The position numbers and the translations under genes were made by a program. DNA of 64,000 bases, taken from contig NC_007973.1 in the NCBI RefSeq assembly GCF_000196015.1, forward strand, positions 186,001 to 250,000, read 5' to 3'. The notes beneath the pieces are model-generated. The model was not told the DNA's origin and ran no database searches. It worked only from the letters and a program-made list of their open reading frames with translations. The stretch is from Cupriavidus metallidurans CH34. Lineage in GTDB: Bacteria > Pseudomonadota > Gammaproteobacteria > Burkholderiales > Burkholderiaceae. Shown here in pieces: positions 1-64,000 of the stretch (position 1 is its first letter; each line of letters starts with the position of its first letter).

Positions 1-329
1 GGCTGGGCTGGAACGTCGCCGTGCAGCGTGACATCGACCGCATCGCGTCGATCTGGACCGATCTTCGCACGCGCTACGCGTCCGAAGGTCCGTTCCTGTT
101 CGGCAGCTTTACGATTGCCGACGCGTTCTACGCGCCGATAGTCAGCCGCTTTGCCACCTACGGCGTGCATCTGCCCGAATCCGCCAAGGCGTACGCGGAC
201 TTCGTGCTGGCGCTGCCCGCGATGCAGGAATGGGCGGCGGCGGCACGCGAGGAACGGGACTTTGTCCCGGCCGATGAACCGTATCGCACCGAGCCGGATC
301 GTCCGGACGCGATCATCGTTTCGGGTTGA
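1..329 (+). CDS. Glutathione S-transferase family protein, C-terminal part (5' end outside window)
   Basis: The frame is open from the window edge, so only the last ~109 residues are present. They form a helical GST C-terminal domain: the segment FGSFTIADAFYAPIVSRF carries the conserved N-capping S-x-x-x-D motif seen in GST alpha-helix 6. The glutathione-binding thioredoxin-like N-terminal half would lie upstream. The gene ends 4 bp before cca, so the two may be co-transcribed. GTG at 21 is an internal codon, not a start. The substrate cannot be told from this fragment. Confidence 0.8.
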   Translation, partial: LGWNVAVQRDIDRIASIWTDLRTRYASEGPFLFGSFTIADAFYAPIVSRFATYGVHLPESAKAYADFVLALPAMQEWAAAAREERDFVPADEPYRTEPDRPDAIIVSG

Positions 330-332
330 TTC

Positions 333-1577
333 ATGCAGGTGTACGCAGTGGGCGGCGCCGTCCGCGACCAGTTGCTCGGAAAGCCGAGCCAGGACCGTGA
401 CTACGTGGTGGTGGGCGCCACGCCCGCGGACATGGAGGCCGCCGGCTTCAAGCCGGTGGGCAAGGATTTCCCCGTTTTCCTCCATCCGCACACCAAGGCC
501 GAGTACGCGCTGGCGCGGACCGAACGCAAGACCGCGGTCGGCTACAAGGGCTTTGCCTTCTATACCGGCGCCGACGTGACCCTGGAAGAGGACCTCGTCC
601 GGCGCGACCTGACCATCAACGCGATGGCCCAGGCGGTGGACGAGCATGACAACCTCGTCGGCCCGGTGATCGACCCCTATGGCGGCCAGAAGGACCTGGC
701 CGCGCGCAAATTCCGCCACGTGTCCGACGCCTTCGCCGAGGATCCGGTGCGTATCCTGCGCGTGGCGCGTTTCGCGGCGCGCTTTCACGAATTCACGGTG
801 GCGCCGGAGACCGTCGCGCTGATGCGCAAGATCGTCGACGCGGGCGAGGTGGATGCGCTGGTGCCCGAGCGCGTCTGGCAGGAACTGTCTCGCGGGTTGA
901 TGGAGGCAAAGCCGTCACGCATGTTCGACGTGCTGCGCGAATGCGGCGCGCTGGCCCACCTGCTGCCGGAACTCGATCGCCTATGGGGCGTGCCCCAGCG
1001 CCCGGAATATCATCCCGAAGTCGATACCGGCGTGCACGTGATGATGGTGATCGACTACGCGGCCAGCGTCGGCGCATCGCTGCCGGTGCGCTTCGCCGCG
1101 ATGGCGCACGACCTCGGCAAGGGCACCACGCCCGAGGACATGCTGCCCCGGCACATCGGCCACGAGCAACGTGGCGTCAAATTGCTCGAAGCCATCTGCC
1201 AGCGCCTGCGCGTGCCGAACGATTGCCGTGAGCTGGCCCTGGTGGTGGCGCGCGAGCACGGCAATATCCATCGCAGCACGGAGTTCGGCGCGGCGGCACT
1301 GACGCGGCTGGTCGAGCGTTGCGACGCGCTGCGCAAGCCGGAGCGGTTCGCTGAGGCGCTGCTGGCCTGCGAGGCCGATGCGCGTGGACGCCTGGGTTTT
1401 GCGGATAAGGACTACCCGCAGGCGGATCGCCTGCTAGCTGCGCGTGACGCGGCGGCATCCGTGGACGCCGGCGCGATTGCCAAGGCTTGCGGGGACAAGG
1501 TCGATCAGATCAAGGACCGGGTGCACAAGGCCAGGGTGGCGGCGGTGGCGCAGCGGCTGGGAATGGCGGAGGAATAG
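333..1577 (+). CDS. cca: Multifunctional CCA tRNA nucleotidyltransferase / HD phosphohydrolase
   Basis: Adds or repairs the 3' CCA end of tRNAs from CTP and ATP. At 414 residues it is about the size of the E. coli enzyme (412). The class II nucleotidyltransferase head is clear: GGAVRDQLLG at residues 7-16, the metal-binding pair D21 and D23, and RRDLTINAMA near residue 90. The C-terminal half has an HD-domain motif (H259-D260 in MAHDLGKG), as in gammaproteobacterial enzymes with phosphatase/phosphodiesterase activity. The start ATG lies 4 bp after the GST stop. The stop codon sits in a small GC-rich direct-repeat/palindrome cluster shared with the convergent DUF2905 gene. Confidence 0.96.
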   Translation: MQVYAVGGAVRDQLLGKPSQDRDYVVVGATPADMEAAGFKPVGKDFPVFLHPHTKAEYALARTERKTAVGYKGFAFYTGADVTLEEDLVRRDLTINAMAQAVDEHDNLVGPVIDPYGGQKDLAARKFRHVSDAFAEDPVRILRVARFAARFHEFTVAPETVALMRKIVDAGEVDALVPERVWQELSRGLMEAKPSRMFDVLRECGALAHLLPELDRLWGVPQRPEYHPEVDTGVHVMMVIDYAASVGASLPVRFAAMAHDLGKGTTPEDMLPRHIGHEQRGVKLLEAICQRLRVPNDCRELALVVAREHGNIHRSTEFGAAALTRLVERCDALRKPERFAEALLACEADARGRLGFADKDYPQADRLLAARDAAASVDAGAIAKACGDKVDQIKDRVHKARVAAVAQRLGMAEE

Positions 1578-1620
1578 GGGGCCAGACATAGGGGGCCAGA
1601 CATAGGGGGCCGGCCCCCTA
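1577..1620. repeat. 14-bp direct repeats leading into a perfect palindrome between convergent stops
   Basis: Two copies of GGGGGCCAGACATA occupy 1577-1590 and 1591-1604. A third partial copy forms the perfect palindrome TAGGGGGCCGGCCCCCTA at 1603-1620. The cca stop codon lies at 1575-1577 and the stop of the opposite-strand DUF2905 gene at 1618-1620, so both genes end in the same TAGGGGGCC string. It could serve as a bidirectional terminator hairpin, though it has no T-tract, or be a slippage product. Confidence 0.7.
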
Positions 1621-1812
1621 CAGCAGCTTCCCGATCACCAGCGCCGCGAGCGACAACAGGATCGTCGACGCGAATGGCAGCACGTACTCGCGGCCGAACA
1701 ACCGGAACCGGACATCGCCCGGCAGGCGTCCCAGCCCGATCTTCTGCAGCCACGGCAGCGAGGCTGACAGCACGATCACGCATAGAAAGATGGTGAACGT
1801 CCAGCGCAACAT
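1618..1812 (-). CDS. DUF2905 small membrane protein
   Basis: A 64-residue protein with two hydrophobic segments: about residues 5-20 (FTIFLCVIVLSASL) and 47-62 (FASTILLSLAALVIG). They flank the DUF2905 signature GRLPGDVRF around LGRLPGDVRFRLFGREY. This family of tiny inner-membrane proteins has no established function. I took the ATG at 1812; longer readings of this frame have no support. It lies 25 bp downstream of the methyltransferase gene on the same strand, so it is probably its operon partner. Confidence 0.85.
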   Translation of the reverse strand: MLRWTFTIFLCVIVLSASLPWLQKIGLGRLPGDVRFRLFGREYVLPFASTILLSLAALVIGKLL

Positions 1813-1837
1813 GGCGACCCGGGCTCCCTTAGTAGAC

Positions 1838-3034
1838 TTAGAGTGCGAAGCTGCGGTCGCCGCGCGCGAAGCCGTCGAGCGGCATGGCGTCGTCGATGCC
1901 GCGGGTGAGGGCGATGACCTTGAACAGCTCACCCATCTCAGCTTCCGACAACAGTTTCTGCACCGCATTGGCCTGCGGCAGGAACGCGCGGGCATCGCTC
2001 GGGTCGAGCGACATCATAAGTTCCGTGATGCCGGCATTCATCAGGAAGCGCGCCTGCGAGGCGTAGCCGGACACTTGCAGGCCTGCCTCCACGCCCGCCT
2101 GGGCGATCCCGCTGAAATTCACGTGCGCGGTGATGTCCTGCAGTCCGGGGTAGAGGAACGGATCGGGGTGGGCGTGATGACGGTAATGGCACATCAGCGT
2201 GCCGCCGGTACGGTGCGGATGGTAGTACTCGGACGCCGGGAAGCCATAGTCGATAAAGAACGCTGCGCCGCGCGCCAGCAGCGCGCCCACGGCGCGGGTG
2301 AATCCTTCCGCTTCGGTATGGGTCTCGGTGACGATGTCGTGGTCGCCCGGAATCCCGAGCAGTACCGCAGGGATCGCGCCGTCCTCCAATGGCCGGTCTT
2401 CGAAGGCGAAGGCCTCGGCGCCCGCCTTTCCATCCTTCGCGCAGACCACGCCACGCTCGTGCCAGCGGCCGCCAGTACGCGCGTAGAGGCGCACCGGCAT
2501 TGCATCGAGCACTTCGTTGCCGACCACCACACCCTCGAAGCGGTCCGGCAGGGCGTCCAGCCAGGTGACGCGCCCGGCCAGATGCGGGGCCCGCTGGTCC
2601 AGCGTGGCCTGCTGGCGCGCGCGCAGTTCACCGGACAGTTCAACGATCTGGTAGGTGTCTGGCAGCGCATCCTCGGTTTCGAGCGCGAGCAGCAGGTCGG
2701 CGGCGAGCCGGCCGGTGCCCGCGCCGAATTCCATGACCCGCGGCAGGTTCATTCTGACCAGCGGCGCGAACTGGCGTGCCAGCGTGCGAGCAAAGAATGG
2801 TGTCAGTTCGGGGGCGGTGATGAAGTCGCTGCCGTCGTTGACGTCGCGGCCGAACTTGGCCGCACCGCCACTGTAGTAGCCCAGCCGGGGGGCGTAGAGT
2901 GCCAGCGACATGAATCGGTCGAAGCCGATCCAGCCGCCCGCTGCGTCGATGGCGCCGGCAATACAGATGGAAAGGGCCGCGGAGGCGTCCAGCGCATCTG
3001 CGGAGGGAAGGGGTAGACTAGCGACTTTCTGCAT
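1838..3034 (-). CDS. SAM-dependent methyltransferase, MidA/NDUFAF7 family (DUF185)
   Basis: 398 residues. The family includes human NDUFAF7, which methylates an arginine in complex I subunit NDUFS2, and MidA of Dictyostelium. The start of the domain, GFDRFMSLALYAPRLGYYSGG, and the SAM-binding glycine motif VMEFGAGTGRLAADLL are both visible. Bacterial members are common single genes, often annotated only as methyltransferases; a role in respiratory complex I assembly is inference. The start is 16 bp from the divergent SDR gene, so their promoters must overlap or lie inside each other's 5' ends. Confidence 0.88.
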   Translation of the reverse strand: MQKVASLPLPSADALDASAALSICIAGAIDAAGGWIGFDRFMSLALYAPRLGYYSGGAAKFGRDVNDGSDFITAPELTPFFARTLARQFAPLVRMNLPRVMEFGAGTGRLAADLLLALETEDALPDTYQIVELSGELRARQQATLDQRAPHLAGRVTWLDALPDRFEGVVVGNEVLDAMPVRLYARTGGRWHERGVVCAKDGKAGAEAFAFEDRPLEDGAIPAVLLGIPGDHDIVTETHTEAEGFTRAVGALLARGAAFFIDYGFPASEYYHPHRTGGTLMCHYRHHAHPDPFLYPGLQDITAHVNFSGIAQAGVEAGLQVSGYASQARFLMNAGITELMMSLDPSDARAFLPQANAVQKLLSEAEMGELFKVIALTRGIDDAMPLDGFARGDRSFAL

Positions 3035-3050
3035 ACCGCGAATTGTAGCA

Positions 3051-3869
3051 ATGCCAGATTCTCAGACTATGGGCACTTCACAGGCTTCGAGCGACAAATC
3101 TCGCGGCGTAGCGCTGGTCACCGGCGCCGCACGCCGCCTGGGTCGTGCCATCGCTCTCGAACTTGCCGCACAAGGCTGGGACGTTGCCGTTCACTGCAAC
3201 CGCTCGCGCGACGAAGCGGACGCGCTGGCCACCCAGATCCGCGGCCTCGGTCGCCGCGCCGCCGTGCTGCAGGCCGACCTGTCGGATGAAGCCGCCACGG
3301 CCCGTTTGATTCCCGCCTGCATCGACGCCCTTGGCGTGCCGGCCTGCCTGGTCAACAACGCGTCGCTGTTCCAGTACGACGTGGCGACGAGCTTCTCCTA
3401 TGGGTCGCTCGACACGCACATGCGCACCAACGTGGCGGCCCCGCTGCTGCTGGCGCGTGAGATGCACAAGGCGCTTGGCGCCGACGGCAACGAGACCGGG
3501 CAGCTCGGCGTTGTGATCAATCTGCTCGACCAGAAGCTGAACAACCTGAATCCAGATTTCCTGTCGTACACGCTGTCGAAGGCCGCGCTGCAGACTGCCA
3601 CGGTGCAGCTTGCGCAGGCACTGGCGCCGCGTCTGCGGGTGGTGGGCGTCGCGCCCGGCATCACGCTGGTGTCCGGCGACCAGTCCGACCCGGGCTTTGT
3701 CCGCGCCCATGGGATGACGCCGCTGGGCAAGTCGTCCACGCCGGAAGACATCGCGCAGGCCGTGGCCTACCTGGCCGTGGCGCGCGCCGTTACCGGCACC
3801 ACGTTGTACGTCGACGGAGGCCAGCACCTGATGCCGCTGGCCCGCGACGTGATGTTCCTTACTGAATAA
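3051..3869 (+). CDS. SDR-family reductase, probable FolM/PTR1-like pteridine reductase
   Basis: 272 residues, short-chain dehydrogenase fold. The cofactor loop is TGAARRLG (residues 24-31), the TGxxxRxG form typical of pteridine reductases and FolM rather than the generic TGxxxGIG. The catalytic pair is Y173-x-x-x-K177 in SYTLSKAA, with NNAS upstream. The next gene, 21 bp away, is folB, which supports a role in reducing dihydromonapterin or dihydrofolate. The start at 3051 avoids overlap with the divergent methyltransferase; an extension to 2910 is open but is antisense shadow. NADPH preference is suggested by the arginines in the loop. Generic SDR remains possible. Confidence 0.85.
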   Translation: MPDSQTMGTSQASSDKSRGVALVTGAARRLGRAIALELAAQGWDVAVHCNRSRDEADALATQIRGLGRRAAVLQADLSDEAATARLIPACIDALGVPACLVNNASLFQYDVATSFSYGSLDTHMRTNVAAPLLLAREMHKALGADGNETGQLGVVINLLDQKLNNLNPDFLSYTLSKAALQTATVQLAQALAPRLRVVGVAPGITLVSGDQSDPGFVRAHGMTPLGKSSTPEDIAQAVAYLAVARAVTGTTLYVDGGQHLMPLARDVMFLTE

Positions 3870-3890
3870 GCTGTTTCTGATTTGCCAGCC

Positions 3891-4289
3891 ATGACCTTTG
3901 CCGCCCTTTCCCATCCCAGCCTGCAAAACTGCCGTCGCATGTTCCTGCGCAACTATGAAGTGCAGATCAACATTGGCGTGCACGAATTCGAGAAGAAGGG
4001 CGAACAGCGCGTGCTCGTCAATATCGACCTGTTCGTGTCGCTGGCCGAGACCACGCCGCAGGCCGACAAGCTCGAGGAAGTGGTCGACTACGACTTCATG
4101 CGCAACACCGTGGCCGAGCGCATGGCGCGTGGCCATATCCACCTGCAGGAAACGCTGTGCGACGACGTGGCGCGTGCCATGCTGCAGCATCCGAAGGTGC
4201 GCGCCGTGCGCGTGTCGACCGAAAAACCGGACGTCTACCCGGATTGCGATGCCGTCGGCGTGGAAGTGTTCCACGTCAAGCCCGCCTGA
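3891..4289 (+). CDS. folB: Dihydroneopterin aldolase
   Basis: 132 residues, close to the family size of ~120 plus a short N-terminal extension. It matches FolB, which cleaves 7,8-dihydroneopterin to 6-hydroxymethyl-dihydropterin and glycolaldehyde in folate synthesis. Visible motifs are GVHEFEKKGEQRVLVNIDL near the N terminus and the DYDFM segment. A TTG at 3882 is possible, but ATG 3891 is preferred; ATG 3939 (MFLRNYEV) would give a more compact enzyme. It lies immediately downstream of a pteridine-reductase-like SDR, forming a small pterin/folate pair. Confidence 0.88.
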   Translation: MTFAALSHPSLQNCRRMFLRNYEVQINIGVHEFEKKGEQRVLVNIDLFVSLAETTPQADKLEEVVDYDFMRNTVAERMARGHIHLQETLCDDVARAMLQHPKVRAVRVSTEKPDVYPDCDAVGVEVFHVKPA

Positions 4290-4341
4290 TCTGGCCGCTC
4301 TGCCCGAGCGGGACCGCGCAGCGCCGGGCGGTGGGCTCCAG

Positions 4342-4347
4342 TAGAAT
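4342..4347 (+). promoter_or_regulatory. Putative -10 box upstream of ttcA
   Basis: TAGAAT at 4342-4347 sits about 58 bp before the ttcA start. The same TAGAAT string appears upstream of glmU. No convincing -35 was seen. Confidence 0.35.
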
Positions 4348-4404
4348 GTTGGCCCGTTGAAACCGGGCCATTGTTCAGCGCCCGTACTGATCCAGGTATG
4401 TCAT

Positions 4405-5349
4405 ATGAGTCACTCCGCTAACTTCTATCGTCTCGAAACCCGTCTGCAGTCGCTGACCGGCAAGGCCATCGGCGACTTCGGCATGATCGAAGACGGCGAC
4501 ACAGTGCTGGTCTGCATGAGTGGCGGCAAGGACTCCTACACGATGCTGTCGGTGCTGACGGCGCTTCAGAAACGGGCGCCGATCCAGTTCAAGCTGATCG
4601 CGATGAACCTGGACCAGAAGCAGCCCGGCTTTCCCGAGCATGTGCTGCCGGCATACCTGAAGTCACTCGGCGTGGAGTATGTGATCGTCGAGGCGGACAC
4701 CTACTCGATCGTCAAGGAGAAGGTGCCCGAGGGCAAGACGACCTGCTCATTGTGCTCGCGCCTGCGCCGCGGCGTGATCTATCGCACGGCCAAGGAGCTG
4801 GGCGCCAACAAGATCGCGCTGGGCCATCACCGCGACGACATCGTCAACACGTTCTTCCTGAACATGTTCTTCGGCGGCAAGATGAAGGCGATGCCGCCGA
4901 AGCTGGCCACCGACGACGGCCAGCACATCGTGATCAGGCCGCTGGCGTACTGCGCGGAGAAGGACATCGCGTCGTATGCGCGTGCCATGGCGTTCCCGAT
5001 TATCCCGTGCAACCTGTGCGGCTCGCAGGAAAACCTGCAGCGCAAGAAGGTGAGCGAAATGCTGCAGGCGTGGGAGCGCGAGAACCCGGGCCGGATCGAC
5101 AACATCTTCGCGGCACTACGCAACGTGGTGCCGTCGCACCTGGCCGATACGGACCTGTTCCCGTTCACGGGGCTGGCTACCGGGTTGGCCAAGATCGACG
5201 AGGCATCGCTGTTCGGCGAGACCACGTTCACGCAGCAGGCGCTGACCTTCACGGGCAATGTCGAGGCGAACCGGATGGAGTTCGTGCGTTTCGACAAAAT
5301 CCAGAAGGTCCAGGAGGCGCCGGAGCGAGCTTCGGAACCGTCGGCCTGA
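4405..5349 (+). CDS. ttcA: tRNA 2-thiocytidine(32) synthetase TtcA
   Basis: Catalyses ATP-dependent thiolation of cytidine 32 in the anticodon loop, using a [4Fe-4S] cluster. From ATG 4405 it has 314 residues, similar to E. coli TtcA (311). The PP-loop SGGKDS is at residues 39-44. The CxxC pairs C114-C117 (TTCSLC) and C202-C205 (IPCNLC) are the cluster ligands or catalytic cysteines expected for TtcA. The 16-residue upstream extension in the open frame is not needed. It appears to be transcribed alone; a TAGAAT -10-like box lies ~60 bp upstream. Confidence 0.95.
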
Positions 5350-5378
5350 CGCCTCCCCCCGCCTCCCCCAAAGGTTGG

Positions 5379-6308
5379 CTACTGTGACGCCCGCGTCGAG
5401 CGCCCGGGCTCGCGCATCAACGCCTGCACATCCTCGATCCATCCCTGGAAGCGCTTGACCGCGTGGGCCTTCTGTTCCGGCGTTGTCAGGTTGGCGATCG
5501 TCACCGTCAGGTTGATCCCCGCATCGGTACTCCGCTGCTGGCCCGTAGCCGGGCGCTGCCAGTCGTCGGCATAGTGGCGCAGCATCTCCTCGGCCTGGGC
5601 CTTGGGCGGGCGCGTCGTCGAGATCTCGCGCGCCAGCGCCACCCATTCCTGCTGGCGGCGCACGCGCTCGCTGTATCGGGCGTCGGCGTTCAGCATATAG
5701 GGCCCCATCGCGTCGCGGATGGCCTTCTCCTGGTCGCGCGAGAAGCTGCCATAGACCAGCTTGGTATAGTCCATGATCTTGTCGAAGCGGGCATCGGTGC
5801 GCGCGTCGGCATCGGAGCCGAGGAACTGCTTGCGATATTTCGTATTGCTCTCGGCGAACTTCGTCTCCATCCGTTTGATCTGGTCGGGCGATAGCGTGAG
5901 CATCAAATCTGCAAGGTCAGGAATCGTGTTCTCGTACGCCTGACGTCCCAGTCGCTGGCTGTCCTGCTGGGCCTGCCGGATCATCGCGATATCGACGGGT
6001 CCGGCCACCTCGCCCTTGACTCTCGCAAGGACCTTGGCAACTTCCGGAAGCTGCGAGCGCCGGTGCCACGCGAAGAATCGGGCGATGGCGTCGCGCGTTG
6101 GCACCTCCTGGGCATCCGAGACATCCACGTAGCGGTCCACCCACCAATAGGCGAGCCGGTCTCCCTGCTCGTAGCCCAGTTTCATGGCATTGCAACCGCC
6201 AAGTATCGCGACGAACGTGAGTGTTGTGATCACCACAAACACGCGACGTGACCAATTGTGAACAACGGTAACTCGACGTGATCGGGCCAGATCGGTCCGG
6301 GGGGGCAT
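5379..6308 (-). CDS. DUF6279-type lipoprotein
   Basis: About 309 residues with a basic N terminus, one hydrophobic stretch (VFVVITTLTFVAIL) and a lipobox AILGGC with the modifiable cysteine near residue 39, so it should be exported and lipidated. The rest is charged, helical and rich in Arg, Gln and Asp, with the opening NAMKLGYEQGDRLAYWW typical of DUF6279 proteins of beta- and gammaproteobacteria. Function is unknown. ATG at 6308 was chosen; ATG 6326 is an alternative. It is divergent from glmU and convergent with ttcA. Confidence 0.72.
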   Translation of the reverse strand: MPPRTDLARSRRVTVVHNWSRRVFVVITTLTFVAILGGCNAMKLGYEQGDRLAYWWVDRYVDVSDAQEVPTRDAIARFFAWHRRSQLPEVAKVLARVKGEVAGPVDIAMIRQAQQDSQRLGRQAYENTIPDLADLMLTLSPDQIKRMETKFAESNTKYRKQFLGSDADARTDARFDKIMDYTKLVYGSFSRDQEKAIRDAMGPYMLNADARYSERVRRQQEWVALAREISTTRPPKAQAEEMLRHYADDWQRPATGQQRSTDAGINLTVTIANLTTPEQKAHAVKRFQGWIEDVQALMREPGRSTRASQ

Positions 6309-6316
6309 GCTAGAAT
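6308..6316 (+). promoter_or_regulatory. Putative extended -10 promoter for glmUS
   Basis: TGCTAGAAT (TGn plus TAGAAT) at 6308-6316 gives an extended -10 element about 155 bp before the glmU start. The -35 region is poor. The predicted 5' leader would be ~145 nt, long enough for post-transcriptional control, but no glmS ribozyme-like core was recognised. Confidence 0.35.
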
Positions 6317-6472
6317 CTGCGCGCATGTTTCCAGGGGTGGCGGATCGCCCGCCAGCCCAAGCGTGGCAAGGGTTTGGGCGCGGCCAGCCAGTTCGGTGCA
6401 CGGCCGGACGCGGCGCTCCCAGGCACGGATTCTCCAGCTTATTCTCAGACACACTCACTTAGGGACCTCCTT

Positions 6473-7837
6473 GTGAATATCGTCATTCTTGCCGCGGGCA
6501 TGGGCAAGCGGATGAACTCCGCTCTGCCCAAGGTGCTGCACCCGGTGGCCGGCCAGCCAATGCTATCCCACGTCCTCGATACCGCGCGCACGCTGTCGCC
6601 GTCGCGGCTCGTGGTGGTGGTGGGTCATGGTGCCGAACTGGTGCGCAAAGCCGTTGGCGCGGACGATGTTGCCTTTGCCGAGCAGGCTCAGCAACTGGGC
6701 ACCGGCCACGCCGTGATGCAGGCCCTGCCGCTGCTCGACGACAGCCAGCCCACGCTGGTGCTGTACGGCGACGTGCCGCTGACCTCGGTCGACACCCTGA
6801 AGGGCCTCGTGCAGGCCGCGGGCGCCGAGCGTCTGGGCGTGCTGACTGTCGAGATGCCCGATCCTACCGGATATGGACGGATCGTTCGTGACGCCGCCGG
6901 CAATATCGTGCGCATCGTCGAGCAGAAGGACGCCAGCGAGGACGTCCGCGCGATTCGCGAGATCAACACCGGCATTATCGTCTGCCCGACGGCGCATCTG
7001 CGCCAGTGGCTGGCCACGCTGCGCAACGACAACTCGCAGGGCGAGTACTACCTGACCGATACGATCGAGCGCGCCGTCAATGATGGCGTGGAGGTCGTGT
7101 CGGCCCAGCCGGCCGCGCTGTGGGAGACGCTCGGCGTCAACAGCAAGGTCCAGCTTGCCGAGATCGAACGTATTCACCAGCGCAACATTGCCCAGCGGTT
7201 GCTGGAGGCGGGCGTCACGCTGCTCGACCCGGCACGCATCGACGTGCGCGGCGAGCTAACCTGCGGGCGCGACGTCACCATCGACGTGGGCTGCGTGTTC
7301 GAGGGCCGCGTGCACCTGGAAGACGGCGTGTCCGTTGGCGCGCACTGCGTCGTTCGCAACACGACGATCGGCGCCGGCGCGCGTATCCAGCCGTTCTGCC
7401 ACTTCGAGGACGCCAAGGTCGGGCCTGACGGACGCATCGGACCGTACGCGCGGTTGCGCCCGGGCACGGAACTCGGCCAGGACGTGCATATCGGCAATTT
7501 CGTCGAGATCAAGAACAGCCAGATCGCCGACCACAGCAAGGCCAATCACCTGGCCTACGTGGGCGACGCGACGGTGGGGCAGCGCGTCAATATTGGCGCG
7601 GGTACCATTACCTGCAATTACGATGGCGTGAACAAGCACCGCACGGTGCTCGAGGACGATGTGTTCATCGGCTCCGACACCCAGCTGGTGGCGCCGGTGA
7701 CGGTGCGCCGCGGCGCCACGATTGGCGCGGGGACCACGCTGACCAAGGAAGCGCCGGCTGACAAGCTGACGTTGTCGCGCGCCAAGCAGATGACCCTGGA
7801 TGCGTGGCAGCGTCCGGTCAAGCAACCGAAGAAATAA
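6473..7837 (+). CDS. glmU: Bifunctional UDP-N-acetylglucosamine pyrophosphorylase / glucosamine-1-phosphate N-acetyltransferase
   Basis: Makes UDP-GlcNAc, the precursor of peptidoglycan and lipid A, in two steps. The protein has 454 residues (E. coli 456). The uridyltransferase domain starts with [18 protein letters not shown], the nucleotide-sugar pyrophosphorylase signature. From about residue 250 on there is a left-handed beta-helix of hexapeptide repeats, with the acetyl-CoA region [12 protein letters not shown] and [14 protein letters not shown] 6473 was chosen because AGGGA at 6461-6465 gives a well-spaced ribosome-binding site and the N terminus then matches the family. It lies 14 bp before glmS, so the two hexosamine genes are probably co-transcribed. 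Confidence 0.96.
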
Positions 7838-7851
7838 GAGGGGTTCAAAAC

Positions 7852-9690
7852 ATGTGTGGCATCGTTGGGGCGGTCTCTCACCGCAATATCGTTCCTGTCC
7901 TGATCGAAGGCCTGCGCCGCCTTGAGTACCGTGGCTACGATTCCTGCGGCGTGGCCGTGGTGCGTGACGGTATTCTCGAGCGCGCCCGTACCGTATCGCG
8001 CGTGGCCGAACTGGACGCGCAGACGCAATCGTCTGGCCTGGCCGGCCACATCGGCATCGCGCACACGCGCTGGGCGACGCACGGCAAGCCGGACACCGTC
8101 AACGCCCACCCGCACTTCTCGGACGAGACCATCGCGCTCGTTCACAACGGCATCATCGAGAACTACGAGCCGCTGCGCGACGAACTGCGCGCGGTCGGGT
8201 ACGGTTTCGAATCGCAGACTGATACTGAAGTGGTGGCGCACCTGATCCACCAGGCTTACACGTACCCGAGCAGCGCCACGCGAGGCGACCTGTTCGGCGC
8301 GGTGCGCGCGGTCACCAAGCGCCTGCATGGCGCCTACGCGATCGCCGTGGTGGCCAAGGACCAGCCGGACGTGGTGGTCGGCGCGCGCGCCGGCTCGCCG
8401 CTGGTGGTGGCACTGGGCGAGGACGAATCGTTCCTGGCCTCTGACGCGCTGGCCGTGGCCGGCACCGCCAACCGCATCATCTATCTGGAAGAGGGCGACG
8501 TGGTCGAGATCTCGCGCGGTGGCGCGCGGATTCGCGACGTGCACGATCACGAGGTCGAGCGCGAAGCGCGCGTGGTGGAAGCCCACGCCGCCGCGGTGGA
8601 ACTGGGCCCGTACCGGCACTTCATGCAGAAGGAAATCTTCGAGCAGCCGCGCGCGCTGGGCGACACGCTGGAAGGCATCTCCGCGATCACGCCCGAGCTG
8701 TTCGGTGAGAACGCCGCGCAGGTGTTCTCGGAAATCGACAGTGTGCTGATCCTGGCCTGCGGCACGAGCTACTACTCGGGCTGCACGGCCAAGTACTGGC
8801 TCGAATCGATCGCGAAGATCCCGACCCAGGTGGAAGTGGCCAGCGAATACCGCTATCGCGACACCGTGCCGAACCCGCGCGCGCTGGTGGTGGTGATTTC
8901 GCAGTCGGGCGAGACGGCCGACACGATGGCCGCGCTGCGTCATGCCCGCTCACTGGGCCACACGCACACGCTGGCCGTCTGCAACGTGGCGACGAGCGCC
9001 ATGGTGCGTGAGACCGAGCTGAGCTTCCTGACACGCGCCGGTACCGAGATCGGCGTGGCGTCGACCAAGGCCTTCACGACACAACTGGCCGCGCTGTACA
9101 TGCTGACGCTGGCGCTGGCCAAGGTGCGCGGCTACCTGACCGATGCGCAGGAAGCCGAAGCCCTGACCAACCTCCGCCACCTGCCGGCCGCGCTGCATGG
9201 CGTGCTGGCGCTGGAGCCGCAGATCATCGCGTGGTCGGAAGACTTCGCGCGCCGCGAGAACGCGCTGTTCCTGGGGCGCGGCCTGCATTACCCGATCGCC
9301 CTGGAAGGCGCGCTCAAGCTCAAGGAAATCTCGTACATCCACGCTGAAGCCTATCCGGCCGGCGAACTCAAGCACGGCCCGCTGGCGCTCGTGACCGAGG
9401 CGATGCCGGTGGTGACCGTAGCGCCGAACGACGCGCTGCTGGAGAAGCTGAAGTCGAACATCCAGGAAGTGCGCGCCCGCGGTGGCCGTCTCTATGTGTT
9501 CGCCGACTCGGATACGCATATCCAGTCGTCGGATGGCATCCAGGTGATCCGGTTGCCGGAGCACTATGGTGCGCTGTCCCCGATCCTGCATGTGGTGCCG
9601 CTGCAACTGCTGGCGTATCACACCGCCTGCGCACGCGGTACCGACGTCGACAAGCCGCGCAACCTGGCCAAGTCGGTGACGGTGGAGTAA
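7852..9690 (+). CDS. glmS: Glutamine--fructose-6-phosphate aminotransferase (isomerizing)
   Basis: Converts fructose-6-phosphate and glutamine to glucosamine-6-phosphate, the first step towards UDP-GlcNAc. 612 residues. It begins MCGIVGAV, so Cys2 becomes the N-terminal glutamine-amidotransferase nucleophile after Met removal. [10 protein letters not shown] and the two SIS sugar-isomerase domains are present, including CGTSYYSG and SQSGETADT. The C terminus [11 protein letters not shown] is canonical. It directly follows glmU. A homologous start at the upstream ATG 7804 is ruled out by the required N-terminal cysteine. Confidence 0.97.
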
Positions 9691-10213
9691 GCGCGGCCGT
9701 CCTGCTGTTTCCTCTCCTCTTTATCCTCGCCTCGGTCGTGACGTTGGTTTGGACACGTCCGCCGTGGCGACGGAACTGTGACGGTCTGCTGCGCAAATGC
9801 CGATTTTGTGCCGCAAACGCATCATTTGTGCCATATTCGATGGCCGGAATGGTTGTCAGGGCCACATAGTGGTTGCTAAACGCCGACATAGAATTGGTGT
9901 TCTCGCCACGCGGTGATTGACATAGGGTGGCGGGTATTCCACTATTTCGTCGCCTCGCCAGTAAAAGTGCTAGTGCTGCCGAAACACGTTTCGACGGAAT
10001 TCGGCAAGCCATAAACAATCAAGAAGAATCCTTTTCGGGTGTGCCGCGAAATCGCTCCACAGAGGGCGGCTCGCGTGCCAACAGTGCCTATCGGGGGTCA
10101 GATGCACAGGGTCAATTCAGGAATCTCGCAGGAAGCTTTGCTCGTCAGCCGGTGGTTGCGCTGACATGGCTCGCCTTCCTCACGCTCGGCTGACCGGGCG
10201 TGGAGGGCGCGCG
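9691..10213. other. Intergenic region upstream of the minor-pilin operon
   Basis: No convincing gene. It contains two direct copies of TTTGTGCC (9805-9812 and 9825-9832, 20 bp apart) and a nested inverted repeat: CGAAAC-AC-GTTTCG at 9980-9993 inside GCCGAA...TTCGGC at 9978-10005. A TTGACA at 9917-9922 has a poor -10 (CACTAT, 17-bp spacer). An 88-codon open frame at 9927-10193 has no recognisable features and is probably spurious. The pilin operon promoter is expected here. Confidence 0.5.
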
Positions 10214-10834
10214 TTGGCAGTCCGCATCGAGGATGCGGATGTCGATGGCGTGCGCGCTTCACGTGCCAACCGGAAGCCTTCTCTCCGTACCGTATCGGGA
10301 TCGGCTGGTCTGACGCTGATCGAGATGGCGGTGACGGTTGCTATCGTTGCCATCGTGGCGGCCATCAGCACGCCGTCGTTCCTCTCCTTCATCCAGTCCA
10401 ATCGCGTCCAGAGCGAGGTGAACTCGATGGTGAACTCACTGCAGTTAGCGCGCAGTGAAGCCATCAAGCGCGGCCAGTCGGTCAGCATTTGTCCGTCCAG
10501 CAATGGTTCCAGTTGCCTGGGCGCCAATACCTGGAATGTCGGCTGGCTCGTGTTCGTGGATCGCAATGCCGATGGTGTTGTCGACACGCCCGCGAACGCG
10601 GCGGATCTTCTGCAGTATCGGGCACCCTGGGCCGGTACCGATACGTTCGTGGCCACACCGACCGCGACATTCGTGACCTACAACCGCGATGGTTTCGGGG
10701 TCAATCTGCCGGGAGGCGCCGTGACACTCGCGGCACAGACCCGTCCAGTTTCGGCTCAGGCCACGCGCTGCATCGCGCTCAACATGGTTGGCCGGCAGAC
10801 CGTGCAGCAATCGGGGGTGGGCGCATGCAACTGA
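10214..10834 (+). CDS. fimT: Minor pseudopilin, GspH/FimT family
   Basis: About 206 residues with a type III prepilin leader: GSAG then LTLIEMAVTVAIVAIVAA, cleaved after Gly32 by PilD, with the conserved Glu at mature position 5. The C-terminal half is a GspH-type beta domain (NSLQLARSEAIKRGQSVSIC, then the VFVDRNADG motif). TTG 10214 was preferred because GGAGGG at 10202-10207 lies 6 bp before it and it shortens the leader; ATG 10166 is also in frame. First gene of a minor-pilin operon; it overlaps pilV by 10 bp. It probably helps prime type IV pilus assembly in the inner membrane. Confidence 0.85.
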   Translation: MAVRIEDADVDGVRASRANRKPSLRTVSGSAGLTLIEMAVTVAIVAIVAAISTPSFLSFIQSNRVQSEVNSMVNSLQLARSEAIKRGQSVSICPSSNGSSCLGANTWNVGWLVFVDRNADGVVDTPANAADLLQYRAPWAGTDTFVATPTATFVTYNRDGFGVNLPGGAVTLAAQTRPVSAQATRCIALNMVGRQTVQQSGVGACN

Positions 10835-11367
10835 AGACGACAGGAAACCGGCACGCCGCGGGCTTCTCCTTGCTTGAAGTTCTGATTGCCCTGGTGATCA
10901 CGGTGATCGGATTGTTCGGCATTGCCAAGATGCAGGCCGCCGCGATTGCCAATACGCAAGTCGCACGAGGACAGTCGCTGATTGCGCTGCAACTGGAAAG
11001 TCTCGCTGGTGCCATGCACGGCAACAAGGGATTCTGGGCGGCCGGTCTGGTGCCAGCGACGTTCAGCATGACAGGCGCGACTGTTACGGACACCACTGGC
11101 AAGCTCAGCACTACCGCACCGGATTGCAAGGCAACGACGTGCACGCCGACGCAACTGGCCGCCTATGACGTCCAGGGCTGGGCCGCGGAGATGAACGCCC
11201 ATTTCCCGACCTATTCGGCTGCCGTCAATTGCGTCGTGCTGATCAACAAGCCCGTCACCTGCACGGTGTCCGCAAACTGGAATGAATCCAATCTGGCATA
11301 CAACCAGACCACGGCAACCCTTGCCGGTCAGACGGCGCAAAGCCTGACGCTCTACGTGCAACCGTGA
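10825..11367 (+). CDS. pilV: Type IV pilus minor pilin PilV
   Basis: 180 residues. The prepilin leader MQLKTTGNRHAAG is cut before FSLLEVLIALVITVIGLFG, with Glu at mature position 5; the segment GFSLLEVLIALVI is the classic PilV form. Cysteine pairs near residues 96-101 (DCKATTC) and 130-145 could form disulfides in the globular head. It begins inside the end of fimT and ends overlapping the pilW start by one base, so it is translationally coupled on both sides. Together with PilW, PilX and FimT it should form the tip complex carrying PilY1. Confidence 0.88.
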   Translation: MQLKTTGNRHAAGFSLLEVLIALVITVIGLFGIAKMQAAAIANTQVARGQSLIALQLESLAGAMHGNKGFWAAGLVPATFSMTGATVTDTTGKLSTTAPDCKATTCTPTQLAAYDVQGWAAEMNAHFPTYSAAVNCVVLINKPVTCTVSANWNESNLAYNQTTATLAGQTAQSLTLYVQP

Positions 11368-12107
11368 TGGGTCAATCAATGCGACACCTTAGAAGAACCA
11401 GATCACGCCAGGCGGGGGTATCGCTGGTGGAAATCATGGTGGCGATGATCATCGGGCTATTCATGCTGTTGGCCCTGAGCACGCTGTTTCTCAATTTTCG
11501 TGGCACCTTCAGGGATCAGGATCAACTGGCCCAGCTTCAGGACAATGAGCGCCTGGCGCTGACCATGTTCTCCACCACCATTCAGTCCGCGGGCTATTTT
11601 CCAGACCCCGTGAACAATGTGGTGACCGGCGCGTTGCCGCTATCGACGGGCAATGCCTATGGCGACTTTGCCGCGGGGCAGGCCGTGGTCGGTACGTCGG
11701 GTGCGAACGGCGCAAGCGATACGCTGACTGCCCGTTTCATGACGGCCAATGGCGATGGCATTCTCAACTGTCAGGGTCAGTCCAATACGTCCGGTGCCAA
11801 TGTGGTGTACGTCAACAGTTTTGCAGTCAATGTGAACAACGAACTGACGTGTGCCATCAATGGTGGCGCGGCGGTGCCGCTGGTCAGCGGCGTGACGGGA
11901 TTCAGCGTCCTTTATGGAACAGACACCGCAAACGGTGGCAACGTCGATCAGTATCTGTCCGCCGCCGCGGTGACCGCAGCTGGGTACTGGCCCCAGGTCC
12001 GTACCGCGAGGGTGACGGTGACCTTCGTCAATCCGTATGCCACGCAACCGAGCCAGCCGGCAACACTGAGCTGGACCCAGACGATCAGCTTGATGAACCG
12101 GTCATGA
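11367..12107 (+). CDS. pilW: Type IV pilus minor pilin PilW
   Basis: 246 residues. The basic leader ends RSRQAG, followed by VSLVEIMVAMIIGLFMLLAL with Glu5, the PilW hallmark. The N-terminal helix continues into DQLAQLQDNERLALTMFSTTIQSAGY, a segment conserved in PilW proteins. It starts at the ATG overlapping the pilV stop (TGATG); an alternative ATG lies at 11379. It ends with an ATGA overlap into pilX. Expected at the pilus tip with PilV, PilX and PilY1. Confidence 0.87.
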   Translation: MGQSMRHLRRTRSRQAGVSLVEIMVAMIIGLFMLLALSTLFLNFRGTFRDQDQLAQLQDNERLALTMFSTTIQSAGYFPDPVNNVVTGALPLSTGNAYGDFAAGQAVVGTSGANGASDTLTARFMTANGDGILNCQGQSNTSGANVVYVNSFAVNVNNELTCAINGGAAVPLVSGVTGFSVLYGTDTANGGNVDQYLSAAAVTAAGYWPQVRTARVTVTFVNPYATQPSQPATLSWTQTISLMNRS

Positions 12108-12700
12108 AACATCCCACGCGCCATCGCCCGCCCGGACGGGGTACCAGTCAGGGTTATGTCCTGATCGTCGGGCTGCTGTTCCTGCTGGTGCTCTCGTTAC
12201 TGGCGGTCTCGATGATGAAGAGCTTCGGCATGCAGGAAAAGATCGCCGGCAATACGCGCGAGAAGCAACGTGCGTTCGAGGCAGCGCAAAGCGCATTGCG
12301 ATATGGCGAATGGTGGCTTGGCCAGGGCAACGGTTCAAGCGGAGCCCTATGCAAAAGCATTGTCAGTGTCACGGCCAATGATTGGTCAAGCATGCAGGTA
12401 TGCAGCAACGCGCTGACTAACCCAACGGCCTTGCCCTGGACGCCGGCGCGTGCCGACTACAGCCCGCCATCTATGGCCGTGGCGCTCAATGGCAATCTTG
12501 GCGGGAAGGCAGCGAGCGGCGACATCAACTATGCGGCCCCGCCGAGCCTCTACATCAACTACCTCGGCCTTTCACAGGACGGGTTGTCAATGCTGTACAG
12601 CGTGACTGGCGCCGGTTACGGCGGCAGCGCGGCCACGGCTGCCGTGGTGCAAAGCACCTATCAGGTTGGCGCGAGTACCAAAGATCTCGGGAAAGAATGA
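12104..12700 (+). CDS. pilX: Type IV pilus minor pilin PilX
   Basis: 198 residues. The leader ends GTSQG, followed by YVLIVGLLFLLVLSLLAVSMMKSFGMQEK. Unlike the other pilins here, the residue at mature position 5 is not Glu, as is usual for PilX/GspK-type subunits that sit at the very tip. The segment EKIAGNTREKQRAFEAAQSALRYGE is the PilX family signature. It overlaps pilW and pilY1 by 4 bases each (ATGA type), so the whole operon is tightly coupled. Confidence 0.86.
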   Translation: MKHPTRHRPPGRGTSQGYVLIVGLLFLLVLSLLAVSMMKSFGMQEKIAGNTREKQRAFEAAQSALRYGEWWLGQGNGSSGALCKSIVSVTANDWSSMQVCSNALTNPTALPWTPARADYSPPSMAVALNGNLGGKAASGDINYAAPPSLYINYLGLSQDGLSMLYSVTGAGYGGSAATAAVVQSTYQVGASTKDLGKE

Positions 12701-15700
12701 TGAGAAATCCTCCACGTCTCGCATTGGTGGCCTCGGCCGTGGCGGCGCTGCTTGCTGCGCAGGCTCGCGCGGTTGTGATTCAGGACAATCTGAATGGGGC
12801 ATCGTCCAGCTATCCATGGACCGCAATCAATGGTGCCTGCCTGACCGCTGGCGATGGCTCGGGGACGATCCCTGGATGCACGGCATCAAGCTTTACGTAC
12901 TACTCGAGCAAGAGTTCGAAGCTCGTGGGCGGCGTGACAGGAACGCTTCCAGATACGGCTGGCTCCGGCGCGCTTCGGTTGACCAATGGTGACACGGGTA
13001 AGGGTTCGAACGGGAACAGCCAGAACGGCGCTGTCGTATCGAACTTCACCTTCCCGATGCAGGAGGGCTTGCAGGTTACGTTCTCCACCGTGACCTATGG
13101 CGGCAATGCATTCGGCAATACCGGTGCCGACGGCATCAGCTTCTTCCTTGCCGACGGCAATCAGGCCGCGAGCGTCGGGGCGCTGGGTGGCAGCCTGGGA
13201 TATAGCTGCTCCAACGTGAACGCTGTCTATGACGGGGTGGTTGCCGGTTACATCGGGATCGGCATCGACGAGTATGGCAACTTCTCCAATGGGAGTTCCG
13301 GTGGCTCCAAGAATGACAACACCAGCACTGGACCGGGTTTCAAGGCGAACCGGATCAGTATTCGTGGCTCGGGGAATACGAACTGGGCAAATCTGCTGGC
13401 GACCTACAACTCGTACTACAAGAAGGTCCCCACATCGAAGATTCCTACTGCGGTGCAGAACACGTGCGCTGCAGGATATGTACAAGACTGGTCGAGTGGC
13501 AAGGACAATGGCTCGGTAACAAGCAAGCCACTGGCCTACAACTACAACTTCATTGCATCGAGCGATCTGCCGAACGCGATCGCGAACCAGCAGGCCACAG
13601 CCACGCCAACCCGTGGCAAGGCCATCCCGATCGTCTACTCGCTCAAGCTCACGCAAAACGGACTGCTGAGCATGTCGTACAGCTATAACGGCGGTGCGGC
13701 CACGCCAATCATCACGAACCAGGACATCACGAAGTCGAACGGACCGGTGCCGACCCAGTTCCGTTTCGGGTTTGCCGCTGGCACCGGTAGCGGTAGCAAC
13801 GTTCATGAGATTACCTGTTTCAAGGCGGAGCCTGTTGGTCAGTCAAGCAGTTCGGCAGGCACCAACGTGCAGCAGTCCGCGCGCGTGGAAGCTGGATCGC
13901 AGGTGTACCTGGCCTACTACCATCCGACCAACTGGTGGGGAGAGCTGAGCGCGCAGAACCTGCTCTACGACGCTTCGAGCGACACGGTCTCGATGAGCAC
14001 CACCGCCAACTGGAATGCAAGTTGCGTGCTGACCGGTGGAAGCTGCCCGTCCACTGGCGGCACCAACACCGCGCAATCTCCGACCGCGCGAAAGATCCTC
14101 ACCTGGAGTGGCTCGACTGGCATCCCCTTCCGCTGGGATAGCACCTATACGCCGCCAGCTGCCGTGCAGACACTCATGACCGCGGGCGACGCCAGTGCGA
14201 CCAACAAGCGCCTGAACTATCTGCGCGGCGACCGTACCAACGAGATCACGACATCAGGAACGGGTTTGTATCGCGCACGCACGGGCGTGCTGGGCGACAT
14301 CATGGATTCAAGTCCGACCTGGGTGGGGGCGCCTTCCTCGCCCTACAGCGGGCCCTGGACGGACGCCCTGTACAAGACCGCCACCGCTGCAGAGCCAAAA
14401 GGCAGCTATGACACGTTCAAGCAGAACAACGCGCTGCGCCAGAATATCGTCTACGTCGGGGCCAACGATGGTCTGCTGCACGGCTTCCGTTCCGGCTACT
14501 ACGACGCGGGCGGAAACTTCGTCGGCAGCGATGCCAGCAAGCCGAATGACGGGAGCGAGGCGATCGCTTACATGCCGGGCGCCGTGCTGAAGACGATCCA
14601 TTCCTCGACCAGTGCGCTGGACCTCGCCTCGGCGCAGTATGTGCACAACTACTTCGTGGATGCGACGCCAGGCACGGGCGATCTCTACTATCAGAATGCC
14701 TGGCATACGTGGCTGGTTGGAGGCCTCGGTCCCGGCGCGAACGCAACCGGGCCGATCGGCGACAAGACGACGACGGGTACGGGTGGTGCCATCTACGCGC
14801 TCGATGTCACGAACCCTGCCGGGTTTGCCGATGACGCCGCAACGGCAAGCAGCCTGGTAATCGGCGAGTGGGACAACACGCTGAAATGCACCGGTAATAC
14901 CGGCTGTGGCACGAACCTTGGAAACACCTACGGCACACCGGTGATTCGCCGCCTGCACAACGGCAACTGGGCGGTGCTGTTCGGCAACGGCCTGAACAGC
15001 GCATCCGGCTCGGCGGGACTGTATGTGATGCTGGTCAACCCGGCGGACGGCTCAAAGTCGTTCCTGTACCTGGATACGGGATACGGTCCGGCCAAGGATC
15101 CGGCCGGCAAGAATTCCAAGAATGGCATTGCCTATGTGACACCCGCGGATCTCGATGGCGACCACATTACCGACTACGTCTATGCCGGCGATATGTTCGG
15201 CAATGTCTGGCGTTTTGACCTGACTTCGAACACGCCTGCCAACTGGAGTGCGTCGGCCAAGCCGCTGCTGGCCACCGGGCTCCCCATTACCAGCAAGGTT
15301 GCCGTGGCTGCCGTGCCCGGCAGCGGCACCGGGGCCAATGCGATACCGCGTGTCATGGTCAGCTTCGGCACCGGTCGTCGCCTGGAACAGACGCAGAGCA
15401 GCGAAGCTGTGTTCGAGAGCGCCACCCAGTCACTTTTCGGTGTGTGGGACTGGAACATGACGGCATGGAACGGCGTGGCCCCGGCCAGCGCGAAGTATGC
15501 GGCGTTGGCAACCGCGCCGCAGCCGCTGGCAATCGCCAACCTTACGGCGCAGTCGATCACCAACGAAGGCCGCGCCAGTTCGAATACCGCGATGTTGCGC
15601 ACGGTCAGCGCCACCGCCGTCTGCTGGCAGGGCAGTACCGTTTGCTCCAGTGGCAACACCAAGTATGGCTGGCAATTGCCGCTGTCCACGAATCCTGGCG

Positions 15701-16080
15701 AACAGGTGATCTACAACCCCGTGATCGCATACGGAATGTTCATCGTCAATACGACGATCCCACCGAGTTCGGCGGCTGCGCAGGCGCTCTCCTGCAATAC
15801 GGAGGTGCCTACTGGATTCACGATGGGGGTTTCCATGGCCACTGGCGGCGCGGCATCCCAATCCTTCTTCAGTACTGCCAACAGCAACACATTCCCGCTG
15901 CTTAATGGCGGAATCGTCAGCGGCATTGGCCTGAGCGGTACGGGCTCCCCGTCGATCGTGACAGCGCAGAAGAGACCGTACATCGTGCAGCAGACGGTTG
16001 GGGGCACGGGCGTCGTTACCCAGATCAACCCCGGTGCCAATGCCACGGGATCACGCATCAACTGGATCAAGTTGCGCTAA
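12697..16080 (+). CDS. pilY1: PilY1-family pilus tip adhesin with N-terminal L-type-lectin-like region
   Basis: 1127 residues with a signal peptide (LALVASAVAALLAAQARA, cleaved near residue 25). The C-terminal half is the PilY1/PilC beta-propeller: YVGANDGLLHGFRSGYY about residue 585 on, and a calcium loop around residues 818-832 (D818, D820, D822, D826, D832 in DLDGDHITDYVYAGD). Residues ~27-380 do not resemble the von Willebrand A domain of Pseudomonas PilY1. They read as an L-type lectin fold: GADGISFFLADG (143-154), GGSLGYS, GYIGIGIDEYGN (184-195), NRISIRG, FRFGFAAGTGSGSNVHEI (355-372). It overlaps pilX by 4 bp and precedes pilE by 2 bp. It probably sits at the pilus tip and binds carbohydrate; that binding is inference. 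Confidence 0.86.
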   Translation: MMRNPPRLALVASAVAALLAAQARAVVIQDNLNGASSSYPWTAINGACLTAGDGSGTIPGCTASSFTYYSSKSSKLVGGVTGTLPDTAGSGALRLTNGDTGKGSNGNSQNGAVVSNFTFPMQEGLQVTFSTVTYGGNAFGNTGADGISFFLADGNQAASVGALGGSLGYSCSNVNAVYDGVVAGYIGIGIDEYGNFSNGSSGGSKNDNTSTGPGFKANRISIRGSGNTNWANLLATYNSYYKKVPTSKIPTAVQNTCAAGYVQDWSSGKDNGSVTSKPLAYNYNFIASSDLPNAIANQQATATPTRGKAIPIVYSLKLTQNGLLSMSYSYNGGAATPIITNQDITKSNGPVPTQFRFGFAAGTGSGSNVHEITCFKAEPVGQSSSSAGTNVQQSARVEAGSQVYLAYYHPTNWWGELSAQNLLYDASSDTVSMSTTANWNASCVLTGGSCPSTGGTNTAQSPTARKILTWSGSTGIPFRWDSTYTPPAAVQTLMTAGDASATNKRLNYLRGDRTNEITTSGTGLYRARTGVLGDIMDSSPTWVGAPSSPYSGPWTDALYKTATAAEPKGSYDTFKQNNALRQNIVYVGANDGLLHGFRSGYYDAGGNFVGSDASKPNDGSEAIAYMPGAVLKTIHSSTSALDLASAQYVHNYFVDATPGTGDLYYQNAWHTWLVGGLGPGANATGPIGDKTTTGTGGAIYALDVTNPAGFADDAATASSLVIGEWDNTLKCTGNTGCGTNLGNTYGTPVIRRLHNGNWAVLFGNGLNSASGSAGLYVMLVNPADGSKSFLYLDTGYGPAKDPAGKNSKNGIAYVTPADLDGDHITDYVYAGDMFGNVWRFDLTSNTPANWSASAKPLLATGLPITSKVAVAAVPGSGTGANAIPRVMVSFGTGRRLEQTQSSEAVFESATQSLFGVWDWNMTAWNGVAPASAKYAALATAPQPLAIANLTAQSITNEGRASSNTAMLRTVSATAVCWQGSTVCSSGNTKYGWQLPLSTNPGEQVIYNPVIAYGMFIVNTTIPPSSAAAQALSCNTEVPTGFTMGVSMATGGAASQSFFSTANSNTFPLLNGGIVSGIGLSGTGSPSIVTAQKRPYIVQQTVGGTGVVTQINPGANATGSRINWIKLR

Positions 16081-16082
16081 TC

Positions 16083-16526
16083 ATGAACCGTCGACCAAAA
16101 CATTCCGCGGGCTTTTCGCTTGTCGAACTCATGATCGTCGCGATAATCGTCGCGATCCTGGCGGCTATCGCATTCCCTTCGTACATGCAGCATGTGCGCA
16201 AGTCACGTCGAACCGATGCCAAGACGGCGTTGCTCGATGCTGCGGCAAGGCAGGAGAAGGTCTTTAGTACGCAAAACCTGTACGGTGGCGCCCCGGGCGA
16301 TCTGGGCTACGCGGGCGCCGCGTATCCGGTGCAGATTCAATCGAGCGGACAAACGTTCTATCAGCTCACCGTTGCCACAGCCAACTCGGGTACGACGTAC
16401 ACGGCCACGGCCGCGCCGGTCGGCGCGCAGGCCGGGGATGACTGCGGCTCGTATGTCATCAACAATCTGGGCGTGCAGTCCAACACCGGGACGTCCAACG
16501 GGGCCACGTCCGCCACCTGCTGGTAG
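16083..16526 (+). CDS. pilE: Type IV pilin PilE-like minor pilin
   Basis: 147 residues. The leader MNRRPKHSAG is cleaved before FSLVELMIVAIIVAILAAIAFPSY, a very typical type IVa pilin N terminus with Glu at mature position 5. Two cysteines (DDCGSYV and ATCW at the extreme C terminus) form the expected D-region disulfide. The last gene of the operon, 2 bp after pilY1. The position suggests the minor pilin PilE of the fimU-pilVWXY1E type rather than the major pilin, which is usually encoded elsewhere. Confidence 0.88.
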   Translation: MNRRPKHSAGFSLVELMIVAIIVAILAAIAFPSYMQHVRKSRRTDAKTALLDAAARQEKVFSTQNLYGGAPGDLGYAGAAYPVQIQSSGQTFYQLTVATANSGTTYTATAAPVGAQAGDDCGSYVINNLGVQSNTGTSNGATSATCW

Positions 16527-16604
16527 GCAGCAAGAGGTGCGTCGATGCGCGCGCGGGAAGTGCCGCATGTGATGGCCGGCAGGTCACTCCAAGGCCGCAG
16601 GTCC

Positions 16605-16719
16605 AAGAGGCATCATCAAAATGATCTGGCGTCGTTGCGCGGCCTTGCCGTACTACTTGTACTGTCCGCGGCCGTGCGCCTAGCCAGAACCGCTTCGCTT
16701 CATTTTGATAGCGCCTCTT
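16605..16719. repeat. 115-bp MITE-like palindromic element
   Basis: The element is bounded by 20-bp inverted repeats: AAGAGGC-ATC-ATCAAAATGA (16605-16624) and, inverted, AAGAGGC-GCT-ATCAAAATGA (16700-16719), differing only in three central bases. Nested inside are TCTGGC/GCCAGA (16625-16630 and 16683-16688) and GCGCGGCC/GGCCGTGCGC arms around a GTAC-rich centre, so the whole strand could fold into one long hairpin. There is no open frame. It resembles a non-autonomous miniature transposable element or a REP/BIME-type repeat; no other copy was seen in this window. Confidence 0.7.
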
Positions 16720-16935
16720 AATGCCTGAGGACATGCCCATACCGCGGCGCCGGCCGTGAAGGATGCGTTCCATCTACCGCCCGGTAACCCCGCGCAGGGT
16801 AGGAAATTGCGTTTCGCGGTATCCTTGCCGGCGTGCCACGTCCGCGCCGCCTGCCCGGCGCCGCCCGGCGCGCCTGCCCCGGCCCGGTATCATGCCGCTC
16901 GGGCCCCACGGCGCATCAAGCATTTTGCATACCCT

Positions 16936-17532
16936 ATGAAAGATCTAGAAAGTGAGCTGATCGGCTCTGCCCGGCTGCCGACCCGCTATGGAGAATTTAC
17001 CGCACACGCCTTCCAGGGCGTTGATACCGGTACTGAACATCTTGCGCTGTCGATGGGCGAAATCTCGGGCGAAAACCTGCTCGTGCGCCTGCATTCGGAA
17101 TGCCTGACCGGTGACGTCTTCGGTTCCTGCCGCTGCGACTGCGGCGAGCAACTTGACCTCGCGATGCAGCGGATCGCCGAAGAGGGCCGCGGCATCCTGC
17201 TGTACCTGCGTGGTCACGAGGGGCGCGGCATCGGCCTGTCGAACAAGATCCGCGCGTACGCGTTGCAGGATGGCGGACTGGATACGGTTGATGCCAATCT
17301 GGCGCTAGGCCAGGCGATCGATTCGCGCACCTATGCGTTCGCGGCCGATTTCCTGCGTCAGTGGGGGGTGAGTTCGGTCCGTCTGATGAGCAACAACCCG
17401 ATCAAGATCAAGGCGCTCGAGGATGCAGGCATCAAGGTGACCGAGCAGGTCCGCCATGTGGTGCCGGCGAATGCCGAGAACGAGAAGTATCTGGCCACCA
17501 AGCGGTCGCGCATGGGGCACCTGCTCGATTGA
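16936..17532 (+). CDS. ribA: GTP cyclohydrolase II
   Basis: First step of riboflavin synthesis: GTP to 2,5-diamino-6-ribosylamino-pyrimidinone phosphate, formate and pyrophosphate. 198 residues, like E. coli RibA (196). Zinc ligands C56, C65 and C67 lie in [35 protein letters not shown] carries the catalytic Arg region. ATG 16936 gives the family length; an open 60-residue N-terminal extension to 16756 has no family support. It is a stand-alone gene, not fused to RibB, and is followed by a strong terminator. No FMN riboswitch was recognised upstream. Confidence 0.95.
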
Positions 17533-17569
17533 TCGACTGGGTTGTGGCCGCAGCCGATGGCTGACACCG

Positions 17570-17603
17570 AAGGCGCTTCGTATGACGAAGCGCCTTTTCT
17601 TTT
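17570..17603 (+). terminator. Rho-independent terminator after ribA
   Basis: Perfect 12-bp stem AAGGCGCTTCGT / ACGAAGCGCCTT (17570-17581 and 17585-17596) with an ATG triloop, followed by TTCTTTT. It lies 37 bp after the ribA stop and isolates ribA from bfr. Confidence 0.92.
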
Positions 17604-17745
17604 ATGCGTCGAAATCGAAATCAAAATCAGTCGCATAATCGCCGGCACCAATGATATTTTCGGGCAAAGCCACGCCGGAGCTTGATCTTCCGCTGTCGGG
17701 AATTACCATGAAAATCACGCCGAAAGTCTTCCGGAGGGATTTGTC

Positions 17746-18222
17746 ATGAAGGCAGACAAAAAGGTTATCCAGTTACTGAATGGCCAGCTCAAGCACGAGC
17801 TGACCGCCATCAATCAGTATTTCCTGCACGCGCGCATGTATCGTCACTGGGGGCTCAAGGAACTCGGCAAGCACGAATACGAAGAGTCGATCGAGGAGAT
17901 GAAACATGCGGACAAGCTGATCGAACGCATCCTGATGCTCGACGGTCTGCCTAATCTGCAGGACCTGGACAAGCTGCTGCTGGGCGAGAATACCGAAGAG
18001 ATGCTTGGCTGCGACCTCAAGCTCGAACTCGCGTCTCAGGTCACCAGCAAGGATGCGATCAAGTACTGTGAGTCGGTGGGCGACTATGTCTCGCGCGAGA
18101 TCCTGAGCGAGATCCTCTCCGATACCGAGGATCATATCGACTGGCTGCAGACGCAACTCGAGCTGATCGGCAAGATCGGCCTGCAGAACTACCAGCAAAG
18201 CGCGATGGGCGGCGTCGAATAA
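17746..18222 (+). CDS. bfr: Bacterioferritin
   Basis: Iron-storage subunit of the 24-mer cage, 158 residues as in E. coli. The haem ligand Met52 is present (EEMKHAD), as are ferroxidase residues E18, E51, H54, E94 and H130. Position 127, Glu in E. coli and Azotobacter Bfr, is Thr here (SDTEDHIDW), with Glu at 128. GGAGGG at 17731-17736 is a good ribosome-binding site. There is no bfd next to it. An Fe-dependent operator could not be identified with confidence in the upstream ~150 bp. Confidence 0.95.
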
Positions 18223-18306
18223 GCCCATCGCCTGCAGGTTTTTCCAACATCGGATACACTGCGCCCCGCACCTCGGAGCGGTCCCACACGCGGACCGGCA
18301 TCCCAC

Positions 18307-18381
18307 GGCGGGGTGGCAGAGTGGTTATGCGACGGCCTGCAAAGCCGTTTACGACGGTTCGATTCCGTATCCCCGCCTCCA
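18307..18381 (+). tRNA. tRNA-Cys (GCA)
   Basis: A full cloverleaf can be drawn: acceptor stem GGCGGGG (18307-18313) pairs with CCCCGCC (18371-18377), discriminator T, and encoded CCA at 18379-18381. The anticodon GCA is at 18339-18341 in the loop of the stem ACGGC/GCCGT. The T arm is ACGG-TTCGATT-CCGT. It stands alone, 84 bp after bfr. Confidence 0.96.
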
Positions 18382-18743
18382 ATTCCCCAATCCCCCCCCG
18401 AAATCCCTTTTCATTTTCCGGACGCATTTTCGTCATCGCGGTGTCTTTGGGCTCGTGAATAAAAGCTGGCGCGCTTCATGCTGCATGGAAGGTGATTTGC
18501 AGCGTCATGCGCGGTCAGGCGTGGCGCGCGTCGCATTGGGCCATCTCCCTCTGGTAAGTCCGCCCCGATTGCGATACTGTCGAACCGGGTGTGCACCAAA
18601 TGTCAGCATCTCGCAGCTCCCCAAGGGCGCACGTTCGTCGTACGACAAGTCCGGCTCTGGTACAGCCGCCGGCGACATTATCTGACCATGCAGGGCTTCC
18701 ATGGCGTATCCGTCCAACGTGATGAGACATACAGAGGCTCCAG
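18382..18743. other. Non-coding stretch between tRNA-Cys and the GNAT gene
   Basis: 362 bp. A 76-codon open frame at 18455-18685 lacks recognisable motifs and a good ribosome-binding site. tRNA 3' flanks are common integration sites, but no duplicated tRNA end or integrase was found here. Confidence 0.45.
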
Positions 18744-19187
18744 ATGATTAGGGACTTGCGAATCCGCGCGGCGCAGCCGGCGGATGCCGCCGCAATCGGA
18801 GCGGTACTCGAGCGGTGTGGCCTTCCCGTGGACGACCTGGCGCGACTCGTCGGCGAGTTCCATGTGGCTGTACTCGAATCGCAGATTGTCGGTTGCGCGT
18901 GTGCCGAACTGTTCGGCGACTCCGCCATCGTGCGATCGGTGGCAGTACTGCGCGAATGGCGCGACCAGGGGATTGCGAGCCATCTCGTCAACGCCGTGAT
19001 GATGCGCGCCCGTGCCAACGGCAGCCGCCGCGCCGTGCTGCTGACGTCGACTTGTCCGAGCTACTTCGCGCGTTATGGCTTCACGCTGATTCACGCATCG
19101 AAGCTGCCGCCGGAAATTCTCGAAAGCAAGGAGTTCCAGCGGATGCGCAATACCAGCGCGCTTTGCATGTGCTGCGAACTGGCCTGA
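18744..19187 (+). CDS. GNAT N-acetyltransferase, ArsN2-like
   Basis: 147 residues with a GNAT fold: IRSVAV-type strand (AIVRSVAVLREWRDQGIASHLV) containing the acetyl-CoA pyrophosphate loop, here RDQGIA in place of the usual Q/RxxGxG/A. The C-terminal layout, LLTSTCPSYFARYGF, then PPEILESKEFQ and NTSALCMCCEL, is like ArsN2 proteins, which are associated with arsenic/arsinothricin resistance. No ars gene is near, so an arsenic role is weakly supported. It could modify another small molecule. Single gene, 80 bp before the quinone reductase. Confidence 0.75.
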   Translation: MIRDLRIRAAQPADAAAIGAVLERCGLPVDDLARLVGEFHVAVLESQIVGCACAELFGDSAIVRSVAVLREWRDQGIASHLVNAVMMRARANGSRRAVLLTSTCPSYFARYGFTLIHASKLPPEILESKEFQRMRNTSALCMCCELA

Positions 19188-19267
19188 GTGACTTGGGCGT
19201 CGGCAGGATTCCGCAAAAGCGTCAATAATCGGGTCTCCGCAATTCGTACGAGCATCGAGGAGCCCCC

Positions 19268-20251
19268 ATGCCAACCACCGTCCGCGCCGTCCGCCTTCAC
19301 GAATTTGGTTTGCCGCAAGTGATGCGGCTCGAGTCCGTCGAATTGCCGCCACCAGCGGCGGGCGAGGCGCGCGTGCGGCATACCGCAATCGGTTTCAATT
19401 TCATCGACGTCTACCAGCGGCGCGGCACCTATCCACTGCCGGTCGGCACGGGTCTGGGCCATGAGGCCGCCGGCGTGGTCGAGGCGATTGGCGATGGTGT
19501 GACCGATGTCGCGGTCGGCGATCGCGTGGCCTACATGAACGCCGGACTCGGCGCCTACGCCGAAGGGCGCAATATCCCCGTGGACAAGCTTGTGAAGCTG
19601 CCGGATGCGATCAGCGACGAGCAGGCCGCGGCCGTGATCTTCAAGGGCATGACCGCGCAGTACCTGGTCCGCCATACCTACGCGGTGAAGCCGGGCGACA
19701 CGGTACTCGTGCACGCGGCGGCAGGGGGCGTCGGGCAGATCCTGAGTGGCTGGGCGAAGGCGCTGGGCGCCCGCGTGATCGGCACGGCCGGGTCGGCGGC
19801 AAAATGCGAAATTGCCCGCGCCGTGGGATGCGACGTCGCGATCGACTACAGCCATGGCGATTGGGTCAAGCAGGTGCGTGACGCCACCGATGGGCGCGGC
19901 GTGAACGTAGTCTATGACGCCGTGGGCAAGGACACCTTCCTCGGCTCGCTCGATTGCGCGCAGACCTTCGGCATGGTGGTGCTCTACGGCGGCGCGTCCG
20001 GCCCGGCGCCTGCCATCGAGCCCGAGTTGCTCAACAAGAAGGGCTGCCTGTACCTGACGCGACCCTCGGTGTTCCCGCACAACGCTGATGCAACACGTTT
20101 CCGCGCCAATGCGAAGGACCTGTTCGATGCCATCGCCGCCGGTCACGTGAAGGTCCAGATTGGCGCGCGCTTTCCGCTGGCGGACGTGGCGCGCGCGCAC
20201 GAGGCTGCCGAAGGCCGGGCGACTACCGGCGCGATCCTGCTGCTGCCCTGA
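19268..20251 (+). CDS. NADPH:quinone oxidoreductase, zeta-crystallin type
   Basis: 327 residues, medium-chain dehydrogenase/reductase without catalytic zinc. The GroES-like N-terminal half has GFNFIDVYQRRGTYPLPVG and GHEAAGVVEAIG. The Rossmann half has the NADPH-binding loop AAAGGVGQILSGWAKALGARVIGTAGS, where the AAGGVG string matches QOR1/Qor. It should reduce quinones with NADPH by one-electron transfer; the physiological substrate is unknown. GAGGAG at 19256-19261 is a clear ribosome-binding site. It converges on dmeF with a 22-bp gap. Confidence 0.88.
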   Translation: MPTTVRAVRLHEFGLPQVMRLESVELPPPAAGEARVRHTAIGFNFIDVYQRRGTYPLPVGTGLGHEAAGVVEAIGDGVTDVAVGDRVAYMNAGLGAYAEGRNIPVDKLVKLPDAISDEQAAAVIFKGMTAQYLVRHTYAVKPGDTVLVHAAAGGVGQILSGWAKALGARVIGTAGSAAKCEIARAVGCDVAIDYSHGDWVKQVRDATDGRGVNVVYDAVGKDTFLGSLDCAQTFGMVVLYGGASGPAPAIEPELLNKKGCLYLTRPSVFPHNADATRFRANAKDLFDAIAAGHVKVQIGARFPLADVARAHEAAEGRATTGAILLLP

Positions 20252-20273
20252 GTGACCTGAGCGGGTTTGCCGC

Positions 20274-21341
20274 CTAGTGACGGTGGCCGCGATGCGCCGC
20301 GTGGCCATCGTGGCCGTCTCGGCCATCGTCGCATTGATTGATTTCGACGCTCACGTGCACGAGTTCATCGTGTATCGATAGCGCGTGCCGCACGCGCTGC
20401 GGCGTCAGGCTGGCGTCGTGGGTGACCAGGCTGGCGATGCACGCGAATTTTTCACGGCCCACGCGCCAGACGTGCAGGTCGGCCACGCGCGTGCCGTCCT
20501 CGCCGTGCGAGAACTGCGCCAGCACTTCGCGTACTTCTTCGACCACCGGGTGATCCATCTCGCGATCGAGCAGCACCGTCCCGCTCTGGCGCATCAGGCC
20601 GATGGCCCAGCGGCCTACCAACACCGCGCCGACCAGACCCATCACCGGATCGAGCCAGCTCCATCCCAGCCACCAGCCACCCGCCAATGCAACGATCGCC
20701 AATACCGAGGTGGCGGCATCGGCCACCACGTGCAGATAGGCCGAACGCAGGTTGATGTCGTGATGGCGGTGGCCATGATCGTCGTGACCGCCGTGACCAT
20801 GACCATGACCATGACCATGATCGTGGTGATCATGCCCGTGCGCCTGATGGCCGTGGTCGTGCCCGTGCCCGTGATCATGGCCGTGGTGCGCGCCGCCGAG
20901 GATCAACGCACAGGCCAGGTTGACGATCAGGCCGATCGCGGTGATCGCCATCGCCTCCTGATAGTGAATCGGCTGGGGGGTGAACAGCCGCTCGACCGAG
21001 CCAAACACCATCAGGCCAGCGACGCCAAGCAGGAAGATGGCGCTGGCGAATGCGGCGAGAACTTCGATCTTCCAGGTTCCGAAAGAGAATCGGCCATCCT
21101 GCGACAGCCGGCGGGCCGCCGCATAGGCGAACGCGGACAGACCGATGGCCAGTGCGTGCGAGCTCATGTGCCAGCCATCGGCTAGCAGTGCCATCGAGTT
21201 GAAGACGAGACCCGCGGCGATTTCGACGATCATCATCGCCAGCGTGATCCACATGACTAGCCGCGTGCCGCGTTCGGCCGCCTGGTTGCCTGCGTCGAAC
21301 ACGTGGGAGTGGGTCCACGCGGAGAGGTTTTGCGTGTGCAT
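20274..21341 (-). CDS. dmeF: Cation diffusion facilitator, DmeF-type Co2+/Ni2+ exporter
   Basis: 355 residues from ATG 21341. Six hydrophobic segments; the transport site is D55 with H59 in LLADGWHMSSH (TM2) and HVVAD (TM5, ~204-208). A 43-residue loop between TM4 and TM5 (152-194) contains about 22 histidines, mostly HGH/HDH repeats, a metal-sensing or metal-chelating loop. A second His cluster (HDGHAAHRGHRH) ends the protein. The N terminus MHTQNLSAWTHSHVF is the DmeF signature. DmeF of Cupriavidus metallidurans exports cobalt and other divalent metals. No dmeR-type repressor gene is adjacent. The frame is open further upstream, but that overlaps the LysR gene. Confidence 0.88.
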   Translation of the reverse strand: MHTQNLSAWTHSHVFDAGNQAAERGTRLVMWITLAMMIVEIAAGLVFNSMALLADGWHMSSHALAIGLSAFAYAAARRLSQDGRFSFGTWKIEVLAAFASAIFLLGVAGLMVFGSVERLFTPQPIHYQEAMAITAIGLIVNLACALILGGAHHGHDHGHGHDHGHQAHGHDHHDHGHGHGHGHGGHDDHGHRHHDINLRSAYLHVVADAATSVLAIVALAGGWWLGWSWLDPVMGLVGAVLVGRWAIGLMRQSGTVLLDREMDHPVVEEVREVLAQFSHGEDGTRVADLHVWRVGREKFACIASLVTHDASLTPQRVRHALSIHDELVHVSVEINQCDDGRDGHDGHAAHRGHRH

Positions 21342-21471
21342 GGCGGTGCAGTCCGGATGGGTTGGATCGGGTTTGAAGTATGCGCGAAGGGTAGCAGCAT
21401 GGGCGGTCGACAGGGCCTTCATCCCTGCCGTCGACATGGCTGCCCGGCTGCAGTCGGCTACCAACGGGGAG

Positions 21472-22398
21472 CTACCACCCGTGATATGGCGCGGCGGGGT
21501 CGTAGTGACCGAAGCGCTCGGCGAGGAAGTCGACGAAAGCACGTACGCGTGCCGAGAGCTTGTCACGAGACAGATACACCGCATGGATGTCGGCGGCCTG
21601 CGCGGACCACTCCGGCAACACTTGCCGCAGCCGTCCCGAGCGCAGCAGCGGCGCGACCTCCCATTCGGACCTCAGCACGATGCCGTGGCCCTGCAGCGCC
21701 CAGTTGACGGCCACCTCGCCATCGTTGGTCGCCGCCATGCCGCGTACCTTGACCGTCTCCTGCCGTGCGGCGGATTGCTGGTGCTGGAGGTGCCAGGTAC
21801 CGTAAGCGGCCTCGCTCTCGCGGATTACGATGCAGCGATGCTGCGTCAGCGCGCGTGGCGAGGCGGGTTCGCCGTGGCGGGCGAGGTAGGCGGGGGATGC
21901 GCACAGGAGCCGGCTATTGAGCGCGAGCCGTCGGGCGTTGAGGCGGGCGTCGGGCAGGTCACCCACCAGGATGCCGACGTCGTAGCCTTCCTCGGCCAGA
22001 TTCAGCGCGCGGTCAGTCAACTGAAGCTGCACTTCGATATCGGGACAGGCCACGAGAAAATCACCGATGGCGGGTGCCAGGTGGCGGCGTCCGAACCCGA
22101 GCGTGCCGTTGACGCGCAGCAGGCCGCGCGGCGCCACGCGGCTGCCACGCAAGCCCTGCTCCAGCTCGTCGAGCTCGGCCAGGATTCTTCCACCCTGGGC
22201 CAGATATGCCTCGCCCTCCGGCGTGACCGACAGTCGCCGCGTGGTGCGATTCAGCAGCCGCACCCCCAGGCGTGCCTCAAGCGCCGCCAGCCGCTTGCTG
22301 GTCGCCGATGGCGTGACGCCAAGCTGCTGCGCCGCGCCGGCAAGACTGCCGCGCTTGACGAGCAACACGAAGAACGCGAGATCGGAGAAGGCATCCAT
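21472..22398 (-). CDS. LysR-family transcriptional regulator
   Basis: 308 residues. The N-terminal winged HTH is standard (residues 1-60: FFVLLVKRGSLAGAAQQLGVTPSATSKRLAALEARLGVRLLNRTTR), followed by a periplasmic-binding-like effector domain. It is divergent from the leuC-like gene with 134 bp between the starts. That gap contains an inverted repeat and direct repeats of ATTCGTGA, which fit a LysR operator. It probably controls the leuC/leuD/hydrolase unit in response to a substrate of that pathway and represses itself; the effector is unknown. Confidence 0.9.
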   Translation of the reverse strand: MDAFSDLAFFVLLVKRGSLAGAAQQLGVTPSATSKRLAALEARLGVRLLNRTTRRLSVTPEGEAYLAQGGRILAELDELEQGLRGSRVAPRGLLRVNGTLGFGRRHLAPAIGDFLVACPDIEVQLQLTDRALNLAEEGYDVGILVGDLPDARLNARRLALNSRLLCASPAYLARHGEPASPRALTQHRCIVIRESEAAYGTWHLQHQQSAARQETVKVRGMAATNDGEVAVNWALQGHGIVLRSEWEVAPLLRSGRLRQVLPEWSAQAADIHAVYLSRDKLSARVRAFVDFLAERFGHYDPAAPYHGW

Positions 22399-22409
22399 GG
22401 CGGCCGATT

Positions 22410-22444
22410 ATTCGTGATGCATTCGTGAATTAAAGGCACGAATG
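22410..22444. promoter_or_regulatory. Candidate LysR operator between LysR gene and leuC-like gene
   Basis: Perfect inverted repeat CATTCGTG-N9-CACGAATG at 22420-22444, compatible with the T-N11-A LysR rule. A further direct copy of ATTCGTGA lies at 22410-22417, 11 bp before the copy at 22421-22428. The array begins 12 bp upstream of the LysR start and ends ~89 bp before the leuC-like start, so it can serve both directions. Confidence 0.6.
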
Positions 22445-22532
22445 TAAGTAATTTGGCGAAATTATAGCGATGGATTCCGCGATTAGACTGCGTGCATTCA
22501 TTCATTCGAATTGCATTCACCCAGCCAATGCC

Positions 22533-23951
22533 ATGACCGGTCGCACGCTATATCAGAAGCTCGTGGACTCGCACACGGTCGTCACGCTCGATGCGGACAA
22601 CGTGCTGCTGTACGCGGATCTCCACATCATGAACGAGTACACGAGTCCGCAGGCGTTCGCCGGGCTCGCCGAGCAGGGCCGCAAGGTGGCGGCGCCGGGC
22701 CAGAACCTGGCCGTGGTCGATCACATCATCCCGACGCACGCGGAATCCCCGCGCGTGATCCAGGATCCCGCCTCGGCGCTGCAGGCTCGCAACCTGAAAC
22801 GTAATTGCGACCTGCACGGTATTCCGCTGTTCGACACCAATGATCCGCTGCAGGGTATCGAGCATGTCATCGCGCCCGAGCACGGCATGATCCGGCCCGG
22901 CATGGTCGTGCTTTGCGGCGACAGCCATACCACCACCTACGGCGCATTCGGCGCGCTGGGCTTCGGTATCGGCACCTCCGAGGTGGAGCACGTGCTGGCC
23001 ACGCAGACGCTGGTCTACCGGCTGGCGCGCGACATGCGTATCCGCGTGGATGGCCCGCTGCCATCGGGCACGACTTCGAAAGACCTGATCCTCCACATCA
23101 TCGCGCGCATCAGCGCGCAGGGCGCGCGTGGCTACGCGGTGGAGTTCACGGGCAGCACGATCCGTGCGTTGTCGATGGAAGCGCGCATGACCCTGTGCAA
23201 CATGACCGTGGAGGCGGGCGCGCGCGGGGCACTGATCGCGCCCGATGCCACGTCGATCGACTATGTCCTGCGCCGGGCACCAGACATCGACGCCGACATG
23301 GCCGAAACCGCGCGCCGGGCATGGGCCGGGCTGCGGTCGGATGCCGATGCCGGCTTCGATCTCGAACTGGCATTCGATGCCGCTGCGGTGGAGCCGTTCG
23401 TCACCTGGGGCACGAGCCCGGATCAGGCGATTCCCGTGAGCGCCACGGTGCCGCAGCCGGCCGACGCCGGGGACAGCAACGCCCGCGTTTCCGCCGAGCG
23501 CGCGCTTGAGTACATCGGCGTGACGCCCGGCGTGTCGCTGCAGGGGCTGCCTGTGCAGCGGGTGTTTATCGGCTCCTGCACGAATGGCCGCATCGAGGAC
23601 TTGCGCCAGGTGGCCGCCGTGGTACGCGGCCGCAGGGTGGCGCCGGGCGTACGTGCAATGGTGGTGCCGGGCTCCGGCGCCGTGCGCGATCAGGCTGAAG
23701 CCGAGGGCATCGCGGCCTTGCTGATCGATGCTGGATTCGAATGGCGCAAGCCCGGCTGTTCGATGTGCCTTGCGATGAACGACGACGTGTTGGCGCCGGG
23801 CGAGCGCTGCGCGTCGACCACCAACCGAAACTTCGAGGGCCGCCAGGGCCGTGCCGGACGCACGCACCTGATGAGCCCGGCCATGGCAGCCGCCGCAGCC
23901 GTTACCGGCTGTATCACCGACGTGCGGGAACTGGAGATCCAACATGGATGA
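22533..23951 (+). CDS. LeuC-like aconitase-family hydro-lyase, large subunit
   Basis: 472 residues, the size of 3-isopropylmalate dehydratase large subunit. The [4Fe-4S] ligands are seen as IGSCTNGR (one Cys) and the CxxC in KPGCSMCLAMN. VVDHIIPTHAESPRV and GDSHTTTYGAFGALGFGIGTSEVEHVLATQTL are strongly conserved in LeuC. The setting (LysR gene, leuD-like gene, dehalogenase-like hydrolase, no leuA or leuB) suggests a second, catabolic copy acting on a 2-substituted malate, for example citramalate or a related acid, rather than leucine synthesis. ATG 22533 matches the family start; the upstream open extension is untranslated leader. Confidence 0.88.
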   Translation: MTGRTLYQKLVDSHTVVTLDADNVLLYADLHIMNEYTSPQAFAGLAEQGRKVAAPGQNLAVVDHIIPTHAESPRVIQDPASALQARNLKRNCDLHGIPLFDTNDPLQGIEHVIAPEHGMIRPGMVVLCGDSHTTTYGAFGALGFGIGTSEVEHVLATQTLVYRLARDMRIRVDGPLPSGTTSKDLILHIIARISAQGARGYAVEFTGSTIRALSMEARMTLCNMTVEAGARGALIAPDATSIDYVLRRAPDIDADMAETARRAWAGLRSDADAGFDLELAFDAAAVEPFVTWGTSPDQAIPVSATVPQPADAGDSNARVSAERALEYIGVTPGVSLQGLPVQRVFIGSCTNGRIEDLRQVAAVVRGRRVAPGVRAMVVPGSGAVRDQAEAEGIAALLIDAGFEWRKPGCSMCLAMNDDVLAPGERCASTTNRNFEGRQGRAGRTHLMSPAMAAAAAVTGCITDVRELEIQHG

Positions 23952-24597
23952 CATCACGACGATCGAAGGTGTCGGCGCGCCACTACCGCTGCCGAACCTG
24001 GATACCGACCAGATCATGCCGAAGCAGTTCCTGCGTGGCATCGACAAGGCGGGGCTCGACCGCGGGCTGCTTCACGACATGCGTTTCGACGCGAACGGAG
24101 CCCCGCGTGCGGACTTCGTGCTGAACCAGCCGGCGTGGCGCGACACGCGCGTGCTGGTCGCCGGGCCGAACTTCGGCTGCGGTTCGAGCCGTGAGCACGC
24201 GGTCTGGGGGCTGCAGCAATATGGCATCCGCGCGGTCATCGCGCCGAGCTTCGGCGAGATCTTCTACTCGAACGCGATGAACAACCGGTTGTTGCTGGTG
24301 GCGCTGCCGCAGGCGGATGTCGACCAGATCATGGCGGCCGTGAGTGACCCCGTGGCGCCGGCGTCGATCCGTATCGACCTGTCGACCATGACGGTCAATG
24401 CCGGCGACTTCGCCAAGTCGTTCTCGCTCTCTCCGCGCCACCTCGACATGTTCCGGCTCGGCCTCGATGTCATCGGCATGTCGTTGACGCACGCCGATGC
24501 GATTGCGGCATTCACAAGTCGGCACCACGCGGACAACCCCTGGCTACGCGACGTGGCCGCGACTACCATGGCACGGCTCGGCCGCATGGCTGGCTGA
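23944..24597 (+). CDS. LeuD-like aconitase-family hydro-lyase, small subunit
   Basis: 217 residues, swivel domain of the isopropylmalate dehydratase family. GVGAPLPLPNLDTDQIMPKQFLR is the N-terminal LeuD signature, and GPNFGCGSSREHAVWGLQQYGIRAVIAPSFGEIFYSNAMNN is its core, including the substrate-binding loop GCGSSREHA. The start overlaps the large-subunit stop by 8 bp, so the two subunits are translationally coupled and should form a heterodimer. It ends 13 bp before the hydrolase gene. Confidence 0.9.
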   Translation: MDDITTIEGVGAPLPLPNLDTDQIMPKQFLRGIDKAGLDRGLLHDMRFDANGAPRADFVLNQPAWRDTRVLVAGPNFGCGSSREHAVWGLQQYGIRAVIAPSFGEIFYSNAMNNRLLLVALPQADVDQIMAAVSDPVAPASIRIDLSTMTVNAGDFAKSFSLSPRHLDMFRLGLDVIGMSLTHADAIAAFTSRHHADNPWLRDVAATTMARLGRMAG

Positions 24598-24610
24598 CGG
24601 AGGAGATACG

Positions 24611-25489
24611 ATGTTCGAAGGATTCACGACCCAGCGCATTGATCACGACGGCGTGGCGATCCATGCGGTGGTCGGCGGAGAAGGTCCGCCGCTGCTGCTG
24701 TTGCACGGCCATCCGCAGACCCATGTGATCTGGCACAAGGTGGCCGGTGAACTGGCCCGGCATTTCACGGTGGTGGCCACCGATCTGCGTGGCTACGGCG
24801 ATAGCGACAAGCCGGCGGGTCTGCCCGACCACAGCAACTACAGCAAGCGGACAATGGCGGCCGATCAGATGGCGGTGATGCGGGCACTCGGCTTCGAGCG
24901 TTTCCGCGTGCTCGCTCACGACCGCGGCGCGCGCGTGGCGCACCGGCTGGCCGTCGATCATCCGCAGGCTGTGGAGAAGCTCGTGACGCTCGATATCGCC
25001 CCGACGCTGGCGATGTACGCGCAGACCAACGAGGCGTTTGCCCGGGCCTACTATCACTGGTTCTTCCTGATCCGTCCCGCGCCGTTCCCGGAGACGTTGA
25101 TCGAGGCCGACCCTGAGCTTTACCTGCGCCAGACCATGGGTAGCCGCAGCGCCGGCCTGGCGCCATTCACCGACGAGGCGCTGGCCGAATACCTGCGCGG
25201 GCTGCGCCAGCCGGGCGCGGCGCATGGACTGTGCGAGGACTATCGCGCCAGCGCGGGCATCGATCTCGATCACGACCGCGCCGATATCGAGGCTGGCCGC
25301 ATGATCGAATGCGAGATGCTGGCGTTGTGGGGAGCCGACGGGGCTGTCGGAAAGTGTTTTCAGCCACTTGAAGAATGGCGCAAGGTCGCCCGCCGTGTGA
25401 CCGGTCACGCACTACCATGCGGGCACTACATCGCCGAGGAAATCCCGGAGCAACTGCTGGCGGAAGTGCTCCCGTTCCTGCGCGCCTGA
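24611..25489 (+). CDS. Alpha/beta hydrolase, probable fluoroacetate/haloacetate dehalogenase
   Basis: 292 residues. It resembles DehH1 of Moraxella and the Rhodopseudomonas enzyme FAcD. All active-site positions of FAcD can be matched: nucleophile D104 in AHDRGAR, carboxylate-binding R105 and R108, acid D128 (TLDIAPT), halide pocket H149-W150 (YYHWFF) and Y211 (CEDYRAS), and catalytic H272 (PCGHY). H-G-x-P near residue 32 (LLHGHPQTH) forms the oxyanion region. GGAGGAG just before the start is a strong ribosome-binding site. Third gene after the leuC/leuD-like pair, so the product (for example glycolate from haloacetate, or a 2-hydroxy acid) may feed or follow the hydro-lyase. Substrate untested. 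Confidence 0.82.
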   Translation: MFEGFTTQRIDHDGVAIHAVVGGEGPPLLLLHGHPQTHVIWHKVAGELARHFTVVATDLRGYGDSDKPAGLPDHSNYSKRTMAADQMAVMRALGFERFRVLAHDRGARVAHRLAVDHPQAVEKLVTLDIAPTLAMYAQTNEAFARAYYHWFFLIRPAPFPETLIEADPELYLRQTMGSRSAGLAPFTDEALAEYLRGLRQPGAAHGLCEDYRASAGIDLDHDRADIEAGRMIECEMLALWGADGAVGKCFQPLEEWRKVARRVTGHALPCGHYIAEEIPEQLLAEVLPFLRA

Positions 25490-25517
25490 GCGCGGCAACC
25501 TGTTGATTCCGCGATGT

Positions 25518-25553
25518 TTATCCTTCTCCCGCAGTCAGCCGGGAGAGGGATAA
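25518..25553. terminator. Hairpin after the dehalogenase-like gene
   Basis: 14-bp stem TTATCCTTCTCCCG / CGGGAGAGGGATAA (25518-25531 and 25540-25553, one G-T pair) with an 8-nt loop, 28 bp after the hydrolase stop. No T-tract follows, so it may act through Rho or as an mRNA-stabilising structure. Confidence 0.55.
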
Positions 25554-25756
25554 TCGGCATCGGCGTGTGACTCGCGCCGATCGCGCCCGCGTAGGCCCCA
25601 GCATATCCCACCTCGCACTATCTCCAATTTTTTTGATATTCATGTTTAAGCGCTGCTGTGCAGCATATGTCCTACGCTGGCATGATGGCGGCCAGGTGAT
25701 TCTTTGATGAGTCGGATGTTGTCGTGTCAACGTGCGCGACAACCTGCGCAAACATA

Positions 25757-25778
25757 CATTCATGAATGGATGTATAAT
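25757..25778 (+). promoter_or_regulatory. Promoter -10 with adjacent 12-bp palindrome
   Basis: A consensus TATAAT lies at 25773-25778. The perfect palindrome CATTCATGAATG at 25757-25768 sits in what would be its spacer, flanked by ATACAT and ATGTAT arms (25754-25759 and 25770-25775). The -35 is poor, which would suit an activator- or repressor-controlled promoter. The transcript would run into the small open frame at 25829 and then the pagL-like gene. Confidence 0.5.
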
Positions 25779-25828
25779 GCGCAGCAAAAATTCATTCCAA
25801 GACCCCTTTACTGCTGTTAGTTTTCACA

Positions 25829-25918
25829 ATGACGTACCGATTTATTGCAAGCTGTCTTGCCGTCTGGCTCGGAATCTGTGTCGCCGCGAGCTGGTTGGTG
25901 GAGCGACTCTGGGCTTGA
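25829..25918 (+). CDS. Possible 29-residue single-span membrane peptide
   Basis: Open frame MTYRFIASCLAVWLGICVAASWLVERLWA. After a basic start it has a continuous hydrophobic helix (about residues 5-23) and an Arg near the C terminus, like many small bacterial membrane proteins. It follows a consensus -10 box by ~50 bp. There is no clear Shine-Dalgarno sequence, so expression is uncertain. It could equally be chance coding in a 5' leader of the pagL-like gene. Confidence 0.25.
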   Translation: MTYRFIASCLAVWLGICVAASWLVERLWA

Positions 25919-26044
25919 CCGCCACTTGAGCGGTAGAGTGCTTCAGCCGGCATGGCTGCCTATGCAGTTCCCTTCGATGTCCGTTGCCGAGCCAATCTCT
26001 CTTCCATGTCCATGAACAAGAAGACAGAACAACAAGAACATCAC

Positions 26045-26632
26045 ATGCCCCCCGCTAATCTCTCCCGCAAGCTACCCTCCGCCCGCCTTCTGGCCATTGC
26101 CGCGCTGGTGGCGGGCGCCAGTTCGGCGGCCAGCGCCGAGGAACTGGTTGGTTGGGCGCACCCCGCCGTGCAGGCCGCGTTCGCGCGCGATACCGACCAT
26201 GGCATCAACAAGTACGAAATCGCGGTCAACTTCAACACGCCAATCCAGTACGGCAATCCCGATGGCTGGCTGTTCAGGCTGCAGGCGGAAGCCAATATGG
26301 GCTACTGGGACGCGCGCAGCGGCACCAATCGCCAGAACCTGATGGAGTTCGGCCTGACGCCGATCCTGCGTGTGGAAAAGCGCGGCGGCTACTTCGTGCC
26401 GTTCCTGGAAGCCGGCGTGGGCTTGCGCCTGCTGACGCACACCTCGACGTCAGACCAGCACAATTTCAGCACAGCCTTCCAGTTTGGCGACATGGTCGGC
26501 CTGGGTGTGGGGTTCGGCAAGAATGCCGCGACCGAAGTGGGCATGCGCTTCCAGCACATCTCGAACGCCGGCATCAAGGAACCGAACCCGGGCACCAACC
26601 TGTACACCGGGTACGTGCGCTATCGCTTCTGA
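26045..26632 (+). CDS. pagL: PagL-like lipid A 3-O-deacylase / acyloxyacyl hydrolase
   Basis: 195 residues from ATG 26045 with a clear signal peptide (n-region RK, h-region ARLLAIAALVAGASSA, cleavage ASA|EE at ~31). The rest is an outer-membrane beta-barrel that ends in aromatic Phe (YVRYRF). The catalytic pair is H171-x-S173 in FQHISNAGIKEPNPG, the PagL signature. At the spacing of the third triad residue of Pseudomonas PagL (Glu, H+14) there is Asn185. It should remove the 3-O-acyl chain of lipid A, remodelling LPS. In-frame ATGs at 25952, 26006 and 26012 are alternatives; 26045 gives the most standard signal peptide. Confidence 0.83.
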   Translation: MPPANLSRKLPSARLLAIAALVAGASSAASAEELVGWAHPAVQAAFARDTDHGINKYEIAVNFNTPIQYGNPDGWLFRLQAEANMGYWDARSGTNRQNLMEFGLTPILRVEKRGGYFVPFLEAGVGLRLLTHTSTSDQHNFSTAFQFGDMVGLGVGFGKNAATEVGMRFQHISNAGIKEPNPGTNLYTGYVRYRF

Positions 26633-26649
26633 TTCTGACGGCCGGCTGA

Positions 26650-28095
26650 TCAGGCGGCGCGCGCCAACGCGCCCTGATCGGTGCGTACCGCATCGAAGAA
26701 GTCCCACAGCTGCGGTGCGTCGCTGGTCGCCACATTGAAGCGAATCCAGGGCGAATCGGCTTCGCCGGGCTCGAAGTAGGCGCCCGGCGCCAGCCAGATG
26801 CCGTGTTCCAGCGCAAGCGTGGCCAGCCGGTTGCCCGACGGCGCGGGCCCGTCGGTTTCCCGCATGCGTGCCCACGCAAACATCCCGCCTTCGGGGCGCA
26901 GCAGGACCTCCAGGCCGTGCGCGTCCATCTTCTCGGTCACCAGATCCTGCTGGGCGCGTAGCCGCTCGGCGAGCGCCGCCACGTGCCGGCCATAGTGCCC
27001 GCTGGTCAGGACCGAATACACGAGCCGCTCGGTCACTTCCGAGGACGTCAGTCCCACGGCCATCTTCGTGCGTGCGAAGGCCTTGGCCAGATCCGGGCTT
27101 GCGGCCAGATAGCCGACGCGCAGCGACGGCGCGATCGTCTTCGAGAAACCGTTCACATAGACCACCTGCGAGAGCCCGTCCATTGCCGCGAGCATCGGCG
27201 ACCCGGCCGGCGCCAGTTCGCGATAGATGTCGTCTTCCACCACCAGTAGCCGGTGCTGCTCCGCGATCTGCAACACGCGGAACGCGTTCATGCTGGTCAG
27301 GCTCGCGCCGGTGGGGTTCTGCAGCACCGTGTTGATGAACAACGCACGCGGCGAGTGCTGGCGAATGGCGTCTTCGAGCGCGTCCGTGTCGAGGCCCGCA
27401 GCCGTGCGCGGCACGCCGATCGCGCGCAGGCCCGCCAGCCGAAGGATCTGCAGCAGATTGCAGTAGCACGGCGACTCCACCAGTACCGTGTCGCCGGGGC
27501 GCAACAGTGTGCGCACGACCAGATCCAGCGCCTGCGTGGCGCCCTGGGTCAGCACCACCTGTTGCGATTGCGCCGGAATGCCGTACTGGCTCAGGTGCGC
27601 GGCGATATGCTCGCGCAGCGCGCCGAAGCCATAGGGATGGCCGTATCCAGACACCTGCGCGGCCGGCACGCGCGCCGCGCTGCGCATGGCCTGATGCAAT
27701 CCTTCCTCGTTGAGCCAGTCGCCGGGCAGCCAGCCGGCCCCTGCCTTGATCGGCACGGAGTGGTCGGCGAATACGTCGGAAAGCAGCCAGGCCGCGTTGA
27801 GTCCCGGGGCTTCCCAGTGCGGCACGCGCGCATGGCCGGCTGGGGCGTGCCGGTGTGCCACCGTGTAGCCGGAGCCGGGGCGGGCCGCGAGATACCCGAG
27901 CGCTGTCAGCCGGCCATAGGCCTCGGCTACGGTGAAGGTGCTGACATCGTGTTGCTGGGCGAAGCGACGCACCGACGGGAGCAACGCGCCGGCCCGCAGG
28001 GCCCGGCTGTCCACGAGCGCGGCGATGCCGGCGACGATCTGTTCGGTCAGCGTCTCGCCGCCACGGCGGCTGCGAACAAGGTTTAGGTTGAGCAT
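26650..28095 (-). CDS. MocR/PdxR-type regulator: GntR HTH fused to aminotransferase domain
   Basis: 481 residues. Residues 1-80 are a GntR winged helix (LTEQIVAGIAALVDSRALRAGALLPSVRRFAQQHDVSTFTVAEAYGRL). The rest is a fold-type I aminotransferase domain with the PLP lysine in NGFSKTIAPSLRVGY. MocR regulators bind PLP and often an amino acid. It is divergent from a beta-alanine aminotransferase operon, and CTGTAC(G/A)GT repeats lie between them, so it probably activates or represses that operon, as MocR-like regulators next to taurine, GABA or ectoine genes do. Confidence 0.88.
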   Translation of the reverse strand: MLNLNLVRSRRGGETLTEQIVAGIAALVDSRALRAGALLPSVRRFAQQHDVSTFTVAEAYGRLTALGYLAARPGSGYTVAHRHAPAGHARVPHWEAPGLNAAWLLSDVFADHSVPIKAGAGWLPGDWLNEEGLHQAMRSAARVPAAQVSGYGHPYGFGALREHIAAHLSQYGIPAQSQQVVLTQGATQALDLVVRTLLRPGDTVLVESPCYCNLLQILRLAGLRAIGVPRTAAGLDTDALEDAIRQHSPRALFINTVLQNPTGASLTSMNAFRVLQIAEQHRLLVVEDDIYRELAPAGSPMLAAMDGLSQVVYVNGFSKTIAPSLRVGYLAASPDLAKAFARTKMAVGLTSSEVTERLVYSVLTSGHYGRHVAALAERLRAQQDLVTEKMDAHGLEVLLRPEGGMFAWARMRETDGPAPSGNRLATLALEHGIWLAPGAYFEPGEADSPWIRFNVATSDAPQLWDFFDAVRTDQGALARAA

Positions 28096-28119
28096 TCGAC
28101 GCCCGCAAGAGAACGAAAC

Positions 28120-28253
28120 CTGTACAGTGTAGCGGGTACGGCAGATTGATGCGTTGCAGCGTGAGTCCTTATTCCAGTGCCAGCACGGGGTCTTTTGCTC
28201 GTGTCGTGTGATGTGATGTACCTGTACGGTTTGAGCTTCCTAAACTGTACGGT
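28120..28253. promoter_or_regulatory. MocR-type direct-repeat operator between regulator and aminotransferase gene
   Basis: CTGTACGGT occurs at 28222-28230 and 28245-28253, 23 bp apart start to start (about two helical turns, same face). A third near-copy CTGTACAGT lies at 28120-28128, 24 bp upstream of the regulator start. Direct repeats in the same orientation are the usual binding mode of dimeric MocR proteins. Confidence 0.6.
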
Positions 28254-28385
28254 ACGGCGTCGATCTCGCGACCGTATATTCTTGATGCCAGACCTCGCCG
28301 GTAGAGTTGCCCGAAACCGTGGCCGAACTCCCGAAATGAGCCCGGCTCCGCCCCACAACGCCTCACACCGCCATCAGGAGAATGT

Positions 28386-29717
28386 ATGGACGCCGCCAAG
28401 ACCGTGATCCCCGATCTCGAATCCCTGTGGATGCCCTTTACGGCCAATCGCCAGTACAAGTCCGCGCCGCGCCTGCTGGTATCGGCCAGCGGCATGTACT
28501 ACACGACCCATGACGGTCGCCAGATCCTGGACGGTTGCGCCGGCCTCTGGTGCGTGGCCGCGGGCCACGCCCGCAAGGAAATCGTCGAGGCGATCGCGCA
28601 ACAGGCCGCCACGCTCGACTACGCGCCGCCGTTCCAGATGGGCCACCCGCTCGAATTCGAAGCGGCGACCAAGGTGGCGTCGCTGATGCCGCAGGGGCTG
28701 GACCGCATCTTCTTCACGAACTCCGGTTCCGAATCGGTCGATACCGCGCTGAAGATCGCGCTGGCCTATCACCGTGCCCGTGGCGAAGGCCAGCGCACGC
28801 GCATCATCGGCCGCGAGCGCGGCTACCACGGCGTGGGCTTCGGCGGCATGGGCGTTGGCGGTATCGGGCCGAACCGCAAGATGTGGTCGGCCAATGTGAT
28901 GCCCGGCACCGACCACCTGCCGGCCACGCTGAACATCGCAGAGGCCGCGTACTCGAAGGGCCAGCCGCAATGGGGCGCCCATCTGGCCGATGAACTCGAG
29001 CGGCTGGTCGCGCTGCACGATGCCTCGAACATCGCCGCTGTGATCGTGGAGCCGATGGCCGGTTCGGCCGGCGTGCTGATTCCGCCGGTCGGATATCTGG
29101 AAAAACTGCGCGAGATCACCAGCAAGCACGGCATCCTGCTGATCTTCGACGAAGTGATCACTGCGTTCGGCCGCCTGGGCGCCGCAACCGGCGCCGAGCG
29201 TCTGAAGGTGACGCCGGACCTGATCACCATGGCCAAGGCCATCAACAACGCCGCCGTGCCGATGGGCGCCGTGGCCGTGCGCCGCGAAGTGCATGACGCG
29301 GTGATCAACGCCACGCCGCAAGGCGGCATCGAGCTGCCGCACGGTTACACGTACTCGGGCCATCCGCTGGCGATGGCGGCCTGTATCGCCACGCTCGACA
29401 TCTACAAGCGCGACAAGCTGTTCGAACGCGCGGCCGAGATGTCGCCGAAGTTCGAGTCGGCCGTCCACGGCTTGCGTGGTGCGCCGTATGTGAAGGACAT
29501 CCGCAACCTTGGCCTGGTGGCGGGCGTGGAACTGGAATCGCGCCCCGGCGCGCCGGGCGCACGTGCCTACGAGGCATTCCTGAAATGCCTGGAGCTGGGT
29601 CTGCTGGTACGCTACACGGGCGATATCCTGGCGTTCTCGCCGCCGCTGATCATTTCGGAGGCCGAGATCGACCAAATGTTCGACACCGTGCGCCAAGCCT
29701 TGCATAGCATCAAGTAA
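28386..29717 (+). CDS. bauA: Beta-alanine (omega-amino acid)--pyruvate aminotransferase
   Basis: 443 residues, class III aminotransferase. It starts [21 protein letters not shown], the hallmark of beta-alanine:pyruvate aminotransferases, and has [22 protein letters not shown], the [11 protein letters not shown] metal/PLP segment, and the Schiff-base lysine in [15 protein letters not shown]. It converts beta-alanine and pyruvate to malonate semialdehyde and alanine. The next gene encodes a CoA-acylating semialdehyde dehydrogenase, completing a route to acetyl-CoA. A MocR-type regulator is divergent. The symbol bauA follows Pseudomonas usage; related omega-transaminases are an alternative. Confidence 0.9.
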
Positions 29718-29757
29718 GACCCGCCCCAGAGCGCCAGAGACAACGAGGAAGACCGCA

Positions 29758-31275
29758 GTGAACATTGCAGAAAACCGGCAGATCGCCGAAATCCATCACT
29801 ACGTTGGCGGAACCGTGCGCCGTGCGGGCACGGACCGCTTTGCCGATGTGTTCAACCCCGCCACGGGCGAAGTGGCTGCGCGCGTGGCCATGGGCTCAGC
29901 CGATGACGTGGCGGCAGCAGTCGCCGCCGCCAAGGCCGCGGCCCCGGCATGGGCGGAGATGCCGCCGCTGCGCCGCGCCCGCATCCTGTTCAAGTTCAAG
30001 GAACTGCTCGACCGCCATCACGACGACCTGGCCGCGCTGATCACGCGTGAGCACGGCAAGGTGTTTTCCGATGCCAAGGGTGAAGTGACGCGCGGTATCG
30101 AGGTGGTGGAATTCGCCTGCGGCATCCCCAACCTGCTCAAGACCGACTTCACCGACAACATCGGCGGTGGCATCGACAACTGGAACCTGCGCCAGCCGCT
30201 GGGCGTGGTGGCCGGCATCACGCCGTTCAACTTCCCGGTCATGGTGCCGATGTGGATGTTCCCGGTGGCCCTGGCGTGTGGCAACACGTTCGTGCTGAAG
30301 CCGTCCGAGCGAGATCCGTCGCCGAGCCTGCTGATCGCCGATCTGCTCAAGCAGGCCGGTCTGCCCGATGGCGTGTTCAACGTGGTGCAGGGTGACAAGG
30401 TCGCCGTCGACGCGCTGCTGGCGCACCCGGACGTGCAGGCACTGTCGTTCGTCGGTTCCACGCCGATCGCCGAGTACATCTACACGGAAGGCACGAAGCA
30501 CGGCAAGCGCGTGCAGGCGCTGGGCGGCGCGAAGAACCACCTGGTGGTGATGCCCGACGCCGATCTCGATCAGGCCGTGGACGCGCTGGTTGGCGCGGCG
30601 TACGGTTCCGCCGGTGAACGCTGCATGGCGATCTCGGTGGCCGTGGCCGTTGGCGACGTGGCCGACCGTCTGGTGCCGCGTCTGGCCGAGCGCGCGGCCA
30701 CGCTGAAGATCCGCAACGGCATGGAGGACGACGCCGAAATGGGTCCGCTGGTGACCGCCGCGCACAAGGCGAAGGTCGAGGGCTATATCGCCAAGGGCGT
30801 GGCCGAAGGCGCGAAGCTGGTGACCGATGGCCGCGGCCACAAGGTGGACGGTCACGAGAACGGTTTCTTCGTCGGTGGCACGCTGTTCGACAACGTCAAG
30901 CCGGACATGACGATCTACAAGGAAGAGATTTTCGGTCCGGTGCTGTCAGTGGTACGCGTGCACGACTTTGCCGAGGCGGTGGATCTGATCAATCGCCACG
31001 AGTTTGGCAATGGCGTGTCGTGCTACACCAGCGACGGCGGCATCGCACGCGCTTTCGCGCGTCAGATCCAGGTGGGCATGGTCGGCATCAACGTGCCGAT
31101 TCCGGTGCCGATGGCGTGGCATTCGTTCGGTGGCTGGAAGCGCTCGCTGTTCGGCGATCACCACGCTTACGGCGAGGAAGGTGTGCGCTTCTACACACGC
31201 TACAAGAGCGTGATGCAACGCTGGCCGGACAGCATCGCCAAGGGTGCGGAGTTCACGATGCCGGTGGCGAAGTAA
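29758..31275 (+). CDS. mmsA: CoA-acylating methylmalonate/malonate-semialdehyde dehydrogenase
   Basis: 505 residues, aldehyde dehydrogenase superfamily. [32 protein letters not shown] and [11 protein letters not shown] with the catalytic Cys match MmsA/IolA/BauC enzymes that oxidise malonate or methylmalonate semialdehyde with CoA and NAD to acetyl- or propionyl-CoA and CO2. It starts at GTG 29758 behind GAGGAAG. It lies 40 bp after the omega-aminotransferase and forms a two-step beta-alanine catabolic operon with it. A strong terminator follows. Both valine and beta-alanine catabolism remain possible roles. Confidence 0.92.
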
Positions 31276-31308
31276 CGGCGTCAGCGCACGGCGACTGTCG
31301 GTTGGATC

Positions 31309-31338
31309 GGGCGTCCCTTAGGGGGCGCCCTTTTTTTT
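31309..31338 (+). terminator. Rho-independent terminator after mmsA
   Basis: Stem GGGCGTCCC / GGGGCGCCC (31309-31317 and 31322-31330, one G-T pair), followed by eight T residues (31331-31338). 33 bp after the stop. Confidence 0.93.
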
Positions 31339-31472
31339 GGCGAGTTTCTTTTGCGAGTATCATGCCGCCCTTTCGCTGGCGCCGCTGCCGTTCAAAAGAT
31401 GCGCAGCCCAGACCGCCGGCGGATTCCGCACAACCTATAGTCCTTACACGGACTTTCTGCCGGAGCCGCGCC

Positions 31473-32882
31473 ATGAGTCTCTTTCGCACCAAAAACATCG
31501 ACGCCATGCTGGAAGTCAGCGAGCACGACGGATTGCGAAAGGTGCTGGGGGCGGTGGATCTGGTGCTGATGGGTATCGGGGCCATCATCGGCACCGGGAT
31601 TTTCGTGCTGACTGGCACCGGGGCGCTGACCGCGGGCCCCGCGCTGACGGTGTCGTTCGTGATCGCGGCCATGGCCTGCGGCTTCGCGGCGCTGTGCTAT
31701 GCGGAGTTCGCTTCCGCGATCCCCGTATCGGGTTCGATCTACACGTATAGCTACGCCACGCTCGGCGAGATCGTGGCGTGGATGATTGGCTGGGACCTGC
31801 TGCTCGAGTACGGGCTGGCCACGTCGGCGGTGTCAGTAGGGTGGTCCGGCTACTTCCAGTCGCTGATCGCCGGGTTCGGCATCCATCTGCCGACCGTGCT
31901 GACTGCCGCGCCGGGCGCGGTGCCCGGTGAACACACGCTGTTCAACCTGCCCGCCTGCCTGATCATGCTGGCGATCACCTGGATCGTTTCATACGGCGTC
32001 AAGGAGTCGGCGCGACTCAACAACGTGATGGTGGCGATCAAGATCGGCGTCGTGCTGCTGTTCATCGCCGTCGGCGTCTGGCACGTGAAGCCCGCCAACT
32101 GGCAGCCGTTCGCGCCGTTCGGCATGACCGGCGTCTTCAACGCCGCCGCGCTCGTCTTCTTCGCGTTCATCGGGTTCGATGCGGTGACGTCGGCCGCCGA
32201 GGAAGTGCGCAACCCGCGCCGTGACCTGCCGATCGGCATCATCGGCTCGCTGGCGGTTTGCACCATCCTTTACGTGACCGTGGCAGCCATCATGACCGGC
32301 ATCGTGCCATTCATGAAGTTCGAGGGCGTTGACCATCCGGTGTCGCTGGCGCTGCAATACGCGGGGCAGAACTGGGTGGCCGGGTTTGTTGATCTGGGCG
32401 CCATCCTCGGCATGACCACCGTGATTCTGGTGATGACCTACGGGCAGACGCGGATCATCTTCGCCATGTCGCGCGACGGGTTGCTGCCGGAAGCGTTATC
32501 GACGGTGCACCCGGTTCATGCAACGCCGTACACGGCCACGTGGACCGTCGGCATCGTGTTCGCGGCGATCGCCGCCTTCGTGCCGCTGAACGTACTGGCC
32601 GAACTGATCAACATCGGCACGCTGGCCGCGTTCACGCTGATCTCGATCGCGATCCTTGTGTTGCGCCGCACGCGCCCAGATTTGCGGCGCGGCTTCCGCT
32701 GCCCGGGCGTGCCCGTGGTGCCGCTGCTGGCCGTTGGCTTCTGCCTGTTCCTGATGGCCCATCTGCAGGCGCTGACCTGGATTGCATTCCTGTGCTGGAT
32801 CGGGCTGGGTCTGATCATTTACTTCGCTTACTCGCGCCGCAACGCGGTGCTGCACAACCACGGCGGCGACGCCGAGGGCTGA
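31473..32882 (+). CDS. APC-family amino acid permease
   Basis: 469 residues, about 12 hydrophobic segments. TM1 carries the unwound substrate motif GIGAIIGTGIFVLTG; FAFIGFDAVTSAAEEVRNPRRDLPIGI is the APC consensus after TM6. Closest in style to the cationic amino acid transporter (CAT) branch (YajO/YhdG-like). It lies between two MocR-type regulators and next to amino acid catabolic genes, so it probably imports an amino acid. ATG 31473 was chosen. It converges on the second MocR gene with no gap, and no terminator was seen. Confidence 0.88.
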   Translation: MSLFRTKNIDAMLEVSEHDGLRKVLGAVDLVLMGIGAIIGTGIFVLTGTGALTAGPALTVSFVIAAMACGFAALCYAEFASAIPVSGSIYTYSYATLGEIVAWMIGWDLLLEYGLATSAVSVGWSGYFQSLIAGFGIHLPTVLTAAPGAVPGEHTLFNLPACLIMLAITWIVSYGVKESARLNNVMVAIKIGVVLLFIAVGVWHVKPANWQPFAPFGMTGVFNAAALVFFAFIGFDAVTSAAEEVRNPRRDLPIGIIGSLAVCTILYVTVAAIMTGIVPFMKFEGVDHPVSLALQYAGQNWVAGFVDLGAILGMTTVILVMTYGQTRIIFAMSRDGLLPEALSTVHPVHATPYTATWTVGIVFAAIAAFVPLNVLAELINIGTLAAFTLISIAILVLRRTRPDLRRGFRCPGVPVVPLLAVGFCLFLMAHLQALTWIAFLCWIGLGLIIYFAYSRRNAVLHNHGGDAEG

Positions 32883-34283
32883 TCAGCGGCTGCCGGCGTC
32901 CTCGAGGAACGCGCGTGCGCGGGGATCGCTCGCGTAGGCCGAGTTGATGCGCACCCACGCCGTGGTCTCGCCGCCGGGGCGAAAGAAGTGTCCCGGCGCC
33001 AGCGCCACGCCGTGGTTTTCGGCCAGCGCGACGAGTTCGCGCGAGTCCTCGATGCCGCGCGGACGCGCCCACAGGAAATTGCCGCCTGCCGGCTCGCAGA
33101 ACACGTCCCAGTTGTACTGACCCAGAAGCTTGACCACATCGGCCGTGACTTCGCGCGTGCGTACGCGCAGCCGCTCCACGTATTTGCGGTAGTTGCCGCG
33201 CTCCAGCATCGTCGCGGTGACGGCTTCGGCGAAATGGGAGCCCGCCACGCTCGTCAGCACCTTCACGTCGATCAGATCCTTGACCAGCGCCTTGTCTGCG
33301 ACGATGTAGCCCACGCGCAGCGCCGCCGACACCGTCTTCGAAAACCCGCCAACGTAGATCACGTGCTCGAGCTGGTCGAGCGTGGCCAGCCGGTCGGTGA
33401 AGTTGAGCTGGAAGTCCGAGAAGATGTCGTCTTCCACGAAACGGAAGTTGTGCTTGCGCGCCAGTTCGAGCAGCCGGAATGCCACCGGTGGCGCCAGCGT
33501 CGAGCCGGTGGGGTTCTGCAGCACGCTGTTCGTGAAGAACAGCTTCGGCTTGTGATCACGCAGCAGGTGCTCGCAGGCCTCGGGGTCAGGCCCGTTCGGC
33601 GTGTGCGGCACGCCCACGAGCTGCACGCCCTGCATGCGCAGCAAGCCGAACAGGTTGTAGTAGCCGGGGTCTTCCACGAACACGGTATCGCCGGGCTTGA
33701 GCAGGTGGCGCGCCACGAGGTCGAGCGCCTGGCTTGCGCCCGTCGTGATCAGGATCTGAGACAACTCGGCCTGGATGCCGACCTGCCGCACGCGCGTCAG
33801 CACCTGCTTGCGCAGTTCCGGATGACCCAGCGGCGTGGCGTAGTGGATCACGCTGTCGATGTCGTGGCGCGTGATGTGGCGAATGGCCTGCGTCAGGCCC
33901 TCCACGTCGCGCCATTCCTCGGGCACGAAGCCGCCAGCCAGCTTCAGCGTGCCACTGGGGTGGTGGAACTGGTCGATGATATGGAGCGACAGGTCCTCGG
34001 CCAGACTCGGGTCGGACCAGCCGCGCCCACTGCGCCCGGCCAGCGTGCTGTCCGCGACGTAGAAGCCCGAGCCTTGCCGCGAATCGACCAATCCCTGCGA
34101 GACCAAGCGGTCGTAGGCCTCGATAACCGGAAAACGGCTGATGCCGTGCTCGGCGGCCATTTGCCGGATCGACGGCAGACGCGCGCCAGGCAGCGCTTCC
34201 CGCGAGCTGATCCAGGCCTTCACGCCCAGCACGATCTGTTCGGTCAGCGGTACGCCGGTGGAGGGGTCTAGTAGGAGTCTCAT
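32883..34283 (-). CDS. MocR/PdxR-type regulator (second copy)
   Basis: About 466 residues. GntR HTH at the N terminus (PLTEQIVLGVKAWISSREALPGARLPSIRQMAAEHGISRFPVIEAYDRL) and an aminotransferase-like domain with the PLP lysine in VGGFSKTVSAALRVGY. It is divergent from a DUF2917 gene; between them is an inverted repeat GAACAGTT-N7-AACTGTTC. ATG 34283 was taken; TTG 34301 is an alternative. Paralogous to the 26650-28095 protein but with a different predicted operator, so it likely controls other targets, probably including the DUF2917 gene. Confidence 0.87.
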   Translation of the reverse strand: MRLLLDPSTGVPLTEQIVLGVKAWISSREALPGARLPSIRQMAAEHGISRFPVIEAYDRLVSQGLVDSRQGSGFYVADSTLAGRSGRGWSDPSLAEDLSLHIIDQFHHPSGTLKLAGGFVPEEWRDVEGLTQAIRHITRHDIDSVIHYATPLGHPELRKQVLTRVRQVGIQAELSQILITTGASQALDLVARHLLKPGDTVFVEDPGYYNLFGLLRMQGVQLVGVPHTPNGPDPEACEHLLRDHKPKLFFTNSVLQNPTGSTLAPPVAFRLLELARKHNFRFVEDDIFSDFQLNFTDRLATLDQLEHVIYVGGFSKTVSAALRVGYIVADKALVKDLIDVKVLTSVAGSHFAEAVTATMLERGNYRKYVERLRVRTREVTADVVKLLGQYNWDVFCEPAGGNFLWARPRGIEDSRELVALAENHGVALAPGHFFRPGGETTAWVRINSAYASDPRARAFLEDAGSR

Positions 34284-34319
34284 AGGAGGCGGCAGCGGCA
34301 ACTGTCAGCAAAAACTACT

Positions 34320-34350
34320 GAACAGTTCAATGAAAACTGTTCGGAACTGT
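34320..34350. promoter_or_regulatory. Candidate operator of the second MocR regulator
   Basis: Perfect 8-bp inverted repeat GAACAGTT-N7-AACTGTTC (34320-34342) and a third half-site GAACTGT at 34344-34350. It lies 36 bp upstream of the regulator start and ~93 bp upstream of the DUF2917 gene. Confidence 0.55.
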
Positions 34351-34443
34351 GCATGGGATTGTAGTCCGCGCCATGAATAATGGAAGCGTGGCGCGGCGTC
34401 ACCGGAATCCTCACCGTCGCGCCGGCAAGATCAGGAGACACCC

Positions 34444-34782
34444 ATGCGCGAACTCAGGACATTTGAGCTTGAAGAACCCGACCAACCCGTGACGTGGCGT
34501 GCCCGGCACGGCCACAGCGTCACCGCGCTGGAAGGCCGGTTGTGGCTGACCGTGGAAGGGCATCTGGCCGATATCTGGCTGCGGCCCGGCGATGTCATGA
34601 CGCTGCCGGAAGGCACGCGCGTCTGGCTGTCGGGCGACGCACCCGGGTCGCGGTTCCTGCTGACCGAATCCCCCGCGCCGTGGTCGTTGCGGCGCGCGGT
34701 CTTCATCACCCGCCAGTTTGCCCGCCGCTGGGGCGAACACAAGACCGCCGCCTTCGGCGACTGCCCGCGGATCAGCGCCTGA
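34444..34782 (+). CDS. DUF2917 protein
   Basis: 112 residues. The cupin-like core (VTALEGRLWLTVEGHLADIWLRPGDVMTLPEGTRVWLSG) is the DUF2917 signature. No signal peptide, no membrane segment. These proteins are common in Burkholderiales and have no assigned role; they are often next to MocR-type regulators, as here. Start ATG 34444 follows AGGAGA (34433-34438). Confidence 0.82.
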   Translation: MRELRTFELEEPDQPVTWRARHGHSVTALEGRLWLTVEGHLADIWLRPGDVMTLPEGTRVWLSGDAPGSRFLLTESPAPWSLRRAVFITRQFARRWGEHKTAAFGDCPRISA

Positions 34783-34824
34783 TCCGCCCCTGATTCGCCG
34801 CTACGGCTTTACTGTCTGGACCCC

Positions 34825-34845
34825 GACGCCCGCCTGGCGGGCGTC
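34825..34845. terminator. Perfect hairpin downstream of the DUF2917 gene
   Basis: GACGCCCGCC-T-GGCGGGCGTC at 34825-34845, a 10-bp perfect inverted repeat; the tip must open to give a real loop. No T-tract. It could stop transcription before icmF or be a protein-binding palindrome. Confidence 0.45.
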
Positions 34846-34924
34846 CGTGGCCATCACGCCGCTTCACCCAGTCCCTCCTCTGTGCGACGATGCCGCCATG
34901 GCGACCGAGGCTTACGCGCGCGCC

Positions 34925-34955
34925 TTGCCTTACGTTAACGTAAACGTCATATAAT
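34925..34955 (+). promoter_or_regulatory. MerR-type promoter of icmF
   Basis: TTGCCT (34925-34930) and a perfect TATAAT (34950-34955) are separated by 19 bp rather than 17. The perfect palindrome TTACGTTAACGTAA (34930-34943) occupies the spacer. A long spacer filled by a dyad is the layout recognised by MerR-family activators; the sequence resembles reported operators of LiuR, a MerR regulator of branched-chain amino acid catabolism in proteobacteria. The regulator gene is not in this window. Confidence 0.7.
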
Positions 34956-35031
34956 CGTCCGGCCCTCGTCAACGTGGTCGTCAGAACCACCGGCGTGCGG
35001 CAGCCAGCCACAAAACAGAGCGGTGGAGACA

Positions 35032-38000
35032 ATGACTGATCTTTCTGATGTGAGCAGGACCGCGGCCGCCAAGCCGCCGGCAGTGCCTGGCCGGGGACCG
35101 GCCAACAAGGTGCGCTTTGTCACCGCGGCGTCGCTGTTCGACGGCCACGACGCGTCGATCAACATCATGCGGCGCATCCTTCAGTCGCAGGGGTGTGAAG
35201 TCATCCACCTCGGCCACAACCGCTCCGTGCAAGAGGTCGTCACGGCCGCGCTGCAGGAAGACGTGCAGGGCATCGCCATCTCCAGCTACCAGGGCGGGCA
35301 CGTCGAATACTTCAAGTACATGATCGATCTGCTGCGCGAGCACGGCGGCGAGCACATCCAGGTGTTCGGCGGCGGCGGCGGCGTGATCGTGCCGGACGAG
35401 ATTCGCGAGCTCCAGGCCTACGGCGTGGCCCGCATCTACAGTCCCGAGGACGGCCAGCGCATGGGGCTGGCCGGCATGATCACCGACATGGCGCAGCGTT
35501 GCGATATCGACTTGACGCGCTACGCACCCACTACGCTCGACACCGTGGTCGCCGGCGACCGCCGCGCGCTGGCGCAACTGATTACCGCGCTCGAGAACGG
35601 CAAGGCGGACCCGGAACTGGTCAGCGCATTGCATGCCCAGGCGAAGGCCGCTGCCGTGCCGGTCCTGGGCATCACTGGCACGGGCGGCGCGGGCAAGTCA
35701 TCGCTGACCGATGAACTGATTCGCCGCTTCCGGCTTGATCAGGACGACGCGCTTTCGATCGCCGTGATCTCGATCGACCCGTCGCGCCGCAAATCGGGTG
35801 GCGCATTGCTGGGCGACCGCATTCGCATGAATGCGATCAACCACCCGAACATCTTCATGCGTTCGCTGGCCACCCGCGAGGCTGGCTCGGAGATCTCCCA
35901 GGCGCTGCCCGACGTCATCGCCGCGTGCAAGGCGGCGCGTTTCGATCTCGTGATCGTGGAGACGTCCGGCATCGGCCAGGGCGACGCAGCCATCGTGCCG
36001 CACGTCGACCTGTCGCTCTACGTGATGACGCCGGAATTCGGCGCGGCCAGCCAGCTCGAGAAGATCGACATGCTCGACTTCGCCGACTTCGTGGCCATCA
36101 ACAAGTTCGACCGCAAGGGTGCGCAGGACGCCTGGCGCGACGTGGCCAAGCAGGTGCAGCGCAACCGCGAGCAATGGCACAGCCGGGCCGAGGACATGCC
36201 GGTCTATGGCACGCAGGCATCGCGCTTCAATGACGATGGCGTGACCATGCTCTACCAGGGACTGGTGGGGGCGCTGGGCGCGCGTGGCATGAGCCTGAAG
36301 CCGGGCACGCTGCCGAATCTGGAAGGCCGGATCTCGACCGGCCAGAATGTGATCGTGCCGCCTGCGCGCAGCCGGTATCTGGCGGAACTGGCCGATACGG
36401 TGCGCGCCTACCATCGCCGCGTGGTCGCCCAGAGCAAACTGGCGCGTGAGCGCCAGCAACTGCGCGCGGCGCATGACATGCTGCAGGGCGCTGGCCACGA
36501 GAGTGCCGCGCTCGAGACGCTGGCCAGCGAACGCGACGTCTCGCTTGGCGCGGTGGAGCGCAAGCTGCTGGCGATGTGGCCGCAAATGCAGCAGGCCTAC
36601 AGCGGCGACGAGTACGTCGTGAAGATTCGCGACAAGGAAATCCGCACCGGCCTGATCAGCACCACGCTGTCGGGCACCAAGATCCGCAAGGTGGTGCTGC
36701 CGCGCTTCGAGGACGAAGGCGAGATCCTGAAGTGGCTGATGCGCGAGAACGTGCCGGGCAGCTTCCCGTACACGGCCGGCGTGTTCGCGTTCAAGCGCGA
36801 GGGTGAGGACCCCACGCGCATGTTCGCGGGCGAGGGCGATGCTTTCCGCACCAATCGCCGCTTCAAGCTCGTTTCCGAAGGCATGGAGGCCAAGCGGCTG
36901 TCCACGGCGTTCGACTCGGTCACGCTCTACGGTGAAGACCCGCACGAGCGGCCGGACATCTACGGCAAGGTGGGCAACTCCGGCGTGTCGATCGCCACGC
37001 TCGAGGACATGAAGGTTCTCTACGATGGCTTCGACCTGACCAACCCGTCCACGTCGGTCTCGATGACGATCAACGGCCCGGCGCCCACGATCCTGGCGAT
37101 GTTCATGAACACGGCCATCGACCAGCAGATCGACCGTTTCCGCGCCGATAACGGCCGCGATCCGACAGCCGACGAGGAAGCGAAGATTCGCGCGTGGGTG
37201 CTGCAGAACGTGCGCGGCACGGTGCAGGCTGACATCCTGAAGGAAGACCAGGGCCAGAATACGTGCATCTTCTCGACCGAGTTCTCGCTCAAGGTGATGG
37301 GGGACATCCAGGAGTACTTCGTCCACCATCAGGTGCGCAACTTCTACTCCGTGTCGATCTCGGGCTATCACATCGCCGAAGCCGGTGCGAATCCGATTTC
37401 GCAACTGGCCTTCACGCTGGCCAACGGCTTCACGTATGTCGAGGCCTATCTGGCGCGCGGCATGCATATCGACGACTTCGCGCCCAACCTGTCGTTCTTC
37501 TTCTCGAACGGCATGGACCCGGAGTACAGCGTGCTGGGCCGCGTGGCACGCCGCATCTGGGCGGTGACGATGCGCGACAAGTACGGCGCCAACGACCGCA
37601 GCCAGAAGCTCAAGTACCACATCCAGACATCGGGCCGGTCACTGCACGCGCAGGAGATCGATTTCAACGACATCCGCACCACGCTGCAGGCCCTGATCGC
37701 GATCTACGACAACTGCAATTCGCTGCACACCAACGCCTATGACGAAGCCATCACCACCCCGACGGCCGAATCGGTGCGCCGGGCGCTGGCGATCCAGCTG
37801 ATCATCAATCGCGAATGGGGCGTGGCCAAGTGCGAGAACCCGAATCAGGGCAGTTTCCTGATCGAGGAACTGACCGATCTCGTCGAGGAGGCGGTGCTGC
37901 AGGAGTTCGAGCGCATCGCCGAACGCGGCGGGGTGCTGGGCGCGATGGAAACCGGCTACCAGCGCGGCAAGATTCAGGAGGAATCGCTGTACTACGAACA

Positions 38001-38313
38001 GCTCAAGCACGACGGCACCTTGCCGATCATCGGCGTGAACACGTTCCGCAATCCGAACGGGGACCCGACGCCACAAACGCTGGAACTGGCCCGCTCCAGC
38101 GAGGACGAGAAGCAGAGCCAGTTGCACCGCCTGACGGAATTCCATGGGGCGCACCAGGCCGATGCGGAGGCGATGCTGGCAAGGCTGCGCCAGGCCGTGA
38201 TCGACAACCGGAACGTCTTTGCCGTGCTGATGGACGCCGTGCGCGTGTGCTCGCTGGGGCAGATCACGCACGCGCTGTTCGAGGTCGGTGGGCAATACCG
38301 GCGCAATATGTAA
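35032..38313 (+). CDS. icmF: Fused isobutyryl-CoA mutase IcmF
   Basis: 1093 residues from ATG 35032, the length of the characterised Cupriavidus metallidurans enzyme. Domain order: N-terminal B12 domain with lower-ligand motif D37-x-H39-x-x-S42 (FDGHDAS), MeaI-like GTPase chaperone with P-loop [12 protein letters not shown] (213-224), linker, then the substrate-binding TIM barrel from ~570 ([26 protein letters not shown] at the far end). It interconverts isobutyryl-CoA and n-butyryl-CoA, and related enzymes also isovaleryl/pivalyl-CoA, with adenosylcobalamin; the GTPase domain gates cofactor loading. GTG 35023 is an alternative start. A MerR-type promoter precedes it; a butyryl-CoA-type dehydrogenase gene follows two genes on. 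Confidence 0.96.
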
Positions 38314-38402
38314 TTGCGTCGATGGAAATAATGGGTGGGGCGGTTCACGGCGGCGGACGCTGGGGCTACACTCAGCGTTCCGCTTGAAAAACCGAGACAC
38401 CC

Positions 38403-38840
38403 ATGCAGGCCGAGTACGACAGCAACAACATCTTCGCGCGCATCCTGCGCGGCGAACTCCCGTGCTTCAAGGTTTATGAAGACGCGGACACGATTGCGTT
38501 CATGGACATCATGCCGCAATCAGACGGTCACACACTAGTGGTGCCGAAGGAGCAGGCCGTCGACGTGTTCGGCCTGTCCGAGGCCGGCGCGGCCGCGGCG
38601 ATCCGTGCGACGCAGATCGTCGCGCGTGGCGTGCGCGAGGCCTTCCAGCCCGATGGCGTGGTGATCAGCCAGTTCAATGGCGCAGCGGCCGGCCAGACCG
38701 TGCCGCACATCCACTTTCATATCGTGCCGCGCTACGTGGACCAGCCGCTGCGCGGCCATGCACGCCAGCAACAGGACATGGGCGTGCTCAAGCAGCACGC
38801 CGAGCGCGTCATTGCCGCGCTGGCGAAGCTCAAGGGCTGA
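38403..38840 (+). CDS. HIT-family protein
   Basis: 145 residues. The histidine triad is seen as PHIHFHIVPR, the nucleotide-binding and catalytic loop of HIT hydrolases. The N terminus NIFARILRGELPCFKVYEDADTIAFMDIMPQSDGHTLVVPKE is typical of bacterial HinT-like proteins that hydrolyse AMP-lysine or other nucleoside phosphoramidates. Located between icmF and the 3-hydroxyacyl-CoA dehydrogenase gene; a functional link is not obvious. Confidence 0.92.
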   Translation: MQAEYDSNNIFARILRGELPCFKVYEDADTIAFMDIMPQSDGHTLVVPKEQAVDVFGLSEAGAAAAIRATQIVARGVREAFQPDGVVISQFNGAAAGQTVPHIHFHIVPRYVDQPLRGHARQQQDMGVLKQHAERVIAALAKLKG

Positions 38841-38896
38841 GCGCGCCCGAAAATCGAATCACCAAACAACTGGAAACTGAAGGAAGGAAGACAGAC

Positions 38897-39751
38897 ATGG
38901 CAATCAAGACAGTGGGCATCGTTGGTGCCGGCACGATGGGTAACGGCATTGCGCAGGCCTGCGCGGTGGTCGGCATCGACGTGGTGATGATCGACATCAG
39001 CGACGCCGCCGTCCAGAAGGGCATCGCCACCGTGGCCGGCAGCCTCGACCGTCTGATCAAGAAGGAAAAGGCCACCGAGGCGGACAAGGCCGCGGCGCTG
39101 GCACGTATCCACGGCAGCACGTCGTACGACGATCTGAAGCGCGCCGACATCGTGATCGAGGCGGCCACCGAAAACTTCGACCTGAAGGTCAAGATCCTGA
39201 AGCAGATCGATGGCATCGTCGGCCCCGACGTGATCGTTGCATCGAACACCTCGTCGATCTCGATCACCAAGCTGGCCGCTGTAACGTCGCGCGCGGACCG
39301 CTTTATCGGCATGCACTTCTTCAACCCGGTGCCGATGATGGCGTTGGTCGAACTGATTCGTGGCCTGCAGACCAGCGATGCCGCGCACGCCGACGTCGAG
39401 GACCTCGCCAAGCGTCTGGGCAAGTACCCGATCACGGTCAAGAACAGCCCGGGTTTCGTGGTCAACCGCATTCTCTGCCCGATGATCAACGAAGCGTTCT
39501 GCGTGCTCGGTGAAGGCCTGGCCTCGCCCGAGGAAATCGACGAAGGCATGAAGCTCGGCTGCAATCATCCGATCGGTCCGCTGGCGCTGGCCGACATGAT
39601 CGGTCTGGACACGATGCTTGCCGTCATGGAAGTGCTCTACACCGAGTTCGCCGATCCGAAGTACCGTCCGGCCATGCTGATGCGCGAAATGGTGGCCGCA
39701 GGCTATCTGGGCCGCAAGACGGGCCGTGGCGTGTACGTGTACAGCAAGTAA
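38897..39751 (+). CDS. hbd: 3-hydroxybutyryl-CoA dehydrogenase
   Basis: 284 residues, the standard size of short 3-hydroxyacyl-CoA dehydrogenases (Hbd/PaaH). Rossmann motif VGIVGAGTMGNGIAQ at residues 6-20, EAATENFDLKVKI, catalytic His-Glu region GMHFFNPVPMMALVEL and the C-terminal GRGVYVY. It oxidises (S)-3-hydroxybutyryl-CoA with NAD. With icmF it could carry isobutyryl-CoA carbon through butyryl-CoA to acetoacetyl-CoA. GGAAGG at 38881-38886 gives a ribosome-binding site. Confidence 0.93.
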   Translation: MAIKTVGIVGAGTMGNGIAQACAVVGIDVVMIDISDAAVQKGIATVAGSLDRLIKKEKATEADKAAALARIHGSTSYDDLKRADIVIEAATENFDLKVKILKQIDGIVGPDVIVASNTSSISITKLAAVTSRADRFIGMHFFNPVPMMALVELIRGLQTSDAAHADVEDLAKRLGKYPITVKNSPGFVVNRILCPMINEAFCVLGEGLASPEEIDEGMKLGCNHPIGPLALADMIGLDTMLAVMEVLYTEFADPKYRPAMLMREMVAAGYLGRKTGRGVYVYSK

Positions 39752-39778
39752 GTCTCACGCGCGCGTTGCGCGCTGATC

Positions 39779-39809
39779 CGGCCCCTTCCGCCACGGCGAG
39801 GAGGGGCCG
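39779..39809. terminator. Hairpin between convergent hbd and Crp/Fnr genes
   Basis: CGGCCCCT (39779-39786) and AGGGGCCG (39802-39809) form an 8-bp GC stem with a 15-nt loop, 28 bp after the hbd stop. No T-tract on either strand; possible bidirectional stop. Confidence 0.4.
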
Positions 39810-39858
39810 AAGGTGGCGAAAGGCCTACCGGAAATGGCTGCGCAGCGCTGGCTGATCG

Positions 39859-40536
39859 TCATTCCCCATACTGCCGCAGTCCCTCCAGATCGAGTGCTTC
39901 GATCACACCATAATCCACACGCACCAGCCCCTGTTGTTCCAGCACCTTGAGGGCCTGGTTCGCGCGCTGACGCGAGATGCCTGCGAGCAGTCCGATCTCC
40001 TCCTGCGAGATTTCGAGCGTGGTGCCAATGCCGGGATAGAGGCTCTCATTGAACAGCGACGACACGGCGCGTGCCACGCGTGAATCGATGTCGAGCAGCC
40101 GTTCGTATTCGACCGCCGCGATGAACTGGCCAAGCCGGTCATTGAGCTGCATCAGCAGAAATCGCGTGAACGGCAGGCTGGTATCCAGCAACCACTGAAA
40201 AGTCTCGATGGGAATGAAGGCGATACGTGATCGGCGCAGCGCCATGACGTCGTACTTGCGGATCTCGTGCTTGAGCACCGCGCCTTCGCCAAACCATCCG
40301 CCCGTGGGCACGCCCGTGAACGTGACCGACTTGCCCGACGGCGAGACAGTTGTGATCTTGACCACGCCTTCCACGACGCCGAGCCAGTGCTCGGCCATCT
40401 CGCCCTTGTGGCAGACATACTCGCCCTGGGTGTACTCGCGCACCGTAGTCACGCGTTTGACACGCGCGCGTTGTTCGGGGCTCAGGTTGGTGGCCCAGGC
40501 GCATCGGTCGATGAAGTCGTTGTTGGTGGCGGTCAT
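39859..40536 (-). CDS. Crp/Fnr-family transcriptional regulator
   Basis: 225 residues: cyclic-nucleotide-binding-like domain (residues ~30-130, including PTGGWFGEGAVLKHEIRKYDV), a dimerisation helix, and a C-terminal winged HTH (LEISQEEIGLLAGISRQRANQALKVLEQQGLV). No N-terminal FNR-type cysteine cluster, so it is not an oxygen-sensing FNR. It is divergent from the acyl-CoA ligase/ABC-transporter operon, with 256 bp between. A palindrome TTGTCA-N6-TGACAA lies 26 bp upstream of its start. It probably controls the divergent operon and itself; the effector is unknown. Confidence 0.9.
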   Translation of the reverse strand: MTATNNDFIDRCAWATNLSPEQRARVKRVTTVREYTQGEYVCHKGEMAEHWLGVVEGVVKITTVSPSGKSVTFTGVPTGGWFGEGAVLKHEIRKYDVMALRRSRIAFIPIETFQWLLDTSLPFTRFLLMQLNDRLGQFIAAVEYERLLDIDSRVARAVSSLFNESLYPGIGTTLEISQEEIGLLAGISRQRANQALKVLEQQGLVRVDYGVIEALDLEGLRQYGE

Positions 40537-40561
40537 CTCAATCGTAGGGATTAACCCGGAA

Positions 40562-40579
40562 TTGTCATCGGCGTGACAA
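40562..40579. promoter_or_regulatory. Candidate Crp/Fnr-type operator
   Basis: TTGTCA-TCGGCG-TGACAA, a perfect 6-bp dyad of 18 bp total, at 40562-40579. The size fits Crp/Fnr half-sites although the sequence is neither the classic CRP (TGTGA) nor FNR (TTGAT) half-site. It lies between the regulator and the ligase gene. Confidence 0.5.
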
Positions 40580-40792
40580 CCCCGGGGGATGGCATCGGCT
40601 ATCTTACGATCACGCGGAACCGGCCTTTGCCAGCACATCCAGGTGCGATTGCACAAACAGGCAAGGCAGGCATGATGCAGTGCGGCAGCGCCGCATGTGA
40701 CGTGCCCAGTATAACGACCGGTCTGGGGGCTTGATACCCGGCGTGGCCCGTAGGGAACCAACCCTGCGTCCGATGGTGGAGAGGAGACAGCG

Positions 40793-42757
40793 ATGCAGGA
40801 ATCGTCGGCAACGACCTTCCCGCGATGCCTGCTGGCGCACGCCACGCAGCGGCCCGATCATCCGGCCTATCGCGAGAAGGATCTCGGTATCTGGCAGACA
40901 TATGGCTGGTCGCAGACCGCGAACGAGGTTAGGGCCCTTGCCTGTGGGCTCGCGGCGCTGGGCTTCCGGCGCGGCATGAACCTGGCCGTGGTCGGTGACA
41001 ACCGTCCGCGTCTTTACTGGGCCATGACCGCCGCCCAGGCGCTGGGCGGCATTCCGGTGCCGCTGTACCAGGACGCGATCGCCAACGAGATGATCTACGT
41101 GCTCGACGATGCGGAGATCGAGTTCGCGATCGTCGAGGACCAGGAACAGGTCGACAAGCTGCTCGAAGTGGAATCGCAGCTCGCCGCGCGTGGCCGCGCG
41201 GTACGCCACCTGATCTACGAAGACCCACGCGGATTGCGCGACTACGATCATCCGTCGCTGCTTTCGTACGAACGCGTGCAGGAGATCGGCCGCGAGTTCG
41301 ACCGCGCGAACCCCGGATTCTTTGACGCGGCAGTGCAGGCCGGCGCGCCGGAAGACACGGCCATCATCCTCTATACATCCGGCACCACTGGCAAACCGAA
41401 GGGCGTGTGCCACTCGCATGCGGGCCTGATTGGCTCGGCCCGTAACGGCTGCAAGTTCGATGGCCTTGGTGCCGATGACGACGTGCTGTCGTACCTGCCG
41501 ATGGCCTGGGTAGGCGACAACCTGTTCTCGTACGCGCAGGCGCTGGTGGCAGGCTTCACCGTGAACTGCCCGGAGTCCCGCGAGACCGTGATGACAGATC
41601 TGCGCGAGATCGGCCCGACCTACTACTTCGCGCCGCCGCGCATCTATGAAGGATTGTTGACGCAAGTCATGATTCGCATGGAGGACGCGGGCTGGATCAA
41701 GCGCCGCCTCTTTCAATGGGCGATGAACGTGGCGCGCCGTTGCGGCGCGGACATCCTCGACAAGCGGCCGGTAGCGACGCTGGATCGGCTGCGCTATGCG
41801 CTGGGTGAAGCGCTAATCTACGGCCCGCTGCGCAACGTGCTTGGCATGAGCCGCATCCGCGTGGGCTACACGGCGGGCGAGGCGATCGGCCCGGACCTGT
41901 TCCGCTTCTATCGCTCGATCGGCATTAACCTGAAGCAGTTCTACGGCCAGACCGAAACCTGCGCTTACGTCTGCCTGCAGCCGGACGGCCAGGTCAAGTT
42001 CGATACGGTGGGACCGGCCGCCCCAGGCATGGAAATCCGCATCGCCGAAAACGGCGAAGTGCTGGTGCGCGGCGTGGGGCTGCTCAAGAACTACTACAAG
42101 CGCGACGACGCCACACGCGAGGCGATCAACGACGAAGGCTACTTCCTGACCGGCGACGCCGGCGTGATCGATGCCGACGGGCACCTCAAGATCATCGACC
42201 GGGCCAAGGACGTGGGCAAGCTGGCCGATGGCTCGATGTTCGCGCCCAAGTACATCGAGAACAAGCTCAAGTTCTTCCCGTACATCAAGGAAGCGGTGGC
42301 CTTCGGTACCGACCGCGACCGCGTCTGCGCGTTTATCAATATCGACTTCGACGCCGTGGGCAACTGGGCCGAGCGCCGCCATTTGCCCTATGCGGGCTAC
42401 GTCGACCTGGCTGCCCAGCCCGACGTGATCGCGATGATCGCCGAATGCGTCGAGCAGGTGAACGCCGATCTGGCCGCCGATGCGATGCTGGCTGGGTCGC
42501 AGATCGCACGCTTCCTGATCCTGCATAAGGAACTCGATCCGGACGACGACGAACTCACGCGCACGCGCAAGGTGCGGCGCGGCTTCATCGCGGAGAAGTA
42601 CGGCGTGCTGGTCGAGGCGCTCTATGCGGGCAAGCCCGAGCAGTTCATCGAGACGCGCGTGAAGTTCGAGGATGGGCGCGAGGGCAGCGTGTCGGCCACG
42701 CTGAAGCTGGTGGATGTGAAGCGCTTCCCGCCCGTAGGCGGCGCGCGCGCGGCGTGA
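40793..42757 (+). CDS. AMP-dependent long-chain-type acyl-CoA synthetase
   Basis: 654 residues, ANL adenylating superfamily. The AMP-binding P-loop is YTSGTTGKPKGVCHSH; YGQTETCAYVC and GYFLTGDAGVIDADGHLKIIDRAKDVGKLADG are the A5 and A7/A8 motifs. Closest to long-chain fatty acid-CoA ligases (FadD15/LC-FACS-like) that accompany HAAT transporters in Burkholderiales. It is the first gene of a seven-gene unit, 16 bp before the LivG-like ATPase gene. Probably activates the acid imported by the transporter encoded downstream; substrate unknown. Confidence 0.88.
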   Translation: MQESSATTFPRCLLAHATQRPDHPAYREKDLGIWQTYGWSQTANEVRALACGLAALGFRRGMNLAVVGDNRPRLYWAMTAAQALGGIPVPLYQDAIANEMIYVLDDAEIEFAIVEDQEQVDKLLEVESQLAARGRAVRHLIYEDPRGLRDYDHPSLLSYERVQEIGREFDRANPGFFDAAVQAGAPEDTAIILYTSGTTGKPKGVCHSHAGLIGSARNGCKFDGLGADDDVLSYLPMAWVGDNLFSYAQALVAGFTVNCPESRETVMTDLREIGPTYYFAPPRIYEGLLTQVMIRMEDAGWIKRRLFQWAMNVARRCGADILDKRPVATLDRLRYALGEALIYGPLRNVLGMSRIRVGYTAGEAIGPDLFRFYRSIGINLKQFYGQTETCAYVCLQPDGQVKFDTVGPAAPGMEIRIAENGEVLVRGVGLLKNYYKRDDATREAINDEGYFLTGDAGVIDADGHLKIIDRAKDVGKLADGSMFAPKYIENKLKFFPYIKEAVAFGTDRDRVCAFINIDFDAVGNWAERRHLPYAGYVDLAAQPDVIAMIAECVEQVNADLAADAMLAGSQIARFLILHKELDPDDDELTRTRKVRRGFIAEKYGVLVEALYAGKPEQFIETRVKFEDGREGSVSATLKLVDVKRFPPVGGARAA

Positions 42758-42773
42758 GCACGGAGGGTATGGC

Positions 42774-43715
42774 ATGACGGTCACCCAGACAGCGTGGCAA
42801 GGCGGCATGGCCCGCGTGGACGCCACAGGCACGTTGGTGCCGCCGGGCGCGATTGCCCCGGCCGGGCACGTGGAGGGCACGCACGGCGACAGCCCGCGCC
42901 CCGGCAGTGCGCGTGAGCCAGAGTCGACGTCCCACGTTCGCACGCGCGGCGACGTGATTCTCGATCTGCAGAACATCTCGCTGTCGTTCGGCGGCGTGAA
43001 GGCGCTGACCGATATCTCGTTCGACGTCTGCGAGCACGAGATCCGCGCAATCATCGGCCCGAACGGCGCGGGCAAGAGTTCGATGCTGAATGTGATCAAC
43101 GGCGTCTATCACCCGCAGCAGGGCCGCATCGTGTTTCGAGGCCAGGAGCGTCGCCAGATGCATCCCACGGCTGCTGCGCGCCAGGGCATCGCACGGACGT
43201 TCCAGAACATCGCGCTGTTCAAGGGCATGACCGTGCTGGACAACATCATGACCGGCCGCAACACGCAGTTCCGCACGGGCGTGTTCGCCCACGCGCTCTG
43301 GTGGGGGCCGGCCCGCGCCGAAGAGATGCGTCATCGCCGCAAGGTCGAGGAGGTGATCGACTTCCTCGAGATCCAGGCGATCCGCAAGACACCGGTCGGC
43401 AGGCTGCCTTACGGCCTGCAGAAGCGCGTGGAACTGGCGCGCGCGCTGGCTGCGGAACCGTCGATGCTGTTGCTCGATGAACCGATGGCGGGCATGAACG
43501 TGGAAGAGAAGCAGGACATGTGCCGTTTCATCCTGGACGTGAACCATCAGTTCGGCACCACCATCGTGCTGATCGAGCACGACATGGGCGTGGTGATGGA
43601 TATCTCCGACCGCGTGGTGGTACTCGACTACGGCAAGAAGATCGGCGATGGCACGCCCGATGAGGTCAAGTCGAACCCGGACGTGATTCGCGCATACCTC
43701 GGCACGGCGCACTGA
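42774..43715 (+). CDS. HAAT-family ABC transporter ATPase, LivG-like
   Basis: 313 residues. Residues ~60-300 are the ATPase: Walker A GPNGAGKSS, LivG-type loop GIARTFQNIALFKGMTVLDNIMTGR, signature region PYGLQKRVELARAL (a variant LSxGQ), and Walker B MLLLDEP. The first ~57 residues are an unusual Pro/Gly/Ala-rich, low-complexity extension not found in LivG (which starts near LDLQNISLSFGGVKALTD). An internal start would be a possible alternative but no good one was seen before this segment. Next to LivH/LivM-like genes. Confidence 0.9.
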   Translation: MTVTQTAWQGGMARVDATGTLVPPGAIAPAGHVEGTHGDSPRPGSAREPESTSHVRTRGDVILDLQNISLSFGGVKALTDISFDVCEHEIRAIIGPNGAGKSSMLNVINGVYHPQQGRIVFRGQERRQMHPTAAARQGIARTFQNIALFKGMTVLDNIMTGRNTQFRTGVFAHALWWGPARAEEMRHRRKVEEVIDFLEIQAIRKTPVGRLPYGLQKRVELARALAAEPSMLLLDEPMAGMNVEEKQDMCRFILDVNHQFGTTIVLIEHDMGVVMDISDRVVVLDYGKKIGDGTPDEVKSNPDVIRAYLGTAH

Positions 43716-43755
43716 GCGCCCCGGGGTCATAGAGAGCATTGAGAGGATAGCGGCG

Positions 43756-44670
43756 ATGAGTTTCTTCTTCGAAATCCTGATCGGCGGCTTGCTGTCAGGA
43801 CTGATGTACTCGCTCGTGGCACTGGGCTTCGTGCTGATCTACAAGGCGTCAGGCGTGTTCAACTTCGCGCAGGGCGCGATGGTCTACTTCGCCGCGCTTG
43901 CCGTGGTCGGGTTGATGGACAAGGGGCTGCCGATGTGGGCCGCCGTGATCGGCGCGTTCATCGTCATGATCATCGTCGGCATGAGCACCGAGCGCTTCGT
44001 GCTGCGCAAGCTGGTCAACCAGCCGCCAATCACGCTGTTCATGGCCACGATCGGGCTGTCGTTCTTCCTGGAGGGGCTGGGGCCGCTGCTTTTCGGCAAC
44101 GAGGTGCGCCCGATCCAGCTCGGCATCGTTGACGAGCCGATTGAATCGATCCTGACGCGCTTCAACATCGTCGTGTCGAAGTTCGACCTGGCCGCCGCGC
44201 TGATCGCGGCAGTACTGGTGGCGGGGCTGGCGCTGTTCTTCCAGTACACCAAGGTCGGCCGCGCGCTGCGCGCGGTGGCGGACGACCATCAGGCCGCGCT
44301 TTCGCTCGGGATTCCGCTGCAGAACATCTGGGCCATCGTCTGGGGCGTGGCCGGATTCGTGGCGCTGGTGGCCGGCATGTTGTGGGGCTCGCGCAATGGC
44401 GTGCAGTTCGCGCTGACGCTGACGGCGCTCAAGGCGCTGCCGGTGCTGATTCTCGGCGGCTTCACGTCGGTGCCCGGCGCGATCGTCGGCGGGCTGATCA
44501 TCGGCGCATCGGAGAAGCTGGCCGAGATCTACATCCCGCCGGTGTTCCAGTCGGTGTTCGGCGGCAATTTCGGGGGGATCGAAGGCTGGTTCCCGTATGT
44601 GTTCGCGTTGCTGTTTCTGCTCGTACGGCCAGAGGGGCTGTTCGGCGAGAAGCACATCGACCGCGTCTGA
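43756..44670 (+). CDS. HAAT-family ABC transporter permease, LivH-like
   Basis: 304 residues with about eight hydrophobic segments. LSGLMYSLVALGFVLIYKASGVFNFAQGAMVYFAAL is the LivH N-terminal signature and GRALRAVADDHQAALSLGI the cytoplasmic loop that contacts the ATPase. The C terminus RPEGLFGEKHIDRV is standard. 40 bp after the LivG-like gene and 12 bp before the LivM-like gene. Confidence 0.93.
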   Translation: MSFFFEILIGGLLSGLMYSLVALGFVLIYKASGVFNFAQGAMVYFAALAVVGLMDKGLPMWAAVIGAFIVMIIVGMSTERFVLRKLVNQPPITLFMATIGLSFFLEGLGPLLFGNEVRPIQLGIVDEPIESILTRFNIVVSKFDLAAALIAAVLVAGLALFFQYTKVGRALRAVADDHQAALSLGIPLQNIWAIVWGVAGFVALVAGMLWGSRNGVQFALTLTALKALPVLILGGFTSVPGAIVGGLIIGASEKLAEIYIPPVFQSVFGGNFGGIEGWFPYVFALLFLLVRPEGLFGEKHIDRV

Positions 44671-44682
44671 CGGAGAGCCGAC

Positions 44683-45759
44683 ATGCTTTATCGCGAATCC
44701 GGACAGTTCAAGACCAGCTACGTTGCCGACAGCCAGATTTTCCCGATCCGGCAGGACCGCATCTTCTTTGCCCTGCTGATGGCGGTGGCGTTCGTGGCGA
44801 TTCCGTTCGTCGGCACCGAATACTGGCTCAGCGCCATCCTGACGCCGTTCCTGATCTTCTCGCTGGCGGCGCTTGGACTCAACATTCTCACCGGCTACGC
44901 TGGCCAGCTCTCGCTCGGCACGGCCGCATTCATGGCGGTGGGCGCGTACGCGGCCTACAACTTCCAGCTTCGGATCGAAGGCATTCCGGTGCTGCTGACG
45001 TTCATCCTGGCCGGCGCGTCGGCGGCGGTGGTGGGTGTGGCGTTCGGGCTGCCGTCGCTGCGCATCAAGGGCTTCTACCTGGCGGTGGCCACGCTGGCCG
45101 CGCAGTTCTTCGTGGTGTGGGCGCTGACCAAGTTTCCCTGGTTGTCGAACAACAGTTCCTCGGGCGTGATCACGGCGCAGCGGCTCGACCTGTTTGGCGT
45201 GGCGATCGACACCCCGGTGAAGAAGTATCTGTTTGTGCTGGGCATCGTCACCGTGCTGGCGCTGATCGCCAAGAACCTGGTGCGCTCGGCCACGGGCCGC
45301 GCGTGGATGGCGGTGCGCGACATGGACGTGGCGGCCGAGGTGATCGGCATCCCGCTGATGCGCACCAAGCTGCTGGCGTTCGCAGTCAGCTCCTTCTATT
45401 GCGGCGTGGCTGGCGCGCTGTATGCGTTCTGCTATCTGGGCTCGGTGGAGCCAGATGGCTTCTCGCTCGATCTGTCGTTCCGCATCCTGTTCATGATCAT
45501 CATCGGCGGCGTGGGCAGCATCCTGGGCTCGTTCCTGGGCGCCGCATTCATCCTGCTGCTGCCGATATTTCTCGACAACGTGCTGCCCGCGCTGGCGTCG
45601 TCGCTGCACCTGCCGTTCACGAACGCCACGGTGTCGCATATCCAGCTCATGGTGTTCGGCGGGTTGATCATCTTCTTCCTGATCGTCGAGCCGCATGGCC
45701 TGGCTCGCCTCTGGCAGATCGCCAAGGAGAAGCTGCGCTTGTGGCCATTCCCGCACTAG
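44683..45759 (+). CDS. HAAT-family ABC transporter permease, LivM-like
   Basis: 358 residues, about ten hydrophobic segments. LNILTGYAGQLSLGTAAFMAVGAYAAY and GRAWMAVRDMDVAAEVIGI are LivM hallmarks; RILFMIIIGGVGSILGSFLGAAFI is the conserved later loop. It has a longer N-terminal part before TM1 (~25 residues) than E. coli LivM core. Forms the membrane channel with the LivH-like protein. Confidence 0.93.
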   Translation: MLYRESGQFKTSYVADSQIFPIRQDRIFFALLMAVAFVAIPFVGTEYWLSAILTPFLIFSLAALGLNILTGYAGQLSLGTAAFMAVGAYAAYNFQLRIEGIPVLLTFILAGASAAVVGVAFGLPSLRIKGFYLAVATLAAQFFVVWALTKFPWLSNNSSSGVITAQRLDLFGVAIDTPVKKYLFVLGIVTVLALIAKNLVRSATGRAWMAVRDMDVAAEVIGIPLMRTKLLAFAVSSFYCGVAGALYAFCYLGSVEPDGFSLDLSFRILFMIIIGGVGSILGSFLGAAFILLLPIFLDNVLPALASSLHLPFTNATVSHIQLMVFGGLIIFFLIVEPHGLARLWQIAKEKLRLWPFPH

Positions 45760-45823
45760 TCCCGTGTGCCCGTATTTCATGTCGTTCCCATAACAACGCC
45801 CGATCGAGGTGAAGGAGACTGTG

Positions 45824-47161
45824 ATGACAACCGTGTTTCGCAACGTGCAGCGCGCCGCCCTTGTGGTCAGCGTCGCGGCTGCCATGCTGGTACCGGCATT
45901 GCCGGCGCTGGCGCAAACCAATGATCAGTTCGTCGCGCTGCCGAGCTACCGTGTTGGCCCGTACGGCGCCAACGGCCAGTCGTTCTATGGCGGCTTCGTG
46001 GACTACCTGAACTACGTCAATCTCAAGGAAGGTGGCGTCAACGGCGTCAAGCTGGGCTGGGAAGAGTGCGAGACCGAGTACAACAACGCCAAGGGCGTGG
46101 AGTGCTACGAGCGCTTGAAGGCCAAGAGCAGCGCGAGCAAGGGCACCGCCTATCACACAATGTCCACGGGTATCTCGTACGCGCTGGTCGACAAGACCGC
46201 CGCCGACAAGGTGCCGCTGGTGATGATGGGCTACGGACGTACCGATGCAGTGGATGGCTCGGTCTTCCCGTACGCGTTTCCGCTGGTGACGACGTACCAG
46301 ATGCAGGTATCGGCCATCGTCAAGTTCCTGGCGTCGAAGAACGGCGGATCGCTGGCCGGCAAGAAGATCGTCTACCTGTATCACGATTCGGCCTACGGCA
46401 AGGAGCCGATCGTCGCGCTCGAGGCCGAAGCCAAACTCGGCAAGTTCAACCTGGTCGAGATTCCCGTGGCGCACCCGGGCAACGAGCAGGGTGCGCAGTG
46501 GCTCAAGATCCGCCAGGAGAATCCTGACTACGTGATCTTCTGGGGCTGGGGCGTGATGAACCAGACCGCGCTGAAGGCTGCGCAGAAGGTCGGCTACTCG
46601 CGCGACAAGATGATCGGGTCGTGGTGGGCCGGGTCCGAGGAGGACACGGTACCGGCCGGCGAGGCCGCCAAGGGCTACATGAGCGCCACCTGGAACGTGG
46701 CTGGCAAGAACGTGCCGCTGATTGCTGACATCGAGAAGGTGGTCTACGGCGCCGGCAAGGGCAACATGCAGGATCGCAACAAGGTCGGCTCGGTGCTCTA
46801 TAACCGCGGCGTGTCGGCGGCCGTGGTGACCGTCGAAGCCATCCGCGGGGCGCAGGCGAAGTTCGGCAAGGGCAAGGTGATGAGCGGCGACGAAATGCGC
46901 TGGGCCTTCGAGAACCTGAACCTGACCAGCGCGCGGTTGCAGCAGGTTGGCGCCACCGGCCTGCTGCCGGAGATCAAGACGAGCTGCGACAACCACGAGG
47001 GCTCCGGCAAGGTGAAGATCCAGCAGTGGGACGGCGCCAAGTGGGTGGTGGTGTCCGACTGGATCGAGGGTAACAAGAGCCTGATCCACCCGCTGTTCAA
47101 GGCCACGGCGGCGCAGTACGCGAAGGAAAAGGGCATCACGCCGGCTTGCATGAAGTCGTAG
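45824..47161 (+). CDS. HAAT-family ABC transporter substrate-binding protein
   Basis: 445 residues with a Sec signal peptide (AALVVSVAAAMLVPALPALAQ, cleaved ALA|QT near residue 31). Type I periplasmic-binding fold (Peripla_BP_6). It is larger than LivJ (~367) and belongs to the set found with acyl-CoA ligases in Burkholderiales; GGVNGVKLGWEECETEYNNAKGVECYERLK is its early signature. It contains four cysteines that may form disulfides in the periplasm. AAGGAGA before the start is a strong ribosome-binding site. The ligand is likely a carboxylate (aromatic, branched or long-chain), inferred only from the flanking ligases. Confidence 0.9.
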   Translation: MTTVFRNVQRAALVVSVAAAMLVPALPALAQTNDQFVALPSYRVGPYGANGQSFYGGFVDYLNYVNLKEGGVNGVKLGWEECETEYNNAKGVECYERLKAKSSASKGTAYHTMSTGISYALVDKTAADKVPLVMMGYGRTDAVDGSVFPYAFPLVTTYQMQVSAIVKFLASKNGGSLAGKKIVYLYHDSAYGKEPIVALEAEAKLGKFNLVEIPVAHPGNEQGAQWLKIRQENPDYVIFWGWGVMNQTALKAAQKVGYSRDKMIGSWWAGSEEDTVPAGEAAKGYMSATWNVAGKNVPLIADIEKVVYGAGKGNMQDRNKVGSVLYNRGVSAAVVTVEAIRGAQAKFGKGKVMSGDEMRWAFENLNLTSARLQQVGATGLLPEIKTSCDNHEGSGKVKIQQWDGAKWVVVSDWIEGNKSLIHPLFKATAAQYAKEKGITPACMKS

Positions 47162-47223
47162 GCGTTGCCTTTCCCCCGCTCCCACTCGTGGGGGCGGGGA
47201 GCAAAACGATCTGGGATGCGGAC

Positions 47224-48039
47224 ATGACCCTTCTATCCGTCAACAACATCGAAGTCATCTACGACCACGTGATCCTCGTGCTCAAGGGCGTGTCGCTCGA
47301 AGTGCCTGAGGGTCGCATCGTGGCGTTGCTGGGCGCCAATGGCGCGGGCAAGACCACCACGCTCAAGGCGATCTCGAATCTGCTGCATGCGGAGCGTGGC
47401 GATGTCACCAAGGGCTCGATCGAATATCGCGGGCAGCGCGTGGACCAGCTCACGCCAAACGATCTGGTCAAGCGCGGCGTGATCCAGGTCATGGAGGGGC
47501 GCCACTGCTTCGCGCACCTGACGATCGAGGAAAACCTGCTGACGGGCGCCTATACCCGCGGGCTGTCGCGCGGCCAGACACGCGATGAACTTGAGAAGAT
47601 CTACGCGTACTTTCCGCGCCTGAAGACGCGCCGCAAATCGCAGGCAGGCTATACGTCCGGCGGCGAGCAGCAGATGTGCGCGATCGGGCGGGCCATGATG
47701 GCCAAGCCGGCGATGATCCTGCTCGACGAGCCGTCGATGGGCCTGGCGCCGCAGATCGTCGAGGAGATCTTCGAGATCGTGCGTGACCTGAATACCCGCG
47801 AGCGCGTCAGCTTTCTGCTGGCCGAGCAGAACACGATGGTGGCGCTGCGCCATGCCGACTACGGTTACATCCTCGAAAACGGCCGCGTGGTGATGGATGG
47901 CGATGCGGAATCGCTGCGCACCAACGAGGACGTCAAGGAGTTCTACCTGGGCGTGGCCGCCAACGATGCGGATGGTGCCGCGCGCAAGTCGTTCCGCGAT
48001 GTGAAGAGCTACCGCCGCCGCAAGCGCTGGCTGGCGTGA
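47224..48039 (+). CDS. HAAT-family ABC transporter ATPase, LivF-like
   Basis: 271 residues. Walker A LGANGAGKTTT, Q-loop region VMEGRHCFAHLTIEENL, signature YTSGGEQQMCAIGRAM, Walker B MILLDEPSMGLAP. A ~35-residue C-terminal tail (NDADGAARKSFRDVKSYRRRKRWLA), longer and more basic than in LivF, is typical of this sub-group. Pairs with the LivG-like ATPase. The stop overlaps the start of the next ligase gene. Confidence 0.93.
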   Translation: MTLLSVNNIEVIYDHVILVLKGVSLEVPEGRIVALLGANGAGKTTTLKAISNLLHAERGDVTKGSIEYRGQRVDQLTPNDLVKRGVIQVMEGRHCFAHLTIEENLLTGAYTRGLSRGQTRDELEKIYAYFPRLKTRRKSQAGYTSGGEQQMCAIGRAMMAKPAMILLDEPSMGLAPQIVEEIFEIVRDLNTRERVSFLLAEQNTMVALRHADYGYILENGRVVMDGDAESLRTNEDVKEFYLGVAANDADGAARKSFRDVKSYRRRKRWLA

Positions 48040-49316
48040 ACACAAGACAGACCATGGCTGCTGATCCTGTTGAATATTTCGATGCCCTCGAGACACGCAA
48101 TCCGGCCGAGCGCGAGGCGGCGCTGTTTGCCGCCCTGGTGCGGCAGATTGCCCATGCGCAGTCGCACGCGGCTTACTTCGCGGAGATACTCTGCGACATC
48201 GACGCGCGCGACATCACGTCGCGTGCCGCGCTGGCGACGCTGCCGGTCACACGCAAGTCCGAAATGACCATGCAGCAGCGTATCGCGCCGCCGTTAGGCG
48301 GCCTGAACGCGACCCCGCTGCGCGATCTGCGGCATGTGTTCCAGTCGCCGGGCCCGATCCACGAGCCCGACGGTCATGGACCAGACTGGTGGCGCACGGC
48401 GCGCGCCATGTTCGCCGCCGGCTTCCGTGAGGGCGATCTGGTCTACAACACGTTCTCGTACCACTTCACGCCGGCCGGCATGATGATGGAGTCGGGTGCG
48501 CACCGGCTTGGATGCTGCGTGTTTCCGGCCGGCGTCGGGCAGACTGAGTCACAAGTGCAGGCGCTGGCCAACCTGCAGCCTTCCGCCTACGCGGGCACGC
48601 CGTCGTTCCTGAAGCTGCTGATCGAGCGGGGCGAGGAGATGGGCATGGCGTGCTCCAGCATTTCCAAGGCGCTGGTCAGTGGCGAGGCCTGTCCGCCCGC
48701 GCTGCGTGCCTGGCTGCAGGACCACGGCATCACCGCACGGCAGATGTATGGCACTGCCGATCTCGGCCTGATCGCCTATGAGACCGCAGGCGGCGATGGC
48801 TGGGTGGTCGACGAGGGCGTGCTGGTCGAGATCGTCGAGCCGGGCGGCACGGAGCCGATGCCGGAAGGCGAAGTCGGCGAGGTCGTGGTAACGGTACTTG
48901 GCAATAGCGATTACCCGTTGATCCGCTTTGGCACGGGCGACCTGTCGGCGATCGTGGCCGATTCATCGCATCGGGCAAGCCCGTGTGGCCGGACCAATAT
49001 CCGGCTCAAGGGATGGCTCGGGCGCGCGGACCAGGCCACCAAGGTCAAGGGGATGTTCGTCCACCCGGGGCAGGTGGGCGATGTCGTTCGGCGTCATGCG
49101 GAGATTCGCGCGGCGCGGCTGATCGTGACAGGCACAGTTGGGGCCGATGTGATGACGCTCCATTGCGACGTCACGCGCGAAGACGAGGCGCTGGCGGCGG
49201 CCATCCGCGAATCCATGCGTGAAGTCCTGCGGCTGCGGGGCGAAGTCCGCTTCGTGCCGGCAGGATCGCTGCCGCAGGATGGCAAGGTGATCGAGGATGC
49301 GCGTAGTTACGACTGA
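48036..49316 (+). CDS. PaaK-like phenylacetate/aryl-CoA ligase-type adenylating enzyme
   Basis: About 426 residues, ANL superfamily of the PaaK branch. ALETRNPAEREAALFAALVRQIAHAQSHAAYF is the usual N terminus, with ligand region YAGTPSFLKLLIERGEEMG, YGTADLGLIAYE and DYPLIRFGTGDLSAI. The usual Gly-rich AMP loop is weak (FQSPGPIHEPDG), as in many members. GTG 48036 overlaps the LivF-like stop by 4 bp (GTGA); ATG 48054 is an alternative. Having both a long-chain-type and an aryl-type ligase in one operon with one HAAT transporter is notable. Confidence 0.85.
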   Translation: MNTRQTMAADPVEYFDALETRNPAEREAALFAALVRQIAHAQSHAAYFAEILCDIDARDITSRAALATLPVTRKSEMTMQQRIAPPLGGLNATPLRDLRHVFQSPGPIHEPDGHGPDWWRTARAMFAAGFREGDLVYNTFSYHFTPAGMMMESGAHRLGCCVFPAGVGQTESQVQALANLQPSAYAGTPSFLKLLIERGEEMGMACSSISKALVSGEACPPALRAWLQDHGITARQMYGTADLGLIAYETAGGDGWVVDEGVLVEIVEPGGTEPMPEGEVGEVVVTVLGNSDYPLIRFGTGDLSAIVADSSHRASPCGRTNIRLKGWLGRADQATKVKGMFVHPGQVGDVVRRHAEIRAARLIVTGTVGADVMTLHCDVTREDEALAAAIRESMREVLRLRGEVRFVPAGSLPQDGKVIEDARSYD

Positions 49317-49366
49317 CTACGACTGACGTGTGCCGACCCGCGCGGCCGCCTGATCCGCACGCTGGA

Positions 49367-49819
49367 TCATTCCGGCTGCGCGTTGCTGCTCCGCACATGG
49401 CCACCGCGAGGCCGCGTGGGCAGGCGCACCATCCACACGGTGGTCCCCAGCGCGATCGCGATCAGCGTGATCGACGCCACAGGCCGTTCGCGCATCAGCC
49501 ATGCCGTGATGATCATCGAAGGCCACATCATCGACAACGCCAGGCATTTGGCCCGAAACGGGATGCTGCGGTGGGTCTGCCAGTCGTGCACGAGCGGACC
49601 GAAGCGGTGATGCGCGAGCAGCCAGCGATGAAAGCGCTCCGAGCCACGCGCAAAGCACGCGGCCGCCAGCAGGACGAATGGCGTGGTGGGGAGGACTGGC
49701 AGGAAGATGCCGATGACCCCGAGCGCGAGGCTCAGGGTGCCGCAAGTGACCCAGAACGCTCGAATGGCGCGTTCGCGGTGCGTTAGCGTGGTCTGGCGTT
49801 CGGGGTCGTCTGGTTGCAA
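49367..49819 (-). CDS. YbaN/DUF454 inner-membrane protein
   Basis: 150 residues. The DUF454 core is clear: FWVTCGTLSLALGVIGIFLPVLPTTPFVLLAAACFARGSERFHRWLLAHHRFGP, followed by two more hydrophobic segments near residues 95-130. Function unknown. It is convergent with the PaaK-like gene and is 40 bp downstream of the nitronate monooxygenase gene on the same strand. Confidence 0.85.
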   Translation of the reverse strand: MQPDDPERQTTLTHRERAIRAFWVTCGTLSLALGVIGIFLPVLPTTPFVLLAAACFARGSERFHRWLLAHHRFGPLVHDWQTHRSIPFRAKCLALSMMWPSMIITAWLMRERPVASITLIAIALGTTVWMVRLPTRPRGGHVRSSNAQPE

Positions 49820-49859
49820 CTGGAGAAATGCGGCTAGCGCGCCAAGGGCGGAAACGCCC

Positions 49860-50837
49860 TTATGCTACCAGCCCCAGGCGGGCACGCGCGGCGTCGTACT
49901 CGCTCTTCATGCGTGCCACGATCTCACCGGCGGTGGGGATGTCTTCGATCTGGCCCACGCCCTGACCGGCGCCCCAGATGTCCTTCCATGCCTTGGCCTT
50001 CGAACTGCCGCTGGAGAAGTCCATCTTGCTCTTGTCGGCCACGGGCAGGTTCTCCGGATCGAGCCCCGAATTGACGATGCTCTCGCGGATGTAGTTGCCG
50101 TGCACACCCGTGAACAGGTTCGTGTAGATGATGTCCGACGCGGCCGAACTGGTGATCGACTGCTTGTACTCGAGCGCTGCGTGCGCCTCTTGCGATGCGA
50201 TGAAGCGTGTGCCCACGTAGGCGAAATCCGCGCCCATGGCCTGCGCGGCCAGCACGGCTTCACCGGTGGCGATGGAGCCGGACAGCGCGATCGGGCCGTC
50301 GAAGAACTTGCGCACTTCGCCCACCAGCGCGAACGGCGATAGCGTGCCGGCATGGCCGCCTGCACCGGCCGCCACCAGGATCAGGCCGTCAACGCCGGCC
50401 TCGATCGCTTTTTCAGCGTGGCGAATGTTGATGACGTCGTGCAGCACGATGCCGCCGTAGCTGTGCACGGCGTCGATCATTTCCTTGGGCGGCGCGCGCA
50501 GCGACGTGATGAAGATCGGCACCTTGTGTTCGACGCAGACCTTCACGTCATGCTCGAGGCGCGCGTTGGAGGCGTGCACGATCTGGTTGACCGCGATCGG
50601 GCCCACCGGCTTGCCGGGATTCGCCGCCTTGAAGTTGGCCAGTTCCGCTTGGATCTGGGTCAGCCATTCATCGAGCAGTTCGGCGGGGCGCGCGTTTAGC
50701 GCGGGGAACGAGCCGACGATGCCGGCCTTGCACTGCGCCAGCACCAGTTCCGGATAGCTGACGATGAACATTGGCGACGCGATAACGGGCAGGGCCAGGT
50801 TTTGCAGCACTGGCGGAATAAGCTTGGCGGCAGGCAT
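49860..50837 (-). CDS. Nitronate monooxygenase (2-nitropropane dioxygenase family)
   Basis: 325 residues, FMN-binding TIM barrel. PVIASPMFIVSYPELVLAQCKAGIVGSFPALNARP is the N-terminal FMN region; GGHAGTLSPFALVGEVRKF and GADFAYVGTRFIASQEA are the conserved flavin-phosphate loops, with the catalytic His in GAGGHAG. It oxidises alkyl nitronates such as propionate-3-nitronate to aldehydes or keto acids, detoxifying plant or fungal nitro compounds. A 12-bp palindrome overlapping its promoter suggests TetR-type repression. Confidence 0.9.
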   Translation of the reverse strand: MPAAKLIPPVLQNLALPVIASPMFIVSYPELVLAQCKAGIVGSFPALNARPAELLDEWLTQIQAELANFKAANPGKPVGPIAVNQIVHASNARLEHDVKVCVEHKVPIFITSLRAPPKEMIDAVHSYGGIVLHDVINIRHAEKAIEAGVDGLILVAAGAGGHAGTLSPFALVGEVRKFFDGPIALSGSIATGEAVLAAQAMGADFAYVGTRFIASQEAHAALEYKQSITSSAASDIIYTNLFTGVHGNYIRESIVNSGLDPENLPVADKSKMDFSSGSSKAKAWKDIWGAGQGVGQIEDIPTAGEIVARMKSEYDAARARLGLVA

Positions 50838-50862
50838 GAAGTCTCCTCACATCCGTGTTATG

Positions 50863-50881
50863 GAACGATCGTTCGATTATA
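50863..50881 (-). promoter_or_regulatory. TetR-like operator and -10 box for the nitronate monooxygenase gene
   Basis: On the minus strand TATAAT (50881-50876) is followed at once by the perfect 12-bp palindrome GAACGATCGTTC (50874-50863), 26 bp upstream of the start codon. A repressor there would block initiation. The dyad type is common for TetR-family repressors, none of which is encoded in this window. Confidence 0.6.
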
Positions 50882-51042
50882 GGGAGTTTCGGGTAGCGTG
50901 GCGCCGGGCTAGAGGGCGCAGTCTATGCGCTTGCCTTGGTGTCTGGAATCGGAATCCTGCCGATCGTCCCCTGGGCGGTCGGGGGGCGAAGACCTTGCCT
51001 GCTTGCTGAAGGCTACGACGAGGCGCGAGTTAGCGCAGAGCC

Positions 51043-51072
51043 AAAAAAAAGGCCCCGCTGGGTTAGCGGGGC
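51043..51072 (-). terminator. Rho-independent terminator, minus strand
   Basis: Stem GCCCCGCT / AGCGGGGC (51072-51065 and 51059-51052) with a 5-nt loop and, on the minus strand, eight T residues (51050-51043). It lies 169 bp downstream of the RlmI-like stop codon at 51241. It may end that operon or a separate small RNA. Confidence 0.9.
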
Positions 51073-51135
51073 GATTACCACGAAGACTGATAAGAAGAGA
51101 CGGTCAGACACCTGCCAATGCCTTACCGTGAGACG
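51073..51135 (-). ncRNA. Possible small RNA or 3'-UTR ending at the terminator at 51043
   Basis: On the minus strand, TTCTTG-N17-TAAGAT forms a weak promoter at roughly 51170-51140, and the transcript would end in the strong terminator at 51043-51072, giving an RNA of ~90-100 nt. No open frame is present. It could also simply be the 3'-UTR of the upstream methyltransferase gene, from which a small RNA may be processed. Confidence 0.3.
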
Positions 51136-51240
51136 AATCTTAGTAGCTGTTTGTGACCGCAAGAAGTCAGGCCGAGGACAATTCCGGAAAACCCTGAGTC
51201 TGGCCTTTCCTGGCGATTCTCGGCCCGTCCCTGATTCCGG

Positions 51241-52434
51241 TCAGATCTTCTCGAGCAGCAGACCCTTCAGATATTCGCCTTCCGGGAAGGCCGCCGACAT
51301 CGGATGGTCCGTGCCGGCCGACAGGCGGCGCAGGATCCGCGCATCCGAGCGCGCATCGGTGGCCGCGCCCGCCACGATCTTCTGGAACAGCTCCATGCTG
51401 ATCGCACCCGAGCACGAGTACGTGAACAGCAGGCCGCCCGGACGCAGCAACTGCATCCCGACCAGGTTGATTTCCTTGTAAGCGCGGGCAGCACGGTCGA
51501 TATGCTGTGCCGACGGCGCGAACTTGGGAGGGTCCAGCACGATCAGGTCGAACTGACGGCCCTCGGCGCGGAATTCACGCAGCGTCTTGAAGACATCCGC
51601 GTCGAGCCACGTGGCGCGCGCCGGATCGAAACCGTTCAGAGTCACGTTGCTGGCCGCGATCTTGAGCGCCTCGCCCGACGAATCGATCGACGTCACCGAC
51701 GTGGCGCCGCCACGCAGCGCCGCCAGCGAGAAGCCGCCGGTGTAGCAGAAGCAGTTCAGCACCTCGCGGCCCTCGGCGAGGTCGCCGACGAGCTTGCGGT
51801 TGTCGCGCTGGTCCACGTAGAAGCCGGTCTTGTGGCCGTTGCGCACGTCGACGTGGTAGCGCACGCCGTGCTCGGTCACCGACAGTTCCGGGTCGGGCTC
51901 GGCGCCGGCCAGCACGCCGGTCACCAGCGGCAGTCCTTCGCGCTGGCGCACCGCCGCGTCAGAACGTTCGTAGACGTTCGGGCAGCCGGTTTCCTTGATC
52001 AGCGCCTGCACCAGCGCGTCTTTCCATTGCTCCACGCCCGCGGCGTTGAACTGGCAGACGAGCTGGCCGCGTTCGCCCTGGCCGTAGTAGTCGACGATCA
52101 GACCCGGCAGGCGGTCGGATTCGCCGAAGATCAGGCGCACGGCGTTGGTGTCGCGCACCCATTGCTTGCGGTGTGCCAGGGCCGCCGACACGCGGCGCTT
52201 GAACATCGCGTGATCGACCGGCTCGTTCTCGTCGAACGTCCAGACACGCGCGCGGATCTGTGATTCGGGGCTGTACGCGCCGCGCGCCAGGAAGCGGCCG
52301 TCCGCGCTGCGGATGACCACGGTCGATCCCGGTTCGCAACGGCCTTCGGTAGCGGCGATGCCCGTGGCGTAGACCCACGGATGGCGCCGGAGCAGGGACT
52401 TTTCCTTGCCCGGCTTGAGGGTGATGACGTTCAT
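51241..52434 (-). CDS. Class I rRNA methyltransferase, RlmI-like (PUA domain)
   Basis: 397 residues (E. coli RlmI 396). N-terminal PUA-like domain (residues ~1-75: LKPGKEKSLLRRHPWVYATGI), then the EEHEE linker and a Rossmann methyltransferase domain with NCFCYTGGFSLAALRGGATSVTSID and the DLIVLDPPKFAPS motif. RlmI makes m5C1962 in 23S rRNA. It follows ybeD by 4 bp and is probably co-transcribed with dacA-ybeD; in E. coli lipB occupies that position. Confidence 0.9.
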   Translation of the reverse strand: MNVITLKPGKEKSLLRRHPWVYATGIAATEGRCEPGSTVVIRSADGRFLARGAYSPESQIRARVWTFDENEPVDHAMFKRRVSAALAHRKQWVRDTNAVRLIFGESDRLPGLIVDYYGQGERGQLVCQFNAAGVEQWKDALVQALIKETGCPNVYERSDAAVRQREGLPLVTGVLAGAEPDPELSVTEHGVRYHVDVRNGHKTGFYVDQRDNRKLVGDLAEGREVLNCFCYTGGFSLAALRGGATSVTSIDSSGEALKIAASNVTLNGFDPARATWLDADVFKTLREFRAEGRQFDLIVLDPPKFAPSAQHIDRAARAYKEINLVGMQLLRPGGLLFTYSCSGAISMELFQKIVAGAATDARSDARILRRLSAGTDHPMSAAFPEGEYLKGLLLEKI

Positions 52435-52438
52435 GCGG

Positions 52439-52747
52439 TTACAGCACCACCTTGACCATCGGATGCCCGGTCAGCGCGCGATACAGCTCGTCGAGTTGCT
52501 CGCGGCTCGTGACCCACACGGTCACCGTCAGCCCCAGATAGTTGCCGTTGCGGGACGGACGCATCTCCATCTTGCCGGCGTGGAAGTTCGGGTCGAAGTC
52601 CTGGATCAGGGTCACGATCGCTTCGGCGAAGCCATCCTGCATCGCGCCCATGACCTTGATCGGGAAATCGCTCGGGTACTCGATCAGCGACTGTTCCGGC
52701 GGAATCTCCCCCGGAATCAGCGGACCGTTGTTCGAATCTGTAGACAT
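52439..52747 (-). CDS. ybeD: DUF493/YbeD family protein
   Basis: 102 residues from ATG 52747. Matches the YbeD family: LIEYPSDFPIKVMGAMQDGFAEAIVTLI is the conserved start of the ACT-like fold. E. coli YbeD (87 residues) is encoded directly after dacA, exactly as here, but its function is not established. The upstream open extension in this frame is leader. It follows dacA by 17 bp and precedes the RlmI-like gene by 4 bp. Confidence 0.88.
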   Translation of the reverse strand: MSTDSNNGPLIPGEIPPEQSLIEYPSDFPIKVMGAMQDGFAEAIVTLIQDFDPNFHAGKMEMRPSRNGNYLGLTVTVWVTSREQLDELYRALTGHPMVKVVL

Positions 52748-52764
52748 CTCGAATCCTTGAACTC

Positions 52765-53958
52765 TTACTTGCGCTTGAACCAGAGGCGGATCGTATCCCA
52801 CAGGCGGCCGAAGAAGCCGGCCTCCGGCACTTCCTCGAGCGCCACCACCGGGAATTCCGCCACCTTGTTGGCGCCGTCCATCAGCTTGACGGTGCCCACC
52901 TGCTGGCCGGCCGTGATCGGCGCGATCAGCAGTTCCTGGCGCTCCAGCACCGGCTTGAGGCGCGAGCCCGTGCCCTTGGGCACCGTGACGAACGTCTCGT
53001 TGGCCACGCCGATCTTGATCGTGCCGGTCTTGCCCTTGTAGATGTCGGGCGTGGCCAGCACCTGGCCCTTGTCGTACAGGCGCAGCGTGTCGAAGAACTG
53101 GAAGCCGTAGTTCAGGATCTTCAGGCTTTCCTGTGTGCGGATCTGCTCGGTGGCCGTGCCGATCACGATCGACACCAGTCGGCGCGAGCCGTTGGGCACA
53201 TTGGCCAGCGGACGCTTTGCCGACGAAATCAGGCAGTAGCCCGCGGACTTCGTATGGCCGGTCTTCACGCCGTCCACGGTCGGGTCGATGTACAGCAGAC
53301 GGTTGCGGTTCGGCTGCCTGATCTTGTTATAGGTGAACTCCTTCTGCGAGTACATCGAGTAGTACTCGGGAAAGTCCTTGATCAGGCGCGTGGTCAGGAT
53401 CGCCAGGTCCACCGCCGTGGTGTAGTGGTTCGGATCGGGCACACCGTCGGTGTTCGTGAAGTGCGTGTTCTTCATGCCCATGCGCTGGGCTTCACGGTTC
53501 ATCATCACGACGAAGCCTTCTTCCGAGCCGCCCACGGCTTCGGCCAGCGCCAGCGAGGCGTCGTTGCCCGACTGGACGATCAGGCCCAGCAGAAGGTCCT
53601 GCACGCTGACCGGCTTGCCGGCTTCGATGAACATGCGCGATTCATCGCTTTTCACCTTGCGGACGATGTCGGTCGGCGTGACGGTCTGATCCAGCGTCAG
53701 GCGTTTTTCCTTGAGCGCCTCGAAGGCCAGGTAAGCCGTCATCAGCTTGGTCAGCGACGCCGGCTCGATGCGCATATCTGCATTCTGTGACGCCAGCGCC
53801 TGGCCGCTCGTCACGTCGTACAGCATCCAGGACTTGGCGGCGACCTGTGGCACCGGCACGCCTTGCGCCATCACGGCTGCGGGCGCGGCGGCGAGCGTTG
53901 CCGCAACGATTACGGGAGCAATGGCGGATGCGACGTACGGCGTGACTCTGTTCAGCAT
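52765..53958 (-). CDS. dacA: D-alanyl-D-alanine carboxypeptidase (PBP5/6 type)
   Basis: 397 residues, E. coli PBP5 403. A signal peptide ends AAPAAVMAQG (cleaved near residue 32). Catalytic S68-x-x-K71 in ASLTKLM, S130-G131-N132 and K232-T233-G234 complete the penicillin-binding active site. A C-terminal amphipathic helix (FFGRLWDTIRLWFKRK) anchors it to the periplasmic face of the inner membrane. It trims the pentapeptide of peptidoglycan. Lead gene of dacA-ybeD-RlmI. Confidence 0.95.
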   Translation of the reverse strand: MLNRVTPYVASAIAPVIVAATLAAAPAAVMAQGVPVPQVAAKSWMLYDVTSGQALASQNADMRIEPASLTKLMTAYLAFEALKEKRLTLDQTVTPTDIVRKVKSDESRMFIEAGKPVSVQDLLLGLIVQSGNDASLALAEAVGGSEEGFVVMMNREAQRMGMKNTHFTNTDGVPDPNHYTTAVDLAILTTRLIKDFPEYYSMYSQKEFTYNKIRQPNRNRLLYIDPTVDGVKTGHTKSAGYCLISSAKRPLANVPNGSRRLVSIVIGTATEQIRTQESLKILNYGFQFFDTLRLYDKGQVLATPDIYKGKTGTIKIGVANETFVTVPKGTGSRLKPVLERQELLIAPITAGQQVGTVKLMDGANKVAEFPVVALEEVPEAGFFGRLWDTIRLWFKRK

Positions 53959-54001
53959 GTGTAGGTTTCCAACAAGAAAGGATTGGCGCGGGCGGGGCGA
54001 T

Positions 54002-54646
54002 TCACCGGTCCCACGCGTTGACGACGAGCTGCTTGATCAGGTGCAGCTTGCGATGAAAGAAATGGTCGGCGCCAGGAATGACGATGACCGGCAGGTCCTG
54101 CGGGCGTGCCCAGTCGAACACGCTGGCGAGCGGCACAGTGTCGTCCTGCTCGCCGTGGATCACGATTGTGTCGGCCGGCACGTTGGCCACGTCCCAGCGG
54201 CTCGTGGCGGTACCCACCACCACCAGGCGTTGCGCGGGCGTGCCCGCTTCGGCCAGACGGCGCGCCACGTGCGTCTGCACGAAGCTGCCGAACGAGAAAC
54301 CGCCCAGTGCCAGCGGCAGCGTGGCCACGTCGGGCGACCACGCGGTCTGCGTGCGCATCCAGTCGATCACGGCGAGCAGATCGTCCTGCTCGCCAATGCC
54401 CTTGTCGTGCTCACCGGCCGTGCCGCCAACGCCACGGAAGTTGGGGCGCACCGTGGCGTACCCCAGCGCAACGAAGGTACGCGCCAGCGTCTGCGCCACC
54501 TTGTTGTCCTTGGTGCCCGCGAACAGCGGGTGCGGATGCGCGACGAGAGCCAGACCGCGCACGGGCGCGTTCTGCGGCAGATCGATGGAGATGTCGATGG
54601 CGCCGACAGGGCCGGCGAAGGTGGTGACCTGGGTATGCGCGTTCAT
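54002..54646 (-). CDS. Alpha/beta hydrolase, CocE/YqiA-like small esterase type
   Basis: 214 residues from ATG 54646. The nucleophile elbow is GGFSFGSF (Ser in GFSFG), and VAHPHPLFAGTKDNKVAQTLARTF is the conserved N-terminal motif of a widespread proteobacterial family annotated only as alpha/beta hydrolase. Catalytic Asp in HGEQDDTVP and His in PGADHFFH are in the expected order. Substrate unknown. 43 bp upstream of dacA on the same strand; co-transcription is possible. Confidence 0.87.
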   Translation of the reverse strand: MNAHTQVTTFAGPVGAIDISIDLPQNAPVRGLALVAHPHPLFAGTKDNKVAQTLARTFVALGYATVRPNFRGVGGTAGEHDKGIGEQDDLLAVIDWMRTQTAWSPDVATLPLALGGFSFGSFVQTHVARRLAEAGTPAQRLVVVGTATSRWDVANVPADTIVIHGEQDDTVPLASVFDWARPQDLPVIVIPGADHFFHRKLHLIKQLVVNAWDR

Positions 54647-54671
54647 GGTGGCAGGCGGCTCTCGCACAACG

Positions 54672-54704
54672 GGGCAACTACTGGGCAACTACTGGGTAAC
54701 TACA
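54672..54704. repeat. 11-bp tandem repeat, three units
   Basis: GGGCAACTACT, GGGCAACTACT and GGGTAACTACA at 54672-54682, 54683-54693 and 54694-54704, with more degenerate copies (GCTACGG AACTAC) up to ~54723. Noncoding; between the hydrolase and ferredoxin genes. Confidence 0.8.
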
Positions 54705-54736
54705 GCGCAGCTACGGAACTACAACAGCGGCACAAC

Positions 54737-54757
54737 AAAAAACCGGGCTGGACCCGG
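54737..54757 (-). terminator. Rho-independent terminator after the ferredoxin gene
   Basis: Minus-strand stem CCGGG / CCCGG (54757-54753 and 54747-54743) with a 5-nt loop and six T residues (54742-54737), 24 bp after the ferredoxin stop. Confidence 0.75.
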
Positions 54758-54780
54758 CATGGCTCGGCGGGTAACGCGTT

Positions 54781-55101
54781 TCAGCGATCGACCATCAGGC
54801 GCTGCACGGGCTTTCCGTTGATCAGATGGCTTTCGATGATTTCGTCGATGTCCTGCTCGTCGACGAAGGTGTACCAGACGGCCTCGGGGTAGACCACGAG
54901 CACCGGTCCAAGTTCACAGCGGTTCAGGCAGCCGGCCTTGTTGATGCGCACGCGGCCTTCGCCACCGGCGATACCAAGCTCCTTGCAGCGTTTCTTGGCG
55001 TATTCCTGCATGGCCTTCGCATTGTGATCGGCGCAGCAGGCAGAGCCATCGTCGCGCTGGTTCAGGCAGAAGAAGACGTGGTGTTGGTAGTAGCTGCTCA
55101 T
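54781..55101 (-). CDS. (2Fe-2S) ferredoxin, thioredoxin-like fold
   Basis: 106 residues. Cysteines C12, C22/C23, C58 and C62 are in the order of thioredoxin-like [2Fe-2S] ferredoxins (HVFFCLNQRDDGSACC and NKAGCLNRCELGP). These small electron carriers resemble the NuoE/HoxF-linked domain and Azotobacter FdI-type Shethna proteins; partner unknown. ATG 55101 gives the family length; the open extension to 55299 would overlap regulatory palindromes upstream of dctA. Divergent from dctA. Confidence 0.85.
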   Translation of the reverse strand: MSSYYQHHVFFCLNQRDDGSACCADHNAKAMQEYAKKRCKELGIAGGEGRVRINKAGCLNRCELGPVLVVYPEAVWYTFVDEQDIDEIIESHLINGKPVQRLMVDR

Positions 55102-55215
55102 GACGGCTGACGTGGGGCGCGGTGTGGCGAGGCGTCGTGGCCTGCCATCGCCCGTAATTGGAAGCTCGGAATTATACGTGTTCACGGCCTCCGCTCCGCG
55201 TAACACGAGGTGCAC

Positions 55216-55369
55216 GGAATTCCGGAATCCGGGCCCTGGCCGGGGCCGTCGGGCCGCTCTCCCGTCATGATGGACGCCAGAATGCGACGAAGGCTTCACA
55301 AATATCGAGGTTTGGGGCCATCTGGCCTTCCGAATCTCCGGAGCTGCGAATTCCGGATTTCCGGAATTC
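55216..55369. promoter_or_regulatory. Candidate DctD upstream activating sites
   Basis: A perfect 10-bp inverted repeat GAATTCCGGA-TT-TCCGGAATTC occupies 55348-55369, ~70 bp upstream of the sigma-54 promoter. A partial copy (GGAATTCCGGAATCC) is at 55216-55230, and TCCGAATCTCCGGA lies at ~55329-55342. Spaced upstream enhancer-like palindromes fit an NtrC-family activator such as DctD, encoded downstream. Confidence 0.65.
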
Positions 55370-55437
55370 CAGAACCCGGTGCCACTGGATTTCTCCTCTT
55401 TTCTTTGAAATCAATGACTTGCGTCTGGGTGCCCAGG

Positions 55438-55453
55438 TGGCACGCCTGTTGCA
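55438..55453 (+). promoter_or_regulatory. Sigma-54 promoter of dctA
   Basis: TGGCAC-N5-TTGCA at 55438-55453, a perfect match to the -24/-12 consensus with correct spacing, ~98 bp upstream of the dctA start and with DctB/DctD encoded immediately downstream. Confidence 0.92.
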
Positions 55454-55550
55454 AATAGTTACTTCCAGACGCGCCGCCGTTCAGGTCGAGGCGCGCAACG
55501 CGCCACGCCATCGAGCGCCGGGGCACCGGTCAAACACCGAGGACGACATC

Positions 55551-56840
55551 ATGAGGAAACCCTTCTACAAGATCCTGTACGTGCAGGTCCTGTTCGCGAT
55601 ATTCGTGGGCATCCTGCTGGGCCACTACTGGCCCGACACCGGCGTGGCCATGAAGCCGCTCGGTGACGCCTTCATCAAGCTGATCAAGATGATCATTGGT
55701 CCGATCATCTTCTGTACCGTGGTGTCCGGCATTGCCGGCATGCGCGACATGAAGAAGGTGGGCCGCGTGGGTGGCAAGGCGCTGCTCTACTTCGAGATCG
55801 TGTCAACGTTCGCGCTGCTGCTCGGCCTGATCGCCACGCACGCGCTCAAACCGGGCGTGGGCTTCAACATCGATCCGGCCACGCTGGACACGAAGTCGAT
55901 CGCGCAGTACGTGTCGAAGGCACACGGTCAGAGCACGGTCGAGTTCTTCATGCACATCATCCCGGACACGATCTTCAGCGCGTTCGCCAACGGCGACATC
56001 CTGCAGATCCTGATGGTCTCGATGTTCTTCGGTTCGGCGCTGGCCGTGGTGGGTGAGCGCGCGCGCATCATCCACGACATGGTGGACCAGGTGTCGAAGG
56101 TGTTCTTCCACATCGTGCACGTGATCACGAAGGTGGCCCCGATCGGTGCATTCGGCGCGATGGCGTTCACCATCGGCAAGTACGGCCTGGGCTCGCTGAT
56201 TCCGCTGCTCAAGCTGATCGGCACGTTCTACCTCACGGCGATCGTGTTCGTGCTGGTGGTGCTGGGTACCGTGGCGCGCCTGACCGGTTTCTCGATCATC
56301 CGCTTTGTCGCGTATATCAAGGAAGAACTGCTGATCGTGCTCGGCACCAGCTCCTCCGAGGCTGCGCTGCCGCACCTGATGGAGAAGATGGAGAAGCTCG
56401 GCTGCTCGAAGTCGGTGGTGGGCCTGGTTGTGCCGACCGGTTACTCGTTCAACCTGGACGGCACCAACATCTACATGACGATGGCGGTGATCTTCATCGC
56501 GCAGGCCACCAACATCGAGCTGACGCTGATGCAGCAGCTCACGATCCTGGCCGTGGCGATGGTGACCTCGAAGGGCGCCAGCGGCGTGACCGGCTCGGGC
56601 TTCATCACGCTGGCAGCCACGCTGGCCGTGGTGCCGACGATTCCCGTGGCCGGCATGGTGCTGATCCTCGGTATCGACCGCTTCATGAGCGAATGCCGCG
56701 CGCTGACGAACATCGTTGGCAACGGCGTGGCCACGGTGGTGGTCTCGGCGTGGGAGCACGAGCTCGACCGCGCCCGCCTGACCCGCGTGCTGCGGGGCGA
56801 AGATGAGGCGAGCAGCCTCGCCGACGCCAGCGCCCGCTGA
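55551..56840 (+). CDS. dctA: C4-dicarboxylate transporter DctA
   Basis: 429 residues (E. coli 428), DAACS family. It imports succinate, fumarate and malate with protons or sodium. The serine-rich hairpin [36 protein letters not shown] and [13 protein letters not shown] are family hallmarks. ATG 55551 sits behind GAGGA and gives the usual N terminus [17 protein letters not shown]; the open upstream frame belongs to the leader. A perfect sigma-54 promoter lies ~98 bp upstream. Confidence 0.96.
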
Positions 56841-56958
56841 CGTGACCCGGGCAGGGACCGGCGCCCCGCAGGAAGGGGACGCCGGCGCTGTCCCGGATGA
56901 ACCTGCCGGCCATCCCCGCCAGCGGGTATCATCGGCGCGAGAGCTTCCGCGCGCGCCG

Positions 56959-58965
56959 ATGCCCCATTCCGACGACTTCCTTGCCGTGCATGACCCTGCC
57001 GCGCCCGGCCCGGTGCACGCGCCGGAGTCGAGCACGCGCTGGTGGGGGTTTGCCGCCGCGCTGATGGTGGGGCTCCTGGCGCTGTGCTCGCTGACCTGGC
57101 TGTTTTCGGTCCAGCGCGGCATCGCCGCATTGCAGCAGTCCACGGCCATGCGTGCCGACCGTTATGCGGCCACGCTTGAATCGACGCTGGACCGCTACGA
57201 ATTCCTTCCCGCGCTGGTATCGCTGCACCCTTCGGTGCGCGCGCTGCTGGCCAATCCTGAAGACCCGGCCCGTATTGCCGTGGCCAACAACTACCTGGCC
57301 GAGGTCAATACCCGGGCCCGCGCGTCGGCCACCTACGTCATCGCGGCCAGCGGGCTGGCACTGGCCGCCAGCAATCATGGCGAGCCGGGCAGCTTCGTCG
57401 GTACCGACTACCGTTTCCGCCCGTACTTCCAGATGGCATCGCGCGGTCAGATTGGCCGCTTCTACGCGATCGGCATCACCAGCGACGAGCCTGGCTACTA
57501 CATCGCCCAGCCGATCGAGTCGGGCGGCAAGGTCATCGGCGTGACGGTGGTGAAGCTGAACCTCGAATGGTTCCAGCGCGCGGGCTCCGGTAGCACCGAG
57601 CCACTGATGGTGTCCGACGACCACGGCGTGATCTTCCTGTCGTCGGTGCCGGGCTGGCAGTACCGCACGCTTCGGCCCCTGCCGCCCACGCTTCAGGCCG
57701 AACTGCACAACACGCGTCAGTATCATGACGTCGATGTCACGCCGCTGCCGATCCAGCCGCTGGATTCCCCGGTCTCGCGCTGGCTGGCCAGCACCACGCT
57801 CAACGATGGCGAACGGCTGGTGAGAGTTGGCGCCGCGGGCAGCACGGGGGCCACGGCACGAGATGGCGATGACGGTCAAGGCGCGCACTTCGGTCTGTCC
57901 AGCGATGGCGCGGACCGCTACCTGGAAATCAATCGCGCCGTCGGGCCCGCCGGCTGGAACATGCAGGTGATGGCGCAACTGGACCCGGTGCTGGCCAGTG
58001 CGCGCACCGCGACGATTGGCGCGGCGCTGGCCTATGCGTGCATCTGCCTGCTGCTGGTGAACCTGCGCCAGCGCCGCCAGCGCGCGCGTGACATGCAATA
58101 CAGCCGCCGGCTGCTGGAAGCGGCCTACGATCAACTGGAACGGCGCGTGGAGGCCCGTACGGCCGACCTGATGGCGATCAACGAGCAACTCGAAGCCGAA
58201 GTGACCGAGCGCGCGCGGACCGAAGGCGAACTGCGCGCGACGCAGGATGAACTGGTGCAGGCCAGCAAGCTGGCGGCGCTGGGGCAGATGGCAGCCGGCA
58301 TCACCCATGAACTGAACCAGCCGCTGGCGGCCCTGCGCACGTTCTCGGACAACACGCGCGTGTTGCTGGAGCGCGGCCAGCTCGATGCAGCCACCGGCAA
58401 TCTCTCCGCCATCGCTGATCTGACCGAGCGGATGGGCAAGATCACGGGCCAGCTCAAGCTGTTCGCGGGCAAGGCGCGTCAGCGCCGCAATGCCGTGCGC
58501 GTGCGCGCCGCCATCGACCATGTGCTGCAACTGATCGCGCCACGGCTGGGTCGGGTGATGCTACGGGTGCGGGGGCTCGATGGCGACGCTGCGGACCTGG
58601 CCGTATGGGCCGACGAACTCAAGCTCGAGCAGGTGCTGCTGAATCTCGTCGGCAATGCGCTCGATGCCATTGCAGCGGCCGGCGCCGAGGATGGCCGCGT
58701 CGATATCGCCGTCAGCGCGACAGACGAGACCGTGACGCTGGTCGTGCGCGACAATGGACCCGGCATCGCGCCGGACGCGCTGCCACGGCTGTTCGAGCCG
58801 TTCTTCACGACCAAGGAGATCGGTCAGGGGCTCGGCCTGGGGCTGGCGATTTCGTCGTCGATCGTGCGCGAGTTCGGCGGGCAACTGACGGCCGGCAATG
58901 TCGAGGGCGGCGGCGCGGAATTCGTCGTGACACTGCGACGCTCGCGCCAGACGGCCACGGCGTGA
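56959..58965 (+). CDS. dctB: C4-dicarboxylate sensor histidine kinase DctB
   Basis: 668 residues. One TM segment (WWGFAAALMVGLLALCSLTWLF), a ~270-residue periplasmic double Cache-like sensor (VIAASGLALAASNHGEPGSFVGTDYRFRPYFQ; PGYYIAQPI), a second TM, a coiled-coil, then HisKA with phospho-acceptor H450 in GITHELNQPLAAL and a HATPase domain (NALDAI; DNGPGIAPDALPRLFEPFFTTKEIGQGLGLGL). It senses external C4 acids and phosphorylates DctD. ATG 56959 was chosen; a longer open frame back to 56803 overlaps dctA and is unlikely. Start 118 bp after dctA. Confidence 0.94.
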   Translation: MPHSDDFLAVHDPAAPGPVHAPESSTRWWGFAAALMVGLLALCSLTWLFSVQRGIAALQQSTAMRADRYAATLESTLDRYEFLPALVSLHPSVRALLANPEDPARIAVANNYLAEVNTRARASATYVIAASGLALAASNHGEPGSFVGTDYRFRPYFQMASRGQIGRFYAIGITSDEPGYYIAQPIESGGKVIGVTVVKLNLEWFQRAGSGSTEPLMVSDDHGVIFLSSVPGWQYRTLRPLPPTLQAELHNTRQYHDVDVTPLPIQPLDSPVSRWLASTTLNDGERLVRVGAAGSTGATARDGDDGQGAHFGLSSDGADRYLEINRAVGPAGWNMQVMAQLDPVLASARTATIGAALAYACICLLLVNLRQRRQRARDMQYSRRLLEAAYDQLERRVEARTADLMAINEQLEAEVTERARTEGELRATQDELVQASKLAALGQMAAGITHELNQPLAALRTFSDNTRVLLERGQLDAATGNLSAIADLTERMGKITGQLKLFAGKARQRRNAVRVRAAIDHVLQLIAPRLGRVMLRVRGLDGDAADLAVWADELKLEQVLLNLVGNALDAIAAAGAEDGRVDIAVSATDETVTLVVRDNGPGIAPDALPRLFEPFFTTKEIGQGLGLGLAISSSIVREFGGQLTAGNVEGGGAEFVVTLRRSRQTATA

Positions 58966-58986
58966 GGCGCATGAACGGCGTCAAGG

Positions 58987-60336
58987 ATGACAGGTAAAGA
59001 CATGATTGCGATGCAGGACGGATTGCGTGTGCTGTTCGTCGAGGACGAACCACTGGTGCGTCAGGCGACGGCGCAGAGCCTGGAACTGGCTGGCTTCTCG
59101 GTGCTGGCGCTGCCTTCGGCCGAAGCGGCGATGCCGCATCTTGGCGCGGATTTTCCCGGGGTGCTGGTTACCGATGTGCGCCTGTCCGGCGCGAGCGGGC
59201 TGGATCTGCTGCAGCACTGCCGCAATGCCGCGCCGGGCGTGCCGGTGATCCTGGTCACGGGGCACGGCGATATCACGATGGCGGTGCAGGCGATGCGCGA
59301 GGGCGCCTATGACTTCATCGAGAAGCCGTTCGGCGCGGATCGTCTGACCGAAACGGTGCGCCGTGCGCTCGAGCGCCGCGCGCTCGAGCTGGAGAACCAC
59401 GCGCTGCGCCGCGAGCTGGCTGGCCCGGCTGCCGGCACGCGGATCATCGGCCGGTCGCCGGCGATCGCGCAGGTGCGCGACCTGATCGCCAATGTGGCGG
59501 CTACCGATGTGCCGGTGATGATCAACGGCGAGACCGGTACGGGCAAGGAACTCGTGGCGCGGAGCCTGCACGCGCTCTCCACGCGGCGTGACCAACCCTT
59601 CATCGCGCTGAACTGTGGTGCCGTGCCAGAGTCGATTTTCGAGAGCGAGATGTTCGGCCACGAGGCCGGCGCATTTACCGGCGCGGGCAAGCGGCGCGTG
59701 GGCAAGCTCGAACATGCGTCGGGTGGCACCCTGTTCCTCGACGAGATCGAGAGCATGCCGCTGGCCTTGCAGGTGAAGCTGCTGCGCGTGCTGCAGGAGG
59801 GCACGCTGGAGCGGCTCGGCTCGAATACGTCGATACCCATCGACGTGCGCATCATCGCGGCTTCGAAGGGCGACATGGAAGCACTGGTGGCGCAAGGTAC
59901 GTTCCGGCAGGATCTGCTGTACCGGCTCAACGTGGTGACGATTCCGCTACCGCCGCTGCGCGAGCGGCGCGAGGACATCGTGCCGCTGTTCGAGCACTTC
60001 ATGCTCGTTGCCGCCGTGCGCTATCAGCGGCCGGCGCCGATTCTGTCCGAGATGCAGCGCCAGCAACTGATGCAACGGCCCTGGCCCGGCAATGTGCGGG
60101 AACTGCGCAACGCGGCAGATCGACTGGTGCTGGGCGTGCCGGAAGGCGGGCACGCCGGCGGCAAGGCGGATCCCGTTGACGAATCGACGCCGCTGCGCGA
60201 GCGGATGGAGCGCTACGAGCGCGCCGTGATCGCCGATACGCTGGCCCGCACGGGCGGTGCGGTCAGCCAGGCAGCGGACCTGCTGCAAGTGGGCAAGGCG
60301 ACGCTTTACGACAAGATCAAACGCTACGGACTGTAA
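58987..60336 (+). CDS. dctD: Sigma-54-dependent response regulator DctD
   Basis: 449 residues, NtrC family. Receiver with phospho-acceptor D63 (TDVRLSG), AAA+ domain with Walker A GETGTGKE (181-188), the sigma-54-contacting loop GAFTGA (228-233) and a C-terminal Fis-type HTH (GAVSQAADLLQVGKATLYDKIKRYGL). Activated by DctB it drives the sigma-54 promoter upstream of dctA. 21 bp after dctB, same operon. Confidence 0.94.
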   Translation: MTGKDMIAMQDGLRVLFVEDEPLVRQATAQSLELAGFSVLALPSAEAAMPHLGADFPGVLVTDVRLSGASGLDLLQHCRNAAPGVPVILVTGHGDITMAVQAMREGAYDFIEKPFGADRLTETVRRALERRALELENHALRRELAGPAAGTRIIGRSPAIAQVRDLIANVAATDVPVMINGETGTGKELVARSLHALSTRRDQPFIALNCGAVPESIFESEMFGHEAGAFTGAGKRRVGKLEHASGGTLFLDEIESMPLALQVKLLRVLQEGTLERLGSNTSIPIDVRIIAASKGDMEALVAQGTFRQDLLYRLNVVTIPLPPLRERREDIVPLFEHFMLVAAVRYQRPAPILSEMQRQQLMQRPWPGNVRELRNAADRLVLGVPEGGHAGGKADPVDESTPLRERMERYERAVIADTLARTGGAVSQAADLLQVGKATLYDKIKRYGL

Positions 60337-60472
60337 CGGCCGTACTCGGGGCAGGCGGGGGTCGGTACACTCTGGCCCGGCTCTCTTCCCCGGCTTCCTG
60401 TCCCGCGATATCCCGCGAGCGGAATAACGGCAGGGCAGAGGGCAAGCGCCTCCATTGCTACCGCCCCGACCC

Positions 60473-62074
60473 ATGCCCCACGCCCATCCGGCCGACATCG
60501 ACGGCCACCACCTGACCCCCGACACCGTCGCCGCCATCGCACGCGGCCAGCGCGCCGCCATCGTCCCGGAGCCCGTCCTCGGCAAGGTTGCCGATGCCCG
60601 CGCCCGCTTCGAGCAGGTGGCTGCGGCCAATGTGCCGATCTACGGCGTCTCCACGGGCTTTGGCGAACTGGTACACAACTGGGTCGACATCGAACATGGC
60701 CGTGCGCTGCAGGAGAACCTGTTGCGCAGCCATTGCGCGGGTGTGGGTCCGCTGTTTTCGCGCGACGAGGTCCGCGCGATGATGGTCGCGCGTGCCAATG
60801 CGTTGGCACGCGGATACTCGGCGGTGCGGCCGGCCGTTATCGAACAACTGCTGAAGTATCTGGAAGCCGGCATCACGCCAGCCGTGCCGCAGGTGGGTTC
60901 GCTCGGGGCCAGCGGTGATCTCGCGCCTCTGTCGCACGTCGCCATCACGCTGATCGGCGAAGGCAAGGTGCTGACCGAGGATGGCGGTACGGCACCCACG
61001 GCCGAAGTCCTGCGCGAGCGTGGCATCACGCCGCTCGCGCTGGCGTACAAGGAAGGGCTGGCGCTGATCAACGGGACATCGGCCATGACCGGGGTGTCGT
61101 GCCTGTTGCTGGAGACGCTGCGCGCGCAGGTCCAGCAGGCCGAGATCATCGCGGCGCTGGCGCTCGAAGGACTATCCGCCTCGGCCGATGCCTTCATGGC
61201 CCATGGGCACGACATCGCCAAACCGCATCCGGGACAGATCCGCTCGGCGGCGAACATGCGCGCGCTGCTGGCCGATTCGGCACGGCTCTCCGGACATGGC
61301 GAACTGTCCGCCGAGATGAAGACACGCGCGGGCGAGGCCAAGAACACCGGCACTGGCGTGTTCATCCAGAAGGCCTACACGCTGCGCTGCATTCCGCAGG
61401 TGCTTGGCGCGGTGCGCGATACGCTCGACCATTGCGCCACCGTGGTCGAGCGCGAACTGAATTCATCGAATGACAATCCGCTGTTCTTCGAAGACGGCGA
61501 GCTGTTCCACGGCGGCAACTTCCACGGCCAGCAGGTGGCATTCGCAATGGACTTCCTGGCCATCGCCGCCACGCAACTGGGCGTGGTGTCGGAGCGCCGC
61601 CTGAACCGCCTGCTGAGCCCGCATCTGAACAACAATCTGCCGGCGTTCCTGGCGGCGGCGAACGAGGGGTTGTCGTGCGGGTTTGCCGGGGCACAGTATC
61701 CGGCCACGGCGTTGATTGCCGAGAACCGCACGATCTGCAGCCCGGCGAGCATCCAGAGTGTGCCGTCGAACGGCGACAACCAGGATGTGGTCAGCATGGG
61801 GCTGATCGCTGCCCGCAATGCCCGCCGCATTCTCGACAATAACCAGTACATCCTCGCGCTGGAGTTGCTGGCGTCATGTCAGGCCGCCGAACTCGCGGGC
61901 GCGGTCGAGCAACTGGCGCCGGCAGGCCGCGCCGTGTTCGCGTTCGTGCGGGAGCGCGTGCCGTTCCTGTCGATCGATCGCTATATGACCGACGACATCG
62001 AGGCTATGGCGGCGCTGCTCCGTCAGGGCGCGCTGGTTGAGGTCGTGCGTGGCGCGGGCATCGAACTGGCCTGA
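60473..62074 (+). CDS. Aromatic amino acid lyase, HutH family (MIO enzyme)
   Basis: 533 residues from ATG 60473. The MIO prosthetic group forms from A146-S147-G148 in GSLGASGDLAPLSH; the catalytic Tyr is in IYGVSTGFGELVHN. It is usually annotated histidine ammonia-lyase, and the SHCAGVG segment has the His expected there. However, the position equal to Glu414 of Pseudomonas HAL (QEDHVSM) is Gln437 here (NGDNQDVVSMG), as in tyrosine/phenylalanine lyases, and no other hut gene is near. Histidine, tyrosine or phenylalanine, or an aminomutase reaction, are all possible. ATG 60455 would add 6 residues. Confidence 0.85.
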   Translation: MPHAHPADIDGHHLTPDTVAAIARGQRAAIVPEPVLGKVADARARFEQVAAANVPIYGVSTGFGELVHNWVDIEHGRALQENLLRSHCAGVGPLFSRDEVRAMMVARANALARGYSAVRPAVIEQLLKYLEAGITPAVPQVGSLGASGDLAPLSHVAITLIGEGKVLTEDGGTAPTAEVLRERGITPLALAYKEGLALINGTSAMTGVSCLLLETLRAQVQQAEIIAALALEGLSASADAFMAHGHDIAKPHPGQIRSAANMRALLADSARLSGHGELSAEMKTRAGEAKNTGTGVFIQKAYTLRCIPQVLGAVRDTLDHCATVVERELNSSNDNPLFFEDGELFHGGNFHGQQVAFAMDFLAIAATQLGVVSERRLNRLLSPHLNNNLPAFLAAANEGLSCGFAGAQYPATALIAENRTICSPASIQSVPSNGDNQDVVSMGLIAARNARRILDNNQYILALELLASCQAAELAGAVEQLAPAGRAVFAFVRERVPFLSIDRYMTDDIEAMAALLRQGALVEVVRGAGIELA

Positions 62075-62111
62075 CGAACTCTGGCGGTAACTTTCGGTAA
62101 CTAGCGGTTTC

Positions 62112-64000
62112 CTACTTCCACATGCCGCGCATTCGGCTGGCGAGGTCTACCTGCGGTAGCGAGGCCTTCGCCTGCTGGCCTTCCCCCGGCATCGGCGCGG
62201 GCGGCCACGAGCGGCTGTAGAAATTCGGCATCACGCGGTTCGGCAGGAAGCGCGTGCGCGATGCGTAGACGTGGCGATCGCCAAAGCCGACCTGGTTGTG
62301 CACGTAGAAGCGTTGTGGCACGACGATGTCGAGGTGGTCGCGCGCGCGCGTCATCGCCACGTACAGCAGGCGGCGCTCTTCCTCGATTTCCTCGGTGGTG
62401 CCGGTGGCAAGATCGGATGGCATGCAGCCATCGACCGCATTGAGCACGTACACGGCCTTCCACTCCTGCCCCTTGGCCGAATGGATCGTCGACAGAATCA
62501 GGTAGTCCTCGTCGCGCGAGGGCACGCCGGATTCGTCGCTCGACGCGCTGGGCGGGTCGAGCGTGAGTTCGGTGAGGAAGCGTTCCCGCGACGCATAGGT
62601 GGCCGCGATGCGCTCGATCTGCTGCAGGTCCGCCTGCCGCGCGGCGGCATCGTCGTGCATCCGTTCGAGGTGCGGCATGTACCAGGCGATCACCTGTTCG
62701 AATTCAGATGGCCAGGGCGAGGTCGGCGCCATCAGCGCACGCGCCAGCGTCACCAGTTCATCCCAGGCGGGCGCGGCGGCGGGGGGCGGCTCGAAGGCTT
62801 CGAGCGCGATCAACGGTTCGGTGGCGGCTTCCAGTCCTTCGAGCACGCGCGCGGCCGTTTTCGGGCCGATGCCGGGCAGCAACTGCAGCGTGCGGAATCC
62901 GGCCATGCGGTCGCGTGGATTTTCCAGCCAGCGCACCACGGCCATCACGTCCTTGACGTGCGTCGACTCCAGAAACTTCAGTCCGCCGAACTTCACGAAC
63001 GGGATATTGCGCCGGGCCAACTCGATCTCGACCTGGGCGCTGTGGTCGGCCGCGCGGAACAGCACCGCCTGCTGCGTCAGCGACAAGCCAGCCTCGCGCC
63101 GCGCCAGTACCTGCTCGACGACGAAGCGCGCCTGCTCGGCCTCGTCGTTGACCACCACCACGCCGGGCTTCTCCGCCGATTCGCGCAGGGACCAGAGATC
63201 CTTGGTGAAGCGTTCGGCCGCAAGGCCAATCACGGCATTGGCGGCGCCGAGGATCGGCTGCGTCGAGCGATAGTTCTGCGACAGCGTGACCTGCTCGGCC
63301 GGCGGCGAGAACTGTGTCGGGAAATCGAGGATATTGCGCACGGTGGCGCCGCGGAATGCGTAGATCGACTGCGCGTCATCGCCCACCACGGTCAGGCCGC
63401 GCCCTTGCGGCTTGAGCGCCAGCAGGATCGACGCCTGCAACGCGTTGGTGTCCTGGTACTCGTCGACCAGCACGTGGTCGAAGCGCGCGCCCATGTCCTG
63501 CGCCAGTGCGGGCTCGGTCATCGCCTGCGCCCAGTAGAGCAGCAGGTCGTCGTAGTCGAGCACCTGCTGCTTCTGCTTGGCTTCCACGTAGGCGGCGAAC
63601 AGGCCCTTGAGCGCGTCCGCCCACATCGCGTAGCGCGGGAACTGCGTCTTCAGCACAACCTCGAGCGGCAACTGCGTGTTGACCACGCGTGAATAGATCG
63701 CGAGGCAGGTTTCCTTGCGCGGAAAGCGTGAGGTCTGCTCGGATAGTCCGAGGTCATGGCGTACCACGTGCATCAGGTCGGCCGCATCGCCGCGGTCGCT
63801 GATGGTGAAGGTCGGAGCAAGCCCGAGCGTTTCGGCGTACTCGCGCAGCAGGCGGGCGCCGATGGCGTGGAACGTGCCTGACCACTGCAGCGCGGCGCGC
63901 CCCGCGCCGGTCTGGATGCCGAGTGCCTGGTCGACGATGCGCTCGACACGGCGGCCCATTTCGGAGGCGGCGCGGCGCGAGAACGTCAGCAGCAGGATGC
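62112..64000 (-). CDS. UvrD/Rep-type ATP-dependent DNA helicase (N terminus outside window)
   Basis: 629 residues are seen, with the frame open through the window edge (TFSRRAASEMGRRVERIVDQ), so the Walker A region lies beyond it. Superfamily I motifs in order: DYDDLLLYW, DHVLVDEYQDTNALQ (motif II), GDDAQSIYAFRGAT (III), QNYRSTQPIL, STIHSAKGQEWKAVYVLNAVDG (V) and EERRLLYVAMTRAR (VI). It belongs to the short UvrD-like branch; the exact role (repair or replication fork rescue) cannot be told. ATP-dependent 3'-5' unwinding is expected. Confidence 0.9.
   Translation of the reverse strand, partial: ILLLTFSRRAASEMGRRVERIVDQALGIQTGAGRAALQWSGTFHAIGARLLREYAETLGLAPTFTISDRGDAADLMHVVRHDLGLSEQTSRFPRKETCLAIYSRVVNTQLPLEVVLKTQFPRYAMWADALKGLFAAYVEAKQKQQVLDYDDLLLYWAQAMTEPALAQDMGARFDHVLVDEYQDTNALQASILLALKPQGRGLTVVGDDAQSIYAFRGATVRNILDFPTQFSPPAEQVTLSQNYRSTQPILGAANAVIGLAAERFTKDLWSLRESAEKPGVVVVNDEAEQARFVVEQVLARREAGLSLTQQAVLFRAADHSAQVEIELARRNIPFVKFGGLKFLESTHVKDVMAVVRWLENPRDRMAGFRTLQLLPGIGPKTAARVLEGLEAATEPLIALEAFEPPPAAAPAWDELVTLARALMAPTSPWPSEFEQVIAWYMPHLERMHDDAAARQADLQQIERIAATYASRERFLTELTLDPPSASSDESGVPSRDEDYLILSTIHSAKGQEWKAVYVLNAVDGCMPSDLATGTTEEIEEERRLLYVAMTRARDHLDIVVPQRFYVHNQVGFGDRHVYASRTRFLPNRVMPNFYSRSWPPAPMPGEGQQAKASLPQVDLASRMRGMWK

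Follow-up and report, generated by a model that had tools for sequence, protein, structure and literature searches.

What the tips of type IV pili stick to is a long-standing question, and the variable N-terminus of PilY1 is thought to set it. The question arises for a pilY1 gene of Cupriavidus metallidurans CH34 located in the window, i.e., the whole stretch of 64,000 nucleotides that was analysed (contig NC_007973.1, positions 186,001 to 250,000 of the forward strand). A first-pass annotation, made from the letters of the sequence, had read the N-terminal part of its product as an L-type lectin fold replacing a von Willebrand A (vWA) domain. Is this head a lectin, is the protein that carries it a PilY1, and what would such a head do on a pilus?

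A PilY1 protein among minor pilins

The C-terminal part of the window protein matches the PilY1 family PF05567 at 110.6 bits, against a cut-off of 28.1, and residues 506-1124 align with PDB chain 3hx6, the solved Pseudomonas PilY1. Two of the four aspartates of the calcium loop DLDGDHITD are invariant and the other two are at least 90% conserved among 49 full-length proteins, Ca2+ binding by this loop being predicted. The C-terminal beta-propeller and the calcium loop announced by the first-pass annotation are thereby confirmed. With NCBIfam, the single match was to the Neisseria PilC, at a score below the cut-off.

The gene has four prepilin genes upstream, which overlap, and a PilE/ComP-type pilin gene downstream (Table 1); the set FimT-PilV-PilW-PilX-PilY1-PilE/ComP is a minor-pilin operon of the usual kind. 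Similar surroundings were found at the loci of the lectin-type relatives described below, with 2 to 4 prepilin-like ORFs, mostly at similar spacing, in 68 of the 68 loci having at least 3 kb upstream and at least one such ORF in 50 of the 63 loci having more than 1 kb downstream, as counted by a crude finder that flagged, within the window, the 5 true prepilins and 5 others among 334 ORFs. Promoter-like sites (2 versus 2.0 expected) and terminator-like sites (3 versus 4.9 expected) were not above the level of shuffled sequences. Judged on its propeller, its calcium loop of predicted binding and its minor-pilin neighbours, the window protein is a member of the PilY1/PilC family.

Table 1. Features of the pilY1 locus, in positions of the window.
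Feature	Position	Strand	Evidence
FimT/FimU-type minor pilin (GspH domain, class III signal)	10166..10834	+	PF12019 E 5.5e-21, PF07963, prepilin motif
PilV-type minor pilin	10825..11367	+	TIGR02523 E 1.3e-13, 51.7 bits (just below cut-off 52.2); PF07963
PilW-type minor pilin	11364..12107	+	PF16074 E 1.5e-9
PilX-type minor pilin	12104..12700	+	PF14341 E 4.3e-14, PF13681 E 1.4e-12
PilY1, 1127 aa	12697..16080	+	PF05567 E 1.1e-31; PDB 3hx6 E 2.3e-36
Signal peptide, residues 1-25 (end ...AQARA)	12697..12771	+	read by eye from the sequence
L-type-lectin head (by profile), residues 26-377	12772..13827	+	PF18483 in relatives; PDB legume lectins by profile; PF18483 in own genome, below cut-off
D145 of GADG, putative sugar-site Asp	13129..13131	+	D in 79/79; aligned with peanut-lectin ADG
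D191-E-Y-G-N195, putative Ca2+/sugar motif D-x-[YF]-x-N	13267..13281	+	aligned with peanut-lectin DTYSN
D207, possible further Ca2+ ligand	13315..13317	+	D in 77/79
Joining region (YLAYYHPTNWWGEL...), residues 386-530	13852..14286	+	common to other PilY1 classes by profile
PilY1 beta-propeller, residues 532-921	14290..15459	+	PF05567
Propeller Ca2+ loop DLDGDHITD, residues 818-826	15148..15174	+	conserved aspartates
PilE/ComP-type pilin	16083..16526	+	PF16732 E 3e-22, PF07963

Lectin identity of the head by sequence

For the window's own head, no Pfam family is listed by hmmscan. Relatives were collected by a pattern-aided search requiring G[IM]DE[YF]GNF or N[VIF]HEI[TL]CF at each locus, which found 418 of them, and the best 80 of the 418 were kept. 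The window and 78 of these 80 form a head alignment of 79 rows, from which one relative that is cut off (L102) and one that is interrupted (L105) were excluded. At E ≤ 0.01, the legume lectin beta-barrel family PF18483 was detected in 65 of the 79 aligned heads (best E 2.6e-11), the legume-like lectin family PF03388 in 13 and the legume lectin family PF00139 in 1; one match to a viral envelope family (E 0.0029) was taken as chance. When PF18483 was run against the genome of the window, the window head was the sole match at E ≤ 0.001, with an E-value of 6.7e-6 over profile positions 22-212 of 215 and a score of 27.3 bits, which is below the curated Pfam cut-off of 78.3.

The profile of the 79 heads was also compared with the PDB, where 72 sequences matched at E ≤ 10 and the 60 best of these 72 are all lectins by name, peanut lectin (E 1.1e-4) and 7elv (E 1.4e-4) being at the top. 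For comparison, the N-terminal regions of 39 other PilY1 proteins, each still including some propeller, were made into a control profile, which gave no lectin among its 11 PDB matches at E ≤ 1. Profile-profile comparison of the heads with three other L-type lectins gave a partial match of 74 columns around GADG (probability 83.8, E 7.9e-6). Residues 26-377 of the window PilY1 are thus supported, by sequence profile, as an L-type (legume-like) lectin domain. The five motifs on which the first-pass annotation had relied occur in the order claimed (residues 143-154, 164-170, 184-195, 218-224 and 355-372), and its reading of an L-type-lectin-like head at the place of a vWA domain agrees with the Pfam families, the PDB profile search and the conservation of the expected site; its range for the head, 12697..13840, overshoots the end by 13 bases.

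Concanavalin-like glycoside hydrolases and lyases have the same jelly-roll fold, and the head could in principle be one of these enzymes, cutting a polysaccharide instead of holding it. We regard this as very improbable: of the four Pfam families seen on the 79 heads, three are lectin families, one is the viral envelope family attributed to chance and none is an enzyme, the 60 best PDB matches are lectins, and the ExDxxE motif of concanavalin-like enzymes is absent at GIDEYGN.

Two side observations concern the head region. In three relatives (L031:6232-8007, L035:6467-8305 and L036:6367-8163) a repeat-like insert splits the lectin head at head residues ~240 to ~270, and a smaller insert of the same kind splits that of a fourth (L034:6779-8143). 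In the window, a 306-aa open frame runs antisense inside the head (12886-13806, minus strand) and was taken as a mechanical ORF.

A putative calcium and sugar site

We take the Asp of GADG to be the sugar-binding Asp of legume lectins, and DEYGN to hold their Ca2+ ligands together with the sugar-binding Asn, while D207 is presumably one more Ca2+ ligand, by likeness to the same lectins. In the 79 heads, D145, G164, D191, Y/F193 and G364 are conserved 79 times, N195 78 times and D207 77 times, and each of the five cysteines of the head is invariant (79 of 79). The D-x-[YF]-x-N and NxHEI stretches both served as search patterns, and their conservation is in part built into the search; this does not apply to D145, G164, D207, G364 and four of the five cysteines, which lie outside the patterns. 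Of seven PilY1-type heads in set A2, six were found without the patterns, and D145, G164, D191, E192, N195, D207 and G364 are invariant in all seven. The residues of the L-type lectin Ca2+/sugar site are thus, as far as the alignment tells, present in the head and conserved, the conservation being in part by construction.

At what we assume to be the position of the legume-lectin Mn2+-site Glu, the heads have Gly (77 of 79) or Ala (2 of 79), so that any metal site of the head would be a Ca2+-only site. Animal L-type lectins are likewise not known to have the second (Mn2+) metal site.

The loss of this Glu, together with the existence of L-type lectin folds that do not bind sugar, would fit a head that keeps the lectin fold as a Ca2+-stiffened cap, acting on a protein or on the pilus itself in assembly or force sensing. 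Such a cap would need none of the sugar-site residues, whereas D145, G164, N195 (partly by construction) and G364 equal the Ca2+ ligands in conservation, and we consider it unlikely.

The vWA question and other PilY1 heads

A further reading takes the N-terminus for a vWA domain that has diverged, the lectin motifs being coincidental. No Pfam vWA match was obtained by hmmscan in the window head or in the 79 aligned heads, which is a weak test: Pfam detects vWA in the N-terminal part of only 1 of the 39 other PilY1 proteins, so that vWA heads among them are not countable in this way and the silence of Pfam on the lectin-type heads counts little. The consensus of these 39 proteins shows PNxxLxLDxS, and in the accessible part of a 2026 study a vWA N-terminus is attributed to a third of fifteen published PilY1 proteins (PMC13190605). 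These points would favour a hidden vWA domain, but the lectin matches are positive ones (Pfam families, PDB, PF18483 in the window's own genome) and the head profile matched none of the 39 other PilY1 proteins at E ≤ 10, which leaves this reading the faintest of probabilities. As only a third of the published proteins have a vWA domain, it is not needed for membership of the PilY1 family.

The genome of the window encodes a second PilY1 on another contig (L041:5524-8877), the C-terminal part of which is about 24% identical to that of the window protein over the BLAST match. Its N-terminus looks vWA-like by eye (NVLIVLDNASAW), with no Pfam vWA match.

In the literature, the published PilY1 heads named in the accessible text of the 2026 study are vWA and DUF4114 only, and the word lectin is absent from its main text (PMC13190605). 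Available portions of other papers describe a vWA domain in the Acidithiobacillus PilY1 (PMC6322766), a DUF239 domain in a Xanthomonas PilY1, in an older paper (PMC4768671), and, for Variovorax paradoxus EPS, three pilY1 genes, of which two show no significant conservation at the N-terminal site (PMC3283707). The accessible portions of two further papers make no mention of a lectin head (PMC9210963, PMC6580516). A search of titles and abstract beginnings, covering few subscription journals, returned no report of an L-type lectin in PilY1 among the matches listed.

A PilY1 class of its own

A propeller tree was built by a quick method from 79 rows, 41 of the lectin type and 38 other PilY1 proteins. 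The lectin-type rows were hand-picked and consist of the window, 32 loci of the pattern-aided set and 8 from another search; the others come from 40 regions hand-picked among the PilY1 matches listed, one of which was empty and one of which (L122) was left out. The second PilY1 of the window's genome, which the propeller profile did not match, is absent from the tree. All lectin-type propellers fall on one side of a single branch with a support of 100 and a length of 0.75 changes per column. As the lectin-type rows were sampled by way of their heads, propellers of the same group without a lectin head could be missed.

The tree bears on the domain swap proposed by the first-pass annotation, which stands as a description of the architecture but not as an event in the window's genome: a recent swap there is not favoured, since the sampled lectin-type propellers form one group, and the lectin type appears to be a PilY1 class of its own. 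A profile of the joining region (residues 386-530) matched 29 of the 39 other PilY1 proteins at E < 1e-3, so that the lectin types would differ from other PilY1 proteins chiefly by the head.

A PilY1 C-terminus was found by BLAST in 74 of the 80 relatives; four are without it (L091, L095, L100, L119) and two, L102 and L105, are incomplete. The C-termini of L091 and L100 give no PF05567 match, and these two, with L095 and L119, possibly carry a diverged propeller on a lectin head. On the sequence data, the lectin-headed PilY1 class appears real, widespread and, as far as our searches reach, undescribed.

Distribution of the lectin head

PF05567 is present in 135 of 200 genomes of the order, and the lectin head in 15 of as many drawn from it, the window's own included; by position, the head lies on PilY1 in 11 of these 15 genomes and on another protein in 5, one genome having both. 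In the class, the head was found in 11 of 369 genomes at E ≤ 1e-5, and PF18483 in 6 of 200 genomes of the phylum, the window's own being included in both counts. The sample includes one other genome of the genus, in which PilY1 matched twice and no lectin head was found. The relatives that bear names include Cupriavidus, Ralstonia, Variovorax, Aquabacterium, Dyella, Halothiobacillus and Mangrovitalea. One metagenome bin with a lectin-type locus (L107) bears the label Terrabacteria, possibly through erroneous binning.

A single PilY1-family match was found in 4 of the 11 genomes that have the head on PilY1 (G074, G079, G162, G196), a count limited by draft genomes and weak family matches. This suggests that the lectin-type PilY1 also primes pili there, and it counts in favour of the sugar-free cap considered above.

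The same head on MshQ-like proteins

The head is not confined to PilY1. With the A3 profile it was found on another body in five proteins (L032, L037, L038, L039, L040; E 9.6e-28 to 1.7e-24). DUF6701 (PF20419) was detected in both of the two that were scanned, and the remaining three, one of which is cut off by a contig end, look alike by eye. All five sit after 3 to 6 prepilin-like ORFs, and mshQ likewise follows prepilin genes in MSHA operons. In the head tree, four of these five heads form a branch separate from the 38 heads of the PilY1 type. The accessible text of PMC7096442 refers to MshQ as a putative MSHA adhesin. A literature search on DUF6701 by name found no report.

Proposed role at the pilus tip

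We propose that the window PilY1 is probably a type IVa pilus tip adhesin, the L-type lectin jelly-roll head of which binds glycans through one Ca2+-organised site; we infer the three-dimensional fold, the binding of Ca2+ and sugar, the ligand and, for this organism, the location at the tip. By analogy with other PilY1 systems, the C-terminal propeller would combine with the complex of minor pilins FimT-PilV-PilW-PilX and prime the pilus, and the N-terminal lectin head would be the outermost part of the tip. The accessible text of a modelling study of the Myxococcus and gonococcal complexes describes the same order, with the propeller inward and the N-terminal domain outermost (PMC13190605). 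The predicted glycan site would be made of D145 (GADG), D191-x-Y193-x-N195, D207 and the loop around G364. Once extended, the pilus would hold a polysaccharide of a matrix, a plant, a fungus or another glycan-bearing surface, and would pull on it by retracting.

A broader reading, which we put forward as somewhat less likely than not, is that the lectin-tipped proteins are a third, old and widespread PilY1 class, and that two pilus systems share a glycan-reading tip, the same lectin family being found on the MshQ-like proteins of MSHA-type pili. One PilY1 could then both start the pilus and read sugars, since the lectin type is the sole PilY1 found in some genomes, and glycan capture would be coupled to retraction and surface sensing.

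If the lectin head binds as proposed, such pili may grab surfaces by sugar recognition. The proteins occur in Cupriavidus, Ralstonia, Variovorax and other bacteria; if soil and water are the habitats of these, recognising sugars could be of use where they meet plants, fungi or biofilms. The lectin head would widen the known set of PilY1 heads, and as it belongs to a well-understood lectin class, it makes binding at the pilus tip directly testable.

Comparison with known systems

The window protein has the propeller, the Ca2+ loop, the joining region and the minor-pilin operon in common with the vWA-headed PilY1/PilC proteins of Pseudomonas, Legionella and Acidithiobacillus, but it differs from them by its L-type-lectin-like head and by a propeller that stands apart from the 38 others sampled. 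With the L-type lectins of PF18483, PF03388 and PF00139 (legume lectins and, presumably, ERGIC-53), the head shares GADG, D-x-[YF]-x-N and a late GGxxN loop; legume lectins have the Mn2+-site Glu, whereas the window-type head is without it, and the latter further differs from L-type lectins by its five invariant cysteines and its fusion to a pilus protein. The DUF6701 (MshQ-like) proteins resemble the window PilY1 in their head family and their prepilin-like neighbours, and differ by another C-terminal body (PF20419 in both of the two scanned) and by heads of which four lie on a separate branch.

Two published systems come close in architecture or function. According to the available text of PMC9109919, PilY1.1 and PilY1.2 of Myxococcus xanthus are likewise PilY1 proteins with an N-terminal domain, there a DUF4114, and binding of Ca2+ and (exo)polysaccharide is proposed for the DUF4114 head of PilY1.1; this domain is of another Pfam family and is likened to the lectins BclA, RS-IIL and PA-IIL, not to L-type lectins. 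PilC of Streptococcus sanguinis carries a glycan-binding lectin module, modelled at the tip of a type IV pilus, but in the accessible part of that work PilC is a minor pilin and not a PilY1, and its module is galectin-like (PMC9934059).
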